Source: Micromonospora sp. DSM 45708
GTDB lineage: Bacteria; Actinomycetota; Actinomycetes; Mycobacteriales; Micromonosporaceae
Assembly (NCBI RefSeq): GCF_039566955.1
Contig: NZ_CP154796.1
Span: 5,642,001 to 5,706,000, forward strand
Reading direction: 5' to 3'
Length of the DNA stretch: 64,000 bases
Shown in pieces: positions 1 through 64,000 of this stretch. Under the pieces are notes generated by a model. That model saw only the letters and a list, made by a program, of their open reading frames with translations, was not told the DNA's origin and made no database searches. The stretch's first letter is position 1; every line of letters begins with the position of its first letter. A program made the translations under genes and the position numbers.

Positions 1-1248
<1,248 letters not shown>

Positions 1249-1257
1249 TCCGGAGTT

Positions 1258-1309
1258 GTTAGGCGGGGCCCCCTCCTATGCGGAGTGCGTCAAGCGGGGG
1301 CCCCTCCTC
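1258..1309. repeat. GGGGCCCC-core intergenic repeat, two units
   Basis: Two degenerate units follow each other: one at 1258-1277 starting gttaggcggggccc, the other at 1289-1309 with the core gggggcccctcct. The same core recurs at 29332-29412. The unit sits just after guaB1 and could form a hairpin terminator, but its repetition suggests a dispersed element. Confidence 0.6.
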
Positions 1310-1545
1310 ACACCCGGGCGGGTTCGGCGGTGGCGGGCGGGGCGTCGGCGCTCTCCTTGACGGCGGTCACCACCTGGTCCCGGCCGGCCGGGTCGAGACC
1401 GGGCTGGTCGGCCAGCCGGTCGCCGAGCAGCCCGCCCAGGCCGGCGAAGAGCACGGTGCCGAGCACCGCGATGCCGAGCGCGGAGCCGACCTGCCGGGCG
1501 GTGCTCTGCAACCCGGAGCCCTGCCCGCTGGCGTGGACCGGGCGG
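1308..1545 (-). pseudogene. C-terminal remnant of a DHA2-type MFS drug exporter
   Basis: On the minus strand the frame reads about 80 residues ending in a stop at 1308. It contains GQGSGLQSTARQVGSALG and then GIAVLGTVLFAGLGG, the pattern of the late transmembrane segments of EmrB/QacA-like 14-TM proton antiporters. No start codon with a ribosome site precedes it, and the match fades around 1545 where a different gene fragment begins on the other strand. The rest of the transporter (normally about 500 residues) is absent. This is a deletion scar, not a functional gene. Confidence 0.7.
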
Positions 1546-1682
1546 TCGCCCGGCTCACCCCGGAGCAGGCCGAGGCCACCGCGGCGTTCCTGCGCGAGGT
1601 CGCGGACGTGATGCGTGAGTACGTGGCCACCGCGCCGGACGGGCCGGGGCCGGCCCGGCCGCCCCGTGACGAACGCGACTGA
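1536..1682 (+). pseudogene. C-terminal remnant of a MarR-family regulator
   Basis: The plus frame reads DRAVARLTPEQAEATAAFL followed by REVADVMREYVATAP up to the stop at 1682. This looks like the terminal dimerisation helices of a MarR regulator. There is no HTH and no plausible start. It abuts the MFS remnant on the opposite strand, as expected if a divergent marR/MFS pair lost its middle. Family call is moderate because only about 48 residues survive. Confidence 0.5.
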
Positions 1683-1702
1683 GGCGATTCTCAGTAATTA
1701 GT

Positions 1703-1731
1703 TTGGGGCCTGATGATTCGGGCGCTAATCT
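1703..1731 (+). promoter_or_regulatory. Candidate promoter of the MarR-ABC operon
   Basis: A -35-like ttgggg (1703-1708) is separated by 17 bp from a -10-like taatct (1726-1731). The GTG at 1739 lies about seven bases further on, so the transcript would be leaderless, which is common in actinobacteria. The short palindrome taatta just upstream could be part of an autoregulatory MarR site. Inference from spacing only. Confidence 0.4.
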
Positions 1732-1738
1732 GACGGCC

Positions 1739-2266
1739 GTGAACATGGGACCGCTCGTCCGCTTCCCCGACGCGTTGCAGCACGCGCCGCTCGGCCGGCT
1801 CATCTCCATCGCCGGCCACGTCGTCGAGCAGCACTGGGGGCGCTACCTGGCCGAGCACCACGGCCTCACCTCCGCCGGCATGCGGGTGCTGATGATCCTG
1901 CTGCGCTCCGGCGAGGCCACCCACCGGGAGATGGCCGAGCTGTGCTTCGTCCGACCGGCGACGCTCACCGGCATCGTGGACACGCTGGAGCGGGACGGCT
2001 TCGTCAGCCGGCGGCGCGTCCCCGAGGACCGGCGCACCGTCCGGCTCACGCTCACCGACAAGGGGCACGAGCACGCCCGCGCCATCATCGACATGATCCA
2101 CAGCGACCGCCCGCTGACGTCGGTCGACGCCGACCCGGCCAAGCGCGCGATCATCCGCGAATTCCTGACCGAAATCATCACCGGCATGTCCGACGGGGAC
2201 CTCCGTCGGTTGAACCGGGACAGCGAGTCCGACACCGAGTCGCCAACGGGGAGACATCCGTGCTGA
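1739..2266 (+). CDS. MarR-family transcriptional regulator
   Basis: About 175 residues. The winged helix spans roughly residues 40-110: LTSAGMRVLMILLRSGEAT leads into EMAELCFVRPATLTGIVDTL (recognition region), and the wing reads RRRVPEDRRTVRLTLTDKG, which contains the family's typical DRR motif. The start is taken as GTG 1739; ATG 1745 is two codons later. The gene overlaps the next ABC gene by seven bases, so regulator and exporter are one operon and probably translationally coupled. By family precedent it represses the operon until an exporter substrate or similar ligand binds; the ligand cannot be read from the sequence. Confidence 0.85.
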   Translation: MNMGPLVRFPDALQHAPLGRLISIAGHVVEQHWGRYLAEHHGLTSAGMRVLMILLRSGEATHREMAELCFVRPATLTGIVDTLERDGFVSRRRVPEDRRTVRLTLTDKGHEHARAIIDMIHSDRPLTSVDADPAKRAIIREFLTEIITGMSDGDLRRLNRDSESDTESPTGRHPC

Positions 2267-3993
2267 TCCGCCTGCTCCAGACGCACCTACGCCCGTACCG
2301 ACGACCACTGGCCGCCGTGGTGGCGCTCCAGTTCGTCGGCACGATGGCCTCGCTCTATCTGCCCAGCCTGAACGCCGACATCATCGACCGGGGCGTCGCC
2401 CGCGGCGACACCGACCAGATCCTGCGTACCGGCGGGTGGATGCTGGTGGTCAGCCTGCTCCAGATCGCCTGCTCGATCGCCGCCGTCTACCTCGGCGCCC
2501 GCACCGCGATGGGCTTCGGGCGGGACGTCCGCGGTGCCATCTTCGGCCACGTCAACCGCTTCTCCGCCCGCGAGGTCGCCCGGTTCGGCGCGCCGTCGCT
2601 GATCACCCGCAACACCAACGACGTCCAGCAGGTGCAGATGCTGGTGCTGCTGAGCTGCACCATGCTGGTGGCCGCGCCGATCATGAGCATCGGCGGCGTG
2701 GTGATGGCGCTGCGCGAGGACGTCGGGCTCTCCTGGCTGATGCTGGTCTGCGTGCCGGTGCTGGCCGTCGCGCTGGGCCTGATCATCCGCCGGATGGTGC
2801 CCGGCTTCCGGCTCATGCAGACCCGGATCGACACCGTCAACCGGGTGCTGCGCGAGCAGATCACCGGCATCCGGGTGGTCCGGGCCTTCGTCCGCGAGCC
2901 GTACGAGACCGACCGCTTCGCGGTCGCCAACACCGAGCTGACCGCGACCGCGCTGCGCATCGGCCGGCTCCAGGCGCTGATCTTCCCGATCGTGATGCTG
3001 GTGCTCAACGTCTCCAGCGTCGCGGTGCTCTGGTTCGGCGCGGCCCGGGTCGACTCCGGTCAGATCCAGATCGGCGCGCTCACCGCGTTCCTGGCCTACC
3101 TGATGCAGATCCTGATGGCGGTCATGATGGCCACCTTCATGCTGATGATGGTGCCCCGCGCCGCGGTCTGCGCCGAACGCATCCAGGAGGTGCTGGACAC
3201 CGACTCGTCGGTGGTGCCGTCGCCGGACCCGGTGACCGAGGTCTCCGGCCGCGGCGAGCTGGAGCTGCGCGGCGCCGGCTTCCAGTACCCGGGCGCCACC
3301 GCGCCGGTGCTGCACGACATCTCGTTCCGGGCCCGGCCGGGCCGGACCACGGCGATCATCGGGTCCACCGGCGCCGGCAAGACCACGCTGCTGACGCTGA
3401 TCCCCCGGCTGGTCGACCCCACCGCCGGCGCGGTCCTGGTCGACGACGTGGACGTCCGCGAGCTGGCGCCGGACGAGCTGTGGCGCCGGATCGGGCTGGT
3501 GCCGCAGCGGCCGTACCTGTTCAGCGGCACGGTGGCGAGCAACCTGCGCTACGGCAACCCGGCGGCCACCGACGCCGACCTGTGGACGGCGCTGGAGATC
3601 GCCCAGGCGCGCGACTTCGTCGCCGAGATGCCGGGCGGGCTGGACGCGCCGATCGCGCAGGGCGGCACGAACGTCTCCGGCGGCCAACGGCAACGCCTGG
3701 CCATCGCCCGCGCGCTGGTACGCAAGCCGGAGATCTACCTCTTCGACGACTCCTTCTCCGCGCTCGACCTCGGCACGGACGCCCGCCTGCGGGCCGCCCT
3801 CAAGCCGGTCACCGCGGACGCGGCGGTGGTGATCGTGGCCCAGCGGGTCTCCACGATCATCGACGCCGACCAGATCATCGTGCTCGAGGACGGGGGTGTC
3901 GTCGGCATGGGACGACACGAGGAACTGCTGGAGAACTGTCCGACGTACGCCGAGATCGTGGCGTCCCAGCAGACCGCGGGGGTGCCGGCATGA
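2260..3993 (+). CDS. ABC exporter half-transporter, subunit with degenerate catalytic site
   Basis: 577 residues: an N-terminal six-helix type IV ABC exporter domain followed by an NBD. Walker A is GSTGAGKTT, the signature is NVSGGQRQR, and Walker B is IYLFDDSFSALD. Asp stands where catalytic Glu is expected, so this NBD supplies the non-hydrolysing site of a heterodimer. Start GTG 2260 overlaps the MarR stop, with gggag upstream. Its ATGA overlap with the next gene fixes the partner. Similar heterodimers (TM287/288, BmrCD, mycobacterial Rv1273c/Rv1272c) export drugs or lipids; the substrate here is unknown. Confidence 0.9.
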   Translation: MLIRLLQTHLRPYRRPLAAVVALQFVGTMASLYLPSLNADIIDRGVARGDTDQILRTGGWMLVVSLLQIACSIAAVYLGARTAMGFGRDVRGAIFGHVNRFSAREVARFGAPSLITRNTNDVQQVQMLVLLSCTMLVAAPIMSIGGVVMALREDVGLSWLMLVCVPVLAVALGLIIRRMVPGFRLMQTRIDTVNRVLREQITGIRVVRAFVREPYETDRFAVANTELTATALRIGRLQALIFPIVMLVLNVSSVAVLWFGAARVDSGQIQIGALTAFLAYLMQILMAVMMATFMLMMVPRAAVCAERIQEVLDTDSSVVPSPDPVTEVSGRGELELRGAGFQYPGATAPVLHDISFRARPGRTTAIIGSTGAGKTTLLTLIPRLVDPTAGAVLVDDVDVRELAPDELWRRIGLVPQRPYLFSGTVASNLRYGNPAATDADLWTALEIAQARDFVAEMPGGLDAPIAQGGTNVSGGQRQRLAIARALVRKPEIYLFDDSFSALDLGTDARLRAALKPVTADAAVVIVAQRVSTIIDADQIIVLEDGGVVGMGRHEELLENCPTYAEIVASQQTAGVPA

Positions 3994-4082
3994 GCGAACG
4001 CACCGAGCGCAGCGAGGGCCGTGAGGGCATGCCCGGCCAGCACGGCATGAGCGAACGCACCGAGCGCAGCGAGGGCCGTGAG
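3990..4082 (+). repeat. In-frame 36-bp direct repeat at an ABC gene start
   Basis: Identical 36-bp copies at 3990-4025 and 4047-4082, each starting with ATG (atgagcgaacgcaccgag...). The 57-bp period keeps the frame, so the protein begins with the same 12 residues twice. The agcgcagcgag core resembles sequences often repeated near actinobacterial gene starts. Confidence 0.9.
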
Positions 4083-6137
4083 AAGAGCATGACCGCCCTA
4101 CCCCAGCAGCAGGGGGGCGAGCCGAAGCGGCTACCGCCGGCCGGGCGGCGGCCCGGTGGCCCGCCGCACATGAGCATGGGCATGCCGGCCGAGAAGGCGA
4201 TGCGGTTCGGGCCGTCCGCCCGCCGGCTGCTGGGGCGGCTCCGGCCGCACCGGCTCCCGCTCGCCGGGGTGCTGGCGCTGGCGCTGGCCAGCGTCGGGCT
4301 CAGCGTGGTCGGGCCGAAGGTGCTCGGCCACGCCACCGACATCATCTTCAACGGGGTGATCGGCCGGCAACTGCCGCCCGGCACCAGCACCGAGGCGGCG
4401 GTGGCCGCGGCCCGGGCCTCCGGCAACGGCAACTTCGCCGACATGCTGGCCCGGATGGACGTGGTGCCCGGCGCCGGCATCGACTTCCCCCGGCTGGGTC
4501 GGGTGCTGGCGTTCGCGGTCGCGCTCTACGTGCTGGCGAGCGTGCTGATGTGGGCGCAGGGCTGGGTGCTCAACGGCGTGGTGCAGCGCACCGTGCTGCG
4601 CCTGCGCGCGGACGTGGAGGACAAGCTCAACCGGCTGCCGCTGCCGTACTTCGACAGGCAGCCGCGCGGCGAGCTGCTCAGTCGGGTCACGAACGACATC
4701 GACAACATCTCGCAGACGCTCCAGCAGACGCTGAGCCAGTTGCTCACCTCGCTGCTCACCGTCGTCGGCGTACTCGGAATGATGTTCTGGATCTCGCCGC
4801 TGCTGGCGTCGGTGGCCCTGGTCGCGATCCCGCTGTCGGTGATCGTCACCGGCCAGATCGCCAAGCGGTCGCAACGCAAGTTCATCGCGCAGTGGACCCA
4901 CACCGGCGAGCTGAACGCGCAGATCGAGGAGGCCTACACCGGGCACGAGCTGGTCAAGGTGTTCGGCCGGCAGAAGGAGGTCGAGGCCGCCTTCCGCACC
5001 AAGAACGACGAGCTGTTCGACGCCAGCTTCGGCGCGCAGTTCGTCTCCGGGATCATCATGCCGGCGATGTTCTTCATCGGGAACCTCAGCTACGTCGCGA
5101 TCGCGGTGGTCGGCGGCCTGCGGGTGGCGTCCGGCGCGATGAGCCTCGGCGACGTGCAGGCGTTCATCCAGTACTCGCGGCAGTTCACCCAGCCGCTCAC
5201 CCAGGTCGCGTCGATGGCGAACCTGCTCCAGTCCGGGGTGGCCTCGGCCGAGCGGGTCTTCGCGGTGCTCGACGCCGACGAGCAGACCCGCGACCCGGCC
5301 GAGCCGGCCCGGATCGCCGACCCGCACGGCCGGGTCGAGTTCGCCCACGTCTCGTTCCGCTACGACCCGGAGAAGCCGCTGATCGACGACCTCTCCCTGG
5401 TCGCCGAGCCGGGCCACACGGTGGCCATCGTCGGGCCCACCGGGGCCGGCAAGACCACGCTGGTCAATCTGGTGATGCGCTTCTACGAGCTGGACGCCGG
5501 GCGGATCACGCTGGACGGGGTGGACATCAGCACCATGCGCCGGGACGACCTGCGTGGCCGGATCGGGATGGTGCTCCAGGACACCTGGCTCTTCGGCGGC
5601 ACCATCCGGGACAACATCGCCTACGGGCGGCCGGACGCCACCGAGGAGGAGATCCTGGCCGCCGCCCGGGCCACGTTCGTGGACCGGTTCGTGCGCAGCC
5701 TGCCGGACGGCTACGACACCGTGATCGACGAGGAGGGCAGCAACGTCAGCGCGGGCGAGAAGCAGCTCATCACGATCGCGCGGGCGTTCCTGGCCGAGCC
5801 GTCGCTGCTGATCCTGGACGAGGCGACCAGCTCGGTGGACACCCGTACCGAGGTGCTGCTCCAACGCGCCATGGCGGCGCTGCGCTCCGACCGGACCAGC
5901 TTCGTCATCGCGCACCGGCTGTCCACCATCCGCGACGCCGACCTGATCCTGATGATGGAGCGGGGCCGGATCGTCGAGCAGGGCACCCACGACCAGCTCG
6001 TGGCCGCCGACGGCGCGTACGCCCGGCTCTACCGGGCGCAGTTCACCGGCGCGGTCGTCTCCGACGAGGTGCCGGCGCCGGCGCCCGCCGGCCCGCCGGT
6101 CGGGATGCGTCCCGCCGGCGCGCCGGCCGGGAACTGA
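3990..6137 (+). CDS. ABC exporter half-transporter, subunit with canonical Walker B
   Basis: 715 residues if ATG 3990 is used, which overlaps the previous stop by ATGA. Walker A is GPTGAGKTT and Walker B LLILDEATSSVD with catalytic Glu, but the signature is NVSAGEKQL, a diverged LSGGQ. That pairs with the Asp-bearing NBD of the neighbour: the degenerate site joins that NBD to this signature, and the active site joins this NBD to the neighbour's canonical signature. The first 60 residues are unusual: a 19-codon unit beginning MSERTERSEGRE occurs twice before the first helix. Translation could also begin at ATG 4047, 4089 or later. Membrane efflux pump, substrate unknown. Confidence 0.9.
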   Translation: MSERTERSEGREGMPGQHGMSERTERSEGREKSMTALPQQQGGEPKRLPPAGRRPGGPPHMSMGMPAEKAMRFGPSARRLLGRLRPHRLPLAGVLALALASVGLSVVGPKVLGHATDIIFNGVIGRQLPPGTSTEAAVAAARASGNGNFADMLARMDVVPGAGIDFPRLGRVLAFAVALYVLASVLMWAQGWVLNGVVQRTVLRLRADVEDKLNRLPLPYFDRQPRGELLSRVTNDIDNISQTLQQTLSQLLTSLLTVVGVLGMMFWISPLLASVALVAIPLSVIVTGQIAKRSQRKFIAQWTHTGELNAQIEEAYTGHELVKVFGRQKEVEAAFRTKNDELFDASFGAQFVSGIIMPAMFFIGNLSYVAIAVVGGLRVASGAMSLGDVQAFIQYSRQFTQPLTQVASMANLLQSGVASAERVFAVLDADEQTRDPAEPARIADPHGRVEFAHVSFRYDPEKPLIDDLSLVAEPGHTVAIVGPTGAGKTTLVNLVMRFYELDAGRITLDGVDISTMRRDDLRGRIGMVLQDTWLFGGTIRDNIAYGRPDATEEEILAAARATFVDRFVRSLPDGYDTVIDEEGSNVSAGEKQLITIARAFLAEPSLLILDEATSSVDTRTEVLLQRAMAALRSDRTSFVIAHRLSTIRDADLILMMERGRIVEQGTHDQLVAADGAYARLYRAQFTGAVVSDEVPAPAPAGPPVGMRPAGAPAGN

Positions 6138-6165
6138 CGTGGACCCGGCGACAGCCCGGACACCG

Positions 6166-6204
6166 CGCGCCGCCCGGGTGACGGCCCGTCACCCGGGCGG
6201 CGCG
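6166..6204. terminator. Bidirectional terminator hairpin
   Basis: Perfect 18-bp stem (6166-6183 with 6187-6204) and a 3-base loop, lying between the convergent ABC exporter gene and the thrS-like gene. There is no T-tract, which is usual in high-GC actinobacteria. Confidence 0.85.
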
Positions 6205-6210
6205 GCCGGG

Positions 6211-7428
6211 TCAGGCCGGCGGGAGCAGGCCGGCCGACCGGCTCGCGACCACGGCACCGATGAGGGTCAGCGCGTCCGCGCCGGCCATCGGGTCCAGCCC
6301 GCGCCCGTCGCGCAGGCGCAGCGACACCGCACCGTCGGCGGCCTCCCGGGCGCCGACCACCCCGACGTACGGGACGCGCCGGCGGGACGCGTCCCGGATG
6401 CGCGCACCGAGCGAGCCGCCGGCGTCGACCTCGACGCGCAGGCCGGCCGCCTCCGCCTCCCGGCCCAGCCGACGGGCCGCCCCGGCCTGCGCGTCGTCGA
6501 CCGGGAGCAGGAGCAACTGCACCGGGGCGTACCAGGCCGGGAACGCGCCCTGGTGCACCTCGATCAGGTACGCGAACAGCCGCTCCATGCTGCCGACGAG
6601 GCTGCGGTGCACCATCACCGGCCGTTTCCGGCGCCCGTCCGAGTCGGTGTACGACAGGTCGAACCGCTCCGGCTTGTCGAAGTCGAGTTGCACGGTGGAG
6701 ATGGTCGACTCCCGGCCGGCCGCGTCCATGATCTGGATGTCGATCTTCGGCCCGTAGAACGCGGCCTCGCCGGGCACCTCGACGGCGTCCACCCCGTCGA
6801 GCGCGGCGCGCAGCAGCTCCTCGGCCCGCGCCCAGCCGGCGTCGTCGCCGACGTACCGCTGCCCCGGCCCGCGCAGCGACAGGCGGAACCCGGCCGGCCG
6901 GACGCCGAGCGCGGCGTGCGCCTCGCCGATCAGCCGCAGGATCTCCCGGACCTCGTCGCCGACCTGCTCCAGCGCGCAGAAGTTGTGCGCGTCGTTCAGC
7001 GAGATGGCCCGCACCCGGGACAGCCCGCCGAGCACGCCGGAACGCTCTGCCCGATACATTCCGCCCAGCTCGGCGACCCGCAGCGGCAGCTCCCGGTAGG
7101 ACCGGCCGCGGGCGCGGAACACCAGCGCGTGGTGCGGGCAGAGCGCCGGGCGCAGCACGAACTCGTCGTCGGCGCTCAGGCGCATCGGCGGGAACATGTC
7201 GTCGGCGAAGAAGTCCAGGTGCCCGGACCGCTCGAACAACTCCCGTTTGCCCAGCGGCGGCGAGTAGACGTGCCGGTATCCGGCCCGGCGCTCCAGCTCC
7301 CGCACGTACTCCTCGACGGCGTGCCGGGCGGCGGCGCCGGCCGGCAGCCAGATCGGCAGGCCGGCGCCCGCGAGCGGATCGGAGACGAACAGCTCCAGGT
7401 CCCGGCCGAGCCTACGGTGGTCGATCAT
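6211..7428 (-). CDS. Short threonyl-tRNA synthetase paralogue lacking TGS and editing domains
   Basis: 405 residues, against about 640-690 for housekeeping ThrRS. It begins directly with the class II catalytic domain and ends with an HGTP anticodon-binding domain; the N-terminal TGS and editing domains are missing. The catalytic zinc ligands are present as Cys97 (LRPALCPHH), His148 (NDAHNFC) and His274 (MVHRSLVGSMERL); the spacings of 51 and 126 residues equal those of E. coli C334/H385/H511. Motif 2 reads ELGGMYRAERSGVLGGLSRV. The start ATG has aaggaga at ideal spacing. Upstream lies a Thr-rich leader peptide and hairpin. It probably charges tRNA-Thr under threonine limitation or inhibitor stress; resistance to a ThrRS inhibitor is an alternative. 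Confidence 0.9.
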   Translation of the reverse strand: MIDHRRLGRDLELFVSDPLAGAGLPIWLPAGAAARHAVEEYVRELERRAGYRHVYSPPLGKRELFERSGHLDFFADDMFPPMRLSADDEFVLRPALCPHHALVFRARGRSYRELPLRVAELGGMYRAERSGVLGGLSRVRAISLNDAHNFCALEQVGDEVREILRLIGEAHAALGVRPAGFRLSLRGPGQRYVGDDAGWARAEELLRAALDGVDAVEVPGEAAFYGPKIDIQIMDAAGRESTISTVQLDFDKPERFDLSYTDSDGRRKRPVMVHRSLVGSMERLFAYLIEVHQGAFPAWYAPVQLLLLPVDDAQAGAARRLGREAEAAGLRVEVDAGGSLGARIRDASRRRVPYVGVVGAREAADGAVSLRLRDGRGLDPMAGADALTLIGAVVASRSAGLLPPA

Positions 7429-7480
7429 GTCGCTCTCCTTGATCGGGTACGACCCGGAGGCGAGCTGGTCCGGAACGCCG

Positions 7481-7513
7481 CGAGGCCCCGGAGCGGATCG
7501 CCCCGGGGCCTCG
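7481..7513 (-). terminator. Attenuator hairpin upstream of thrS-like gene
   Basis: Perfect 11-bp inverted repeat (7503-7513 with 7481-7491, 11-base loop) in the leader, about 50 bases before the thrS-like ATG. The minus-strand RNA arms are cgaggccccgg and ccggggcctcg. The 5' arm plus the loop edge (ccgggg) can instead pair with ucccgg of an earlier hairpin (7538-7553), giving mutually exclusive terminator and antiterminator folds. Confidence 0.65.
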
Positions 7514-7525
7514 TCGACGGAAACG

Positions 7526-7579
7526 TCAGTGCGGCGCGCCGGGAACTCCCGGCGTCGTGGTCCTCACCGCGCTGCGCAT
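7526..7579 (-). CDS. Threonine-rich leader peptide of the thrS-like gene
   Basis: A 17-codon ORF, MRSAVRTTTPGVPGAPH, with three consecutive Thr codons (ACC ACG ACG at 7553-7561). Immediately after them comes a hairpin (7538-7553, gccggg/cccggc), then the stop, then the terminator-like hairpin at 7481-7513. This is the layout of ribosome-mediated attenuation: stalling at Thr codons would cover the first arm, free ucccgg to pair with the terminator's 5' arm and allow readthrough. No Shine-Dalgarno is visible. A weak -10 (TACGGT, 7591-7586) would put transcription start near the ATG, so the leader may be leaderless. Prediction only. Confidence 0.6.
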   Translation of the reverse strand: MRSAVRTTTPGVPGAPH

Positions 7580-7647
7580 GCGGTGACCGTACGGCCGGCC
7601 GACCGGACGGCGCGACCGCTTTTCCGGGCCGCGCCGCCGGTGGCGGG

Positions 7648-7926
7648 TCAGCGCTTCTCGCAGGCGACGCTGTCCTTGTCCCGGTCGAGGTGGGTGTTCT
7701 TCGCGTAGACGGTGTTGGACACGGTGAAGTTGGTGACCGGCTTGGTGGTGCCGCGCACCTTGTCCTTCGCGCCCTTCTTGCCGACGCCGTGCTTGTAGGT
7801 CTTGTTCAGCTCGGTGCAGTTCTTGTATGTCTTGGCCGCCGCCTCCGCCGGGGCGACCGCGACGGCCGTGCCGCCGCCGATCGCCAGGGTCAGAGCGAAC
7901 ACACCCCGGAGCAGGGTGGAAACCAT
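7648..7926 (-). CDS. Secreted Excalibur-domain protein
   Basis: 92 residues. A signal peptide (hydrophobic GVFALTLAIGGGTAVAVA, likely cleaved after AEA near residue 29) precedes an Excalibur-type domain: KNCTELNKTYKHGVGKKGA near the start and DRDKDSVACEKR at the end. The DxDxDxxxCE loop resembles a calcium-binding EF-hand-like loop closed by a disulphide between the two Cys. The aggagg ribosome site is strong. Such proteins are extracellular or cell-wall associated; the function of this one is unknown. Divergent from the DedA gene. Confidence 0.85.
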   Translation of the reverse strand: MVSTLLRGVFALTLAIGGGTAVAVAPAEAAAKTYKNCTELNKTYKHGVGKKGAKDKVRGTTKPVTNFTVSNTVYAKNTHLDRDKDSVACEKR

Positions 7927-8029
7927 GGAGCCTCCTGTGCGCGATTGCTGCTGCTAAGGCCCAAGATCGTATCGAGGGAGGGCGCTCAGGGAGGCGTGCT
8001 GTCGCAGGCCCGACAGCGAAGGCCGGGTG

Positions 8030-8062
8030 CGGGTCGCCGGCACGGGACCTGCCGGCGACCCG
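8030..8062. promoter_or_regulatory. 13-bp perfect inverted repeat in divergent intergenic region
   Basis: cgggtcgccggca (8030-8042) pairs exactly with 8050-8062 across a 7-base loop. It lies between two gene starts (Excalibur gene leftwards, DedA gene rightwards), so it is not at a gene end. It may be a leader hairpin for dedA or a regulator site. Confidence 0.5.
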
Positions 8063-8173
8063 CGGCGGCTCGGGCATCGGGAACGGGGGACCCGACGGCA
8101 CCGGTGCCGCGTCCCGTCAACGGTACGCCGGTGCGCTCGGATCCGCCGCCCCGCCCGATCCCCGGCGGCGGTC

Positions 8174-9007
8174 ATGGCTGACCTCATCGCCGGCGTCGCG
8201 TCGCCCATGTGGGCGTACGCGCTGCTGTTGACGCTGCTGGTCGCCGACGCCTTCGTTCCGGTGGTGCCGACCCAGATCGTCATGATCACCACCGGCGCGC
8301 TGACCGTCTACGGCGGGCTCAGCCTGCCGCTCACCATCGCGGTCGGCGCGGCCGGCGTCTTCGTCGGCGACCTGGCCTGCTACCTGCTCGGCCGCACCAC
8401 GCCGACCCGACGGGTGACCCGGGACGCGACGCCGGGGCGGGCCCGTCGGGCCGTCACCCGGGCCACCCGCCGGCTGCGCGAGCCCGGACCGCTGGTGATC
8501 CTGCTCTGCCGGTTCGTGCCCGGCGGCCGGATGGCGGCCTGTTTCTCGGCCGGCCGCAGCCGCTACCCGTACCGCCTCTTCCTGGGCTACGAGGCGGTGG
8601 CGGCCGTCGGCTGGGCCGGCTACGGCACGCTCGTCGGTCACCTGGGCGGTCGGGCGCTCACCCAGTCGGGCTGGCGGCTGCTGCTGATCGGCGGCCTGGC
8701 CGCGCTCGGGTTCGCGGCGGCCGGCTGGGTGATGACCTGGCTCAGCACCCGGCAGCCCCAGCCGGCCGGAGCGACACCACGAGCACGTGACCACAGCGGA
8801 GGAGAACCGATCATGAATGACGGGACGAACTGGCGCGACGTCGGGACGCAGGCCCGGCGACTCGATCCCACCTGGAACGACCCCGAGCGGGTGGCCCGGC
8901 GCCGGCAGCTCAGGAAGCAGATGCTGGCCGCGGTCGACGGTGCCCGGCCCGACCGGGCCGGCGAGGAGCCGGACCCGCCGGCCCGGGCCGAGGCTTCGAT
9001 CGACTAG
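8174..9007 (+). CDS. DedA/VTT-family membrane protein with in-frame C-terminal XRE-associated module
   Basis: 277 residues from ATG 8174. Residues 1-200 form a DedA domain: hydrophobic helices, FVGDLACYLLGR, and the characteristic RFVPGGRMAACF re-entrant motif. DedA proteins are lipid-flippase-like membrane proteins. No stop codon separates this domain from residues 214-277, a soluble module (NWRDVGTQARRLDPTWNDPE) that is a paralogue of the next gene's N-terminus. A strong ggaggagaa site and an ATG at 8813 lie inside the frame, so the module may also be made alone. The DedA domain would normally end near residue 200, so either a stop was lost or the fusion is real. Confidence 0.8.
   Translation: MADLIAGVASPMWAYALLLTLLVADAFVPVVPTQIVMITTGALTVYGGLSLPLTIAVGAAGVFVGDLACYLLGRTTPTRRVTRDATPGRARRAVTRATRRLREPGPLVILLCRFVPGGRMAACFSAGRSRYPYRLFLGYEAVAAVGWAGYGTLVGHLGGRALTQSGWRLLLIGGLAALGFAAAGWVMTWLSTRQPQPAGATPRARDHSGGEPIMNDGTNWRDVGTQARRLDPTWNDPERVARRRQLRKQMLAAVDGARPDRAGEEPDPPARAEASID
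8813..9007 (+). CDS. Nested in-frame small ORF, XRE-associated N-terminal module
   Basis: 64 residues starting at ATG 8813 behind ggaggagaa. It contains NWRDVGTQARRLDPTWNDPE and RVARRRQLRKQMLAAVDG, matching the first 45 residues of the gene at 9054. The charged tail has no HTH. It could be an independent product translated by internal initiation within the dedA frame. Which product is made cannot be decided from sequence. Confidence 0.45.
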   Translation: MNDGTNWRDVGTQARRLDPTWNDPERVARRRQLRKQMLAAVDGARPDRAGEEPDPPARAEASID

Positions 9008-9053
9008 GTCCCGGCCCTCGGGAACACTTGATCAGCTCGAAGGAAGACCGGAC

Positions 9054-9266
9054 ATGACCGATTGGGCGAACTGGCGCGACGTCAAGGCGAAGGCTCGGGA
9101 GGTCGACCCCTCCTGGGACGACGCCGACCGGGTGGCCCGCCGCAGCCGGCTCAGGGAGCAGTTGCTGGCCTCGGTCAGCGGCGCACAGTTGGCGGAGATC
9201 CGTAAGCAGTTGGGCATGACACAGGCCCAGTTGGCGGAAGCAGCGGGCCTTACCGGCTCGACCTGA
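9054..9266 (+). pseudogene. Truncated XRE-family regulator or antitoxin
   Basis: 70 residues. The N-terminal module (NWRDVKAKAREVDPSWDDAD) is followed by AQLAEIRKQLGMTQAQLAEA, the first helices of an XRE HTH, which breaks off at AAGLTGST and a stop. Intact relatives continue with the recognition helix and about 40 more residues. The ribosome site aaggaag is good, so a short peptide may still be made. It is the second copy of the module fused to DedA just upstream, so the pair arose by tandem duplication. Confidence 0.6.
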
Positions 9267-9293
9267 CCTGACGCGAATGGTTAGCGTCACCGC

Positions 9294-10211
9294 GTGGACA
9301 CTCCTCGATCAGTGACGCCGGACGCGGGCCGGAACCGGAACACCCACCCGTACGCCGTGGTCGACGTCTTCGCGGACCGTCCGCTCACCGGCAACCCGCT
9401 CGCGGTCGTCACCGACGCCAACGATCTCACCGACGCGCAGATGGCCGCCATCGCCGTCGAGTTCAACCTTTCCGAGACCACGTTCGTCTCTCGCCCCACC
9501 CTGCCGGGGGCCGACCACTCGCTGCGGTCCTTCACGCCCGGCGGCGATGAGGTGGGCGGGGCCGGCCACAACGCGCTCGGCGCCTGGTGGTGGCTCGTCA
9601 CGATCGGTGCCGCGCGTGCACCGGGAGCCGTCCAGCAGCTCGGCGGCCGGGCGCTGCCGGTGCACATCGACACCGACGACGGGGTGCTCACCATCGGTCT
9701 CGACCAGGGGCCGGTCGAGCTGGCCGAGGCACCGGTGACGGCGCAGACGCTGGGCGAGGCGCTCACCGGGAGCGACCCGCTACGCCTGGACCCGACGCTT
9801 TCCCCGGTCACCGGGTCCGTCGGCAGCACCCATCTGCTCGTCGCCCTGGCCTCTCCCCGGGACGTCGACGCCGTTGACCCTCACGGGCCGGCCCTGGCCC
9901 GGGTCCTGGCGGACCTCGGGGCCGAGGGCTGCTACGTATACAGCCAGTCCAGCGACGCAGGTGCCGGGCACGACGCCTACTGCCGGTTCTTCAACCCGAC
10001 CGTCGGGATAGACGAGGATCCAGCCACCGGCACCGCGGCCGGTCCGCTCGCCGCCCACCTGCACCGCCGTGGGCTCGTCGGCGACCGGGTGCGGTTCCTT
10101 CAGGGCAGCGCGATGGGCCGCCCGTCGGTCCTGACCATCGACGTCGCGCCCGAGGGGACCAGGCTCACCGGTCGCTGCGCCCTGGCCGCGACCGGCGAAC
10201 TTCACCTCTAG
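9294..10211 (+). CDS. PhzF-family isomerase-like protein
   Basis: 305 residues from GTG 9294. The fold signature is visible: DVFADRPLTGNPLAVV near the N-terminus, EFNLSETTFV with the conserved catalytic-position Glu, GGAGHNALGAWWWL in the first half, and FNPTVGIDEDPATGTAAGPL in the second. PhzF proteins are diaminopimelate-epimerase-fold isomerases; most are not part of phenazine clusters, and no phenazine genes are nearby. Substrate unknown. Last apparently intact gene before the accessory island. Confidence 0.85.
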   Translation: MDTPRSVTPDAGRNRNTHPYAVVDVFADRPLTGNPLAVVTDANDLTDAQMAAIAVEFNLSETTFVSRPTLPGADHSLRSFTPGGDEVGGAGHNALGAWWWLVTIGAARAPGAVQQLGGRALPVHIDTDDGVLTIGLDQGPVELAEAPVTAQTLGEALTGSDPLRLDPTLSPVTGSVGSTHLLVALASPRDVDAVDPHGPALARVLADLGAEGCYVYSQSSDAGAGHDAYCRFFNPTVGIDEDPATGTAAGPLAAHLHRRGLVGDRVRFLQGSAMGRPSVLTIDVAPEGTRLTGRCALAATGELHL

Positions 10212-10279
10212 GCTGGTTCGCAGCGTTACGCCAGCGGCACCGGGCCGGCCGGATAGCGAAACCGCTCTATGGCAGAGGC

Positions 10280-10402
10280 ATGAGCGCCGCGGCAGAGCCC
10301 TCCGGTGACCGGTTCAAGCGCTTCATGCGTGACGTCGGTGTAAACGTGCTTGCCAATCTCGTGGCCGCCGCCGTCATCTACCTGATCGCCACCGCGAAAG
10401 GG
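10280..10402 (+). pseudogene. N-terminal fragment of a small membrane protein
   Basis: Starts MSAAAEPSGDRFKRFMRDVG followed by a single hydrophobic segment (NVLANLVAAAVIYLIATAK). The frame then runs into unrelated codons while the FtsK/TraB fragment begins in another frame at about 10445. Remnant of an integrated element; original function unrecognised. Confidence 0.5.
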
Positions 10403-10444
10403 GGGTCAGGGACTCAAGAGAAGACGGGCCCGGCAGGTGCGGGA

Positions 10445-10700
10445 ACATACTCAACCGAGGCGGACGAGTGGTCATCCTCGACCGCAAGGGCTCGCACCGC
10501 TGGGCCCTCAACCTGGCCGGCGTCGACTACTGCACCCGCTCGGCGCAGATGCATGACGCGCTCGTGCGCCTGGCCGCGCTCGCCGACGAGCGCAACACCC
10601 TGGCCATGCACGAGGCCGAAGACTGGGACTGCGGCCCCCGCGTGCTGGTCATCTGCGAAGAGTTGAACGCCACCATCGGACAACTCGTCAACTTCAAGCC
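10445..10700 (+). pseudogene. TraB/FtsK-SpoIIIE fragment of an integrative conjugative element
   Basis: About 85 residues: NRGGRVVILDRKGSHRWAL, then VDYCTRSAQMHDALVRLAAL and PRVLVICEELNATIGQLVN. This is the central motor region of the FtsK-like transfer protein of pSAM2-type actinobacterial elements. VLVICEELNA carries the Walker B residues. Walker A and the C-terminus are missing, and the frame drifts into unrelated codons after about 10700. Non-functional fragment marking a former conjugative element. Confidence 0.75.
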
Positions 10701-10711
10701 CCGCCGGGGAC

Positions 10712-10888
10712 TTCCTGACGCTACGCCAAGCGGTAGAGACCGGAGTGCTCCCCTGGTCCTACGAGGCCGCGAAGAAGCGGCTACAGCGGCGCGTAGGCGA
10801 GGTACCGGGAGTGAGGGGCAAGAGCGGTAACGCTGACTTGTACGCAAGGGCAGACCTCACCAGGTGGTCCGGGAGCGTCACCGAGTAG
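10712..10888 (+). pseudogene. Fragment of a small helix-turn-helix-like protein
   Basis: The frame reads GDFLTLRQAVETGVLPWSYE and KKRLQRRVGEVPGVRGKSGN before a stop at 10888. The pattern (LPWSYEAAKKRLQR...) resembles small excisionase or HTH proteins of actinobacterial mobile elements. It has no start codon and is joined directly to the TraB fragment, so it is a deletion junction product. Confidence 0.4.
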
Positions 10889-10987
10889 CCAAGCATGATC
10901 ACTGCCTCGCTACACGGTGCAGAAAAATGGCGCTACGTTGCCGCTCGGCATACTTCCGCGTTGTGTATCGTCTGAGACAGAGTGAGA

Positions 10988-11017
10988 CAGTGCAGTGCAC
11001 AACAGTGCACTGCAGTG
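10988..11017. promoter_or_regulatory. Imperfect 13-bp inverted repeat, candidate operator
   Basis: cagtgcagtgcac (10988-11000) is mirrored by gtgcactgcagtg (11005-11017) with one mismatch and a 4-base centre. Direct gtgcag steps surround it, and gagacag occurs twice just upstream. It resembles the operator of a GntR-type repressor in conjugative elements. The rest of 10889-11096 shows no gene. Confidence 0.4.
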
Positions 11018-11096
11018 CAGAGGAACCCCCGCCAGGTATGGCAGCCACGAGGCGAGGGCCCTTCCTCCGTCGGGTGTGGGTCCAACTACCGGTTGG

Positions 11097-11261
11097 TCAG
11101 TTGGGCCCGCATCCACCTCCAGCCAGCGTCACCGCCAGCGCTGCGGCGTAGGTAAGCACCTTGAGTATCAGTGCCGCCCACTCCGCGACCTCCCGCCACC
11201 GGTTGGCGTTGGTCGGCCGGTACTTCTTGGGGCCCGAGAGCCCCTTGCGGCGCGTCGTCAC
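11097..11261 (-). CDS. Small membrane protein of unknown function
   Basis: 54 residues from GTG 11261 (ggagag five bases upstream). A basic N-terminus (RRKGLSGPKKYRPTNANRW) precedes one transmembrane helix (LKVLTYAAALAVTLAGGG). The frame is open further upstream, but that part has no good start. It lies in the mobile-element remnant and may belong to it. No family recognised. Confidence 0.5.
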   Translation of the reverse strand: MTTRRKGLSGPKKYRPTNANRWREVAEWAALILKVLTYAAALAVTLAGGGCGPN

Positions 11262-11455
11262 TCTCCACCCTCCCCGATTTTCAGAGGCCGGGGGACCGTC
11301 CCCCGCGCGCATCAGGACGGGTGTGCCGGCCTGCTTCTCGGAGAGTGGTTCGGGTTTCGTGTCGTGCGCCCGAGACACCATATCGGACGGCTATTCGCAC
11401 GTTCGATTCAACAGGGCAGGATAGTGACAACTATTTCTCACGTGCCCAACGCCAA

Positions 11456-11489
11456 GCAGCCCCGGCACCCATCAGGATGCTGGGGCTGC
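11456..11489 (-). terminator. Terminator of the XRE-DUF397 operon
   Basis: 12-bp stem with one G-T pair (gcagccccggca 11456-11467 with 11478-11489), 14 bases past the DUF397 stop codon on the minus strand. Confidence 0.75.
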
Positions 11490-11502
11490 GCTTGACCTGT
11501 GG

Positions 11503-11700
11503 TCAGGCCACGCCGATCTCCTTGGCAAGGTTGACGAAGCCCTGCCAGGATGCCGGCCCGAAGGCCAGGGTTCCGCCGTCACGGTCCTTGGTGTCCCGGA
11601 CCAGGACCACGCCCGGGAGGTTGTCGGCGACCTCGACACACGAGCCACCGTTGTTGCCGCTCTTCGTGCTCTTGCGCCACTGCGCACCGGTCATGTCCAT
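11503..11700 (-). CDS. DUF397 protein
   Basis: 65 residues with the typical DUF397 sequence: QWRKSTKSGNNGGSCVEVAD at the start and VLVRDTKDRDGGTLAFGP in the middle. These small proteins are nearly always encoded next to an XRE/DUF5753 regulator and probably act with it in the cytoplasm (BldB-related family). The gene overlaps the upstream XRE gene by ten bases, giving a coupled operon. Molecular role unproven. Confidence 0.9.
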   Translation of the reverse strand: MDMTGAQWRKSTKSGNNGGSCVEVADNLPGVVLVRDTKDRDGGTLAFGPASWQGFVNLAKEIGVA

Positions 11701-12458
11701 GATCCTGCCGCTTCTCTGATCAGGTCTAGGGACTGGTTGCGGGAGAGGGCTTCACCCCTGATGCGCTCCCACCTACGACTGAGGGTAGCAACGTCTGCAG
11801 CCTGATTTACGATCTGCGCCGGCCCCTGGCTGTCGACATGCGCGACATGCTCACCGCTGGGCAGCTCGGCGAGGATGAAGCCTCCGCCTAGCCCCGGATA
11901 CATGCCTATGTCCCTGGGAACGATGTGCACCTGCACCGTGGGGAGGGCCGCGCAGCGGGCAAGGTGCTCGACCTGTTCCCGCATCAGCTCGCGGTCTCCA
12001 TACGCGGACTGGTAGAGCACGCCACCGAAGACCACGGCGACGAACAAAGGTGGGCGCTCCCGACGCAGGATGGCTTGTCGCTCGATGCGGGAGGCGACCA
12101 ACTCGTCTACCTCCGCTGGAGTCAGCGCCTCACCGGCAAGCGTCGCCCGTGCGTACGCCTCGGTCTGAAGCAGGCCAGGTATCCAGCAGTGCTCGAACCA
12201 GCGGAGCGCTACGGCCTCCCGCTCCCAGTCGACCCACTCGCGTAGCCACTGCGGCTCACGACGCTTCAGGACATCGGGCCATAGATCCTCAACGTCCCGG
12301 CCAAGGAGCATGGCCACCTGCGCGCGTCGACGTGGTTGCGGCACACGTCCCGGGGAGATCCAACGGGCTGCCGTCTTCGGGTCTACGCCGGTCTGAGCTG
12401 CAAGACTCTCGGCTGTCTCGCCAGCCTCAACCATCGCCGCCTGAAGTACATGGTTCAT
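11691..12458 (-). CDS. XRE-family regulator with DUF5753 sensor-like domain
   Basis: 255 residues. The N-terminal HTH (SLAAQTGVDPKTAARWISPG) covers about residues 15-60. The DUF5753 region follows, with WFEHCWIPGLLQTEAYARAT and QVHIVPRDIGMYPGLGGGF as landmarks. This is the large partner of the adjacent DUF397 gene; such pairs are abundant in Streptomyces and Micromonospora and some affect development. The HTH variant with PQPRRRAQVAMLLG is a frequent subtype. Divergent from the small-gene pair at 12656. The regulated genes are not evident. Confidence 0.9.
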   Translation of the reverse strand: MNHVLQAAMVEAGETAESLAAQTGVDPKTAARWISPGRVPQPRRRAQVAMLLGRDVEDLWPDVLKRREPQWLREWVDWEREAVALRWFEHCWIPGLLQTEAYARATLAGEALTPAEVDELVASRIERQAILRRERPPLFVAVVFGGVLYQSAYGDRELMREQVEHLARCAALPTVQVHIVPRDIGMYPGLGGGFILAELPSGEHVAHVDSQGPAQIVNQAADVATLSRRWERIRGEALSRNQSLDLIREAAGSWT

Positions 12459-12655
12459 CCCGCCTCCTCTATGGACGTCCCAGATATCTCGGCACCATAC
12501 ATCAACGCTGTGTACTGATCCCGTAGCTCTCGGCAGGGTGATGGTTGAGCGGCGCTACCCGGTGGAGGCCCGATGCCAGGCGGGAGCGGTGCCCGGGGTC
12601 GCCCCCGTGGGCGAGCAACCAGGGGCGACCCCTTCCCAACGACAGAGGGGGAAGC

Positions 12656-12949
12656 GTGCCGGCAACTACTGGCCCGATCAAGGGCGGAGACGTCCTGCAC
12701 CTGACCCGCGCCGCAAGCGTGCAGTTCGTTCGCCCGATCATCATCCGCGTCATCCGAGAGATTACGGACCGGCACTGCTATGACGGCTGGACATGGATCG
12801 AGGCTTACGAGCTGAACGCCATGGGCGAGGCGGTCGCCAAGCGGGAGCTATTCGTACAGCCGGCCGGACTCCGCTGGCTCACTGCCTCCGCTCCGGCATC
12901 ACCCACCGGCCGCCGCCGGCCACGCGTCGCGGCGTCGGTGCCGGCATGA
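12656..12949 (+). CDS. Small conserved-looking hypothetical protein
   Basis: 97 residues from GTG 12656, behind gggggaag. Core text: LTRAASVQFVRPIIIRVIRE then GWTWIEAYELNAMGEAVAKR, and a basic, low-complexity C-terminus. No catalytic motif, signal or membrane segment. It overlaps the next gene by ATGA, so the two are coupled, and it diverges from the XRE gene. I recall this pair as a common neighbour of XRE/DUF397 genes in actinomycetes, but the function is not recognised. Confidence 0.65.
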   Translation: MPATTGPIKGGDVLHLTRAASVQFVRPIIIRVIREITDRHCYDGWTWIEAYELNAMGEAVAKRELFVQPAGLRWLTASAPASPTGRRRPRVAASVPA

Positions 12950-13239
12950 GCCGCGCCGGCCGCCCGCACCTGCCAGTGCGTCCGATCTGGCTCTGCAAGC
13001 GGTGTGCTCACCCGTGGCCATGCGCGGTCGCCCGCCTGGCCCTGGTCGCCGAGTACGGCGGAGATCGGGTGGGCATGTCGGTCTACCTGTGCGGGCAGCT
13101 CTACGAAGCAGCGATCGACCTGCACCGGCTCAACCCGAACGAGGCACCGCCACCGCAAGCGCTGTTCGCTCGGTTCATCGGTTGGAGTCGGGGGGGATTG
13201 CACGACCTTGAATCAGCCGTCGATCCGCCAGCGTGCTAA
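12946..13239 (+). CDS. Small hypothetical protein with CxxC, coupled to upstream gene
   Basis: 97 residues: RPHLPVRPIWLCKRCAHPWP, with a CxxC plus a further Cys (PWPCAVARL), suggests a small metal site. Later, LYEAAIDLHRLNPNEAPPPQ and ALFARFIGW. Relatives are sometimes labelled flavin reductase, without support in the sequence. The last 15 residues (after GWSRG) look added, because relatives end about there and the gene's 3' end overlaps the opposite-strand gene by 65 bases. Confidence 0.6.
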   Translation: MSRAGRPHLPVRPIWLCKRCAHPWPCAVARLALVAEYGGDRVGMSVYLCGQLYEAAIDLHRLNPNEAPPPQALFARFIGWSRGGLHDLESAVDPPAC

Positions 13240-13930
13240 CTGGATCAGAGGTGTTCCAACCGTCCTGTACTTGCGGCATCACCCTTATGCCATGGGGAGA
13301 TAGCTGGCTCGCAATCTCAGTCCCGACCCGCTCGGGCCCCTGGTGAGTCGTAAGCGCCGCCCGCCGTTCGGCTAGATCGAGTCGGTGCGTTTGCCAGTTC
13401 ATCACCAACTGGCAGAGCCGTTCGAGAGCGACCAAGCCACCAGCGACATATCCGGCCCACTTGACCTCGCCGAGCGAGGCTTCGAGCAGCACGTCAAGCG
13501 GACTGGCCATGGTCAGACGCCGGACCTGGATTCGCGCTCCCCTCTGCCGCATGAACAGGTGGTAGGCCTCGTCGGGACCGAGCGCTATCTCGCCTTCATC
13601 CGGACTGCCCAACGAGGGCACCGCCTCGTCGACGAGCATCCGGTCGCCGAGCCTGAAGCGCTCAGCATCGGCGAGGAGTTCCCGAGCCCGCTCGCCATCC
13701 TTGTCCTTCGTGTCAAGGATGGCCAGCTCAAGGCAGTAGGACCAGAGGACATCAAGATTCCGCAGGTAATCGCCCACCTCACGGAGGTCTGGTAGATCGC
13801 CGAAGTCAGCCACCAGATGGAAGCCGATGACGTCTTGCCGTCGGCCTCTACGCCTTAGCCGCCCCACCCTGCCCCCTAGCAACCACTCGACCAGCTCGCT
13901 TGCAGAGCCTTGAGTGTTGGCCTCGCTCAT
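13175..13930 (-). CDS. Hypothetical cytoplasmic protein
   Basis: 251 residues if ATG 13930 (MSEANTQGSASELVEWLLGG) is used; the frame stays open to 14035, but that extension looks non-coding. No signal or membrane helix. Segments: DLPDLREVGDYLRNLDVLWS, then RLTMASPLDVLLEASLGEVK, and LCQLVMNWQTHRLDLAERRA. The central helix-rich part resembles other unannotated proteins of actinomycete accessory regions. The 3' end overlaps the convergent gene by 65 bases. Function unknown. Confidence 0.6.
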   Translation of the reverse strand: MSEANTQGSASELVEWLLGGRVGRLRRRGRRQDVIGFHLVADFGDLPDLREVGDYLRNLDVLWSYCLELAILDTKDKDGERARELLADAERFRLGDRMLVDEAVPSLGSPDEGEIALGPDEAYHLFMRQRGARIQVRRLTMASPLDVLLEASLGEVKWAGYVAGGLVALERLCQLVMNWQTHRLDLAERRAALTTHQGPERVGTEIASQLSPHGIRVMPQVQDGWNTSDPVSTLADRRLIQGRAIPPDSNR

Positions 13931-14151
13931 GGCCGTGATTGAAACACAACCCAGCAGGGCGAGGGAGTATGCCGCCGGGGGGGCATGACCCTCTGCGCCC
14001 GATTCTCCCCACCGCCCAGTGATAGCAGCGGCCATCTTGCCACCGTGTAGGAGTGATCAGGACGCCTATCGACCCTGTATCCCTGGCGGCGTAGGGGCTC
14101 GTCCCCGGATTATGCGGTGCCACGGCTTCAGGGTCGATAGGCGCACTTCGA

Positions 14152-14669
14152 TCAACTCTTCGTCGGTTCGTCGTCCGGGGCGGTGGCCATCCAGAGCACG
14201 TGATGGAACAGCGAGAGCCGGTCACCGAAGATGCGGGCGTGCGCCCGGTCGAATCGGGCGTGGCAGCTACGGCACATCGGCGAGTAGTGGGCGGGATTCG
14301 GGCTAAACGCCTTGCCCTGCTCTCTGCCGTCGCCATCGCGCAGGACGTCGGGGTCAGCGTGGGAGTACGCCCACTGCTCGGCCTGCTTCCCGCACCGGCA
14401 GCGGTGGGCGGTGGCGCTGCCCTTGACCTTGTGTTGACCAGCTTGTGTGCTGAGTCGTAGTCGGTCGGCTGCTCTCGCCGGACCCTGGGATCGGGATGCC
14501 GGCCGCGGTCGGCGCAGTTGACGAGCAGGCCGCGAGCGAGGTTCTGAAGCCCTACCCGCTTGTCGTTGCCGCAGTCGCATCGGCAGAGCACGTACTGAGT
14601 GCCGCTGGCCCAGCCCCGCGCCGCCGCCTCCGCGACGGTCAGGTAGGTGATGCCCTCGATGGTGTGCAC
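14152..14669 (-). pseudogene. Frameshifted HNH endonuclease-like gene
   Basis: Translation from GTG 14669 (ggagac at good spacing) gives VHTIEGITYLTVAEAAARG, then a Cys-rich CRCDCGNDKRVGLQNLARG, up to DYDSAHKLVNT near 14435. There the frame breaks: the adjacent frame continues KVKGSATAHRCRCGKQAEQW, YSHADPDVL and HYSPMCRSCHARFDRAH, an HNH/zinc-finger nuclease end. In relatives AHxxV and KGSA lie in one protein, so a one-base indel separates them. Phage- or ICE-type nuclease, now broken unless programmed frameshifting occurs. Confidence 0.7.
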
Positions 14670-14768
14670 TGGTCGTCTCCTCCCTTGCCCGCAGACGGGC
14701 ACAGCAAGAAGGAGACAGCCGAGCGGCTACCCCCTGATGGGTGATGGGATGGGCCTACATCCCAGTTG

Positions 14769-14981
14769 ATGGCCAAGAGGATTGACCGCAATAGTCTGTC
14801 GGAGGCTTTCCCACACCCCAACGTGATCGTGAAGAGGGTCAGCGAGCCCTGCCCGACGTGCGGCGTGTCTGCCGGAGAACGGTGCGTCGGTAAGTCCGGC
14901 CCGATGAGGGGCTTTCATACCGCTCGGATACAGATGACAGGATCGCCGATTCCTTTGATCGCGCAGTGGTGGTGGCCGTAG
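14769..14981 (+). CDS. Small zinc-finger-like protein
   Basis: 70 residues from ATG 14769. The core CPTCGVSAGERCVGKSGPMR followed by GFHTARI matches the CPxCGxxxGxxC...Gxxxx.H..R pattern of small metal-binding proteins common in actinophages and mobile elements. The rest (ending AQWWWP) is not recognisable. It sits at the edge of the accessory island, convergent with lpdA. Probably DNA- or protein-binding; the role is unknown. Confidence 0.55.
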   Translation: MAKRIDRNSLSEAFPHPNVIVKRVSEPCPTCGVSAGERCVGKSGPMRGFHTARIQMTGSPIPLIAQWWWP

Positions 14982-15008
14982 CGACAACCGCGACCGCTCC
15001 CTCAGGCG

Positions 15009-16412
15009 TCACTCCAGCTCGTGCAGCATGAGCTGGCGGGCGGCCTCGGTGATCGAGCCGGACAGGCTCGGGTAGATGGTGATGGTCTGGGCCAGCTCGT
15101 TGACGGTGAGGTTGTTCTCCACCGCCATGGTGATCGGCAGGATCAGCTCGCTGGCCTTCGGCGCCACCACCACGCCGCCGATCACCTGACCGCTGGCCGG
15201 CCGGCAGAACAGCTTCACGAAGCCGTCGGCCAGGTCGTCCATCTTCGCCCGGGCGTTGCCGGACAGCGGCAGCATCACCTGGCGGGCCGGGGTCTTGCCG
15301 GCGTCCACCTCGTCCTGCGACACCCCGACGGTGGCCAGCTCCGGGTCGGTGAAGACGTTCGCCGCGACGGTACGCAGGCGCAGCGGTCGCACCGCCTCGC
15401 CCAGCGCGTGCCACATCGCGATCCGGCCCTGCATCGCCGCGACGCTGGCCAGCGGCAGCACGCCGGTGCAGTCGCCGGCCGCGTAGACGCCCGGCACGTT
15501 GGTGCGGGAGACCCGGTCGACCGTGACGTAGCCGCCCCGGGCCAGCTCGACGCCGTATTCCGCCAGGCCCAGGTCGGCGGTGTTCGGGATCGAGCCGACC
15601 GCGATCAGCGCGTGCGAGCCGGAGACCTGCCGGCCGTCGGAGAGCACCACCTCCACGCCGTCGCCGACCCGGCGGACCGCCTCGGCCCGGGAGTTGTTGA
15701 GGATGCTCATGCCCCGGTTGCGGAAGACCCGCTCGATCGCCATCGCGGCGTCGGCGTCCTCGTGCGGCATCACCCGGTCCCGGCTGGAGACCAGCGTGAC
15801 CTGGACGCCCATGGCCAGGTAGGCGCTGGCGAACTCGGCGCCGGTGACGCCGGAGCCGACCACGATCAGGTGCTCGGGCAGCTCGGGCAGGTCGTACACC
15901 TGGCGCCAGGTCAGGATGCGCTCGCCGTCGGGCAGCGCGGTGGGGAGCTGGCGCGGGGTCGCGCCGGTGGCGACCAGCACGGTGGCGGCGTCGATCGGGT
16001 ACCGCGCCCCGCCGTCGGCGGGGGCGACGATCACCTGGTGGGTGTGCCCGAGCTTGTCCTCGCCGAGCCGCGCGGTCCCGGCGACGAACTCCACCCCGGC
16101 CTTGACCAGCTTGGCGTGGATGTCGGCGGACTGGGCCAGGGCGAGCCGCTTGACCCGCTCGTGCACCGCCGGGGCGTCGACCGTGACCGCCTCCAGGCCG
16201 TCGGAGTGCACCCCGAACTCCTCGGTGTCCCGGTAGCCGGTGACCACTTCCGAGCTGGCGATGAAGGTCTTCGAGGGTACGCAGTCGGAGAGCACGCAGG
16301 CGCCGCCGGCGCCCTCCGCCTCGACCACTGTGACATCGGCGTCCAGCTGGGCGGCGACCAGCGCCGCCTCGTACCCGGCCGGTCCACCGCCGATGATCAC
16401 GATCTGGCTCAC
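15009..16412 (-). CDS. lpdA: LpdA-type NAD(P)H quinone dehydrogenase (flavoprotein disulfide reductase family)
   Basis: 467 residues from GTG 16412 (aaagga upstream). FAD-binding GGGPAGYEAALVAAQLDADV at the N-terminus, redox-like GGACVLSDCVPSKT (Cys-x4-Cys), a second Rossmann motif VVGSGVTGAEFASAYLAMGV, and the FAD motif VPGVYAAGDCTGVLPLASVA. The C-terminal dimer domain lacks the His-Glu pair of true lipoamide dehydrogenases, as in mycobacterial LpdA (Rv3303c), which reduces quinones. Likely redox-stress enzyme of the cytoplasm or inner membrane face. Divergent from the cyclotransferase gene. Confidence 0.9.
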   Translation of the reverse strand: MSQIVIIGGGPAGYEAALVAAQLDADVTVVEAEGAGGACVLSDCVPSKTFIASSEVVTGYRDTEEFGVHSDGLEAVTVDAPAVHERVKRLALAQSADIHAKLVKAGVEFVAGTARLGEDKLGHTHQVIVAPADGGARYPIDAATVLVATGATPRQLPTALPDGERILTWRQVYDLPELPEHLIVVGSGVTGAEFASAYLAMGVQVTLVSSRDRVMPHEDADAAMAIERVFRNRGMSILNNSRAEAVRRVGDGVEVVLSDGRQVSGSHALIAVGSIPNTADLGLAEYGVELARGGYVTVDRVSRTNVPGVYAAGDCTGVLPLASVAAMQGRIAMWHALGEAVRPLRLRTVAANVFTDPELATVGVSQDEVDAGKTPARQVMLPLSGNARAKMDDLADGFVKLFCRPASGQVIGGVVVAPKASELILPITMAVENNLTVNELAQTITIYPSLSGSITEAARQLMLHELE

Positions 16413-16518
16413 GGAGCCATCCTTTCGTCCGTGCTCACAGTGACTTTCTTCTCCCCGTCGTGTCCGACACGCACCGTCGTATTCTCCCCCACCCGCAGAC
16501 CGGGCTATCGTCATCGCC

Positions 16519-16974
16519 GTGCGTCTCTACGCCGCTTACGGCTCAAACCTGGACCCCGCTCGCATGCGCGCCTACTGCCCGCATTCGCCGATGGTGGGCA
16601 CCGGCTGGCTGGAGGGGTGGCGGCTCACCTTCGCGGGCGAGGACGTCATCGGCTGGGAGGGCTCGGTCAGCACCGTGGTCGAGTCCCCGGGCGACCGGGT
16701 CTTCGTGGCGCTCTACGACATCCACCCGTACGACGCCGCCCAGCTCGACGAGATCGAGGGCGTGACCGCCGGGACGTACCGCAAGCTGACCGTCCGCGTC
16801 TCGACGCTGGACGGGGACGTGACCGCGTGGGTCTACGTCTTCGACGGCTACGAGGGCGGCCTGCCGACGTCGTGGTACCTGTCGGAGATCGCGAACGCGG
16901 CGGAGAAGGCGGGCGCGCCGGACGACTACGTCACCGAGCTGCGGTCCCGCCCCACCGGCACAGCGTCCGCGTAG
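16519..16974 (+). CDS. Gamma-glutamylcyclotransferase-fold protein
   Basis: 151 residues from GTG 16519. The YAAYGSNLDPARM signature at the N-terminus binds the gamma-glutamyl group, and an acidic residue in the LDEIEG region fits the catalytic Glu position. Length suits the AIG2/GGCT family. It could cleave gamma-glutamyl amines or peptides to 5-oxoproline; actinobacteria use mycothiol rather than glutathione, so the true substrate is open. Divergent from lpdA with about 105 bp between. Confidence 0.85.
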   Translation: MRLYAAYGSNLDPARMRAYCPHSPMVGTGWLEGWRLTFAGEDVIGWEGSVSTVVESPGDRVFVALYDIHPYDAAQLDEIEGVTAGTYRKLTVRVSTLDGDVTAWVYVFDGYEGGLPTSWYLSEIANAAEKAGAPDDYVTELRSRPTGTASA

Positions 16975-17025
16975 CGCGTCTCCCACCCCGACAGTGTGCG
17001 CCGGACGACTGGCCGGCCGCTCGGC

Positions 17026-17043
17026 GACCCCGGCACGGGGGTC
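17026..17043. terminator. Short hairpin between convergent genes
   Basis: gacccc (17026-17031) pairs with ggggtc (17038-17043) across six bases, between the stop codons of the cyclotransferase and acetyltransferase genes. Weak but well placed. Confidence 0.4.
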
Positions 17044-17048
17044 CCGGG

Positions 17049-18011
17049 TCACACCCCCGGGGCGGTCACGCTCCGCTCGTACAGGTCGGTCCAGCGCTCC
17101 TCCACCAGTCCGACCGAGCGGTAGAGCGTGACCGGGGCGGTCGGGTTGGCCAGGTCCACGCCCAGCCCGGCCCGGACGCGCCCCTTGGCCGCGTAGACCG
17201 CGAAGGCCCGGCGCAGCAGCGCCGCACCCACCCCGCGCCGCCGGTGGGCCGGCAGCACGGACAGCGTCCGGACCCAGCCCGCGCCGTGCTCCACCGCCTG
17301 GTCGGAGGACTGCAACGCCCCGGCCGGCTCGCCGTCGACAGCGGCCACGAACCACTCGTCCCAGACCTTGCCGTACGCCGGGATCAGCTCCCGCCAGCGG
17401 GCGAAGTCGAGCGGCTCGTAGTCGAGCGTGTCGCGGAACGCGGTGTCGTGGATCCGGTGGAACAGCCGCAGGTCGGCCTCGTCGTCGGGGCGCAGCGGCC
17501 GGACCGTCACCCCGGCCGGCGGGGGCGGCTCGGCCGGCAGGTCGGCCAGCGGGCGACTCATCCGGACGTACCGCTTGACCCGGTGGAACCCGGCCTCGAC
17601 CAGCTCGCCCGCCCAGCGGGTCTCCGGTGCGCACAAGCCGGTGCGCGCGGTCAGCGCGGGCACGCCGCGCTCGGCGGCCCGTTCGGCGACGCGGTCGAGC
17701 AGCCGGGCCAGCAGCGGGGCGCGCAGCTCGACGCCCCGGGCCGGATCGACGAACACGTCCACCCACTCCCGGCCCACGCCGGTCGGGTTGCTCAGGATCG
17801 ACCAGGCGACCGCCGTCCCGGCCGGGTCGGTGACCAGCCAGGAGTCCCGGGCCGGGTCGACGAACGGCGCGGTCAGCGCGTCCCGCACGTCGTCGGCGTC
17901 GAAGTCCGGGTATCCCACGGCGAACGTGTCGGCGGCATGCACCACCGCCAGGATCGCGGGGACGTCGTCGAGCGTGGGGCGGCGGGCCGTCCAGCCGGCG
18001 GGGAGCGTCAC
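17049..18011 (-). CDS. Two-domain GNAT N-acetyltransferase
   Basis: 320 residues from GTG 18011. The first GNAT-like half (residues 1-160) is degenerate; the second half keeps the acetyl-CoA loop (RTLSVLPAHRRRGVGAALLR) and a typical end (VTLYRSVGLVEERWTDLYER). The layout is like MshD-type tandem GNATs, but no mycothiol genes lie nearby, so the substrate is unknown. Cytoplasmic. It reads toward the cyclotransferase gene and is downstream of the SCO6745-like gene on the same strand. Confidence 0.8.
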   Translation of the reverse strand: MTLPAGWTARRPTLDDVPAILAVVHAADTFAVGYPDFDADDVRDALTAPFVDPARDSWLVTDPAGTAVAWSILSNPTGVGREWVDVFVDPARGVELRAPLLARLLDRVAERAAERGVPALTARTGLCAPETRWAGELVEAGFHRVKRYVRMSRPLADLPAEPPPPAGVTVRPLRPDDEADLRLFHRIHDTAFRDTLDYEPLDFARWRELIPAYGKVWDEWFVAAVDGEPAGALQSSDQAVEHGAGWVRTLSVLPAHRRRGVGAALLRRAFAVYAAKGRVRAGLGVDLANPTAPVTLYRSVGLVEERWTDLYERSVTAPGV

Positions 18012-18053
18012 GCGGCCGATCCTGGCAGCCGGGCCGACCGTCGCGCCTCCCAA

Positions 18054-18800
18054 TTATCCGCCCCGGGCGTGCCGCCGCGCGGCGGTGAGCAGCTCGACCA
18101 GCTCCGTGCCGCCGGCCGGGCCGAGGGCGTGGAACGCCGGGGACACCAGGCGGTCGGTCACCGCCTCGGCCCAGATCCGGCGCCGCACCAGCGGCCCGAT
18201 CGGCGGGTACGGCGGCGCCCACCCGCAGGCGGCGGCGCCCGCCTCCCCTTCCGGCCCGGCCAGCACCGCCTCCAGCGGGGTCAGCCCGGCGGCCCGCACC
18301 GCCAGCAGGTACGCCCCGGCGAAGTGCTCGCGCAGCAGCAGCAGGCCGACGGCCGCGCGGGCGCCGGCGGACGGCTCGGGCGCCGGCATCGGCATGGCCC
18401 GCCAGGCGGCGAAGAGCGGCATGGCGCTGCCGTCCGCCGCGTCGACGGCACGGCCGAGCAACCCGGCGAGCCGGGCCACGCCGGGTGCGTCGCCCAGCCG
18501 GGCCGTTCCCCACCGGCAGCACTCGGCCAGGTTGGCGGCGGCCACCTCCAGCGGCGGCACCGTCCGCGCCGAGGCGTCCCAGCCGTCCGCGACCGCCTCC
18601 GGGGCGATGAAGCCGAGCGTCGCGGCCACCGTCTCGGCGCGGACGTCACCGAGCGCGCCGGCCCGCCCGGTGATGTAGAAGGCCCACCCGGAGATGCCGA
18701 GCAGCCGGGCCCGGCGCAGCGTGGACGGGCATCGGGAGAACGCCTCGCCGAGTTCCAGCACCAGCGGCTTGCTGGCGGCCACGACCTGCTCGGGAGTCAT
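18054..18800 (-). CDS. SCO6745-like conserved protein
   Basis: 248 residues from ATG 18800 (MTPEQVVAASKPLVLELGEA). All-alpha, Ala/Leu-rich, no membrane or signal segment. ITGRAGALGDVRAETVAATL followed by GFIAPEAVADGWD resembles the SCO6745 family of actinobacterial proteins, which are related in fold to HTH-like proteins but have no known activity. It lies between the coiled-coil gene and the GNAT gene on the same strand. Family call is moderate. Confidence 0.55.
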   Translation of the reverse strand: MTPEQVVAASKPLVLELGEAFSRCPSTLRRARLLGISGWAFYITGRAGALGDVRAETVAATLGFIAPEAVADGWDASARTVPPLEVAAANLAECCRWGTARLGDAPGVARLAGLLGRAVDAADGSAMPLFAAWRAMPMPAPEPSAGARAAVGLLLLREHFAGAYLLAVRAAGLTPLEAVLAGPEGEAGAAACGWAPPYPPIGPLVRRRIWAEAVTDRLVSPAFHALGPAGGTELVELLTAARRHARGG

Positions 18801-18840
18801 CGGCGATCCGCCGTCCGTCCACCGTGGCCGTTCATCACGC

Positions 18841-19875
18841 TCAGTCTGCCCGGTCGTCACCGCGTTCGGCATCCCCCTCTTCGGCGTCGAGCGCCTCCAA
18901 CACGGCCTCCACCTCGCCGGCACGCCGACGGGCGGCGGTGAGCGTCCGTTCCGCGCCCCGGCGGGCCAGCCGGGCCCGGCTCAGCTCCTGCTCGGCCACG
19001 GCCCGGCGGCGCTCCAACTCGGCCAGCTCGGTCTCGATCCGGTCCAGCGCCGCCACGCCGTCCCGTTCGGCCGTACCCGCCCCGGCCAGCTCCTGCTCGG
19101 CCCGGTCCAGGTCCGCGCGGGCCTTCGCCAGTTCCCGGGTCGCCGCCCGTCGCCGGGCGGCCCGCTCGGCCCGCGCCGCCCGCTCGTCGCGGGCCCGGCG
19201 CGCGTCGGCCCGCGCGGTCGCCCCGTCCGGTCCGCCGGACTTCCCGGCCCGGTCCGGTACGCCGGACTTCCCGGCCCCGTCCGGTACGCCGGACTTCCCG
19301 GCCCCGTCCGGTACGCCGGACCTCCCGGCCCGCTGCGGTACGCCGGTCTCCTCCTCGCCGCCGGTCACCAGCCGGAGCTGCGGGCGGGGCACCTCGCCGA
19401 ACCCGGCGTAGTGGCTGGCCCGCAGCAGCCGGCCGGCGCGTACCTGTTCGGCCACCTCGATGTCGGAGAGCGCGGCGTTGAGCGTCGCCTCCACCTCGCC
19501 CAGCGGCAGCTTCCCGGCCGGCGGCGCGGCGGGTTCGGCGGCGGCCAGCTTGCGTACCTCGGCGACCAGCGCGCCCACGACGGCGCGCCGCTGGGCGGAG
19601 AGTTCCCGCAGCTTGCCGCCGCGCAGGTCGCGTTGTGCGGCGCGGAGCGAGTCGGCGAGCCGGGCCAGGTCGGCGACCAGCTCGGGTCGCCGGATCGCGA
19701 GCAGGTTGACCAGCCAGGCCGCGACCGTGGGCCGGCGCAGTCGGCCGATCTCCCGGGCGGTACGCGGATCGCCCGCCTGGCGCGCCTGCGCGACGGCGGC
19801 GTCCCGGGCCGCGACGAACCGGTCCGGCGGCGTGGCGTAGAGCTGCCGGACCACCTCGGCCGGAACGTCAGGCAT
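18841..19875 (-). CDS. Coiled-coil hypothetical protein with internal nonapeptide repeats
   Basis: 344 residues. N-terminal helical part (residues 1-170) with RFVAARDAAVAQARQAGDPR and RRPTVAAWLVNLLAIRRPEL, then a repeat block of SGVPDGAGK-type nonapeptides (about residues 175-217), then a long Ala/Arg/Glu-rich coiled coil to the end. No signal or membrane segment. Relatives of the N-terminal part occur widely in actinobacteria without known function. It overlaps the MBL-fold gene's stop by eight bases, so it is the second gene of that operon. Confidence 0.75.
   Translation of the reverse strand: MPDVPAEVVRQLYATPPDRFVAARDAAVAQARQAGDPRTAREIGRLRRPTVAAWLVNLLAIRRPELVADLARLADSLRAAQRDLRGGKLRELSAQRRAVVGALVAEVRKLAAAEPAAPPAGKLPLGEVEATLNAALSDIEVAEQVRAGRLLRASHYAGFGEVPRPQLRLVTGGEEETGVPQRAGRSGVPDGAGKSGVPDGAGKSGVPDRAGKSGGPDGATARADARRARDERAARAERAARRRAATRELAKARADLDRAEQELAGAGTAERDGVAALDRIETELAELERRRAVAEQELSRARLARRGAERTLTAARRRAGEVEAVLEALDAEEGDAERGDDRAD
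19226..19350. repeat. 27-bp tandem repeat, four units plus a partial fifth
   Basis: Units start at 19226, 19253, 19280 and 19307, each close to tccggtacgccggacttccc, with a diverged partial unit at 19334. They encode nine-residue repeats within the coiled-coil protein. Near identity of units 2 and 3 implies recent expansion; copy number is likely to vary between strains. Confidence 0.9.
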
Positions 19876-20500
19876 CGATCCGGGTGCCCGGCTCCAGACG
19901 GCGGTAGTCGGTGCCGGACATGGCCGTGTACTGCCGGTCCAGCAGGCCGAGGCCGTTGGCGTTGAGCAGCCCGTCGTGCAGCGCGTACGCGCGGCGGGGG
20001 GCGACCGCGCGGACGAAGTCGAGCACCTCGGAGAACTTCGACCAGGGCGCGTGGATCGGGGCGAACAGCGTGTCCACCTGGACGTCGTCGGGGGCGACCA
20101 GCGCGTCGCCCGGGTGGTAGACCGTGTCGCCGAGGAGGTAGCCCAGGTTCTGGATCACCGGGATGTCCGGGTGGATGACCGCGTGCTGGCCCCCGTACGC
20201 GCGCACCGGCACGCCCGCGGCGGTGAACGACTCGCCCGGCGTGACCACCACGAGCGCCTCGGCGGCGTCGCCGAGGACCCCGGCGAGCGAGGCGGGCCCG
20301 TGCACCGGCACCGCCCGCCGCGCCAGCGCCCGGGTCAGCGCGGCGACGTCCACATGGTCCGGATGCTCGTGGGTGACCAGCACCGCGTCCGCGCCGTCCA
20401 GCGCCTCGGACGCGTCGCTGAAGACACCGGGGTCGACGACCAGCACTGCCCCGTCGTGCTCCAGCCGGAGACAGGAGTGGGCGTACTTGGTGAGCCGCAT
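19868..20500 (-). CDS. MBL-fold metal-dependent hydrolase (UlaG-like)
   Basis: 210 residues. Metallo-beta-lactamase fold motif VLVTHEHPDHVDVAALTRAL, a later Asp-containing strand (DTVYHPGDALV), and a C-terminal His (YALHDGL). The short LTKYAHSCLRLEHDGAVLVV start is typical of the UlaG/YtnP-like group acting on phosphodiester or lactone-type substrates. Two metal ions are expected. It heads a two-gene operon with the coiled-coil protein. Substrate unknown. Confidence 0.85.
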   Translation of the reverse strand: MRLTKYAHSCLRLEHDGAVLVVDPGVFSDASEALDGADAVLVTHEHPDHVDVAALTRALARRAVPVHGPASLAGVLGDAAEALVVVTPGESFTAAGVPVRAYGGQHAVIHPDIPVIQNLGYLLGDTVYHPGDALVAPDDVQVDTLFAPIHAPWSKFSEVLDFVRAVAPRRAYALHDGLLNANGLGLLDRQYTAMSGTDYRRLEPGTRIDA

Positions 20501-20622
20501 CGTGACTCCTCCAATATCGAATCGTGACGTCCTCAGCGCAGTCTGCCGGAACCGGCGCGACCTCGCGTCGCGTCCGAGGTATCGGTCCCGGCTGGCGGGG
20601 CCGTCGACGATCGGAGCGGGGA

Positions 20623-21582
20623 ATGGGCGGACGACGACTCCGGGGCGGGTCCCTGGTGGCGGTGGGCCTGGTCGCGGTGCTGGCGGTGGGGGCGTGCAGC
20701 GCGGGCGGGGACAGCGGCGGCGACTCGGCGGCGCGGGCGCCGCAGGCGGCCGAGGGCGGCGCGGATCGCGACCAGGCGGCGCCGGGCGGGACCGGCGGCG
20801 CCGACCTGCGGGTGGACCAGCGGTCGATCATCTACACCGGAACGATGCAGGTGCGGGTGGACGACGTGGACCGCGCGGCGCGGGAGGCGACCGGGGCGGT
20901 GACCGCGGTCGGCGGCTTCGTCGGCGGCGACCGGCGGTCGAGTTCGTCGGCGGACGCCCGGGCGGTGCTGACGCTGCGGGTGCCGGCGGACAGGTTCGCC
21001 GGTGTGATCGACCAGCTCGCCGGCTACGGCCGGCAGGAGCGCCGGGAGATCCGCACCGAGGACGTCACCGAGCAGGTGGTCGACCTGGACGCCCGGATCG
21101 CCACCCAGCGGGCCCGGGTGGAGAGCGCCCGCAAGCTGCTCGCCCAGGCGAGTTCTGTGGATCAGCTCGTCACGTTGGAGAACGAGGTGGGCACCCGGCA
21201 GGCGGATCTGGCCGCGTTGGAGGCGCGCAAGCGCCGGCTGGCCGACCTGACCGCGCTCTCCACCATCACCGTGACGTTCCTCGGTCGGGACGCCAGCACC
21301 GCCGAGGAGGGTGCCGACCTCGGCTTCCTCTCCGGGCTGGGCGGCGGTTGGGCGGTGTTCCTCACCTCGGTACGCGTGCTGCTCACCGTGCTCGGCGCCG
21401 TGCTGCCGTTCGCGGTGGTGATCGGCGTACCGCTGTGGTTGCTGCTGCGGTGGCGGCGGCGGGTGCGGGCCCGGCGGACGCCGCCGCCCGGCCCGTACCC
21501 GGTGGGACCGCCGCCGGTCGGGCCGGGCGGCGGTCCGGTCAGCGCGCCGCCGCCAGTGCCCGCAGCGCGGTCTGGACCATGA
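20623..21582 (+). CDS. DUF4349-type lipoprotein
   Basis: 319 residues from ATG 20623 (gcggggaa upstream). A lipobox AVLAVGAC gives an acylated Cys near residue 26. The extracellular part has RSIIYTGTMQVRVDDVDRAA and VDLDARIATQRARVESARKL (coiled coil), as in DUF4349 proteins. A second membrane helix (LLTVLGAVLPFAVVIGVPLW) precedes a Pro-rich cytoplasmic tail. The last 44 bases overlap the convergent M20 gene. Probably an envelope sensor or scaffold; function undefined. Confidence 0.85.
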   Translation: MGGRRLRGGSLVAVGLVAVLAVGACSAGGDSGGDSAARAPQAAEGGADRDQAAPGGTGGADLRVDQRSIIYTGTMQVRVDDVDRAAREATGAVTAVGGFVGGDRRSSSSADARAVLTLRVPADRFAGVIDQLAGYGRQERREIRTEDVTEQVVDLDARIATQRARVESARKLLAQASSVDQLVTLENEVGTRQADLAALEARKRRLADLTALSTITVTFLGRDASTAEEGADLGFLSGLGGGWAVFLTSVRVLLTVLGAVLPFAVVIGVPLWLLLRWRRRVRARRTPPPGPYPVGPPPVGPGGGPVSAPPPVPAARSGP

Positions 21583-22798
21583 GGCGTACGCCCGCCTCGA
21601 TGGCGCGCTCGTCCACGTCGAAGGAGGCCCGGTGCAGGTCCACGTTGGGACCGTTCCGGCCGACGCCGAGGCGGGCGAGCGCGCCGGGCACGTGCTCCAG
21701 GTACCAGGAGAAGTCCTCGCCGCCCATGCTCTGCGGCGTCTCGGCGATGCCCTCCGGCCCGAGCGCCGACGCGGTGGCGGCGGTGAGCACGCCGATGGCC
21801 CCGGCGTCGTTGGTCACCGGCGGGCGACCGCGCAGGTATTCCAGGTCGACGGTGGCGCCGGTGGGGGCGAGCACGTCGCGCACCACCTGGGCCACGATCT
21901 TGGGGGCCTGCTCCCAGGTCTCCCGGTCCATCACCCGCAGCGTGCCGGCGGCGGACGCCTCGGAGGGGATGACGTTGTAGCGGGTGCCGGCGGAGGCGTG
22001 GCCGAACACCAGCAGCAGCCCGCTGTTGGCCGGCACCCGGCGACTGATCAGCGTCGGCACCTCGGTGACCAGCCGGCCGAGCGCGTCGACCAGGTCGACG
22101 GTCAGGTGCGGCCGGGCGGTGTGCCCGCCCGGCCCGGTGAGCCGGACGGTGACGTTGTCGGCGGCGGCGGTGATCGGGCCGACCCGCAGGCCGACCTTGC
22201 CGACCGGCAGGTTCGGGTCGCAGTGCAGCGCGAAGATCTGCACCACGTCGTCGAGGCCGCCGGCCTCGATGACCTCCAGCGAGCCGCAGGGCAGGATCTC
22301 CTCGGCCGGCTGGAAGATGAGCCGCACCCGGCCGTCGAGCTGGCCGAGGTCGGCGAGCTGGGCGAGCAGCATGCCGACGCCGAGCAGCACGGCGGTGTGC
22401 ACGTCGTGGCCGCAGGCGTGGCAGACGCCGTCCACCGTCGAGCGGTACGGCACGTCCTTCGGGTCGCTGAGCGGCAGCGCGTCGATGTCGGCGCGGAGCG
22501 CGACCACCGGCCCGTCGGGGCGGCCGTCGATGTCGCAGATGACGCCGTTGCCCTTCGGCAGCAGGCGCGGGCTCAACCCGGCGAGGGAGAGTTCCCGGTG
22601 CACCAGGGCGGCCGTCTCGAACTCCTCGCCCGACAGTTCCGGGTGGGAGTGGATGTGACGGCGGGTCGCGATGAGACCGGGTACCCGCAGCGCGAGCAGA
22701 TGGTCGAGCTCGAAGGGCAGGGGCTGGGAACCGGTCGGCGCCTCGGGCCGGGACGACGCCAGCGGGCCGCCCGAGGGCAGCGTCAACGCACTCGTCAC
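21539..22798 (-). CDS. M20-family amidohydrolase (AmiB1-like)
   Basis: 419 residues from GTG 22798. Metal ligands of the M20D group are visible: HACGHDVHTAVLLG, FQPAEEILPCGSLEVIE, and MGGEDFSWYLEHVPGALARL near the C-terminus; the N-terminal RRHIHSHPELSGEEFETA is typical. The dimerisation domain contains GPGGHTARPH. Such enzymes remove amino-acid or acyl groups from amides (hippurate-, indole- or peptidyl-type). In M. tuberculosis the amiA1/amiB1 genes occupy a comparable place beside the lpdA-pmmB-upp group. Confidence 0.9.
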   Translation of the reverse strand: MTSALTLPSGGPLASSRPEAPTGSQPLPFELDHLLALRVPGLIATRRHIHSHPELSGEEFETAALVHRELSLAGLSPRLLPKGNGVICDIDGRPDGPVVALRADIDALPLSDPKDVPYRSTVDGVCHACGHDVHTAVLLGVGMLLAQLADLGQLDGRVRLIFQPAEEILPCGSLEVIEAGGLDDVVQIFALHCDPNLPVGKVGLRVGPITAAADNVTVRLTGPGGHTARPHLTVDLVDALGRLVTEVPTLISRRVPANSGLLLVFGHASAGTRYNVIPSEASAAGTLRVMDRETWEQAPKIVAQVVRDVLAPTGATVDLEYLRGRPPVTNDAGAIGVLTAATASALGPEGIAETPQSMGGEDFSWYLEHVPGALARLGVGRNGPNVDLHRASFDVDERAIEAGVRLMVQTALRALAAAR

Positions 22799-23226
22799 GT
22801 CGAATTCTCGATCACTTGAGAGGGATGGATCATCGGGCAGAACAGCAGACAGCCTAGACCCCCGACGGTGACGCTGCGCAACGTCTTTCTGGTAGCGGTC
22901 GGACCGCGCAGCGTCACGAATGCCCTGGTGGGAGCGCTCGAATATCTGCGGGACAGCAGGTAGATCGCGGTCGGACGCCGTCATCTGCCCCCCACCTCCT
23001 ACAACGCGTAACCGATTCATCGATTACCAAAAGCCGAGTGGTCGTTCCGAATTGTCGCATTAGTCGCGGCAATTAACTGCCACTCCGACAATTGCCCGAC
23101 AACCGTCGGCTGCCGGGCGACTCCCGACGGTGACATGGCCGTCCGCTCACCGACCGCACATGCTGTCCGTCCCGTTCACCCGATCGGGTTACCCGCATTC
23201 GGAAATCGCACACCCGCCCCGGACGC
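22799..23226. other. Intergenic stretch without a supported gene
   Basis: About 430 bases between the M20 and mutase genes. The middle (23030-23100) is AT-richer than its surroundings, with attaccaaaagcc and ggcaattaactg, and probably holds the promoter of the M20 gene. Open frames across it have no ribosome site or family-like sequence. Confidence 0.5.
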
Positions 23227-23273
23227 GACGGCGGCCCGCGCCGGGCACCGGGTGCCTCGGCGGGGCCGCCGTC
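23227..23273 (-). terminator. Long terminator hairpin after the acyl-CoA mutase gene
   Basis: 11-bp perfect outer stem (23227-23237 with 23263-23273), continued inward by cgccg/cggcg and ggcac/gtgcc after one bulge. It starts ten bases past the mutase stop codon. Confidence 0.85.
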
Positions 23274-23282
23274 GGGGACGTC

Positions 23283-24866
<1,584 letters not shown>

Positions 24867-25067
24867 TACCGGATGGTAGGACGCGGTCGCCGCTCGGTGG
24901 GTGAGGGATACCGCACACCGGACCGGCGGCCCACCGGAGGTGAGTAGCTGGCCACATACCGTCGAGTAGGTAAACGCCCGCCGCGTCGGGTTTCGCATCG
25001 GGCGTCGGAACCAGCAAGATAGAGGGGTTGTGTCCCAGCCCCCTCGATATCCCCCGGTGGCTTTTCT

Positions 25068-27071
25068 GTGACTCAGATTCCGACGTGGAGCGGCGGACCG
25101 GCCAGTCCCCCCACTGGACGCGCGGCGCCCGGCACCACCATCGGTGGTCGCTACTCGCTGCGCTCCCCGGTGGGCAACGGCGGCATGGGCACGGTCTGGC
25201 GGGCCACAGACACACTTCTGCGCCGTGACGTGGCGGTCAAGGAGGTCGTCCTCCCGCCGGGGCTCGCCCCCAGCGACCGCGACGCGCTCTACGAACGGAC
25301 GCTGCGCGAGGCGCGCGCCGCCGCCGCGATCCAGCACCCGGCCGTGGTGCAGGTCTACGACGTGGTCACCGAGGGTGGCCGGCCGTGGATCGTGATGGAG
25401 CTGCTGGACGCCCGCAGCCTGGCCGACATGGTGATCGAGGACGGGCCGGTCGCGCCGCGCGCGGTCGCCAAGATCGGCATCGCGCTGCTCGGCGCGCTGG
25501 AGGTGGCCCACGCCCTCAGCGTCCTGCACCGCGACGTCAAGCCGGCGAACGTGCTGATCTGCTCCGACGGCCGCTGCGTGCTCACCGACTTCGGCGTCGC
25601 CCGGATGCCCACCGACGTGCAGCTCACCACGCCCGGGATGGTGCTCGGCTCGCCGCACTTCATCTCCCCCGAGCGGGCCATGGGCCAGGAGTTCGGCCCG
25701 CCCAGTGACCTGTTCTCGCTCGGCGTGACGCTCTACACCGCGGTCGAGGGCCGACCCCCGTTCGACAAGGGCGACCCGATCGAGACCATGCACGCCGTGG
25801 TCGAGGACCCGCCCGCCACGCCGCAGCGCAGCGGCCCGCTCACCGGCGTGCTGATGGGCCTGCTGGAGAAGGACCCGGCCCGCCGGCTGGACGTGCACCG
25901 GGCCCGCGCCATGCTGCGCGAGCTGCTCGCCGGCCCGCTGACCAGCACCGCCACCGCGGTCAACTCGGTCACCGACCCGTACGCGGTGGTGCCGGTGCCG
26001 CGCCCGACCACGCCGCCGCCGGCCGCGCCGGAGCCGAAGCCGAGCGGGCAGATCGGCGGCCGGGCGATGATCGGCCCGAGCGAGTCGCTCACCGACCGGC
26101 TCGCCGCGCTGCGGCGCGGGGAGCGGCCCACCGCGAAGCCGGCGACCGGCGCCGCGGCGCTCGACGAGACCAGCGCCGACGCGCTCGCCGGCCCGCTGCA
26201 CACCCCCACCGGCGCGATGTCCGGGCCGGACGCGCCCGAGGCCACCCAGCGCATCTCGTCGGACCCGACCGTCCGGCTGGGCCCGGGCACGGACGCCACG
26301 CAGCACATCCCCACCGGCACGCCGGCCACCTACGGCGGCAGCGCCGACGCCACCCAGCCGGTGTACGGCGGTGGCGCGAAGTGGTCGGTGCCGGGCACCG
26401 GCCAGCCATGGACCACGCCGGCCACCGCGCCGGCCGGGGGCGGTGGCACGCCCGGCGGCGCGAAGAGCCTGCTCGGCCGCGTGAAGGCGTGGCCCCGCAA
26501 GGTGCAGCTCGCCGCCGGCGGCCTGGCGGTGGTGCTGCTTGTTAGCGTGATCGCGCTGACCAGTGGCGGCGACGACGCGCCGCCCGCGATCGTCGGCACG
26601 CTGCCGTCGAACTCGGCCGCTGCCCCGCCGGAGATGCAGGAAGTCTCGGCCAAGGGCGTCCGCGTCATGGTGCCGAAGGGCTGGAACAAGGCGACCGGGC
26701 AGTCATTCGTCGACTTTGTCGACCCCCAGGACGAGGGTCGTAAGGTGCGGATCATCGCCGAGAAGTGGCGAGGAACGCCGACCAGGTGGGCCGAGAGCGC
26801 GCAGAACTTCCTTCGCTCAAAGAGTACTAACTGCGCGAAGCCGTACCAGGAAATTGCTCTGACCGAGAAGGAGATCGCCGGCAGACCCGGCGTGCAGTTC
26901 GAGTACACCTGCGGGGACGGCGACGGAAAGCGCCATGGCATCTGGCAAGCCGCGCTGAGCGACGGGAAGATGTACTCGTTCTATTTGTCCTCGACCGAGG
27001 CGAATTTCGCCGAGAGTAAGCCCATCTTCAATGAAATGAGCAAAAGCTTTCAGATCGCAGGCGATGGGTAA
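25068..27071 (+). CDS. Receptor-type Ser/Thr protein kinase
   Basis: 667 residues from GTG 25068. Kinase domain about residues 25-285: glycine loop [12 protein letters not shown], Lys in [19 protein letters not shown] in LTDFGVARM, and the activation-segment end GSPHFISPE. Then a Pro/Thr-rich juxtamembrane stretch and one TM helix ([20 protein letters not shown], near residue 485). The outside part (about 150 residues, [20 protein letters not shown]) has two Cys but no PASTA repeats. It is a Hanks-type sensor kinase with an unusual small extracellular domain. The 3' third has lower GC than the rest. Confidence 0.9.
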
Positions 27072-27133
27072 GACCAAGCGGGAAAATAGTTTCGGAATTT
27101 TACACCGACACCATCATTCTCCGCCTCGGATGA

Positions 27134-27523
27134 TCAGCACGGGCTGTCTGCACCAACGCCGCTCAGGTACAAGTCTGACATCCACCCCTCAGGGCTACCT
27201 GTGCCAAAGAAGGAAACATAGGACCAAGTGGAGGACGAGGAGCTGCCCCTCGTGACCGTATCCCCATACGTCCAGCAATGCGGGGTCATATACGTGCCGG
27301 CAGCCAGTCGCTCCACCAAGCCGCAACTCGTGTGCGGGCCAGTGCGAATGGCGACGCTATCTCCAGTAACCGTTAACGGGCCGTTGTGGGATGCCACGCG
27401 ATGGGAGTGACTACACGAGGCAGAAGCCGGTGAAGAGAAGGCCAGAGAAACACCCGCCGTAGCAACAACCAAAATGGTTACGCTTACTGACGCACCGAAC
27501 CGGGATTTGCGCAGACTCCACAC
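27134..27523 (-). CDS. Secreted SH3-like domain protein
   Basis: 129 residues from GTG 27523, with a textbook aggagg site. A signal peptide (SVSVTILVVATAGVSLAFSS, cleavage near ASA) precedes a bacterial SH3-like fold: GDSVAIRTGPHTSCGLVERL and GSPEGWMSDLYLSG. Four Cys suggest disulphides. The GC content is clearly lower than in neighbouring genes. Likely binds cell wall or another extracellular ligand. Convergent with the kinase gene and divergent from the phosphohexomutase gene. Confidence 0.8.
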   Translation of the reverse strand: MWSLRKSRFGASVSVTILVVATAGVSLAFSSPASASCSHSHRVASHNGPLTVTGDSVAIRTGPHTSCGLVERLAAGTYMTPHCWTYGDTVTRGSSSSSTWSYVSFFGTGSPEGWMSDLYLSGVGADSPC

Positions 27524-27657
27524 AGTATCCTCCTATACCGCCACGAGGTGGCTTGAACACCAAGACTACAGACGAAATCAATTGAGGGCAATGAATACTT
27601 CTGACTCGGAGCCGCAGCTCTGACCATCACCCCTTCGCTATGTGCTATCAAGAGGCC

Positions 27658-29322
27658 ATGGCGGCGGACACCACTGACCTTGACGACCTGCGCGGCCGAG
27701 CCGAGCGCTGGCTCGCCGACGACCCCGACCCGGCGGACCGGGACGAGCTGCGCGCCGTCCTCGACGGGCTGCCCGGCACGGCCCCCGAGCTGGCCGACCG
27801 GTTTGCCGGCCCGCTGACGTTCGGCACCGCCGGGCTGCGCGGCCCGCTGCGCGCCGGGCCCAACGGGATGAACCTCGCCGTGGTCACCCAGGCCGCCGCC
27901 GGGCTGGTCGGCTGGCTCGCCGCCCAGGGCGGCGAGGGCCCGCTGGTCATCGGGTACGACGCCCGGCGCGGCTCGCGTGCGTTCGCCGAGCGCACCGCAC
28001 AGGTGGCCACCGGCGCGGGCCGGCCGGCGCTGCTGCTGCCCCGCCCGCTGCCCACGCCGGTGCTGGCGTTCGCGGTGCGGCAGCTCGGCGCCGTCGCCGG
28101 CGTGATGGTCACCGCCAGCCACAACCCGCCGCAGGACAACGGCTACAAGGTGTACCTGGGCGCGCAGCTCGGCGGTGAACTGGGCGCGGGGGCGCAGATC
28201 GTGCCGCCGGCCGACGCCGGCATCGAGGCCGCCATCCGGGCGGTCGGCCCGCTCGCCCGGGTGCCGCTCGGCCCGGCCGGCCAGGTGCTCGGCGACGACC
28301 TGGTCGCCGCGTACGTGGACCGGGCCGCGGCGGTGGTGGACCCGGCCGGGCCGCGGGACCTGAAGGTCGCGTACACGCCGTTGCACGGGGTGGGCGCGGT
28401 GGTGCTGACCGCCGCGTTCACGCGGGCCGGCTTCGGCGTGCCCGGCGTGGTGCCCGAGCAGGCGGAACCGGACCCCGCGTTCCCGACCGTGAGCTTCCCC
28501 AACCCGGAGGAGCCGGGCGCGGTGGACCTGCTGGTCGCGCTCGCCAAGCGCACCGGCGCGGACCTGGCGATCGCCAACGACCCGGACGCGGACCGGTGCG
28601 CGGTGGCCGTCCGCGAAGCCGGCTCCTGGCGGATGCTGCGCGGCGACGAGGTGGGCGCGCTGCTCGCCGACCACCTGATGCGGCGCGGGGTGACCGGTCT
28701 GTACGCCACCACCATCGTCTCGTCGACGCTGCTGCGGGCGATGGCCGAGGCGCGCGGGCTGCCCTACGACGAGACGTTGACCGGGTTCAAGTGGATCGTC
28801 CGGGCCGGCGGCGGCCGGGAGCCGCTGGTGTACGGCTACGAGGAGGCGCTGGGCTACTGCGTCGCGCCGGGACACGTCCGGGACAAGGACGGCATCACCG
28901 CCGCGCTGACCGTCGCCGAGCTGGCCGCCGGGCTCAAGGCCCAGGGCCGGACGCTCACCGACCGGCTGGACGAGCTGGCCGCCGAGTTCGGCGTGCACCA
29001 CACCGACCAGCTCTCGGTGCGGGTGGAGGACCTGCGGGTGATCGCGGACTCGATGGCGCGGATCCGGGCGGCCACCCCGACGTCGCTGCTCGGCCAGCCG
29101 GTCGCCGAGGCGTCCGACCTGCTCCCCGACGCGGACGTGGTGATCCTGCGCACCGACGCCGCCCGGGTGGTCATCCGGCCCTCCGGCACCGAGCCGAAGC
29201 TGAAGGCGTACCTGGAGGTGGTGGCGCCGGTGACCGACGGCGACGTCCCCGGGGCCCGGCAGCGCGCCCGCGCCGCCGTCACCGAGCTGCGCACCGAGAT
29301 CGCCGCCGCGCTGGGCCTCTGA
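27658..29322 (+). CDS. Alpha-D-phosphohexomutase (PmmB-like), possible phosphopentomutase
   Basis: 554 residues from ATG 27658 (aagagg upstream). All four family motifs are present: GVMVTASHNPPQDNGYK (phospho-Ser loop), AIANDPDADRCAVAV (metal loop), YEEALGY (sugar loop) and RPSGTEPKLKAYLE (phosphate loop). In M. tuberculosis pmmB adjoins upp and deoD, as here beside upp. No deoB is seen in the window, so it could convert (deoxy)ribose-1-phosphate from DeoA to the 5-phosphate for DeoC; phosphoglucose or phosphomannose activity is the alternative. Confidence 0.9.
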   Translation: MAADTTDLDDLRGRAERWLADDPDPADRDELRAVLDGLPGTAPELADRFAGPLTFGTAGLRGPLRAGPNGMNLAVVTQAAAGLVGWLAAQGGEGPLVIGYDARRGSRAFAERTAQVATGAGRPALLLPRPLPTPVLAFAVRQLGAVAGVMVTASHNPPQDNGYKVYLGAQLGGELGAGAQIVPPADAGIEAAIRAVGPLARVPLGPAGQVLGDDLVAAYVDRAAAVVDPAGPRDLKVAYTPLHGVGAVVLTAAFTRAGFGVPGVVPEQAEPDPAFPTVSFPNPEEPGAVDLLVALAKRTGADLAIANDPDADRCAVAVREAGSWRMLRGDEVGALLADHLMRRGVTGLYATTIVSSTLLRAMAEARGLPYDETLTGFKWIVRAGGGREPLVYGYEEALGYCVAPGHVRDKDGITAALTVAELAAGLKAQGRTLTDRLDELAAEFGVHHTDQLSVRVEDLRVIADSMARIRAATPTSLLGQPVAEASDLLPDADVVILRTDAARVVIRPSGTEPKLKAYLEVVAPVTDGDVPGARQRARAAVTELRTEIAAALGL

Positions 29323-29331
29323 CCGAGATGC

Positions 29332-29412
29332 AAGGAGGGGCCCCTTCTTGACCCCTGAGTGTGCGAAGGGGCCCCATCTATACCGGATGCGTTAACAGGG
29401 GTCCCTCCTTAC
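29332..29412. repeat. GGGGCCCC-core repeat cluster, three units
   Basis: Units at 29332-29349 (aaggaggggccccttctt), 29365-29378 (gaaggggccccatc) and 29391-29412 (gttaacaggggtccctcctt). Same core as 1258-1309. It lies between convergent gene ends and each unit is self-complementary, so it may also terminate transcription. Confidence 0.75.
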
Positions 29413-30083
29413 CGCTTGCCGAGGGCGGCGTCGACCGCCTGGCCCAGGGCGGCGATCACCAGGCTCACCGAGGGGCGCACCACGCTGTCGTCCAGGCTCA
29501 CCGTGCCGGAGAAGCCGGCGCCGGCCGCGATCTCCTCCAGGCGCTTGCCGGCGTCGTCGGCGGCGGCGCCGGTGAGCCCGAGCGCCGGTTCCATCCGCAG
29601 CACCGCGACCAGCGTGGCGAGCGCGGCGGTCCGCTCGTCCGGGAGCTGCCCGCTGGTCAGCGCGTCGGCCAGCCGCCGTCGGATGTCCGCCTCGACCGAG
29701 GCGTCCGCCACCGGGTAGCGGTGCACGTGGATGAAGCCCAGCTCGGTCTCGTCGACGTCGCGGACCACGCCCCGTTCGCAGAGGTCGCCGAGGATCCGGT
29801 CGCGCAGGCCGTGCCGCAGCCGCTGCACCCACGACGAGGGCGTGTGCGGCGTGTCCGCGGCGATCTTGGCGAGCACCGCGTCCGCGATCGGCTCGCCGGT
29901 CGGCGCGGGGTCGACCACCGCCAGGTTCCCGTCCGCGTACGCGATCCGGCCGGCCAGGGCCAGCTCGACCAGCACCGCCGCGGCCATGCCCAGGTCCAGG
30001 CTGATCCGGGGCATGGCGGCCTTGCCGGATTCGTCGTCATACGCGAGGAGGAGCAACTCCTCGGCGAGCGCAACACCAGTCAT
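29409..30083 (-). CDS. GPP34/GOLPH3-family protein
   Basis: 224 residues. Typical start LAEELLLLAYDDESGKAAMP and the following LGMAAAVLVELALAGRI match the GPP34 domain, in eukaryotes a phosphoinositide-binding Golgi adaptor. Actinobacteria have several copies, probably peripheral membrane proteins of unknown role. No signal or TM. The stop region overlaps the last GGGGCCCC repeat unit. Stands alone on the minus strand. Confidence 0.9.
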   Translation of the reverse strand: MTGVALAEELLLLAYDDESGKAAMPRISLDLGMAAAVLVELALAGRIAYADGNLAVVDPAPTGEPIADAVLAKIAADTPHTPSSWVQRLRHGLRDRILGDLCERGVVRDVDETELGFIHVHRYPVADASVEADIRRRLADALTSGQLPDERTAALATLVAVLRMEPALGLTGAAADDAGKRLEEIAAGAGFSGTVSLDDSVVRPSVSLVIAALGQAVDAALGKR

Positions 30084-30153
30084 GGCCCGGAACGCTAGCG
30101 CCTCCCCGCACCCCCGCGCACCAACTCGCCGCCGTCGCGTCCCCTACCCGCCT

Positions 30154-30208
30154 GTTTCACGGAAAGCGGGCCTTTCCGAGGGGAATGAGCCCTCTTTCCG
30201 TGAATCAG
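30154..30208. repeat. TTTCACGGAAAG hairpin element, copy A
   Basis: Outer arms ttcacggaaagcgggc and gccctctttccgtgaa are complementary except for one position, with an inner copy of ctttccg. Located between upp's stop and the GPP34 start (both minus strand), where it may terminate upp. Copy B at 34243-34298 shares the arms and the following tgaatcag. Confidence 0.8.
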
Positions 30209-30231
30209 CGACATCGAGGGGTGGGCGGGCG

Positions 30232-30864
30232 TCAGAAGCGGGGCATGCCGCCGAACTGGCGGTCGCCGGCGTCGCCGAGGCCGGGCACGATGAACATCCG
30301 GTCGTTCAGGCCCTCGTCGATGGACGCGGTGACCAGGCGCAGCGGCAGGCCGCTGCGCTCCAGCCGCGCGATGCCGACCGGGGCGGCCAGCACGCAGAGC
30401 ACGGTGATGTCGGTGCAGCCACGGTCGGCGAGCAGCCGGCAGCAGTGCTCCAGCGAGCCGCCGGTGGCCAGCATCGGGTCGAGCACCAGCACCGGCAGGC
30501 CGCTGAGGTCCCGGGGCAGCGACTCCATGTACGCCCGCGGCTCGTACGTCTCCTCGTCGCGGGCCAGGCCCACGAAGCCCATCGACGACTCGGGCACCAG
30601 GGCGAGCGCGGCGTCGGCCATGCCGAGTCCGGCCCGCAGCACCGGCACGAGCAGCGGCGGGTTGGCCAGCCGGGTGCCCTCGGTGGCGGTGACCGGAGTC
30701 TGGATCGAGTACTTCTCGACGGGGAAGGAGCGCGCGGCCTCGTACACCAGCATGGTGGTGAGTTCGCGCAGCGCCGCCCGGAACGACGAGGAGTCGGTCC
30801 GGGCGTCCCGCATGGCGGTCAGCCGCGTCTGGGCGAGCGGATGGTCAATGACGTGTACGTCCAC
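30232..30864 (-). CDS. upp: Uracil phosphoribosyltransferase
   Basis: 210 residues, standard for Upp. PRPP-binding [20 protein letters not shown], uracil-binding C-terminus [15 protein letters not shown], and [20 protein letters not shown]. Makes UMP from uracil and PRPP in the cytoplasm, salvaging the base released by thymidine/uridine phosphorylase. Gene order beside the phosphohexomutase matches mycobacteria (pmmB-upp). It diverges from deoC. Confidence 0.95.
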
Positions 30865-30955
30865 GATCGCTCAACCTACCGGTCCCCGACCCGGCGCAGG
30901 GCGGGTGCGGGCGGACCAGCGACGCCGCTCACGTGCGGCGCTCAGACCGCTCCGC

Positions 30956-30971
30956 AGTGACCAAGATCACT
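30956..30971 (+). promoter_or_regulatory. Crp-type palindrome upstream of deoC
   Basis: agtgaccaagatcact is a perfect GTGA-N6-TCAC palindrome of the Crp/FNR type. A -10-like tactat (30987-30992) follows, with deoC's ATG at 31000, so the site is centred near -36 of a probable leaderless transcript. It also lies in the upp-deoC divergent region and could affect both. Confidence 0.5.
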
Positions 30972-30999
30972 CGACTCGCGGGTGCGTACTATTCGGGGC

Positions 31000-31959
31000 A
31001 TGACGGCGACAACGACGTCGGCCCGGTCGGACCTCTCCGAGCTGGGACGATCCGAGACCGCTCTGCGGACCTTCCTGCACGGCCTACCCGGCGTGGACCA
31101 GGTCGGCGCGGAGCAGCGGGCGGCCCAGCTCGGCACCCGCTCCATCAAGACCACGGCCAAGGCCGAGGCGATCGACCTGGCGATCCGGATGGTCGACCTG
31201 ACCACGCTGGAGGGGGCCGACACCCCCGGCAAGGTGCGGGCGCTGGCAACCAAGGCGCTGCGGCCCGACCCGGCGGACCCGAGCTGCCCGCACGTCGGCG
31301 CGGTCTGCGTCTACCCCGCCATGGTCCCGTACGTGGCCGAGGTGCTGGTCGGCAGCGGCGTGCACCTGGCCAGCGTGGCGACCGCGTTCCCGTCCGGGCA
31401 GGCGCCGCTGGAGATCAAGCTCACCGACGTGCGGGCCGCCGTCGAGGCCGGCGCCGACGAGATCGACATGGTGATCAACCGGGGCGCGTTCCTGGCCGGG
31501 CGCTACCAGGAGGTCTACGACGAGATCGTGGCCACCAAGGCAGCCTGCGGGGACGCGCACCTCAAGGTGATCCTGGAGACCGGCGAGCTGGCCACCTACG
31601 ACAACGTGCGCCGCGCCTCCTGGCTCGCCATGCTGGCCGGCGGCGACTTCATCAAGACCTCCACCGGCAAGGTCCCGGTCGCGGCCACGCTGCCGGTGAC
31701 GCTGGTGATGCTGGAGGCGGTCCGCGACTTCCGGGCCGCCACCGGGCGGCAGGTCGGCGTCAAGCCGGCCGGCGGCATCAAGAACACCAAGGACGCGATC
31801 AAGTACCTGGTCATGGTCAACGAGACGGTCGGCGCCGACTGGCTCGACCCGGACTGGTTCCGGTTCGGCGCGTCCAGCCTGCTCAACGACCTGCTCATGC
31901 AGCGCACCAAGCTGACGACCGGCGTCTACGCCGGCCCCGACTACTTCACCCTGGACTGA
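31000..31959 (+). CDS. deoC: Deoxyribose-phosphate aldolase
   Basis: 319 residues from ATG 31000. Schiff-base Lys in GGDFIKTSTGKV, second Lys in VGVKPAGGIKNTKDA, and Asp in GADEIDMVINRGAFLAG. The 50-residue N-terminal extension is common in actinobacterial enzymes. It splits 2-deoxyribose-5-phosphate into acetaldehyde and glyceraldehyde-3-phosphate. The two following aldehyde dehydrogenase genes (5-bp gap, then overlap) suggest that the acetaldehyde is oxidised by their products. Start position supported by the adjacent -10 element. Confidence 0.95.
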   Translation: MTATTTSARSDLSELGRSETALRTFLHGLPGVDQVGAEQRAAQLGTRSIKTTAKAEAIDLAIRMVDLTTLEGADTPGKVRALATKALRPDPADPSCPHVGAVCVYPAMVPYVAEVLVGSGVHLASVATAFPSGQAPLEIKLTDVRAAVEAGADEIDMVINRGAFLAGRYQEVYDEIVATKAACGDAHLKVILETGELATYDNVRRASWLAMLAGGDFIKTSTGKVPVAATLPVTLVMLEAVRDFRAATGRQVGVKPAGGIKNTKDAIKYLVMVNETVGADWLDPDWFRFGASSLLNDLLMQRTKLTTGVYAGPDYFTLD

Positions 31960-31964
31960 ACGCG

Positions 31965-33395
31965 ATGTTCGAATACGCACCCGCCCCCGAGTCACGCTCG
32001 GTGGTCGACCTCAAGCCCTCGTACGGGCTCTTCGTCGACGGGACGTTCGTCGACCCGGCCGACGGCGGCAGCTTCAAGTCGATCAACCCGGCCTCCGAGG
32101 AGGTCCTGGCCGAGATCGCCGAGGCCGGCAGCGCGGACGTGGACCGCGCGGTCCGGGCCGCCCGGACGGCGTACGAGAAGGTCTGGGGTCCGATGCCGGG
32201 TCGGGACCGGGCGAAGTACCTGTTCCGGATCGCCCGGATCGTCCAGGAGCGCTCGCGCGAGCTGGCCGTGCTGGAGTCGCTGGACAACGGCAAGCCGATC
32301 AAGGAGTCGCGCGACGTCGACCTCCCGCTGGTCGCCGCGCACTTCTTCTACTACGCCGGCTGGGCGGACAAGCTGGAGCACGCCGGCTTCGGCCCGGACC
32401 CGAAGCCGCTCGGGGTGGCCGCCCAGGTCATACCGTGGAACTTCCCGCTGCTCATGCTGGCCTGGAAGATCGCCCCGGCGCTCGCCGCCGGCAACACGGT
32501 GGTGCTGAAGCCGGCCGAGACCACCCCGCTGACCGCGCTGCTGTTCGCGGAGATCTGCCAGCAGGCCGACCTGCCGCCCGGCGTGGTCAACATCGTCACC
32601 GGGGCCGGCGACACCGGCCGCGCGCTGGTCGAGCACCCGGGCGTGGACAAGGTCGCGTTCACCGGCTCCACCGAGGTCGGCAAGGCCATCGCCCGCGGCG
32701 TCGCCGGCACCCGCAAGAAGCTCACCCTGGAGCTGGGCGGCAAGGCCGCCAACATCGTCTTCGACGACGCCCCGGTCGACCAGGCGGTCGAGGGGATCGT
32801 CAACGGCATCTTCTTCAACCAGGGGCACGTCTGCTGCGCCGGGTCCCGGCTGCTGGTCCAGGAGTCGGTCGCCGAGCAGGTGCTGGAGTCGCTCAAGCGC
32901 CGGATGGCCCGGCTGCGGGTCGGTGACCCGCTGGACAAGAACACCGACGTCGGCGCGATCAACTCGGCCGAGCAGCTGGCGCGCATCCGCGAGCTGTCCG
33001 ACGTCGGCGCCGCCGAGGGGGCCGAGCGCTGGTCGCCGCCGTGCGAGCTGCCCGACCGCGGGTTCTGGTTCGCGCCGACCATCTTCACCGGGGTCACCCA
33101 GGCGCACCGCATCGCCCGCGAGGAGATCTTCGGCCCGGTGCTGTCCGTGCTGACGTTCCGCACCCCGGCGGAGGCCGTCGAGAAGGCCAACAACACGCCG
33201 TACGGGCTGTCGGCCGGGATCTGGACCGACAAGGGTTCCCGGATCCTGTGGGTCGCCGACCGGCTGCGCGCCGGCGTGGTGTGGGCCAACACGTTCAACA
33301 AGTTCGACCCGACCTCACCGTTCGGCGGCTACAAGGAGTCGGGCTACGGTCGCGAGGGCGGCCGGCAGGGGCTGGAGGCGTACCTCAATGTCTGA
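31965..33395 (+). CDS. Aldehyde dehydrogenase, full length
   Basis: 476 residues from ATG 31965. NAD-binding VIPWNFPLLMLAWKIAPALA, FTGSTEVGKAIARG, catalytic Glu in LELGGKAANIVFDDA, catalytic Cys in FNQGHVCCAGSRLLVQE, and FGPVLSVLTFRT near the end. Five bases after deoC and overlapping the next gene by eight. Likely oxidises acetaldehyde from DeoC, though the family is broad. Cytoplasmic, tetramer or dimer. Confidence 0.92.
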   Translation: MFEYAPAPESRSVVDLKPSYGLFVDGTFVDPADGGSFKSINPASEEVLAEIAEAGSADVDRAVRAARTAYEKVWGPMPGRDRAKYLFRIARIVQERSRELAVLESLDNGKPIKESRDVDLPLVAAHFFYYAGWADKLEHAGFGPDPKPLGVAAQVIPWNFPLLMLAWKIAPALAAGNTVVLKPAETTPLTALLFAEICQQADLPPGVVNIVTGAGDTGRALVEHPGVDKVAFTGSTEVGKAIARGVAGTRKKLTLELGGKAANIVFDDAPVDQAVEGIVNGIFFNQGHVCCAGSRLLVQESVAEQVLESLKRRMARLRVGDPLDKNTDVGAINSAEQLARIRELSDVGAAEGAERWSPPCELPDRGFWFAPTIFTGVTQAHRIAREEIFGPVLSVLTFRTPAEAVEKANNTPYGLSAGIWTDKGSRILWVADRLRAGVVWANTFNKFDPTSPFGGYKESGYGREGGRQGLEAYLNV

Positions 33396-34212
33396 GCGGG
33401 TCGCGGTACGCAAGACGTACAAGCTCTTCATCGGCGGGAAGTTCCCGCGCAGCGAGTCGGGACGGTCGTATCTCGTGCAGGACTCCAACGTGTCGCTGGC
33501 CTCCCGCAAGGACGCGCGGGACGCGGTGGTCGCCGCCCGGGCCGCCGTGAAGGGCTGGGCCGGGGCGACCGCGTACAACCGGGGTCAGATCCTCTACCGG
33601 GTCGCCGAGATGCTGGAGGGCCGGCGCGAGCAGTTCGTCGCGCTGGGCGTCCCGGCCGACGAGGTGGACGCGGCGATCGACCGCTGGGTCTGGTACGCCG
33701 GCTGGTCCGACAAGCTCCCGCAGGTCTACGGCGGCGCGAACCCGGTGGCCGGCCCGTACTTCAACCTCTCCGCGCCGGAGCCGACCGGCGTGGTCGCCGT
33801 GGTGGCCCCGGAGTCCCCGGCGCTGCTCGGCCTGGTGAGTGTGATCGCCCCGGCGATCGTCACGGGCAACACGGTGGTGGTGGCCGCCTCCCCGGCCGCG
33901 CCGCTGGCGGCGGTCACGCTGGCCGAGGTGCTGGCCACCTCCGACCTGCCGGGTGGTGTGGTGAACGTCCTCACCGGGAAGATCACCGAGACGGTGCCGA
34001 CGCTCGCCGCGCACATGGACGTCAACGCGATCGACCTGACCGGTGTGGCGGATGCCGAGCTGGCGGCGGAGCTGGAGGTCAAGGCGGCGGAGAACCTCAA
34101 GCGGGTGCTCCGGCCGGCCCCGGCCGACCACGACTGGCACACCGATCCGGGCCTCACCCGGATGACCACTCTCCTGGAGACCAAGACCGTCTGGCACCCC
34201 AAGGGCGTCTGA
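33388..34212 (+). CDS. Half-length aldehyde dehydrogenase-like protein lacking the catalytic domain
   Basis: 274 residues from ATG 33388. It matches the N-terminal, coenzyme-binding half of ALDHs (KLFIGGKFPRSESGRSYLVQ and PTGVVAVVAPESPALLGLVS) but has no catalytic Cys or ELGGK segment; after LTGVADAELAAELEVKAAEN it ends with a new tail (KTVWHPKGV). The eight-base overlap with the complete ALDH implies coupled expression and perhaps a heteromer. It is not a frameshift product: the frame ends cleanly and the tail is ordered. Likely a regulatory or structural partner. Confidence 0.8.
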   Translation: MSERVAVRKTYKLFIGGKFPRSESGRSYLVQDSNVSLASRKDARDAVVAARAAVKGWAGATAYNRGQILYRVAEMLEGRREQFVALGVPADEVDAAIDRWVWYAGWSDKLPQVYGGANPVAGPYFNLSAPEPTGVVAVVAPESPALLGLVSVIAPAIVTGNTVVVAASPAAPLAAVTLAEVLATSDLPGGVVNVLTGKITETVPTLAAHMDVNAIDLTGVADAELAAELEVKAAENLKRVLRPAPADHDWHTDPGLTRMTTLLETKTVWHPKGV

Positions 34213-34242
34213 CCGCCACGTCACCCCAGCAAGATCCGCGCA

Positions 34243-34298
34243 CTTTCACGGAAAGAGTGGCGATCCGCGCCTGGATGGCCACTCTTTCCGTGAATCAG
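34243..34298. repeat. TTTCACGGAAAG hairpin element, copy B
   Basis: Arms 34245-34261 and 34278-34294 form a perfect 17-bp stem (ttcacggaaagagtggc). It starts 30 bases past the half-ALDH stop, so it probably terminates the deoC operon. Shares arm sequence and the trailing tgaatcag with copy A at 30154-30208. Confidence 0.9.
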
Positions 34299-34365
34299 GG
34301 GTGGGTGGGTGGGGCGGGGGTGACGGGGCGACGGGCGGGTCTACTACGGGGGGTAGGATTGACGG

Positions 34366-34848
34366 GTGACTCGGCTGGGGGACCTTGAGCGTGCGGTGAT
34401 GGACGTGCTGTGGGACTCGGTCCCCGCCGCGTCGGACGGCGTGACGGTGCGCGAGGTCGCGGACGCGCTGGACGGGCGCGAGCTGGCCTACACGACGGTG
34501 ATGACCGTGCTCGACCGGCTCGCCGGCAAGGGCATGGTGCAGCGCGAACGGGAGGGGCGGGCCTGGCGCTACCGGCCGGCCGCCACCCGGGAGGCGCACA
34601 TCGCCCAGCTCATGCTCGACGCGCTCGACCTCGGTGGCAGCCGGGACGCGGCGTTGGTGCGCTTCGCCCGCTCGGTGACCGGGACGGAGGCGGACGTGCT
34701 CCGCTCCGCCCTCGCCGCCGAGGCCGGACTCGCCGAACCCGGACGCGCCGAACCCGACCAGGCCCGGTCCGCCGGGGCCGGGGTGAGCGGCCGGATCGAG
34801 GAGCCGCGGGCCACCGGGCCGGCGCTCGACGAGGCGACGGACCGGTAG
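34366..34848 (+). CDS. BlaI/MecI/CopY-family repressor
   Basis: 160 residues from GTG 34366. Winged helix GDLERAVMDVLWDSVPAASD then TTVMTVLDRLAGKGMVQRER, the hallmark of BlaI-type repressors; the rest is a dimer helix and a low-complexity Ala/Glu tail of about 35 residues. It is followed after nine bases by an M56 metallopeptidase, the usual BlaI-BlaR partner. Sites like CTAC...GTAG occur just upstream (34341-34356). It may also act on the cyd promoter downstream. Confidence 0.9.
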   Translation: MTRLGDLERAVMDVLWDSVPAASDGVTVREVADALDGRELAYTTVMTVLDRLAGKGMVQREREGRAWRYRPAATREAHIAQLMLDALDLGGSRDAALVRFARSVTGTEADVLRSALAAEAGLAEPGRAEPDQARSAGAGVSGRIEEPRATGPALDEATDR

Positions 34849-34857
34849 GCGACCGCC

Positions 34858-35763
34858 GTGGCGTACGCCGTGCATTTCGCCGCGACCATCCTGGCCTGCT
34901 GGCTGACCGCGCAGGTCCTCGCCGCCGCGCGGTGGACGTGGCGCGCGCCGCGGGTGGCGATCGTCTGCTGGCAGGCGGTCGGGTTGGCGCTGGGGCTCTC
35001 CGCCATGGGGCTGCCGATGGCGGTGGGGCTCGCCGCCTACGACCGGCCGACCGGGAGCGCGCTGCTGGCGCTCGGCGACGACCTGGCCCACGGCACGCTG
35101 CCGGCCGGCGTGGGCGCGGTGCACCTCAGCCTGGTCGGGGTCGGCTTCGGCATCGGCGCGGTGCTGGTCACCACCACCGTGCGGGCCGTGCACGGCGCGG
35201 TCCGCGCCCAGCGCCGGCACCGGGAGCTGCTGAGCCTGGTCGCCCGGCGCGATCCGACGGTGCCCGGCGCGCTGGTGCTCGACCATCCGAGCGCGGCGGC
35301 GTACTGCCTGCCCGGGGTGCGTCCCCGCGTGGTGGTGAGCGCCGGCACTGTCGACCTGCTGGCTCCGGCCGAGCTGGCGGCGGTGCTCACCCACGAGCGT
35401 GCGCACGCCCAGGAGCGGCACGACCTGGTGCTGCTGCCGTTCACCGCGCTGTGCCGGGCGCTGCCCTGGTTCCGCTGGGTGCGCGACGCGCACGCGCGGG
35501 TGGCGCTGCTGGTCGAGATGCGCGCCGACGACAAGGCCCGCGAGTTGCACGCGGACGAGCCGCTGGCCGGCGCGCTGCGTCGGTTCGCCGCCGCCGGGCA
35601 CCGGGTGACGCCGGCCGGCACGCTCGGCATCGGTGACCGCGATCTCGACGTACGGGTGCAGCGTCTGCTGGTCGCGGACCGCCCGCCCCGGGTGCTGGGG
35701 GCCACCGCGCTGGCCGTCGCCGCGACGCTCGTCGCGTTGCCGGTTTCCCTGTTCCTGAGCTGA
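34858..35763 (+). CDS. M56-family membrane metallopeptidase
   Basis: 301 residues from GTG 34858. Three to four TM helices surround the zinc motif LTHERAHAQERHDLVLLPFT (HExxH as HERAH); the further ligand lies in EMRADDKA. The last helix, ALAVAATLVALPVSLFL, ends the protein. There is no extracellular penicillin-binding sensor domain, unlike BlaR1, so the signal is unknown. In the BlaR/MecR scheme this peptidase triggers loss of the BlaI-type repressor encoded before it. Confidence 0.9.
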   Translation: MAYAVHFAATILACWLTAQVLAAARWTWRAPRVAIVCWQAVGLALGLSAMGLPMAVGLAAYDRPTGSALLALGDDLAHGTLPAGVGAVHLSLVGVGFGIGAVLVTTTVRAVHGAVRAQRRHRELLSLVARRDPTVPGALVLDHPSAAAYCLPGVRPRVVVSAGTVDLLAPAELAAVLTHERAHAQERHDLVLLPFTALCRALPWFRWVRDAHARVALLVEMRADDKARELHADEPLAGALRRFAAAGHRVTPAGTLGIGDRDLDVRVQRLLVADRPPRVLGATALAVAATLVALPVSLFLS

Positions 35764-35805
35764 TCCGCCCTCGGCGGGTCACCGGGACCTCACCGGACCC
35801 TATAG

Positions 35806-35833
35806 GTAGTCAGTCTACGTGTAGGGTGGCTAC
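35806..35833 (+). promoter_or_regulatory. Two tandem GTAG-N5-CTAC palindromes upstream of cydA
   Basis: gtagtcagtctac (35806-35818) and gtagggtggctac (35821-35833) have identical arms and a 15-bp period. They begin at the end of a -10-like tatagg (35801-35806) and precede the cydA ribosome site. Position fits a repressor site; the neighbouring BlaI protein is the first candidate. The same arms and spacing appear once at 42863-42875. Confidence 0.6.
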
Positions 35834-35865
35834 GACAAGCGAGCCAACCCGTGGGAGAACGCGCC

Positions 35866-37113
35866 ATGGACCCCCTGCTCCTCGCCCGCCTCCAGTTCGC
35901 CACCACCACCTCGATCCACTTCCTCTTCGTGGTGGTCACGCTCGGTCTGGTCACCCTGCTGGTCGGACTCCAGACCGCCGGCTACCTCACCGGCAAGCCG
36001 GTCTACGAGCGGCTGACCCGGTTCTGGGGCCAGCTCTACGTGATCAACTACGTGCTCGGCATCGCCACCGGGATCGTCATGGAGTTCCAGTTCGGGCTGA
36101 ACTGGAGCGGCCTGTCGCGCTACGTGGGCAACGTGTTCGGTGCGCCGCTGGCCATCGAGACGCTCGTCGCGTTCTTCCTGGAGTCCACGTTCCTCGGGAT
36201 GTGGATCTTCGGCTGGCACCGGCTGCGGCGCGGTGTGCACCTGGCGCTGCTCTGGGGCGTCGCGCTGACCGCGTACGCCTCGGCGTTCTGGATCATGGTG
36301 GCGAACGCCTGGCTCCAGCACCCGGTCGGCTACGAGGTACGCGACGGCGTGGCCCACCTCACCGACTTCGGCGCGCTGGTGACCAACCCCACGTTCGGCT
36401 TCGCGTTCGGTCACGTGGTGTCCGCGAGCCTGGTCACCGGTGGCCTGCTGATGGCCGCGGTCAGCGCGTGGCACCTGCTCCGGCGTACCCCCGACTTCGT
36501 GCTGTTCCGCACCTCGCTGCGGCTCGGGCTGGTCACCGCGGCGCTCGCGGTGACCGCGTTGCAGGGCTTCGGCTTCGCCCAGTTCGGCCCGGTCGGTCAG
36601 CTCCAGCCCACCAAGTTCGGCGGCGGCCCGGACCGGGACGCGCTGGTCGCCGACTGGACCGCCCGGTTCGGCCCGGGTGACTGGGAGCCGCCGGTGTTGT
36701 CCAGCGTCGGCCTCGGCTTCATGATCCTGATCGGCTTCGCGCTGGGCTGCGTCTGGCTGCTGCTGCCGCTGCTCTGGCGCGACTGGATCATCCGGCTGAG
36801 GTTCCCGCTGTGGCTGGTCCTGCTCGGCCTGCCGCTGCCGTTCGTCGCGGTGCTGCTCGGCTGGATCGCCCGGGAGGTGGGCCGCCAGCCCTGGGTGGCG
36901 TACGGGCTGCTGCCCACCGAGCGGGCCGTCTCGCCGGTGTCGCCGGGGCTGATGCTCGCCTCGCTGCTCGGGTTCGGCCTGCTGCTCGGCGCGCTCGCGG
37001 TCACCAACTGGGCGCTGATGGCCCGGCACGCCGCCCGGGGCGCGCTCGACCCGGCCCTGGGCCGCCCGCCCGCACCCGACCCCGACGCCCACCACCAGCC
37101 CGTGTTCGCCTGA
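35866..37113 (+). CDS. cydA: Cytochrome bd oxidase subunit I
   Basis: 415 residues from ATG 35866 (gggaga seven bases upstream), shorter than the E. coli protein (522), mainly because the Q-loop is short. His18 (TTTSIHFLFVVV) is the b595 ligand; EFQFGLNWSGLSRYVGNVFG and ETLVAFFLESTFLGMWIF carry conserved acidic residues; REVGRQPWVAYGLLPTERAV is the GRQPW signature. Nine TM helices are expected. It reduces oxygen with quinol at high affinity. First gene of cydABDC. Confidence 0.97.
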   Translation: MDPLLLARLQFATTTSIHFLFVVVTLGLVTLLVGLQTAGYLTGKPVYERLTRFWGQLYVINYVLGIATGIVMEFQFGLNWSGLSRYVGNVFGAPLAIETLVAFFLESTFLGMWIFGWHRLRRGVHLALLWGVALTAYASAFWIMVANAWLQHPVGYEVRDGVAHLTDFGALVTNPTFGFAFGHVVSASLVTGGLLMAAVSAWHLLRRTPDFVLFRTSLRLGLVTAALAVTALQGFGFAQFGPVGQLQPTKFGGGPDRDALVADWTARFGPGDWEPPVLSSVGLGFMILIGFALGCVWLLLPLLWRDWIIRLRFPLWLVLLGLPLPFVAVLLGWIAREVGRQPWVAYGLLPTERAVSPVSPGLMLASLLGFGLLLGALAVTNWALMARHAARGALDPALGRPPAPDPDAHHQPVFA

Positions 37114-37124
37114 GGAGCCCGCCC

Positions 37125-38132
37125 GTGGAACTCGCCTGGTACGCCCTGCTCGGCCTCTTCTTCGCCGCCTACCTGGTGCTCGGCGGCTACGACTACGGCG
37201 TCGGCCTGCTGCTGGCCCGGCGCGCGGGAGCGGGCGCCGGTCGGACCGCGCTCACCGCGGTCGGGCCGTTCTTCCTCGGCAACGAGGTCTGGCTGGTGGC
37301 CGCCGTCGGCATCCTGTTCGGCGCCTTCCCCACGCTGGAGGGTGAGCTGCTCGCCGGCTTCTACCCGGTGGTGCTCGGCGCGCTGGCCGGCGTGGTGCTG
37401 GTGACCGCCGGCGTGCAGCTCCGCAGCCGGCCGACCGGCGGCCCGGCCCGCGCCGGCTGGGACCGGGTGGTGGTGGTCGGCAGCGTGCTGGCCGCACTGG
37501 GCTGGGGCGCGCTGCTCGGCGGGCTGCTCCAGGGCGTGCCGCTGACCGCCGACGGGCACGTGGCCGGCGTCGGCCACGTGGTGACCCCGTTCGTGGCCGC
37601 CACCGGGCTGACGCTGCTCGCGCTGGTCGCGGTGCACGGTGCGACGTTCCTCACGCTCCGGCTGCCGCCCGCCGACGCGCCGGCACTCGCCCGGCTGGCC
37701 CGCGGCCTGGTGCCCGCCGCGCTCACCGCGGTCGCCGCGACCACCGTCCTGGGCCTGCTCTCCGATCGGGTACGCGCTGCCGTGGCCCGGCCGGCGCTCG
37801 CCGTACTCCTGCCGTTTGCGCTGGTCGCGGCGCTGCTGGTGGCTCGCGCGGCGCTGCGCCGGGGCCGGGCCGGGGTGGCGTTCGCGGCGACCGCGACGGC
37901 GCTGGCGCTGCCGGCGCCGCTGGTCGGGGCCGCGCTCTGGCCCCGGGTCCTGGTGGCCACCGGTGATCCGGCGGCCTCGCTGACGGTCGCCGGGGCCGCC
38001 GCCAGCCGCCCGACGCTGGTCCTGCTGGGCTGGCTCGTGCTGCCGCTCGTGCCGGCCCTACTAGGCTTTCAGGCGATGTGCTGGTGGGTGTTCCGAGGAC
38101 GAGTCGACGGCAGGGCACCGGTGTACTGGTGA
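37125..38132 (+). CDS. cydB: Cytochrome bd oxidase subunit II
   Basis: 335 residues from GTG 37125 (tgaggag upstream). The start matches CydB (LFFAAYLVLGGYDYGVGLLL), then a typical FFLGNEVWLVAAVGILFGAF helix. About eight to nine TM helices. It forms the heterodimer with CydA. The stop overlaps the next gene's GTG (GTGA), so CydD is translationally coupled. Confidence 0.95.
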   Translation: MELAWYALLGLFFAAYLVLGGYDYGVGLLLARRAGAGAGRTALTAVGPFFLGNEVWLVAAVGILFGAFPTLEGELLAGFYPVVLGALAGVVLVTAGVQLRSRPTGGPARAGWDRVVVVGSVLAALGWGALLGGLLQGVPLTADGHVAGVGHVVTPFVAATGLTLLALVAVHGATFLTLRLPPADAPALARLARGLVPAALTAVAATTVLGLLSDRVRAAVARPALAVLLPFALVAALLVARAALRRGRAGVAFAATATALALPAPLVGAALWPRVLVATGDPAASLTVAGAAASRPTLVLLGWLVLPLVPALLGFQAMCWWVFRGRVDGRAPVYW

Positions 38133-39811
38133 ACCGCCGCCCGTTCGATCCGCGTCTGCTGCGCCGGGTCCCCGCGGCCCGGCGTGACCTCGCCGTGCTC
38201 GCGGCGCTGGGCGGCCTGACCGCGCTGCTGGTGGTCGCCCAGGCCACCGCGCTGGCCACACTGCTGGCCACCGCGATCGACGGGCGGCTGCACCGGCCGG
38301 CGCTGGCCGGTTTCCTGGTGGCGGTCGCGGCCCGGGCGCTGGTGAGCTGGGCGCAGGGCACGGTGGCGGCGCGGGCCGCCGCGACGGTCAAGGCGGCGCT
38401 CCGGGCGGACCTGCTCCGCGCGGTCGGCCGGCACGGTCCCACCTGGGTCGCCGGCCGGCGGGCCGGGCAGCTCGCCACGCTGGCCGGGCGCGGCCTGGAC
38501 GCGCTCGACCCCTACTTCACCGGCTACCTGCCACAGCTCGTGCTGAGCGTGACCGTGCCGGCGGCGGTGCTGGCCCGGGTCGTGTTCGCCGACTGGAGCT
38601 CGGCGCTGATCATCGCGCTCACCATCCCGCTCATCCCGATCTTCGGCGCGCTGCTCGGCTGGCAGGCGCAGGCCGCCACCGAACGGCAGTGGCGGCGGCT
38701 GTCGCTGCTCGGCGGCCACTTCCTCGACATGGTCGCCGGGCTGCCCACGCTGCGCGCGTTCGGCCGGGCCCGGGCCCAGGTCGACGTGGTGCGCCGGATG
38801 GCCGACGGCCACCGCGAGGCCACCATGCGGACGCTGCGGATCGCGTTCCTCTCCGCGCTGGTGCTGGAGCTGGTCGCCACGCTCTCCGTCGCGCTGGTCG
38901 CGGTGCCGGTCGGCATCCGGCTGCTCGGCGGCGGGATCACGCTCTCCACCGCGCTGCTGGTGCTGCTGCTCACCCCGGAGGCGTACCTGCCGCTGCGCGC
39001 CGCCGGCAGCCGGTTCCACGCCAGCATGGAGGGGCTCACCGCGCTGGACGAGGCGCTCACGCTGTCCGCTACCGACGCGCCGACCGGCCCGGCCACCGCC
39101 GGGAGCGCGACGCCGGACGGCCGCGGCGAGATCCGGTTCGAGGGCGTGACCGTCGCGTACGACCGGACGACCGCGCTGCGCGACGTGACGTTGACCATCC
39201 GGCCCGGCGACCGGGTGGCGGTCATCGGTCCGAGCGGCGCGGGCAAGAGCACGCTGCTCAACCTGCTGCTCGGCTTCGTCACGCCGACCGCCGGCCGGAT
39301 CACCGTGGACGGGGCCGACCTCTCCGGGGCCGACCCGGACGCCTGGCGCCGCGAGCTGGCCTGGGTGCCGCAGCGGGCGCACCTGTTCGCCGGTTCGCTG
39401 GCCGACAACATCCGACTCGGCGCGCCGGACACCCCTGACGACGCGCTGGCCGCCGCCGTCGCCGACGCCGCGCTGGACGAGGTGGTCACCGCGCTGCCCG
39501 ACGGGCTCGACACCCGGCTCGGCGAGCGCGGCCACGGCCTGTCCAGCGGGCAGCGGCAGCGCGTCGCGCTGGCCCGCGCGTTCCTGCGGGACGCCCCGCT
39601 GGTGCTGCTCGACGAGCCGACCGCCCGGCTGGACAGCGCCAGTGAGGCGGTGGTGCTGGACGCCACCCGCCGGCTGGTCGCCGGCCGGACCGCGCTGCTG
39701 GTCGCGCACCGCCCCGCGCTGCTGGCCGACGCCGACCGGATCCTGCGCGTCGAGGACGGCCGGGTCACCGAACTGCGCCCCACGACCACCGGCCCGGCGG
39801 TGACTCGGTGA
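38129..39811 (+). CDS. cydD: CydD subunit of the CydDC thiol exporter
   Basis: 560 residues from GTG 38129. Six-TM exporter domain followed by an NBD: Walker A GPSGAGKS, signature HGLSSGQRQRVALARAFL, Walker B PLVLLDEPTARLD. CydDC exports cysteine or glutathione-like thiols (or heme-related ligands) and is required for cytochrome bd assembly. The position right after cydB and the order A-B-D-C support the name. A 43-bp duplication covers the stop codon region. Confidence 0.93.
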   Translation: MNRRPFDPRLLRRVPAARRDLAVLAALGGLTALLVVAQATALATLLATAIDGRLHRPALAGFLVAVAARALVSWAQGTVAARAAATVKAALRADLLRAVGRHGPTWVAGRRAGQLATLAGRGLDALDPYFTGYLPQLVLSVTVPAAVLARVVFADWSSALIIALTIPLIPIFGALLGWQAQAATERQWRRLSLLGGHFLDMVAGLPTLRAFGRARAQVDVVRRMADGHREATMRTLRIAFLSALVLELVATLSVALVAVPVGIRLLGGGITLSTALLVLLLTPEAYLPLRAAGSRFHASMEGLTALDEALTLSATDAPTGPATAGSATPDGRGEIRFEGVTVAYDRTTALRDVTLTIRPGDRVAVIGPSGAGKSTLLNLLLGFVTPTAGRITVDGADLSGADPDAWRRELAWVPQRAHLFAGSLADNIRLGAPDTPDDALAAAVADAALDEVVTALPDGLDTRLGERGHGLSSGQRQRVALARAFLRDAPLVLLDEPTARLDSASEAVVLDATRRLVAGRTALLVAHRPALLADADRILRVEDGRVTELRPTTTGPAVTR

Positions 39812-39878
39812 CCCCGCGCCCCCGCACGACGCCCCACGACCACCGGCCCGGCGGTGACCCGGTGACCCCGCGCCCCCG
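39782..39878. repeat. 43-bp direct duplication at the cydD-cydC junction
   Basis: acgaccaccggcccggcggt... at 39782-39824 recurs at 39836-39878 with one base change (54-bp period). The first copy holds the last codons and stop of cydD; the second is non-coding spacer. Confidence 0.85.
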
Positions 39879-39917
39879 TAGGGTCCGGGCCGGCCGTGCC
39901 CGCCGGGCGGTGGCCCG

Positions 39918-41759
39918 GTGACCGCCGGCGACGGCGTGACGCCGGTGGGGCGGGTGCCCGCCGGGCCGACCGGGGTCCCGGTGGAGCCGTCCGGCCCGCC
40001 AGAGCCACCGGCGCGCGCCCGTCGGGGCGCCGAGCGGGCGGTGCTGCGCCTGGCCCGGCCGTACCTGGGCCGGTTGCTGGGCGCCGGGCTGCTCGCCGCG
40101 GCCACCGAGTTCGCCGGGTTGGCGTTGATGGCCACCGCCACCTGGCTGCTGATGAGCGCCGCCGGCCGGCCGCCGCTGGACCGGCTCACCGTGGCCATCG
40201 TCGCGGTCCGGGCGCTCGCGGTCGGTCGGGGGGTGTTCCGCTACACCGAGCGGCTCGCCGGGCACGACGCCGTACTCCGCATGATCACCGACGTCCGGGC
40301 CCGGGTCTTCGCCACGCTGGCGGCCCGGCGCGACGCCGCCGACCGGCGCACCGGGGACGCGCTCAGCCGGCTGGTCTCCGACGTGGAGGCGGCCCAGGAC
40401 CTGCTCCTGCGGGTGCTGGTGCCGGGTGCGGCGGCGGCGCTGGTCAGCCTGCTCGCCGTCGGTGGCGCCGCGCTGATCTCACCGCCGGCCGCCGGCGTGC
40501 TGGCGGTCGGCCTGCTGGTGGCCGGCGTGGCGCTGCCCGCGCTGGCCACCCGGCTCACCCGCCGGGCCGCCGACGAGGTGGCCCCGTTGCGTGGCGCGCT
40601 CGCGGTGGACGCGGTCGACCTCACCCACGGCGCCGCCGACCTGGCCGCGTTCGGGGCGACCGGCGCCGCGCTGGCCGCCGCGAACGGGCGGGCCGGGCGG
40701 CTGGCCCGGCTGGAACGCCGGCTCGCCGCGGTCGGCTTCGCGGTGGACGCGGCGGGCGTGCTGGTGGGCGGTCTCACCGCCGCCGCCGTGGTGCTCGTCG
40801 CGCTGCGCGCCGACGTGAGCGGGGTGCTGGTCGGGGTGCTCGCGGTGGGCACGCTGGCCGCCGTCGAGGTGGCTCTCGCGCTGGTCGCCGCCGCCCGGCA
40901 ACGGACCCAGCTCCGGGCCGGGCTGACCCGGGTCGCCGACCTGCTCACCGAGCCCTCGGCACCGGCCCCGTCCGTGGTTGCGGGACCGGTGCCGGACGGT
41001 CACGACGTGCGGTTCGAGGGGGTGACGGTCCGCTACCGGGCCGGCGCCGCGCCCGCGCTGACCGGGTTCGACCTCGACCTGCCGGCCGGCCGTCGGGTGG
41101 CGGTGGTCGGGCCGAGCGGGGCCGGCAAGAGCACGCTGGCCGCGGTGCTCACCGGCGCGGTCCGCCCCGACGCCGGCCGGGTCACCGTCGGCGGCGTACC
41201 GGTGGCGCAGCACCCGGCCGGACACCTGCCCCGGGTGGTCGGCGGCCTGCTGGCCGAGGCGTACGTCTTCCACGCCACGGTGCGGGAGAACCTGCTGCTC
41301 GGCCGCCCGGACGCCGACGAGGCGGAGCTGGCCGGGGCCACCGGGGCGGCCGGGCTGCGGGACTGGGTACGCGACCAGCCCGAGGGCTGGGACACCGTGG
41401 TCGGTGAGCAGGGCGGGCAGCTCTCCGGCGGGCAGCGGCAACGGTTGGCGCTGGCCCGGGCGTTGCTGGCCGCCCCGCCGGTGCTGGTGCTGGACGAGCC
41501 GACCGAGGGCCTCGACCCGGCGGCGGCGGACGCGGTGCTCGCCTCCACCCTGGCCGCCACCCCGGCCGGGCACTCGGTGCTGCTGATCAGCCACCGGCTC
41601 AGCGGCCTGGCCGGGCTGGACGAGATCGTGGTGCTGGAGGACGGCGGCGTGGTGCAGCGCGGCCGGCACGAGGAGCTGGTGGCGCGCCCCGGCTGGTACC
41701 GCGACCAGTGGCTGCGCCAGGAGGCGGCCGAGCGCGGCTATCTGGCGCTCGCGCCCTGA
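39918..41759 (+). CDS. cydC: CydC subunit of the CydDC thiol exporter
   Basis: 613 residues from GTG 39918, with a 35-residue Pro-rich N-terminus before the first helix (other starts are possible). Characteristic CydC text: TATWLLMSAAGRPPLDRLTV followed by RGVFRYTERLAGHDAVLRM. NBD: Walker A GPSGAGKS, signature GGQLSGGQRQRLALARALL, Walker B LVLDEPTEGLD. Partner of the previous gene; both are needed for a working transporter. Membrane protein. Confidence 0.93.
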   Translation: MTAGDGVTPVGRVPAGPTGVPVEPSGPPEPPARARRGAERAVLRLARPYLGRLLGAGLLAAATEFAGLALMATATWLLMSAAGRPPLDRLTVAIVAVRALAVGRGVFRYTERLAGHDAVLRMITDVRARVFATLAARRDAADRRTGDALSRLVSDVEAAQDLLLRVLVPGAAAALVSLLAVGGAALISPPAAGVLAVGLLVAGVALPALATRLTRRAADEVAPLRGALAVDAVDLTHGAADLAAFGATGAALAAANGRAGRLARLERRLAAVGFAVDAAGVLVGGLTAAAVVLVALRADVSGVLVGVLAVGTLAAVEVALALVAAARQRTQLRAGLTRVADLLTEPSAPAPSVVAGPVPDGHDVRFEGVTVRYRAGAAPALTGFDLDLPAGRRVAVVGPSGAGKSTLAAVLTGAVRPDAGRVTVGGVPVAQHPAGHLPRVVGGLLAEAYVFHATVRENLLLGRPDADEAELAGATGAAGLRDWVRDQPEGWDTVVGEQGGQLSGGQRQRLALARALLAAPPVLVLDEPTEGLDPAAADAVLASTLAATPAGHSVLLISHRLSGLAGLDEIVVLEDGGVVQRGRHEELVARPGWYRDQWLRQEAAERGYLALAP

Positions 41760-41816
41760 GCCGGCTCCGGGGATTCCCCCGACGCGGCCGTCGACCGGCG
41801 GTGGCAGGCTGGTGCC

Positions 41817-42512
41817 ATGCGGGTGGAGCACGGTGGGGCACGGGTCGAGGACCGGCTGCGTGAGCTGTCCGGGCGGCTGCACGGGCCGACCCGGCTCAAG
41901 GCCGACCTGCTGACCGAGGCACGGCACGCGCTGGAGGACGCCGTCGAGGCGTACCGCGAGGGGGGTCTGCCGCGGGCGGAGGCGGAGCGGCGCGCGGTGG
42001 CCGAGTTCGGCACCGCCGCCCAGCTCGCGCCGGGCTTCCAGGCCGAGCTGGCCGCCGGCGCGCTGCGCGGGCTGGCGGTGCGCACGCTCGCGGTCGCGGC
42101 GGTGCTGATCGCCGCCGGGGACCTGACCTGGCACGGGTCGAGCTGGAGCACCGGCCCCCGACCGCCGGCGGGCTACCTGCTGCTCGCCTCGTCGATACAC
42201 GGCATCTGGGGGCTGATCGCCGGGCTGGCGCTGGCCGGCCTGGTGCTCGGCGCGCTCGCCGCTCGGCGGGGTTCGACCCGGCTCGTCCGGTCGACCCGCG
42301 CGGTCGGCTTCGGGTTGACCGGTGGCCTGCTGGTCGGCGCGCTCGCCGGTAGCGCCCTGTTCGGCTGGTCGGTCCGGCTGTGGGACGCGGCGCTGACCTG
42401 GCCGCCGATGATCATCGGGGCGGTGGTGGCGTCGGCGGCCTGGTTCTCGCTGGCCCGCTCGGCCCGCTGGTGGCTGCTCAGCGCGCGCGGCCCGCGGTTC
42501 GCCCGCCGGTGA
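41817..42512 (+). CDS. Permease-prefix (HAAS-type) membrane protein
   Basis: 231 residues. An N-terminal soluble domain (RLRELSGRLHGPTRLKADLL and RRAVAEFGTAAQLAPGFQAE) of the permease-prefix/HAAS kind is followed by four TM helices. These proteins are usually encoded next to a PadR regulator; here the PadR gene is convergent, with only six bases between the stops. Function unknown; possibly an antisigma-like membrane partner. Confidence 0.8.
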   Translation: MRVEHGGARVEDRLRELSGRLHGPTRLKADLLTEARHALEDAVEAYREGGLPRAEAERRAVAEFGTAAQLAPGFQAELAAGALRGLAVRTLAVAAVLIAAGDLTWHGSSWSTGPRPPAGYLLLASSIHGIWGLIAGLALAGLVLGALAARRGSTRLVRSTRAVGFGLTGGLLVGALAGSALFGWSVRLWDAALTWPPMIIGAVVASAAWFSLARSARWWLLSARGPRFARR

Positions 42513-42518
42513 GGCCGC

Positions 42519-42860
42519 TCAGGCCGGCGTCGCGGGCGGCTCGTCCACGCCGAGGAAGCGGCCCACGGTGGCGCTGAACTCGCGCCAGCCGGCCCGTTCC
42601 CCGGCGAGCGCCCGGCCGCCCGCGTCGGTGAGCTGGTAGGTGCGCCGTTCCCGGCCGTTGACGGTGCTCCACGTGCTGGCCACCAGGCCGGCCCGTTCCA
42701 GCCGGCGCAGCGCCGGATAGATGGTGCCGGTGGGCAGGTCCAGCGCGCCGCCGCTGCGGGCCCGCAACGCCTCGATGATCGCGTAGCCGTGCTGCGCGCC
42801 CTGCTCCAGCACGGCGAGCAGCAGCGCGTCCAGGTGTCCGTGCAGCGCCTGCGCCTTCAT
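42519..42860 (-). CDS. PadR-family transcriptional regulator
   Basis: 113 residues from ATG 42860. MKAQALHGHLDALLLAVLEQ starts the PadR winged helix; GYAIIEALRARSGGALDLPT, TIYPALRRLERAGLVAST and RRTYQLTDAGGRALAGERAG follow, with a C-terminal dimer helix. Almost certainly works with the permease-prefix gene ending six bases away. A GTAG-N5-CTAC palindrome lies directly upstream of its ATG. Confidence 0.92.
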   Translation of the reverse strand: MKAQALHGHLDALLLAVLEQGAQHGYAIIEALRARSGGALDLPTGTIYPALRRLERAGLVASTWSTVNGRERRTYQLTDAGGRALAGERAGWREFSATVGRFLGVDEPPATPA

Positions 42861-42862
42861 GT

Positions 42863-42875
42863 GTAGAAAGCCTAC
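42863..42875 (-). promoter_or_regulatory. GTAG-N5-CTAC palindrome before padR
   Basis: gtagaaagcctac, two bases upstream of the padR ATG, so it probably overlaps the transcription start. Likely autoregulatory operator. Arms and spacing equal those of the tandem pair upstream of cydA. Confidence 0.5.
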
Positions 42876-43006
42876 TTGTGAGGCGTTCGGGACGCCACCG
42901 GGGTGCGGCTCCCGGTCGGAACCGGTTGCCCACTAGGGTATGTGCGCAGAGTCACTCGGCGGCGCGACGCCGCCGGGTGGGCACCCGAACGCACACGGAG
43001 GTCAGC

Positions 43007-43972
43007 GTGGCCCGCCAGTCGCCCCAACGGCCCGACGCCGACGAGCCCGAGCTCGACGACACCGACACCTCGGCCGCAGCAGACGAGGTCGAGGTCGACC
43101 GTCCGGCGGCGGACCGCGCCCTCTGGGACGAGGTGCGGATCGACCCGGTGGAGATCGCCCTGCCCGCCGGCACCGGCTTCACGCTGCGGGCCTACCGGCC
43201 GGCGCGCGAGCTGACCCCGACCGACGTCGACGAGCGCGACCAGGACGACCCGTTCCTGGCCCGCCGCCAGGTCGTCGAAGCCGAGGACGACGAGGAGGTG
43301 GTGATCCTCGACGAGGAGTTCGCCGCCCTCTCCGCCGAGGAGGACGACGAGGACGAGAAGTCCGACGGGAAGCGCCGCCCCGGCAAGGCCGACGCGGACG
43401 CCGACGGCGCCGCCGACGAGGCCCGGGCGGACGACGAGGACGGGGCCGACGACGAGGCGGACGAGGACGACGACGCCGCGGGCGACGAGGAGGTGCCGGT
43501 CTTCCTCACCCACAAGGGGCGGCTGCTGCTCTTCAAGACGCCGGAGTCACTTGTCACTTTCATCCGTTCCGGTGCGCCCAACGACCTCTCCCAACTGGAC
43601 AGCTGGAATGAACTGTCCGAACGGCTGGAACCGGCCGACGTCGCCCCGCTGGACGAGGACACCTACGAGCTGGACCTGGTGGTGGAGAACCTGCGCGGCG
43701 GGCACGACGCGTGGGATCCGGCGCTGCTGATCGAGGCCGGCGAGGTCGCCCGTGACCTGGCGTACGCCCTGCGGCTACCCGCCGTCCTGGACATGCTCTC
43801 CGCCGGCTCCAGCCTGGACGATCTGGACGAGGCGCTGCGCGCTTCCGTCAACGGCGGGGTCGGTGGTTTCCTGGGTCGTCGCCGGCTGAAGAAAATCGGG
43901 GCACAAACCGCAAGTCTGGGTTGGCGCACCATTGTCGGCAAGATCTCTGCCGTTGTGGACTGGCGCGACTGA
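43007..43972 (+). CDS. Acidic conserved actinobacterial protein of unknown function
   Basis: 321 residues from GTG 43007 (ggagg upstream). Extremely acidic: residues 90-165 are mostly Asp/Glu/Ala, predicted disordered. The C-terminal part is ordered, with FLTHKGRLLLFKTPESLVTF, AYALRLPAVLDMLSAGSSLD and a glycine-rich GGVGGFLGRRRLKKIGAQTA. Relatives are often labelled DNA primase, but there is no TOPRIM or zinc motif. It precedes the transposase-like gene by 62 bases in the same direction, and the two probably form an operon. Confidence 0.7.
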   Translation: MARQSPQRPDADEPELDDTDTSAAADEVEVDRPAADRALWDEVRIDPVEIALPAGTGFTLRAYRPARELTPTDVDERDQDDPFLARRQVVEAEDDEEVVILDEEFAALSAEEDDEDEKSDGKRRPGKADADADGAADEARADDEDGADDEADEDDDAAGDEEVPVFLTHKGRLLLFKTPESLVTFIRSGAPNDLSQLDSWNELSERLEPADVAPLDEDTYELDLVVENLRGGHDAWDPALLIEAGEVARDLAYALRLPAVLDMLSAGSSLDDLDEALRASVNGGVGGFLGRRRLKKIGAQTASLGWRTIVGKISAVVDWRD

Positions 43973-44034
43973 CCCGGAGCGGGGAGCATCAGTCTCTGGC
44001 AGAGCAACCTGTGTCCCGGGAGGAGGACGACGCT

Positions 44035-46458
44035 GTGGCGCTCGTGCGCGTGTACTGCGGTCTGGCCTCGGCAGATCCGGCCGACCGAACGGCTTCGGCC
44101 GGAACGACGCTGACGTCCGCTGTGGTCGACGACGCAGGCCGTCTGCTGCACGTCTGTGAGATCGGTGACGAGCCCGCCGGCTACGCCCGGCTGGTCACGC
44201 TGCTGGTCGAGCGGTCCGGTGGGCCCAGCGGCGTGGCCATCGCCGCGGACAGCGACGACCACACCGTCACCTCGCTGCTCAGCGCCGCCGGTCGGCCGTT
44301 GGCGATCGCCGACGACGACTCGGTCGACGACTTCGCCGAGCGGTTCGCCGACGACGACTCGCTGGAGGAGATGCAGTCCCCGCCGGCCGAGCGCCGGGCG
44401 GTCGGGCTGGCCCGGGCGCTCCAGGCCGGCGCGCTCTCCGCGGTGACGCTCCCGGCGCCGCGCGACCTGGCCGGCTACAAGCAGGTCCTCTCCGCCCACG
44501 CGGCACTGGCCAGCGGGCGGCACTCGGCCGCGGTGACGCTGCGCGAGGTGCTCCGCGAGCTCTACCCGGCCGCGCTGCGCGCGTACCCCGATCCCGCCGA
44601 GCCGGTCGCGCTGGCGGTCCTCGACGCGCTACCCGAGCCGAGCATGCTGACCGGCACCTCGGCCCGGGGCCGTGACCTCGGCGTCGCCACCGACGCCGTC
44701 TCCGCGCAGCTGGCCGCCGACGGCCTGGCCGACGCCGACACCGTCACCGAGGCGGTGACCGCGCTCCGGGTCGCCATCTCCGAGACGCCCCGCCGGGCCA
44801 CCGTCAACCGGGCGCTCACCGCCGCCGTCGCCGAGACGGTGCGGCAGGCGGTCGCCTCCGTCCGCGCCCTGGACGCTGGCTGCGACGCGCTGGTGGGCGC
44901 GCTGGCCGAGCGCACCACGCCGACCCCGGCCACCGGTCGTCGGGCCGCCGCCCGCCGCGGCGAGCAGGTCGACGACCTGGCCGTCACGGCACCGGCCGGG
45001 CTGCGCCCGGTCCGTCCGGCCCAGCCCGAGCCGCTCACCGAGCAGGCCGGCCGGCGCACCCGCCCCGAGCCGGACCTCGACGCCACCGAGCCGGCGGGCC
45101 GCCGCAGCCGCCCCGAGCCGGTCCCCGGTGGCCGGCGCAGCCGCCCGGAACCGGTGTCCGGGCCGACCGGCCCGGCCCTGCCCCGTCCGCTCGGCCCGCC
45201 GCCGGTGGCACCCGCGCCGGTCACGCCGCCGCCGGTCGCCCCCGCACCGGTCACCCCCGTCGCCCCGGCCGCGTCGCTGGGCCGCCCGACGTCCGCGCCG
45301 CCGAGCCGTCCCGAGCCCACCGGCGCGCCCCTGCCGTCGCGGGTGGACGGGCCGACCAACCGGCCGGTCTCCGCGCCGCCCCCGCCGCCGCCCGGGATCA
45401 CGCCGATCCCCCCGTCCTCGCGTGGCACGGTGCCCCCGGCCGAGGCCGGCGAGCCGTTCCGGCCGACGCTGACCACCGCCGCGATCAACAAGGCCCGGGC
45501 CGAGCGGCAGCGCACCGTCATCCCGCCGCGCCCCAAGACCACTCCTCCGGAGCCGCCGACCGGTGGGTTCAGCGCCACCGACCTGAGCATTCCGGTGCCG
45601 ACGCCGCGTCCGCCCGCGCCGGAGCCCGCCCCGCCGGGTTCCCGGGCCAACTGGCCGCTCGTCAACAACGGCGACGACCAGGCCGACCGGGAGCGGGAGG
45701 CACCCGCCTACCCGTACGGGCGGAGCGTGGACGCGCCGAGCGACCCGGGACGCGTCACCCCGCCGTGGCTCGCCGACGACCTGCCGCCGGAGCCGCCGAT
45801 GCTGCGGCTGGTGGAACCGCCGCCGCTGGCCGACCGGGCGCTGCGCGGCGAGCCGGGTCGGCCGGCCGACCCGGGGCTGGACAATCCGCCGCTGCGGCTG
45901 GTGGACCGGGGCAACGCCGGCCGACCGGCACCCCGTGCCGAGCTGCCCGCCCCGCTGGAGCGCCGTCCTGCCCCGCTGGAGCGTCGTCCCGCGCCGAAGG
46001 AGCACCGGCCGCCGCCCGTCTCCGACGAGGGTGACGGCGACCTGCTGATCTTCGCGCAGGCCAAGTCCGCCTGGTTCGTCGGGCACGGCGACGAGGCCGA
46101 CCTGGAGTGGGCGTCCACCGCGGACACCGGCTGGCAGGCCGCCGAGCAGGCGGCCCGCCCGTCGATCGGCGCGGAGACCAAGGCCGGCCTGCCCAAGCGG
46201 GTCCCGCAGGCCAACCTGGTGCCGGGCTCCCCGCTGCGCGAGGAGCGTCCGCTGCGGATCGTCCGGAACGCGGCCAGTCTCGCCGAGAACACCACCGGCT
46301 ACTTCCGGGGGTGGCGGCGCGGCCAGGAGATCGGCGGCTTCGCCGTCGGCGGTCGCCCCGGCCGGGAGGCGGCCGGCGGCTGGGACTTCAGCCGGGACAC
46401 CGGCGACCGGGACGACGAGCGGGAATACGAGTTCCGTTCCGCGGGCTACCGGTCCTGA
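44035..46458 (+). CDS. IS110-transposase-like protein with Pro-rich linker and conservon-kinase-like tail
   Basis: 807 residues from GTG 44035 (gggaggagg upstream; GTG 44011 also possible). Residues 1-190 resemble the RuvC-like part of IS110 transposases: VRVYCGLASADPADRTASAG, DDAGRLLHVCEI and LAGYKQVLSAHAALASGRHS. A Pro/Arg-rich disordered region follows, and the last 90 residues contain GLPKRVPQANLVPGS and YFRGWRRGQEIGGF, resembling the tail of the conservon kinase at 49393. No terminal inverted repeats flank it, so this is not an active element but probably a domesticated protein. Confidence 0.65.
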   Translation: MALVRVYCGLASADPADRTASAGTTLTSAVVDDAGRLLHVCEIGDEPAGYARLVTLLVERSGGPSGVAIAADSDDHTVTSLLSAAGRPLAIADDDSVDDFAERFADDDSLEEMQSPPAERRAVGLARALQAGALSAVTLPAPRDLAGYKQVLSAHAALASGRHSAAVTLREVLRELYPAALRAYPDPAEPVALAVLDALPEPSMLTGTSARGRDLGVATDAVSAQLAADGLADADTVTEAVTALRVAISETPRRATVNRALTAAVAETVRQAVASVRALDAGCDALVGALAERTTPTPATGRRAAARRGEQVDDLAVTAPAGLRPVRPAQPEPLTEQAGRRTRPEPDLDATEPAGRRSRPEPVPGGRRSRPEPVSGPTGPALPRPLGPPPVAPAPVTPPPVAPAPVTPVAPAASLGRPTSAPPSRPEPTGAPLPSRVDGPTNRPVSAPPPPPPGITPIPPSSRGTVPPAEAGEPFRPTLTTAAINKARAERQRTVIPPRPKTTPPEPPTGGFSATDLSIPVPTPRPPAPEPAPPGSRANWPLVNNGDDQADREREAPAYPYGRSVDAPSDPGRVTPPWLADDLPPEPPMLRLVEPPPLADRALRGEPGRPADPGLDNPPLRLVDRGNAGRPAPRAELPAPLERRPAPLERRPAPKEHRPPPVSDEGDGDLLIFAQAKSAWFVGHGDEADLEWASTADTGWQAAEQAARPSIGAETKAGLPKRVPQANLVPGSPLREERPLRIVRNAASLAENTTGYFRGWRRGQEIGGFAVGGRPGREAAGGWDFSRDTGDRDDEREYEFRSAGYRS

Positions 46459-46582
46459 GCCGGCCCGCAGGCGGCGTGTTCCTACCCACACCCGGATGAT
46501 TTGACGCCAGGTCCGGCCGGCCGGGAGCATACCCGGCGGACCAGCGGCGGCGCCTGTTCGCCGGGGTGGGAAGGCGACTCCA

Positions 46583-47803
46583 TTGGCGACACCGGCATTC
46601 GACTCCACCGTGCTCACCCGTCGGGGCGTCCTCGCGGTCGCGGCGGGCAGCCTGCTGCTCGCCGGTTGCGGGCCGCAGGGGCAACGGCCGGACGAGGGCG
46701 GGAGCAGCAGCGCGCCCGGTGACCAGAACCTGGTCGTCGGCGTCAGCCTGGAACTGAGCGGTCGCGGCGCGGCCCTCGGCGCGGTGCAGCGCCGGGCGCT
46801 GGAGATCACCGCGGAGTCGCTGAACCGGTCCGGGATCCCGGTCGGGAGCCTGCTCCGGTCGGTCCGGTTGGAGATCCGGGACAACGGCAGCGACCCGCAG
46901 GTCGCCGCGCGGCACGCCGCCGACCTCACCCGCGCCGGAGCACACGCGCTGGTCGGCGGCGTCCTCGGCGAGACCGCGACGGCTCTCGCGACCGCCGCCC
47001 AGCAGCTCAAGACGCCGTTCCTGGCGCTCGGCCAGGGGGACCGCATCGTGCTGCCGCTCGCCGAGCGCACGTTCAGCTTCAAGCTCACCCCGGACAGCAT
47101 CGACGTGGCCCGCCGGATGGTGGACCTGCTCGAATCCCAGCGGATCCGGCGGGTGGCCCTGCTCGCCGCGGACGGGCCGCACGGCGACTCCGGCGTACGG
47201 GCGGTGCGGGAGGCGCTCGGCAACAGCAGCGTGGACCTGGCACGCACGCTGCGGCTGCCGGAGACCGGGCAGAGCTTCCGCGCCGTCGCCGAACGCGCCA
47301 CCGCCGGCGACCCGGACGCCGTCATCGTCTGGGGCACCGCGCCCGATTCCGGCGATGCGGCCCGGGAACTGCGGCGGGCCGGTCACCGCGGCGCGATCTT
47401 CTTCGACGCCGGCGCGGTGGTGGACGACACGCTGCGCGGCGCCAACGCGAAGGCGGTCGAGGGGGCGTACGCCGTGCACCCGGCCTGCCTGGGTGGTTCC
47501 GCGTTGACCGCCACCAGCGGCGCGCAGGTGGCCCGGCGCGACTTCGACTACCGCTACACCCAGCGGCACGGCACCTCGGTCGGCTTCGCCCCGTACGCCG
47601 CCGACGCGCTCCAGCTCCTCGCGGCGGCGGCCCGGAAGGCGACCAGCCTCGACCGGGGCCGGCTGCGGGCGTTCCTCCAGACCCAGATGACCGAGGGCAT
47701 CGCCGGCGGGTACGCGTTCAGCGCGGACCGGCACGGGGGCATGGAGGTCGACTCGCTCGGCGTCTACCGGGTGTCCCAGGGCAGCTGGACCCGGTACGCC
47801 TGA
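46583..47803 (+). CDS. Orphan type-1 periplasmic-binding-protein lipoprotein
   Basis: 406 residues from TTG 46583 (ggaagg upstream). A Tat-like RRGVLAVAAGSLLLAGC gives a twin-Arg signal with a lipobox Cys near residue 30. The rest is a Leu/Ile/Val-binding-protein fold: NLVVGVSLELSGRGAALG, LVGGVLGETATALATAAQQL, VALLAADGPHGDSGVRAVRE and YRYTQRHGTSVGFAPYAADA. No permease or ATPase gene is adjacent, so it may act as a ligand receptor for the neighbouring conservon rather than in transport. Confidence 0.85.
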   Translation: MATPAFDSTVLTRRGVLAVAAGSLLLAGCGPQGQRPDEGGSSSAPGDQNLVVGVSLELSGRGAALGAVQRRALEITAESLNRSGIPVGSLLRSVRLEIRDNGSDPQVAARHAADLTRAGAHALVGGVLGETATALATAAQQLKTPFLALGQGDRIVLPLAERTFSFKLTPDSIDVARRMVDLLESQRIRRVALLAADGPHGDSGVRAVREALGNSSVDLARTLRLPETGQSFRAVAERATAGDPDAVIVWGTAPDSGDAARELRRAGHRGAIFFDAGAVVDDTLRGANAKAVEGAYAVHPACLGGSALTATSGAQVARRDFDYRYTQRHGTSVGFAPYAADALQLLAAAARKATSLDRGRLRAFLQTQMTEGIAGGYAFSADRHGGMEVDSLGVYRVSQGSWTRYA

Positions 47804-47810
47804 CCTCGCG

Positions 47811-47839
47811 CCCGCGCCGTCCCGGCGGGACGGCGCGGG
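47811..47839 (+). terminator. Terminator of the binding-protein gene
   Basis: Perfect 13-bp stem (cccgcgccgtccc, 47811-47823, with 47827-47839) and a 3-base loop, eight bases after the stop codon. Confidence 0.85.
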
Positions 47840-47872
47840 GTGGCCGCGTACCGCCTCCGGCGACGGACGGCA

Positions 47873-47909
47873 GGAAGCGCCCGGTGGCCCACGGCCATCG
47901 GGCGCTTCC
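47873..47909 (-). terminator. Terminator of the conservon operon
   Basis: Perfect 11-bp stem (47873-47883 with 47899-47909), ten bases past the GTPase gene's stop on the minus strand. Together with the preceding hairpin it separates the two convergent units. Confidence 0.85.
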
Positions 47910-47918
47910 GCGTGTCGG

Positions 47919-48533
47919 TCAGGCGGGCGCGACGGCCCGGGAGCGCCGCATGGTGAGCACGTACTCGACAAGCGAGATCAGCACGTGCTTCGTCGACTCC
48001 CGGTTACGGGCGTCGCAGGGCACCACCGGCACGTCGCGGGAGATCGCCAGCGCGTCCCGGACGTCCTGCGGGTCGTGGTACTGCATGCCGTCGAAGCAGT
48101 TGATGGCCACCAGGTACGGCAGCCGCCGGTGCTCGAAGAAGTCGATGGCGGCGAAGCAGTCGGCGAGCCGGCGGGTGTCGACCATCACCACCGCGCCGAT
48201 CGCTCCCCGGACCAACTCGTCCCACATGAACCAGAACCGCGTCTGACCCGGCGTACCGAAGAGGTACAGGATCAGGTCACGGTCGATCGAGATACGACCG
48301 AAGTCCATCGCCACCGTGGTCGTCGTCTTGCCCGGCACCTGCCGGGTGTCGTCGACACCGACGCCGGCGGAGGTCATGATCGCCTCCGTGGTCAGCGGCG
48401 TGATCTCCGAGACCGAGCCGACCAGCGTCGTCTTGCCGACGCCGAAACCACCGGCGATAACGATCTTCGCCGACGTCACGCGCCCGCTCGGGGCCGGCGG
48501 CCGGTGCGACATGTCAGAGCCTGCGAAGTCCAC
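47919..48533 (-). CDS. cvnD: Conservon GTPase-like protein (CvnD)
   Basis: 204 residues from GTG 48533 (ggagagg upstream). P-loop IVIAGGFGVGKTTLVGSVSE, then switch text TTVAMDFGRI and YLFGTPGQTRFWFMWDELVR. This is the small Ras/MglA-like GTPase of the four-gene conservons. It overlaps the DUF742 gene, which confirms the order kinase-roadblock-DUF742-GTPase. Thought to interact with the roadblock protein at the membrane; in Streptomyces such systems affect antibiotic production and development. Confidence 0.93.
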   Translation of the reverse strand: MDFAGSDMSHRPPAPSGRVTSAKIVIAGGFGVGKTTLVGSVSEITPLTTEAIMTSAGVGVDDTRQVPGKTTTTVAMDFGRISIDRDLILYLFGTPGQTRFWFMWDELVRGAIGAVVMVDTRRLADCFAAIDFFEHRRLPYLVAINCFDGMQYHDPQDVRDALAISRDVPVVPCDARNRESTKHVLISLVEYVLTMRRSRAVAPA

Positions 48534-48891
48534 TCAGCACCCTCTCCAGCAATTCAGTGCCCACCGCGTCGTCGGAGTCGTCCAGAACGGTCGGCTCGTG
48601 GACTGCGACCAGGCCATCCGTCGCCATGTCGGCGATGAGCACCCGGGCCACGCCGAGCGGAAGCTGCATCCGCGCCGCGATCTCGGCAAGCGACTGCACG
48701 CGTCCGTCACACAACGCGGCTATGTACTGGTGTTCACGGCCTTGGCCACCGTTGCCGGTGGCCATCGCTCGGCCGCGCACCGTCGTCTCGACGAGCGCCT
48801 CCAGGGCGATGTCGAGCCGGGGGCGGGTACGACCACGGGTCACGGCGTACGGCCGGACCAACGCTCCGGTCGGCTCGTCACGATCCGCCAT
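48514..48891 (-). CDS. cvnC: DUF742 protein (CvnC)
   Basis: 125 residues from ATG 48891. Text: LVRPYAVTRGRTRPRLDIAL, then SLAEIAARMQLPLGVARVLI, a winged-helix-like DUF742 fold. ADMATDGLVAVHEP is typical. Third gene of the conservon; probably a cytoplasmic adaptor. The 3' end overlaps the GTPase gene by 20 bases. A GTG at 48903 is an alternative start, but its ribosome site is too close. Confidence 0.92.
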   Translation of the reverse strand: MADRDEPTGALVRPYAVTRGRTRPRLDIALEALVETTVRGRAMATGNGGQGREHQYIAALCDGRVQSLAEIAARMQLPLGVARVLIADMATDGLVAVHEPTVLDDSDDAVGTELLERVLSGLRRL

Positions 48892-48991
48892 GTCGCCGCT
48901 CACCTCCCTCGCACCCGGCACCGGCTCGCCCCGGTGACATCCGTCGCTTTCCTGGTTGTTCCCGCTCCTGACCCACCGGCCAGCGCGTCAT

Positions 48992-49396
48992 TCAGCCCAT
49001 CATCCCCACAGCCGTACGCGGCTGTGGGGTCAGGGCGTCGCCCACCCGGTCGACGAGCAGGGCCATCTCGTACCCGACCTGGCCCACGTCGCAGCTACGC
49101 GCGGCGAGCACCGCGAACGACGAGCCGTCGGAGATGGACATCAGGAACAGGAAGCCGTTGTCCATCTCGACCACTGTCTGCAGCACCGCCCCGCCCTCGA
49201 AGCAACGCGCCGCGCCCTGGGTCAGGCTGACCAGGCCGGAGGCGATCGCCGCGAGCTGGTCGGCGCGGTCCCGCGGGAGGTCACGGGACGAGGCGAGAAG
49301 CAGGCCGTCGGCCGAGACCGCGACCGCGTGCGCCACGCCGGGCACCCGGTCGGCGAAGTTGGCGAGCAGCCATCCGAGATCCTGCGTACTAGTCAT
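48992..49396 (-). CDS. cvnB: Roadblock/LC7 protein (CvnB)
   Basis: 134 residues. [40 protein letters not shown] and [20 protein letters not shown] are the Roadblock/LC7 strands. Overlaps the kinase gene by ATGA, so it is made from the same mRNA by coupling. Expected to bind the GTPase encoded further downstream, as MglB does to MglA. Confidence 0.95.
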
Positions 49397-52300
49397 CCTT
49401 GTTGCTCCTTCTGCCCGCTCCCGGCCACCGGGCCTGAGCCAGACTGCGAGGACTGCTGCCGCCCCGGAGTGCCCTCCGGGCCGGTCGTGTTGCTGTCGGT
49501 CGGGTGGTTACGCCCCCGCTGTACGCCCCGATGGTAGGCCGAGAGAAGACCCCGGACGGCCTCCGGCGTCCGCCGCTGGACTGCCGGTGCCGGCTTGTCG
49601 ATGCTGCCCGGCACGAGCTGCGCCATCGGCGTGCGCTTGGGCAGGCCCTTCCGGGTGGTCTCCGCCACCGGCACCTCGGTGGCCGCCGAGGCGGCACGCC
49701 AGCCGTCGTCGGCCGCGGTCTGCCAGGGCGAGGACTGCTGCGGCGCCGTCGGCTGCCGGTTGGGCAGCCCGCCGGCGTACGCGGGACGCCCGTTGCCGTT
49801 CGCCGCCCGGTCGTCTCGCGGCGCTCCGCCGGCCGTCGGAGTCGGTGCCATCGGTGTGTTACCTGTCGTTGCGGATGTCGGCTGCGGCACCGGCCGCCCG
49901 GCGGTGTCCACCTTGGCGAACTGCTGGGTCGCGGCGCTGTTCGCCGGGGCGGCCGGGGCCGGCGCCTCGTCGTTCGGCCCCGGCCGGCGGGTGCGGAACC
50001 AGGCGGACTCCAGCTCCCGGAAGATCGGCAGCTCCATCGTCTCGTCCGCGTACCGCTGACGGTTGCCGGCCTGTTGCGGCGGCTGTGGCGTGGTCGGCCG
50101 TGGCGCGGGCGCCGACGGCGCGGCGGGCTGCGGGGCGGCGGCCGACGGCGTCTCCGCCCGCGGGACCCGCGGCAGCTCGGTGGTCATGTCGAGGCCGGCG
50201 GAGAGCCGCTCCGGCACCGCGGGAGCCGGAGCCGGCGTGGCCGGGGCGACCGGCGGCCAGACCGGCGGAGCGCCCACGTGCGGCGCGGGCGCCGGACGTG
50301 ACGGCAACTGGCCTGCCGGCGGCGCGGAGACCGGGTTCCCCCCGGCGGGCTGGCCGGAGATCGGCACGGCCGACACCGGACGGGTCGGGAGCGGGTGGCC
50401 GGAGACCGGCGCCGCCGACACCGGACGGCCCGGGTACGGGTCCGCCGCCGGACGGCCCGAGTACGGGTCACCCGAAACCGGACGGCCGGAGTACGGGTCA
50501 CCCGAGACCGGACGGCCGGAGTACGGGTCACCCGAGACCGGACGGCCCGAGTACGGGTCACCCGAGACCGGGTGGCCGGAGACCGGCACGGCCGAGACCG
50601 GACGGCCCGGGAAGGGGTGGCCCGAGACCGGGGCGCCGGAGACCGGCGGCAGCGGCGGCGCCGACACCGGCGGCGGCGTGTACGGCCGCGCCTCGGGGCT
50701 GCTGGGCAACTGCCGTGGGATCACCGGCTGCTGGCCGGTGGTGGCCGGGTCACCCTCGCCCGGGTTGCGTCGCTGGGGCAGCGGGTCGATCGGCTGGCCG
50801 TTCGACGACCGGGGCGGGTAACCGTCGCCGGCGCCCGCGTTGGCCCCGGTCAGGTCGGACCAGGCCGGCATCGCCCGACCGCCGTTGGCCGGCGTGCCGG
50901 CGCCGTTGCGGTGGGCCGGGTCGAAGGACCGCCCGCCGAGCGTGACCTGGTTGCCGGAGGTGCCGGGGTGCGGCGCGGGCGGCGGGGTGTGCGGGCCGTT
51001 GCCGAGCGCGGCCAGCGCGCCGAAGGCCGGCGCCGGGCCGCCCGACTGACCGAACGCCGGCGCCGGACCGCCCGACTGACCGAACTGGCCGAAGGCGGGC
51101 GCCGGGCCGGTCTGCTGCGGACCGGCGGCGGGCAGGGCGGGTGCCGGGCCGCCGCGGCCGGCGAGGGCGCGCGGCACCAGGACCGTGGTGGGCAGCGTGA
51201 CGTCGGCGACGGTGCCCCGGTCGGCGGCGGGCCGCAGCTCGACCTTGACGCCGTGCCGGGCGGCCAGCCGGGCCACCACGACCAGGCCCATCATCCGGGA
51301 GACGGCCACGTCCACCTGCGGCGGCGTGGCCAGCCGGTCGTTCAGGTCGTGGAGCTGCTCGGCGCTGATGCCGATGCCCCGGTCCTCGACGTAGAGGGAG
51401 GCGCGGTCGCCGACCCGGCGGGCCTCCACCATCACGTGCGAGTCCGGCGGCGAGAACGCGGTGGCGTTGTCGAACAGCTCGGCGACCAGGTGCACCAGGT
51501 CGTTGACCGCGTGGGCGGCGACCTCGATGTCCCGGTCGATCACGCCGAACTCGATGCGGGTGTAGTGCTCGACCTCGGACTGGGCGGCGCGGAGCACGTC
51601 GATCAGGGCGGCCGGCTCGCGCTGCACGCGGGTGGAGTCCGCGCCGGCGAGCACCAGGAGGTTCTCGTCGTTGCGGCGCATCCGGGTGGCCAGGTGGTCG
51701 AGCTGGAACAGCTCGGCCAGCCGGTCCGGGTCCTCCTCGCCACGCTCCAGCCGGTCGAGGTGGCCGATCAGCCGGTCGACCAGGATCTGCGAGCGGCGGG
51801 CCAGGTTGACGAACATGGTCGCGACGGACGCGCGCAGGGCGGCCTGCTCGGCCGCGGTCCGGACCGCCTCCAGGTGGACGGCGTTGAACGCCTCGGTCAC
51901 CTGGCCGAACTCGTCCTTGCTGCGGACCGGCAGCGGTTCGGCGATCTGGTTGGCCAACTGCACCGGGGAGAGCTGGCCGGTCACCTGCGGGTCGCGCAGC
52001 CGGGCCACCGCCTGCGGCAGGCCGTACTGGGCCACCGACAGGGCGCCCTGGCGCAGGTCGCGCAGCGAGCGGGCCATCGAGCGGGCGACCAGGTAGGCGA
52101 AGAGGATGGCCAGCAGCAGCATGGTGAGCAGCAGGCCGGTCTCCAGGAACACCTGGCGCTGGGTGTCCGAGCGCAGCTCATCGGCCTGCCGGACCACGTT
52201 GCCGTCGAGGCGGGACTCGACGGCGCGGAGCAGCTTGGCGTTGCCGACCATGGCCTGGTCCCACTGGTCCGGCCCGAACGGCGCGTTCTTCATCGAGCCG

Positions 52301-53148
52301 CTGTTGTTCGCCGACATGAAGCCGGTGAGGTTGTCCGCCTTGCGCAGGTCGGGACCCTCGACGGTCTGGTCGAAGAACTCGGAGTCGGCCGGGGTGGCGA
52401 CGGACCGGAAGGTCGCGAGCGCCTGGGCCTGGGCGGTGCCGCTGGCGATGAACTGCTCGCGCAGCGCGGGACTGTACTGCCCCTGGGTGAGCGCCTGGTG
52501 CACGACCACCCGGCGCTGGGCCAGGTATTCCTTCTGCCGGGCCACCGCGCCGGCGGCGCGCATCCGGTCGCTGAGGTCGTTGTCACCGGCGAGCTGGGTG
52601 CCCGAGTCGCGGATCGACAGCAGGTCGTTGATCAGGCGCTCGTACGCCTTCTCCGCCTCGTCAATCTTGAGCTTGCCGTTCAGCACCTGGCTACGGGTCG
52701 CGGGCAGGTCCTTGAGCTGGTCGTCGATCTCGTTCAGCCGGACCTGGAAGTTGCGGGGCAGGTCGTCGATCTCACCGCGCTGCCGCAGGTAGGGGCCCTT
52801 GGCCTGGTCCACCCGCTGGTTGGCCCGGTTGTAGGCCTCCTGGTACTGCGCCCGGGTCTGGACTTCCTTCGCACCGAGGAAGAGCACCGAGCCGACCCGC
52901 TCGTCCTGCATGGTGTCGGCCAGTTCGCCCGAGTAGCCGATCAGGCTGGCCAGGTCGCCGGCCCGGTTGGCATTGTTGAGCGTCTCCAGGTGGTCGACCA
53001 GACCGCTGGTGCCCACCACGACCGTGGCGATGGTCGGCACGATCATGATCAGACCGAGCTTGGACCAGATCGGCATGTCGCGCAGCCGGCTCGCCGGCCG
53101 GCGCAGGCGCGACAGGAAGGAGCCCGCCGTCGTTGGCCGTTTGCTCAC
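49393..53148 (-). CDS. cvnA: Conservon sensor kinase with NIT-like sensor and long Pro-rich tail (CvnA)
   Basis: 1251 residues. TM1 ([20 protein letters not shown]), an extracellular helical NIT-like sensor (about residues 55-315), TM2 ([20 protein letters not shown]), HAMP, a DHp-like part with [19 protein letters not shown], and HATPase: N box [15 protein letters not shown] box [13 protein letters not shown]. Then 500 residues of Pro/Gly-rich tail with a ten-residue repeat ([10 protein letters not shown]), ending in [15 protein letters not shown] and YHRGVQRGR. Signals through CvnBCD rather than a response regulator. The tail motif also occurs in the gene at 44035. Confidence 0.93.
50461..50580. 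repeat. 30-bp tandem repeat in the kinase tail
   Basis: Four units of gtacgggtcacccgagaccg... start at 50461, 50491, 50521 and 50551; a diverged unit precedes at 50434. They encode the decapeptide [10 protein letters not shown]. Near identity implies recent expansion. Confidence 0.92.
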
Positions 53149-53340
53149 GTCACCGCCCTCGCAAAACCGCGTCCGACGTCACCTGCGGGCAACGCCGAGC
53201 GTCCGACCCGGCGGGTCGGACCTCCGAGATTCCATCACGCCGCCCCGCAAAGAGAAAGCCCAGGTTGTCGCTCACCGGAGGTGTGATGAGATGTTGATGC
53301 AATTTGATAGCAATCCGTCTGGCCGGAGTCACTGAAGGTA

Positions 53341-53946
53341 ATGAATCACCCGCACCGCGTCGTCCTCCTCGCCGGACCCTCCGGCTCTGGAAAGTCGTAT
53401 ATAGCGCATCGAACCGGACTTCCCGTGCTCTGTCTGGACGACTTTTACAAGGACGGCGATGACCCTACGTGTCCACGCCGGAACGGACAGGTCGACTGGG
53501 AGTCCCCGCTGTCCTGGGATGCGGACACGGCGGTGGAAACAATTGCCCGATTGGCCCGGGAGGGCAAGGCCGAAGTGCCGGTTTATGCGATCGGCGCGGA
53601 CCGGCGGGTGGCCACCCGGCCATTCGACGTCGACGGATCGCCATTCTTCGTCGCCGAAGGGATCTTCGCCGCCGAGATCGTCGCCGAGTGCCGGCGCCGG
53701 GGCCTGCTCGCCGGAGCGTACGCGCTGCGCCGCCCGCGTGGCGCGACCTTCCTCCGCCGACTCGCCCGTGACCTGGCCGAACAGCGCAAGGCGCCGCGGG
53801 TGCTGATCCGGCGCGGGATCACCCTGCTGCGGACCGAGCCGGCCGTGCTGCGCCGCCAGACCGGGCTGGGCGCCGAGGCCGCCCGGGCACGGGAGGTGCT
53901 GCGCGGGGTGGCCGCCCTGCTCGCCGGTCACCCGCGCCGGCCGTGA
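53341..53946 (+). CDS. udk: Uridine kinase-like protein
   Basis: 201 residues from ATG 53341. P-loop VVLLAGPSGSGKSYIAHRTG, then PVLCLDDFYKDGDDP (nucleoside and metal site) and VDWESPLSWDADTAVETIAR. Phosphorylates uridine or cytidine to the monophosphate, salvaging imported pyrimidine nucleosides. Its stop is directly followed by the stop of the convergent add gene, with no gap. The promoter region (53150-53340) is AT-rich for this genome. Confidence 0.88.
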   Translation: MNHPHRVVLLAGPSGSGKSYIAHRTGLPVLCLDDFYKDGDDPTCPRRNGQVDWESPLSWDADTAVETIARLAREGKAEVPVYAIGADRRVATRPFDVDGSPFFVAEGIFAAEIVAECRRRGLLAGAYALRRPRGATFLRRLARDLAEQRKAPRVLIRRGITLLRTEPAVLRRQTGLGAEAARAREVLRGVAALLAGHPRRP

Positions 53947-55023
53947 TCAGTCGATCAGCTCGGCGTACGCCGGCTTGATCACCTCGTCGATGATCCGCAG
54001 CCGCTCGTCGAACGGGATGAAGGCGCTCTTCATCGCGTTGATGGTGAACCACTGGAGTTCCTTCCAGCCGTAGCCGAACGCCTCCACCAGCAGCGCCATC
54101 TCGCGGGACATCGAGGTGCCGCTCATCAGCCGGTTGTCGGTGTTCACCGTCACCCGGAAACGCAGGTCACGCAGCAGCCCGATCGGGTGGTCGGCGATCG
54201 ACGCCGCCGCCCCGGTCTGCACGTTCGACGACGGGCACAGCTCCAGCGGGATGCGCTTGTCCCGCACGTACGCCGCCAGCCGGCCCAACACGGGCGGGTT
54301 GCCCGGCGTGATGTCGTCGACGATGCGCACGCCGTGGCCGAGCCGGTCCGCGCCGCACCACTGGATCGCCTGCCAGATCGACGGCAGCCCGAACGCCTCG
54401 CCGGCGTGAATGGTGAAGTGGAAGTTCTCCCGCTGGAGGTACTCGAACGCGTCCAGGTGCCGGGTGGGTGGGAAACCGGCCTCCGCGCCGGCGATGTCGA
54501 AGCCGACCACGCCGGTGTCCCGGTGCCGCACCGCCAGCTCGGCGATCTCCTGCGAGCGGGCGGCGTGCCGCATCGCGGTGAGCAGCGTGCCGACCCGGAT
54601 CGGGGTGCCCGCCTCGCCGGCCAGCGCGCTGCCCTCCCGGAAGCCGGTGACCACCGCGTCGACCACCTCGTCCAGCGTGAGGTTCCGCTCCAGGTGCTGC
54701 TCGGGCGCGAACCGGACCTCGGCGTAGACCACGCCGTCGGCGGCCAGGTCGAGCGCGCACTCCCGGGCGACCCGACGCAACGCGGGCGCGGTCTGCATCA
54801 CGGCCACGGTGTGCGCGAACGTCTCCAGGTAGCGCTCCAGCGAGCCGGAGTTCGCCGACTCGGCGAACCAGCGGCCCAACGCGTCCGGATCGGTGGTGGG
54901 CAGTTCGTGGTCGGCCTCGGCGGCCAGCTCCACGATCGTCGCGGGCCGCAGGCCGCCGTCGAGGTGATCGTGCAGCAGCGCCTTCGGGGCCTTGATGATG
55001 TCCTCGTACGAGATTGCGACCAT
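53947..55023 (-). CDS. add: Adenosine deaminase
   Basis: 358 residues. Zinc motif [13 protein letters not shown] at the N-terminus; [20 protein letters not shown] (His and Glu), then RLGHGVRI and [20 protein letters not shown], which carry the remaining metal and catalytic residues. Deaminates adenosine or deoxyadenosine to inosine in the cytoplasm. Part of the nucleoside cluster, as in M. tuberculosis add-deoA-cdd, but here three unrelated genes separate add from deoA. Confidence 0.95.
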
Positions 55024-55069
55024 GCTCAGACCCTAGTCACCGGCGGTGCCGGCCCGGCATCGGACCGGC

Positions 55070-55492
55070 TTAGGGGCGCCAGCCGTACACCCGCTCCACC
55101 GCCAGGCGCAGGACCAGCCGGCCGTCGGCCACCATCGCGGCGCGGTAGTCGGCCCAGTCCGGGTGCTCGCCCCGGATGCCCCGGTAGACCTCGACCAGCT
55201 CCTCGACCGTCGCGTCGTCGGTCGCGGCGGCCGGCGGGGTGAGCGTCGCCGTGCCCTCGGCCACCGCGTACGCCCCGCCGTCGGCGGTCGTCACGTGGAA
55301 GCTGGCCCGCGGGTCCCGACGCAGGTTGCGCACCTTGGCCCGGTCGGCCGTGGTGGAGCAGCGGAGGAGGAGCCCCGGCCCGGCCAGGTAGTCGAGGTTG
55401 GACAGCTGCGGGCGACCGTCCCGGCGCAGCGTGACCAGCACCCCGCGCCCGTGCCCGCCGAACAACTCCCACAGCCGCGCATCCGTCGTCAT
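55070..55492 (-). CDS. PPOX-class F420-dependent oxidoreductase-like protein
   Basis: 140 residues with a split-barrel flavin/F420 fold: GRGVLVTLRRDGRPQLSNLD near the start and AKVRNLRRDPRASFHVTTAD, typical of the small actinobacterial PPOX/Rv1155-like group using F420. The C-terminal RLAVERVYGW is conserved in the family. Substrate unknown. It lies 46 bp downstream of the add start, on the same strand, and diverges from the methyltransferase gene. Confidence 0.88.
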   Translation of the reverse strand: MTTDARLWELFGGHGRGVLVTLRRDGRPQLSNLDYLAGPGLLLRCSTTADRAKVRNLRRDPRASFHVTTADGGAYAVAEGTATLTPPAAATDDATVEELVEVYRGIRGEHPDWADYRAAMVADGRLVLRLAVERVYGWRP

Positions 55493-55539
55493 GCGATCAA
55501 TCTAGATCCGTCCGCGCGGCGCCGGAATAGGATCTGCCG

Positions 55540-56412
55540 GTGGCCGATCCCGCTTCCGCACTGTTCCCCCCGGTGCTGGCCCGGCTGCGCTGCCCGGTCT
55601 GCGCCGAGCCGCTGGCCGAGGCCACCGCCGGCACCACCCGCGTGCTGCGCTGCCCGCGCGGGCACAGCTTCGACACCGCCCGGCAGGGGTACGTCAACCT
55701 GCTCGCCGGCCGGGCCCCGCACAGCGGGGACAGCGCCGAGATGGTCGCCGCCCGGGCCGACTTCCTCGCCGCCGGCCACTACGACACCGTCGCCGCCGCG
55801 CTGGCCGCCGCCGCGGCACCTGTCGCGGCCGGCCACCCGTACCCGCTGGTGGTGGAGCCCGGCGCGGGGACCGGGCACTACCTCGCGGCGGTGCTGGCGG
55901 CGCTGCCGGACGCCGCCGGCCTGGCGCTGGACGTCTCCAAGCCGGCGCTGCGCCGCGCGGCCCGCGCCCATCCACGGGCCGCCGCGGCGCTGGCCGACAC
56001 CTGGCAGCGGCTGCCGCTCGCCGACCGGTCGGTGGCCGTGCTGCTGAACGTGTTCGCGCCGCGCAACGGCCCGGAGTTCCACCGGGTGCTCGACCCGGCC
56101 GGCGCGCTGCTGGTGGTCACCCCCGCCGCCGACCACCTCGCCGAGCTGGTCGACGCGCTCGACCTGCTGCGGGTGGACCCGGCCAAGGCCGACCGGGTCG
56201 CCGGCAGCCTGGGCGCCCACTTCGTCGAGGAGTCCGCCGGCGAGCACCGGGCCCGGCTGGCGCTGACCCGCGCCGAGGTCACCACGCTCGTCGGGATGGG
56301 CCCCAGCGCCTGGCACACCGACCCGCGACGGCTCGCCGCGCGGATCGCCGCGCTGCCCGAGCCGGCCCCGGTCACGCTCGCCGTCCGGCTCGGCACGCAC
56401 CGCCCCCGCTAG
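55540..56412 (+). CDS. RlmA-like 23S rRNA (guanine-N1) methyltransferase
   Basis: 290 residues from GTG 55540. The N-terminal zinc finger RCPVCAEPL...RCPRGHSFDTARQGYVNLL is the RlmA hallmark (Cys4-type with GHSFD). SAM motif VVEPGAGTGHYLAAVLAALP, then VLLNVFAPRNGPEFHRVL. Methylates G745 or G748 of 23S rRNA in the RlmA/TlrB family, the latter giving tylosin resistance; whether this is housekeeping or resistance cannot be told. Its stop overlaps the next gene's stop at CTAG. Confidence 0.88.
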   Translation: MADPASALFPPVLARLRCPVCAEPLAEATAGTTRVLRCPRGHSFDTARQGYVNLLAGRAPHSGDSAEMVAARADFLAAGHYDTVAAALAAAAAPVAAGHPYPLVVEPGAGTGHYLAAVLAALPDAAGLALDVSKPALRRAARAHPRAAAALADTWQRLPLADRSVAVLLNVFAPRNGPEFHRVLDPAGALLVVTPAADHLAELVDALDLLRVDPAKADRVAGSLGAHFVEESAGEHRARLALTRAEVTTLVGMGPSAWHTDPRRLAARIAALPEPAPVTLAVRLGTHRPR

Positions 56413-57089
56413 GTGGAGAGGTCGACCTCTTCCCAACCGGGGGGCTCGTCGTGGTACGGCCCGCGCAGCACCACCGCCCACTCCAGCGCCCACCGGCGCT
56501 GCCCGATCGCGTTCGCGTCCACCAGCCCCGGCAGCGCGCCGCCGACCTGCTCGGTCTCCAGGTACGCCCAGTCCAGGCAGTAGTGCAGGTCGAGCAGGGC
56601 GGCGGCGTGGGCGGGATGCTGCGGGGCGGCCAGGATCCGGGCCCGCCACTGCGCGAACGTCTCGCCGGTGACCAGGTTCGGCATCCGCTCGACCAACCGC
56701 TCGTCCACCGGCACGGTCGGATCGAGCTGCTTGCTCAGGCCGAGCACCCAGGCCAGCGAGAAGAGCGCGTCGTGGTGCAGCACGAACGACCGGTGGTCGC
56801 CCCGGCCGCCCATCACGAACTGCCACTCCGGTGCCGTCAGCATCTCCACCAGGTGCGACTCCAGCAGCCAGCTCATCGCGGCCTGCGGGGGCATCCCGAA
56901 ACAGCGGGCCAGGATCAGGTGCAGCACCGCGATGCGCGCCTCGATCTCCGGCGTGGGACGCAGCTCGATCTCGTCACCCGGCTCCCAGACCAGCGGGAAC
57001 TGCGGTGGGGGCAGCGGAAGACCCAGCCGGGACAGCTCGTCGAGGCTCGCCTCACGGACGGCCCGGGGGTCGGGAGCGGATACGCGCAA
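56409..57089 (-). CDS. DUF4272 protein
   Basis: 226 residues if TTG 57089 is the start, since no better codon with a ribosome site is evident; the true start is uncertain. DUF4272 landmarks: VAVLHLILARC-like helix, FGMPPQAAMSWLLESHLVEM, FSLAWVLGLSKQLDPTVPVD and ALLDLHYCLDWAYLETEQVG. Cytoplasmic, function unknown. Downstream of deoA on the same strand by about 100 bases. Confidence 0.75.
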   Translation of the reverse strand: MRVSAPDPRAVREASLDELSRLGLPLPPPQFPLVWEPGDEIELRPTPEIEARIAVLHLILARCFGMPPQAAMSWLLESHLVEMLTAPEWQFVMGGRGDHRSFVLHHDALFSLAWVLGLSKQLDPTVPVDERLVERMPNLVTGETFAQWRARILAAPQHPAHAAALLDLHYCLDWAYLETEQVGGALPGLVDANAIGQRRWALEWAVVLRGPYHDEPPGWEEVDLST

Positions 57090-57187
57090 CGCCTCAGTCC
57101 CTGTCTGCTCGCCCCGGCTCGTCGCCGGCCGATCCCCCTGGCCTGGGAGGATAGCGGCTCCGACCGGGTCGGCACCATGGCGGCCGG

Positions 57188-58468
57188 TCAACCGATGCGC
57201 TCGATGACCAGCGGCGTCGTGGCCGGGGCCGCCGGCGCCACCCGGAACGCCCCGCGTGCCTGCTCCAGCGCCGCCGGAATCCGCTCGGCGTGCTCGGCGC
57301 GCAGCTCGAACAGCGGGTCGCCGGCGCGTACCGGGTCGCCGGGGCGCTTGTGCAGCACCACCCCGGCCGGGACGCTGACCGGGTCCTCCTTGCGGGCCCG
57401 GCCGGCGCCGAGCCGCCAGGCGGCCACCCCGATCGCGTACGCGTCGACCTCGGCCACCCAGCCGTCCTCGTCCGCGGTGACCAGCTCGACCTCGTTGGCG
57501 GTCGGCATCGGGGCGTCCGGGTCGCCGCCCTGCGCGCGGATCATGGCGCGCCACGCGTCCATGGCCCGCCCGTCGCGCAGCGCGGCGGCCGGGTCGGCGT
57601 CCGGCAGGCCGGCCGCGTCGAGCATCTCCCGGGCCAGCGCCAGGGTCAGCTCCACCACGTCGGCCGGGCCACCGCCGGCCAGCACCTCCACCGACTCGGT
57701 CACCTCGACCGCGTTGCCGACGGCCAGGCCGAGCGGGGTGGACATGTCGGTGAGCAGGGCGACCGTGCGCACCCCGTGCGCACCGCCCAGCTCGACCATG
57801 GTGCGGGCCAGCTCGCGGGCGTCGTCGGCGTTCTTCATGAACGCGCCGGAGCCGACCTTGACGTCGAGCACCAGCGCGCCCGTGCCCTCGGCGATCTTCT
57901 TGCTCATGATCGAGCTGGCGATCAGCGGGATCGCCTCGACCGTGCCGGTGACGTCGCGCAGCGCGTACAGCTTGCGGTCGGCCGGGGCGAGCCCGTCGCC
58001 GGCCGCGCAGATGACCGCGCCCACGTCGCGGAGCTGGGCGATGAACTCGTCGTTGCTCAGCGCCGCCCGCCAGCCCGGGATCGACTCCAGCTTGTCCAGC
58101 GTGCCGCCGGTGTGGCCGAGGCCCCGGCCGGAGAGCTGCGGGACCGCCGCGCCGCACGCCGCGACCAGCGGCGTCAGCGGCAGGGTGATCTTGTCGCCCA
58201 CACCGCCGGTGGAGTGCTTGTCGACAGTCGGCCGGGCCACCGGCGACAGGTCCAGCCGCTCACCGCTGGCGATCATGGCGGCGGTCCACCTGGCGATCTC
58301 CGGGCCGGTCATGCCGCGCAGCAGGATCGCCATCGCCAGCGCCGACATCTGCTCGTCGGCCACCAACCCCTTGGTGTACGCGTCGACCACCCAGTCGATC
58401 TGCCCGTCGCCCAGCACCCCCCCGTCCCGCTTCGCCCGGATGACGTCAACCGCCGTAAAAGCACTCAC
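57188..58468 (-). CDS. deoA: Thymidine phosphorylase
   Basis: 426 residues from GTG 58468. Family signature SGRGLGHTGGTLDKLESIPG, phosphate site DKHSTGGVGDKITLPLTP, and VGSGAFMKNADDARELARTM. The C-terminal domain contains GDPVRAGDPLFELRAE. Cleaves thymidine/deoxyuridine to base and deoxyribose-1-phosphate, feeding the phosphohexomutase/DeoC route; the base goes to Upp if uracil. Downstream of cdd in the same direction, so they form an operon. Confidence 0.96.
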   Translation of the reverse strand: MSAFTAVDVIRAKRDGGVLGDGQIDWVVDAYTKGLVADEQMSALAMAILLRGMTGPEIARWTAAMIASGERLDLSPVARPTVDKHSTGGVGDKITLPLTPLVAACGAAVPQLSGRGLGHTGGTLDKLESIPGWRAALSNDEFIAQLRDVGAVICAAGDGLAPADRKLYALRDVTGTVEAIPLIASSIMSKKIAEGTGALVLDVKVGSGAFMKNADDARELARTMVELGGAHGVRTVALLTDMSTPLGLAVGNAVEVTESVEVLAGGGPADVVELTLALAREMLDAAGLPDADPAAALRDGRAMDAWRAMIRAQGGDPDAPMPTANEVELVTADEDGWVAEVDAYAIGVAAWRLGAGRARKEDPVSVPAGVVLHKRPGDPVRAGDPLFELRAEHAERIPAALEQARGAFRVAPAAPATTPLVIERIG

Positions 58469-58540
58469 TTCTGATGATCCAATCAGTAATCTGCGATGGT
58501 CCCGCTCAACCCACGGACGGACGGCGCCCCGGCCCGCACC

Positions 58541-59245
58541 TCAACCACCCCACCGAACCGGAATCTCCGAGGGCGGCTCACCCTCACCGGCCCAGAAGAT
58601 CGCGCCCGACGCGTCCACCACGACCACACGCGGCGTCCGGGCCGCCCCCCACTCGATCGCCCCGGCCGGATCGTCCCAGGTCGGGCCCTCCTCCAGCACC
58701 CCGGTCTCGGCGCCCTCGGTGTCCCCGGCCGACCGCTCCCAGTACGCCGTCCAGACCTGCTGCCCGGCCGAGAGGTCCGGGTGCACGAACACCGTGCCGC
58801 GCCCCCGCCAGGCGGCCAGCCGGTCCGGCACCACCGGCACCGGGTGCTCGCCGGTCACCGCCTCGATGTCGGCCACGTCGAACGCGTGCGGCAGCAGCTC
58901 GGCCATCCGCAGCGGGCCGCCCTTCGCCTCGATCAGGCACTCCGGCCCGCCCTGCTCCCAGAGCAGCTGCCGGCACCGGCCACACGGCATCAGCGGCTCG
59001 CCGGTCGCGTCGACGCAGGACAGCGCCACGATCCGGCCGCCACCGGTGGCGTGCAGCGAGGAGACCACGCCGCACTCGGCGCAGAGCACCACCCCGTACG
59101 CGGCGTTCTCCACGTTGCAGCCGACCACCACCCGGCCGTCGTCGACCAGGGCGGCAGCCCCGACCGGGAAGTTCGAGTACGGCACGTACGCGTGCCGCAT
59201 CACCTCGGTGGCGGCGGCTCGCAGCCGCTCCCAGTCGATGTCCAT
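58541..59245 (-). CDS. cdd: Cytidine deaminase with C-terminal extension
   Basis: 234 residues from ATG 59245. The first 130 are a normal Cdd: HAYVPYSNFPVGAAALVDDG, GCNVENAAYG, CAECG (zinc Cys and catalytic Glu) and PCGRCRQLLWEQGGPE. The remaining 100 residues (HPDLSAGQQVWTAYWERSAG and AARTPRVVVVDASGAIFWAG) are extra; ordinary tetrameric Cdd ends near residue 130. The extension has no recognised catalytic motif. Converts (deoxy)cytidine to (deoxy)uridine, the step before deoA. Downstream of the importer genes. Confidence 0.9.
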   Translation of the reverse strand: MDIDWERLRAAATEVMRHAYVPYSNFPVGAAALVDDGRVVVGCNVENAAYGVVLCAECGVVSSLHATGGGRIVALSCVDATGEPLMPCGRCRQLLWEQGGPECLIEAKGGPLRMAELLPHAFDVADIEAVTGEHPVPVVPDRLAAWRGRGTVFVHPDLSAGQQVWTAYWERSAGDTEGAETGVLEEGPTWDDPAGAIEWGAARTPRVVVVDASGAIFWAGEGEPPSEIPVRWGG

Positions 59246-59347
59246 CACGACTCCCATTCTGCCCAATTCACGCCGATCGGTCGCGGGCGCGGCCGGAGAC
59301 GACGGTGCCCGGCGGGTTCCCCCGCCGGGCACGGTACGTCGGGCCGG

Positions 59348-60628
59348 TCAGCCCTTGATGTACGGCTTGCCGTCGGCGGCCGGCGCCCGGACCTTGCCGA
59401 CCAGCCCGGCCACCGCCAGGATCGTCGCCAGGTACGGCAGCATCGCCAGGAACTGGCTCGGGATGCTGCTGCCGATCGCGCCCAGGTAGGTGGCGAGCTG
59501 GTCGGCGAAGCCGAAGAAGAGCGCCGCGAGCAGCGCCCCGGTCGGGCTCCACCGGCCGAAGATCAGCGCGGCCAGGGCGATGAAGCCCTTGCCGCCGATC
59601 ATGTTCTTGGTGAACGAGTAGAGCGCCAGCGTGTACGACGCCCCGCCGACGCCGGCCACCAGACCGGCCATGATCACGTTGCGGTAGCGCAGCCGCAGCA
59701 CCTTCACGCCGAGCGTGTCGGCGGCGGTCGGGTGCTCGCCCACCGACCGGGTCCGCAGGCCCCACCGGGTCCGGAACAGCGCCAGGTGGATCACCAGCAC
59801 CAGCAGCAGGCCCAGGTAGAGGAAGATGTTGCCCCGGAACAGCGCCGGACCGAGCAGCGGGATGTCCTTCAGCAGCGGGATCTCCCAGTTGCTGAAGCGC
59901 GGCGCGCTGTTGTACTTCGCCGCGTCGGTCGCCATCAACCGCTCGTAGAGGAAGCCGGTGATGCCGACCGCCAGCAGGTTCAGCACGATGCCCATGACCA
60001 CCTGGTCGACCAGGTAGCGGATGGCGAACACGGCCAGCAGCAGCGAGATGAACGCGCCGCCGATCGCGGCGGCCACCAGGCCCACCCAGACGCTGCCGGA
60101 GATGCTGCCGAACAGCGCGCCGGAGAACGCGCCCATCAGCAACTGCCCCTCGATCGCCACGTTGACCACGCCGGAGCGCTCGCAGAGCACGCCGGCCAGC
60201 GCGCCGAAGATCAGCGGCAGCGCCAGGACGAACGTGCCCCGCACGACGTTGACCAGCGGCATGAAGTTGCGCCCCTCGGGGGCGGCGGAGACCTGCCAGC
60301 ACAGGAAGCTCAGCACGAAGGCGACCAGCCCGGCGCCGAGCAGCAGCGTGAACCAGCGCTTCGGCACGCCGGCCAGCAGCGCGGCCCCGGCCGCGGCGGC
60401 GATCACGCCGAACAGGATCGCGCCGACCGTGCCGTTGATCTCCAGGGCGGCGCCGCCCTCGGTCTCGCTGAGCGTGAAGCGGGCCTGCTGGTCGGTGGCG
60501 AGCGCCCCGAACAGCACCGCCGCGAGTACGCCCAGCGCCAGCAGGACGGCTCCGGCCTTGCGGGCCCGCGTCCAGAAACCCTCGTCGACCACGGTGACCG
60601 CGACGTCGGGGACAGCGGTGGTGGACAT
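59348..60628 (-). CDS. BMP-type nucleoside ABC importer permease 2
   Basis: 426 residues from ATG 60628 (aagg upstream; GTG 60634 also possible and overlaps the previous stop). Eight or more TM helices. LCERSGVVNVAIEGQLLMGA is the conserved permease motif of BMP/Nup-type importers, and SFTKNMIGGKGFIALAALIF matches the second. A 100-residue N-terminal region with two helices precedes the core. Forms the membrane channel with permease 1. Confidence 0.92.
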   Translation of the reverse strand: MSTTAVPDVAVTVVDEGFWTRARKAGAVLLALGVLAAVLFGALATDQQARFTLSETEGGAALEINGTVGAILFGVIAAAAGAALLAGVPKRWFTLLLGAGLVAFVLSFLCWQVSAAPEGRNFMPLVNVVRGTFVLALPLIFGALAGVLCERSGVVNVAIEGQLLMGAFSGALFGSISGSVWVGLVAAAIGGAFISLLLAVFAIRYLVDQVVMGIVLNLLAVGITGFLYERLMATDAAKYNSAPRFSNWEIPLLKDIPLLGPALFRGNIFLYLGLLLVLVIHLALFRTRWGLRTRSVGEHPTAADTLGVKVLRLRYRNVIMAGLVAGVGGASYTLALYSFTKNMIGGKGFIALAALIFGRWSPTGALLAALFFGFADQLATYLGAIGSSIPSQFLAMLPYLATILAVAGLVGKVRAPAADGKPYIKG

Positions 60629-60630
60629 GC

Positions 60631-61989
60631 TCACCAGCCCTTCGCGAGGCTCGTCTGCAGCCGGGCGGCGCGGGCCGCCCGGAGCTGGAAGATCGCCTTC
60701 ACCAGGGCGGGCGCGGCGATGAAGATGACGATGAGGGCCTGGAGCACGGTGACCAGCTCGAGCGAGATCCCGGAGTACGACTGCATCCGGTTGCCGCCCG
60801 CCTGGAGCGCCCCGAACAGCAGCGCGGCCAGCAGCACGCCCCACGGCTTCACCCGGCCCAGCAGCGCGACCAGGATGCCGTCGAAGCCGATCTGCGCGAC
60901 CACCAGCGGGGTCAGCGCGTTGGCGGTGGAGCCGAGCACCATGTTCGAGCCGCCGAGGCCGGCCAGCAGACCGGCGATCACCATCACCAGCACGTACGTC
61001 TTGGTGACGCTGATGCCGGCGGTCCGGGCGGCGTCCGGGTTCGCGCCCACCGCGCGCAGCTCGAAGCCGAGCGTCGAGCGGTTGAGCAGCCAGGCGATGA
61101 ACCAGGTGGCCAGCACCGCGAGCAGGATGCCCGCGTGCACCCGCAGGTTGTCGCCGAGCAGTCGGGGCAGTTGCGCGGAGGACTCGACCGGCTTGCTGAT
61201 CGCGTCCGACCGCGTCGGGTTCTGCACCCCGGCCTGGATGATGATCCAGGAGAGGAAGTAGACCGCCACGTAGTTGAGCATGATCGTGTTGATCACCTCG
61301 TGGGCGCCGGTACGCGCCTTGAGGATGCCCGGGACGAAGCCCCAGAGCGCACCGCCGAGCGCGCCGGCGATCAGCGCCACCAGCAGGTGCACGCCGGGCG
61401 GCAGCGGCAGCGCGAAGCCGGCCACGGCGGCGAGGATGACGCCGATGGTCGCCTGGCCCTGGGCGCCGATGTTGAACAGGCCGCCACGGAACGCCAGCGC
61501 CACCGACAGACCGGTGAAGACCAGCGGCGCGGTGTAGGTGAGCGTCTCCGAGATCGGGCTCATCGCGGCGGTGAAGCCGACCGCGTCCGGGTCGAAGACC
61601 GCGCCCTTGAACAGGTTCGCGTACGCCTCGCTGACCACGGTCCAGCTCGCGCTCAACGCGTCCGCCGGGCGGGCGGTGATGTAGCCGTAGGTGGCCAGCA
61701 CGTCCGGGTCGGAGACGATGATCAGCACCGCGCCGACCAGCATCGCCAGCACCACCGCGAGCACGGTCACGGTGACCGTGTTGGCCGCCCAGAGGTTCTC
61801 CAGGAAGAGCCGGCCCAGGCTGGGCCGGGGCCCCTCGGCCGGCGGCTGCTTCGTCACGGTGGTGGTGACCGCCCGCTCGGTGTCGCCGGCCGGCGCGGTC
61901 GGCGTCGCGCGGGCCTCGCTGCGCGCCTGGAGCGCCTCGGTCGCCGGCTCCTTGTCCGGGGAGCCCGACGCCGGGTTCGGGTTCGTCAT
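60631..61989 (-). CDS. BMP-type nucleoside ABC importer permease 1
   Basis: 452 residues. An 80-residue charged/Pro-rich N-terminus, then TM helices. [20 protein letters not shown] and [20 protein letters not shown] are conserved in this permease class. Overlaps the ATPase gene by ATGA at its start and the second permease at its stop. Translocates nucleosides delivered by the binding lipoprotein, with energy from the ATPase. Confidence 0.92.
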
Positions 61990-63596
61990 GCCTCGTCCTC
62001 GTTGCCAGGGCCCTCGGGGGCCGGGGCGGCGGCGCTGCCCTCGTCCGCGGTCGCGGCGGCGCTGCCCTCGTCCGCGGTCGTGGCCGCGGTGTCCGGGGTG
62101 ATGCCGGCCATCAGCAGGCCGATCTCCTCGCGGGGCGTGTCCGGGCCGACGATGCCGATGACCCGACCGCGGTACATCACCGCGATCCGGTCGGCGAGGC
62201 CGATCACCTCGTCCAGCTCGCTGGAGACCACCATGACCGCGGTGCCGACGTCGCGCTCGCGGATGACCTGGCTGTGGATGAACTCGATCGAGCCGACGTC
62301 CACGCCCCGGGTGGGCTGGGCGGCGATGAAGAGCTTCAGCGGCCGGGACAGCTCCCGGGCCACGATCACCTTCTGCTGGTTGCCGCCGGAGAGCGTGCCG
62401 ACCGCCGCCTCCGCCGACGAGGTCCGGACGTCGAACTGCTCGATCCGCTCCTTCGCCGACTTCGCGATCGCGTCCGGCTTCAGCGACAGGCCCTTGCCGA
62501 ACGGCGGCCGGTCGTAGATGTCGAGCACCAGGTTCTCCGCCACGGAGAACTCCTTGACCAGGCCGTCGACGCTGCGGTCCTCCGGGACGTAGCCGACACC
62601 GGCGCGCAGCACCTTCTTCGTGGACCAGCCGTGGGTCGACTCCCCGTCCAGCGTGATCGTGCCGGCGAGCGTCGGGCGCAGGCCCATGATCGCCTCGATC
62701 AGCTCGGTCTGGCCGTTGCCCTGCACACCCGCGACGCCGAGCACCTCACCGGCGTGCACGGTCAGGTCGACGCCGTCGACCGCGCGTACCTGCCGGTCGT
62801 CGTCGACGACCAGGCCGGCGACCTCCAGGACCGGCTTGCCCGGCCGGGCCGGCTCCTTGTCCACGGTCAGTCGGACGTTGCGGCCGACCATCAGCGCGGC
62901 CAGCTCGTCCCGGCTGGCGGTCGGCTCGGCGGTGCCGACCGTCCGTCCGCGCCGGATCACGGTGATCCGGTCCGCGATCGCCTTGACCTCACCCAGCTTG
63001 TGGGTGATGAACACGATCGACTTGCCGGCGGCCTTGAGCGACCGCATGACGGTGAGCAGCTCGTCGGTCTCCTGCGGGGTGAGCACGGCCGTCGGCTCGT
63101 CGAGGATCAGCAGGTCGACGTCGCGGGTGAGGGCCTTGACGATCTCCACCCGCTGTTGGATGCCGACCGGCAGGTCCTCGATCACCGCGTCCGGGTCGAC
63201 CCGGAGGTTGTACCGCTCGGAGACCTCGGCCACCTCACGCCGGGCCCGCCGACGGTCGAGGAGCCCGGCGAAGGGCACCCTGACCTGCTCGGCGCCGAGC
63301 ATCACGTTCTCGGCCACGGTGAAGACCGGCACCAGCATGAAGTGCTGGTGCACCATGCCGATCCCGGCGGTGATCGCGTCCGACGGGCCCTTCAGCTTCA
63401 GCGGCTCGCCGTCGACCAGGATCTCGCCCTCGTCCGGCTGGTAGAGCCCGTAGAGCACGTTCATCAGGGTCGACTTGCCGGCGCCGTTCTCGCCGAGCAG
63501 GGCGTGGATCTCTCCAGGCTCCACCGTGAGGTCGATGTGGTCGTTGGCGACCAGATCACCGAACCGCTTGGTGATGCCGCGCAGTTCGAGTCTCAG
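61986..63596 (-). CDS. BMP-type nucleoside ABC importer ATPase, probable CTG start
   Basis: 536 residues with two NBDs. NBD1: Walker A GENGAGKS, signature [11 protein letters not shown], Walker [16 protein letters not shown]2: weak Walker [10 protein letters not shown], signature [27 protein letters not shown]. The only in-frame start giving the full first beta strand ([20 protein letters not shown]) is CTG 63596, five bases after a perfect aggagg; GTG 63524 would remove it. The C-terminus (30 residues) is Ala/Glu-rich. Energises nucleoside uptake. Confidence 0.92.
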
Positions 63597-63683
63597 CGCA
63601 ACCTCCTGGAGTGCGAGCGATGGTGCAGCGTAGCGACTTGCCGCGCAGCCACCACGCCGGGTGGGGTGTGGGGAAGAAGGTGA

Positions 63684-63733
63684 CCGGCCGCCCCGGGGCG
63701 CGGGGTTCGGACCCCGTACGCCGGGACGGCCGG
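63684..63733 (-). terminator. Hairpin between the binding-protein gene and the ATPase gene
   Basis: Outer stem ccggccg/cggccgg (63684-63690 with 63727-63733) and an inner cggggt/accccg. It lies past the binding protein's stop, so it may cut transcription and give more binding protein than ATPase, the usual ratio in ABC importers. Confidence 0.7.
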
Positions 63734-63798
63734 ATCGTGCTACCTGGTGCCCGCCGGCCCCGCTGCCGATGATCTCACCGCGGCAGCCGGCGGAGCGG

Positions 63799-64000
63799 TC
63801 ACTTGGTCGGCTGGGCCTTCGAGGTGACCGTGATGGTGCCGGCGGCGATGTCCGCCTTGATCTTGTCGACCTCGGTCTTCAGGTCCGCCGGGACCTTGCT
63901 GTCGAAGTCGTGGTACGGCGCGATCGAGACGCCGGAGTTGGCCAGCGTGCCGACGAAGCCGGGCTGCGCCTGGAGCTTCTCGCCACCGGCGGCCTTCACC
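63799..64000 (-). CDS. BMP-family nucleoside-binding lipoprotein, C-terminal end only
   Basis: The last 67 codons are in the window; the gene continues beyond 64000. [20 protein letters not shown] and [20 protein letters not shown], followed by a short [10 protein letters not shown] tail, match the end of BmpA/PnrA-type nucleoside-binding lipoproteins. Together with the two permeases and the ATPase it makes a complete importer, feeding cdd and deoA. Confidence 0.88.

Follow-up and report, generated by a model that had tools for sequence, protein, structure and literature searches.

A putative threonine attenuator upstream of a short threonyl-tRNA synthetase gene in Micromonospora and its relatives, possibly linked to the Shine-Dalgarno region by a helix relay

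Results

A Short Threonyl-tRNA Synthetase Paralogue and Its Surroundings

We analyzed a window of 64,000 nucleotides from Micromonospora sp. DSM 45708 (contig NZ_CP154796.1, positions 5,642,001 to 5,706,000); the features given with coordinates below all lie on its minus strand. The window holds a gene for a short paralogue of threonyl-tRNA synthetase (ThrRS) of 405 amino acids (thrS, 6211..7428), which scores 419 bits against TIGR00418 (cut-off 384), has Pfam matches to the catalytic and anticodon-binding domains and to no others, and can be aligned to solved ThrRS structures over their catalytic core. A second ThrRS match in the same genome lies in an open frame of 692 amino acids and is 41% identical to the 405-residue paralogue. 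The named loci whose thrS is 90–97% identical to that of the window are Micromonospora. Because 167 of 167 short ThrRS retain the Cys/His/His zinc ligands and the active-site Tyr-Gly, the paralogue should be an active enzyme without an editing domain (the roles of these residues follow the available text of PMC11252418 and PMC4787780 and, in part, general knowledge of the enzyme).

A candidate role as an inhibitor-resistant ThrRS of the ObaO type, in which Ser or Ala occupies the position of Gly463 of E. coli, was rejected, as all 167 short ThrRS have Gly at this position (its role in inhibitor resistance is taken from the accessible part of PMC11252418). The Leu489 position, which is K/Q in short and Q/L/H in full-length ThrRS, offers no clean resistance marker. 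In five Streptomycetaceae loci (L173, L177, L180, L187, and L251), the short ThrRS apparently carries a long, low-complexity N-terminal extension before the conserved DHR motif. Near thrS, 53 of 80 loci have a VTT gene, and the two ABC genes recur in 53 and 47 loci, respectively; the ABC genes of the window are convergent with thrS. A gene for a small Excalibur-domain protein (7651..7926) is directly upstream of the leader described below, an arrangement present in 7/80 loci only.

How common is the short paralogue, and on which loci do our counts rest? Within the genus, 82 of 101 genomes have a match at E values up to 1e-120; at up to 1e-118, such matches occur in 93/150 Micromonosporaceae and 106/200 Streptomycetaceae genomes. 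Across the phylum, ThrRS matches at 1e-105 were found in 23 of 396 genomes, part of them full-length enzymes. We used 30 loci from each of the sets of 82, 93, and 106 matching genomes and added 80 further upstream regions (40 of the 63 remaining places in Micromonosporaceae and 40 of the 77 in Streptomycetaceae). The 268 loci considered in all yielded 247 counted as orthologues and, once duplicates and regions shorter than 250 nt were dropped, 218 distinct upstream regions, 215 of which have a usable start.

Conserved Threonine Codons in the Leader

Between the Excalibur gene and thrS lies a leader open reading frame (ORF) of 17 codons (7526..7579), which, read from the sequence, encodes MRSAVRTTTPGVPGAPH followed by a stop and contains the putative regulatory Thr codons ACC ACG ACG in a row (7553..7561). 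An earlier sequence-only reading of the window had drawn attention to this ORF and its Thr run, and both are there. Are the codons conserved? In a protein-based scan of named genomes, a leader ORF in which two or more Thr codons follow one another lies in the 300 nt before the gene at all 80 short-thrS loci; these belong to Micromonospora, Plantactinospora, Salinispora, Catellatospora, Actinoplanes, Streptomyces, Kitasatospora, and one Streptosporangiaceae MAG. The residue after the run is Pro in 79 of them and Ser in L045. Runs of two or more Thr codons likewise mark the leader before short thrS in 218/218 distinct upstream regions. A strict T-T-P rule is met by 213 of these; L028 (TTTS), L117 (TTTTG), and L118 (TTTTTG) are variants, and L177 and L187 have the leader further upstream. 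Of the full-length thrS genes, none of the 13 testable loci has a Thr leader (15 loci, two without upstream sequence; the scan covered the 350 nt before the open frame and its first 90 nt, with 189 nt only for one locus). Because the leader accompanies 80/80 and 218/218 short thrS genes and 0/13 full-length ones, Thr-codon attenuation of the spare ThrRS is very likely.

The leader Thr codons are biased toward ACG, which makes up 580 of the 651 in the 218 leaders (a tally that includes L047, for which the wrong ORF was chosen) and still 364 of 434 when the last Thr codon, part of hairpin 1, is excluded. The Thr codons of four window genes comprise 22/96 ACG and 72/96 ACC. The isoacceptor reading ACG is perhaps the more sensitive one.

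What is conserved beyond the Thr codons? We compared the 77 leaders of equal length among 80 of Streptomycetaceae type (two of the 80 come from other families). The two codons after Thr-Thr-Thr-Pro vary freely, and others are nearly fixed: GTC in 74, CCG in 76, GCG in 71 with GTG in the remaining 6, CGC in 77, and TGA in 77. None of the exceptions is synonymous, and each of the six GCG-to-GTG changes replaces the amino acid and leaves a G-U pair in place. Because the fixed codons show no synonymous change, selection after the Thr codons is, as far as the alignment tells, on the leader RNA rather than on the leader peptide.

A covariance model of the leader (73 training rows, the window's own leader among them) has a single strong match in the genome of the window, namely the window leader itself (E = 3.6e-17); the next match has E = 3.6e-4. 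Seven of 19 weaker hits (L270–L276) were checked for a Thr-codon motif. One of them, L274, has such a motif at the match, but inside long overlapping open frames with no gene start after it, and we dismissed it as chance.

Promoter-Like Boxes at the Leader Start

A −10-like box, TACGGT (7586..7591), lies 6 nt before the leader ATG. A TANNNT box stands 6–7 nt before the in-frame leader start in 212/218 upstream regions and 4–10 nt before it in 217/218; the sole miss, L047, stems from the wrong ORF choice, and a TANNNT box is visible in its sequence. As a control, TANNNT occurs 4–10 nt before other ATG or GTG codons of the same regions in 16 of 3,688 cases. Since TANNNT sits only 6–7 nt before the leader start, we predict that the thrS leader mRNA is probably leaderless.

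Farther upstream, a WblC/WhiB7-like box, GAAAAG (7619..7624), ends 27 nt before the −10 box. The published WblC consensus, according to the available text of PMC7157823, is GAAAWY, 3 nt before −35, together with a TANNNT −10; the window box fits GAAAW and not the final Y. GAAAW is found 23–29 nt before the −10 box in 85/218 leaders vs. 0.35 per shuffled set, and the full GAAAWY occupies this position in 60/218. Judging by these boxes, WblC/WhiB7 may well act at the promoter in some members of the family. SCO3778 is presumably the short ThrRS paralogue. In the accessible part of PMC7157823, the WblC-activated synthetase genes include thrS2 of Streptomyces coelicolor, alaS2, and trpS; SCO3778 occurs once in this source, with no occurrence found in the main text. 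The part of PMC10771440 that we could consult describes SCO3778 as a threonyl-tRNA synthetase with a sigma-E site. As a side observation on the region 7624–7586 (minus strand), the published WblC-activated synthetases overlap, by gene name alone, with the S. lividans synthetase genes that have leader peptides.

Hairpin 1, the 2:3 Pairing, and the 15-bp Hairpin

Which RNA structures could the leader form? Hairpin 1 pairs 7554–7548 with 7543–7537. Its 5′ arm (segment 1, CGCCGGG, 7548..7554) begins inside the last Thr codon; segment 2 (7537..7544) is its 3′ arm plus one preceding base. The sequence-only reading was right about this hairpin, though not about its limits, which it had put at 7538–7553. 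It had also noted that UCCCGG of hairpin 1 could pair with CCGGGG of a larger hairpin downstream, and the two stretches (7544–7539 in segment 2 and 7506–7501 in segment 3) are indeed complementary. Counted without a shuffled control, segments 2 and 3 can form 5 bp or more, with G-U pairs accepted, in 215/218 leaders; the commonest form of this 2:3 helix (73/218) is extended by a GUC in the hairpin-1 loop to GUCCCGG:CCGGGGC. The leader stop codon falls 3–11 nt after segment 2 in 203/218. Hairpin 1 itself is present and nearly invariant, with compensated changes in L028 and L220, and in alignment A1 (73 of 119 representatives) it has one double-change cell and one slid version that scores higher. 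The 1:2 and 2:3 pairings hardly vary, and covariation neither supports nor counts against them.

The larger hairpin (3:4) is formed by segment 3 (7499..7513) and segment 4 (7481..7495), with 7513–7499 pairing with 7495–7481, and ends 52 nt before the thrS ATG (7428). The span of 7481–7513 and the distance of about 50 bases given by the earlier reading both hold, whereas the stem is longer than its 11 bp, namely 15 bp with one G-U. The 166-nt leader region folds at −95.7 kcal/mol (z = −4.97), a value reached by 0/200 shuffles. In 59 Streptomycetaceae-type representatives, 98.7% of the 3:4 cells are paired and 8 are changed on both sides, with 0/500 shuffles as good on all measures. An alignment of orthologous leaders, proposed at the outset as a check on the attenuator, thus gives conserved Thr codons and a covarying 3:4 stem, along with 1:2 and 2:3 pairings that are too invariant to judge.

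A U-tract after the 3:4 hairpin is absent from the window sequence. When T's that pair within the stem are left aside, T-runs of at least four occur over the 12 nt that follow it in 3/218 leaders, and runs of at least three in 14/218; thus, few relatives have the runs of four to five, and in L097 four T's belong to the stem end itself. In actinobacteria, terminators frequently have no U-tract, and termination at 3:4 is still compatible with its absence. Each arm of the 15-bp hairpin (7513–7481, minus strand) also contains a near-palindrome (CCCCGGGG / CTCCGGGG), so that either arm can pair with both arms of hairpin 1.

A Helix between the Hairpin Loop and the Anti-Shine-Dalgarno Strand

Between the 3:4 hairpin and the thrS Shine-Dalgarno (SD) region sits element 5, a candidate anti-SD strand (GCUCGCCUCC, 7456..7465) identified from the window fold and from relatives. 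It is complementary to element 3L (GGGGCGAUC, 7496..7504), which consists of the loop of the 3:4 hairpin and the adjoining stem bases at the end of segment 3. Read by hand, the window 3L:5 helix joins 7504–7498 and 7463–7457 (7 bp, one G-U); an automatic helix search gives 8 bp, in a register other than the one drawn by hand. Helices of at least 7 bp are available in 132/185 leaders vs. 15–25% after shuffling.

Does this helix covary? In the 59 Streptomycetaceae-type representatives, 95.5% of the 3L:5 cells are paired, 19 are changed on both sides, and the covariation score is 0.266, none of which is reached in 500 shuffles (0/500 each). Five of the 8 pairs are changed on both sides (1/500 shuffles), the number of pair types is reached by 14/500, and slid versions are 38–58% paired; the structures for these 59 rows were drawn from row L112, which favors them over slid versions. 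When partners were permuted (185 of 215 leaders, with a stem of at least 8 and a loop of at most 6), 0/2,000 permutations were as good among 71 Streptomycetaceae and 0/5,000 among Micromonosporaceae of other genera (n = 55, z = 8.2). L091, named Micromonospora but 70% identical, was grouped with the other genera in the partner permutations. Within Micromonospora and Salinispora (n = 55), 1,508/5,000 were as good and there is no covariation support; the sequences there lack useful variation. Full compensations in single lineages (L106/L241, L160/L235, L171, L090/L093, and L117) are the safer evidence, because shuffles ignore relatedness. In 19/71 Streptomycetaceae and 15/110 Micromonosporaceae (for example, L102, L114, L115, L182, L230, L248, L265, L266, and L268; L098, L198, and L203), a leader's own partner scores no higher than the average for relatives whose loop differs.

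A Predicted Hairpin over the Shine-Dalgarno Region

Element 5 has a second candidate partner. In the predicted window fold, element 6, the SD region (GGAGAGCGA, 7430..7438), is paired with 7463–7456, A7434 being bulged and the SD GGAG paired; in relatives, element 5 pairs with the SD and with bases up to the thrS start codon. In the 59 Streptomycetaceae-type representatives, 80.2% of the 5:6 cells are paired and 26 are changed on both sides (both 0/500 shuffles), slid versions are 39–50% paired, and two measures are unexceptional, namely the number of changed pairs (51/500) and the pair types (63/500). Partner permutation (197 of 215 leaders with a usable start) gave 0/2,000 for 62 Streptomycetaceae and 0/5,000 for Micromonosporaceae of other genera (n = 59, z = −6.4); for Micromonospora and Salinispora (n = 72), 2,240/5,000 were as good, so covariation lends no support there. 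A leader's own 5:6 is no better than that of relatives in 11/62 Streptomycetaceae and 42/131 Micromonosporaceae. Covariation thus points to a hairpin over the thrS SD in the family, and in the window it is a predicted fold. Neither for 3:4 nor for 3L:5 and 5:6 does the covariation come from inside Micromonospora; it lies in the relatives.

Pairing of the SD by plain folding is not distinctive, at 100/135 vs. 59% shuffled in Micromonosporaceae and 71/76 vs. 82% shuffled in Streptomycetaceae, and the segment of the window that follows the hairpin is not unusually stable (z = −0.95). In equilibrium folding of 135 Micromonosporaceae leaders, SD exposure is 0.386 with the ribosome at the stop vs. 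0.388 with it stalled and 3:4 penalized; among 76 Streptomycetaceae, exposure rises by more than 0.2 in six and falls in one. Because equilibrium folding does not release the SD, the switch would need cotranscriptional kinetics, operating while the RNA is being made.

Discussion

A Possible Helix Relay

How might these elements act together? We somewhat favor a leaderless, ribosome-mediated threonine attenuator of the auxiliary ThrRS in which a helix relay would control, at least partly, the initiation of translation. With enough Thr-tRNA, the leader ribosome would reach the stop codon and cover segment 2, whereupon hairpin 3:4 would close and hide 3L in its loop; element 5 would then pair with the SD region (5:6) and keep thrS off, and some transcripts may also end at 3:4. 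When Thr-tRNA is short or ThrRS inhibited, the ribosome would stall on the Thr codons and cover segment 1, segment 2 would pair with segment 3, and 3:4 would be unable to close. The freed 3L could capture element 5 as it emerges, leaving the SD open for synthesis of thrS. We infer the role of the enzyme, this stalling, the 2:3 step, and the order of events, in which the off state would combine 3:4 with 5:6 and the on state 2:3 with 3L:5, since element 5 cannot hold 3L and element 6 together. More tentatively, and at somewhat less than even odds in our judgment, 3:4 would be a relay rather than a terminator: its loop strand would stand in for the thrS SD region, capturing the anti-SD strand only once a stall has opened the hairpin, so that three helices would connect the leader to initiation. 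Such a relay would explain why RNA beyond the supposed terminator covaries with the terminator loop, and the scarcity of U-tracts fits it better than a plain terminator.

Alternative Readings

The simplest alternative is transcription attenuation of the trp type alone, with 3:4 as an intrinsic terminator, 2:3 as the antiterminator, and the downstream helices incidental. Much of the leader fits it: the four-segment anatomy with the Thr codons abutting segment 1, the placement of the stop codon, the 2:3 complementarity, and the T-runs after the stem in those few relatives, to which the four T's in the stem end of L097 may be added. Yet the window has no U-tract and few relatives have one, the loop of a terminator should not covary with later RNA as 3L does with element 5, and the SD hairpin 5:6 covaries too; we consider this reading rather unlikely, though it deserves to be kept in mind. 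The terminator of the sequence-only reading fares accordingly: the attenuation anatomy and the logic of a threonine attenuator before a second ThrRS gene agree with the conservation of the Thr codons, with hairpin 1 and the 15-bp hairpin, and with the complementarity of segments 2 and 3, whereas a purely intrinsic terminator is doubtful, given T-runs in 3/218 and a loop that covaries with a later element facing the SD. The missing U-tract, the promoter-like box upstream, and the predicted SD-sequestering hairpin downstream go beyond what that reading contained.

The position of 3L in the loop of 3:4 also raises the thought that both helices form together as a pseudoknot, a fixed fold or regulator-binding site of the kind proposed for the leuA LEU element, with the Thr codons acting only weakly. 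For actinobacterial leuA, a leader with amino-acid codons, a pseudoknot, and SD pairing has been proposed, and its codon mutations behaved unlike attenuation (PMC1262725, from the text available). However, 3L:5 uses bases of the 3:4 stem, whose top pairs would have to open, the SD would stay free if the pseudoknot formed in the replete state, and the Thr run is kept in 218/218 leaders, which makes this reading improbable to us. That the paralogue serves mainly under zinc limitation, with the leader secondary, has a precedent in the zinc-regulated second ThrRS of Anabaena, T2 (PMC4787780, as far as its accessible text goes); our data hold no strong counterpoint, in that the three zinc ligands are kept in 167/167 short ThrRS but Anabaena T2 has them too, and we regard it as a distant prospect. 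Hardly credible at all is a leader without any regulatory function, be it an ORF arisen by chance or one encoding a conserved small peptide: the leader peptides end alike within families in the 80-locus scan, but conservation after the Thr codons is of nucleotides rather than amino acids, the helices covary, and a promoter-like box stands at the leader start. As for a T-box, a search of 6800–8200 against Rfam at E values up to 10 gave no T-box or Thr-leader match; the matches were P13, weev_FSE, mir-431, and AS1890, none at the gathering score.

Relation to Known Systems

Leader-mediated control of spare synthetases and of SD access has several precedents. In Bacillus subtilis, thrZ is a spare ThrRS gene induced by uncharged tRNA-Thr via a T-box; it shares with the present system the spare ThrRS and the tRNA-Thr charging signal, and differs in that the T-box senses tRNA directly, with no leader peptide. 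In ermC-type attenuators, an antibiotic stalls the leader ribosome and the SD is freed by helix exchange; the stalling and the helix exchange correspond to the proposed mechanism, whereas the signal is an antibiotic rather than an aminoacyl-tRNA and there is no terminator-like relay hairpin. Vecchione and Sello are said to have described, in 2010, ribosome-mediated attenuation of S. coelicolor trpRS1, an auxiliary TrpRS, which likewise combines a spare synthetase, a cognate-codon leader, and a shortage of charged tRNA as the signal, for tryptophan instead of threonine. That auxiliary TrpRS confers indolmycin resistance, as cited in the available text of PMC9437257. The mycobacterial polycysteine leaderless short ORFs of Canestrari 2020 (as cited in the accessible parts of PMC9031893 and PMC13236596) resemble the thrS leader in being leaderless ORFs with a run of a single amino acid and downstream control in an actinobacterium, and differ in using cysteine. 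The leuA LEU element (PMC1262725, available text) has a cognate-codon leader, alternative helices, and SD pairing as well; there, however, the Leu codons themselves pair with the SD, and the authors argued against classical attenuation. In the portion of PMC1262725 that was accessible, this 2005 survey found no threonine leader.

The sequence-only reading knew of no described case for a ThrRS paralogue, but a threonine leader before a thrS is in print: thrL before thrS of Streptomyces lividans TK24 (SLIV_19412/19410) is given as a predicted threonine attenuator in the available text of PMC8079986. Its leader MKRVRPFLETTPGFVPAR, its leaderless start, and its single hairpin without a U-rich stretch agree with our locus, and the thrL peptide resembles the Streptomyces leaders of our set; the accessible description makes no mention of a paralogue, SD sequestration, or a relay helix. 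SLIV_19410 would be the short paralogue, because full-length thrS is without a leader. Among the matches listed in a literature search, mostly of open papers, none dealt with a sequestered SD or a relay helix upstream of thrS. Attenuators of this kind are thus known, and one relative has a predicted example, while the relay architecture, its spread, and the promoter setting look new, with the TANNNT box at the leader start, the SD hairpin 5:6, the 3L:5 helix, and the WblC/WhiB7-like box as the new elements.

Implications

The WblC list in the available text of PMC7157823, set beside the S. lividans leaders alaL, thrL, and trpL2 in that of PMC8079986, suggests by analogy that spare synthetases may share a design in which a stress promoter is combined with a cognate-codon leader. 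If the relay holds, a shortage of one charged tRNA would switch on a spare synthetase through successive RNA helices, with control exerted on translation, either alone or alongside control of transcription, and the leader would be a natural Thr-tRNA sensor. It would also give a likely role to a ThrRS without an editing domain that is matched in 93/150 Micromonosporaceae and 106/200 Streptomycetaceae genomes.
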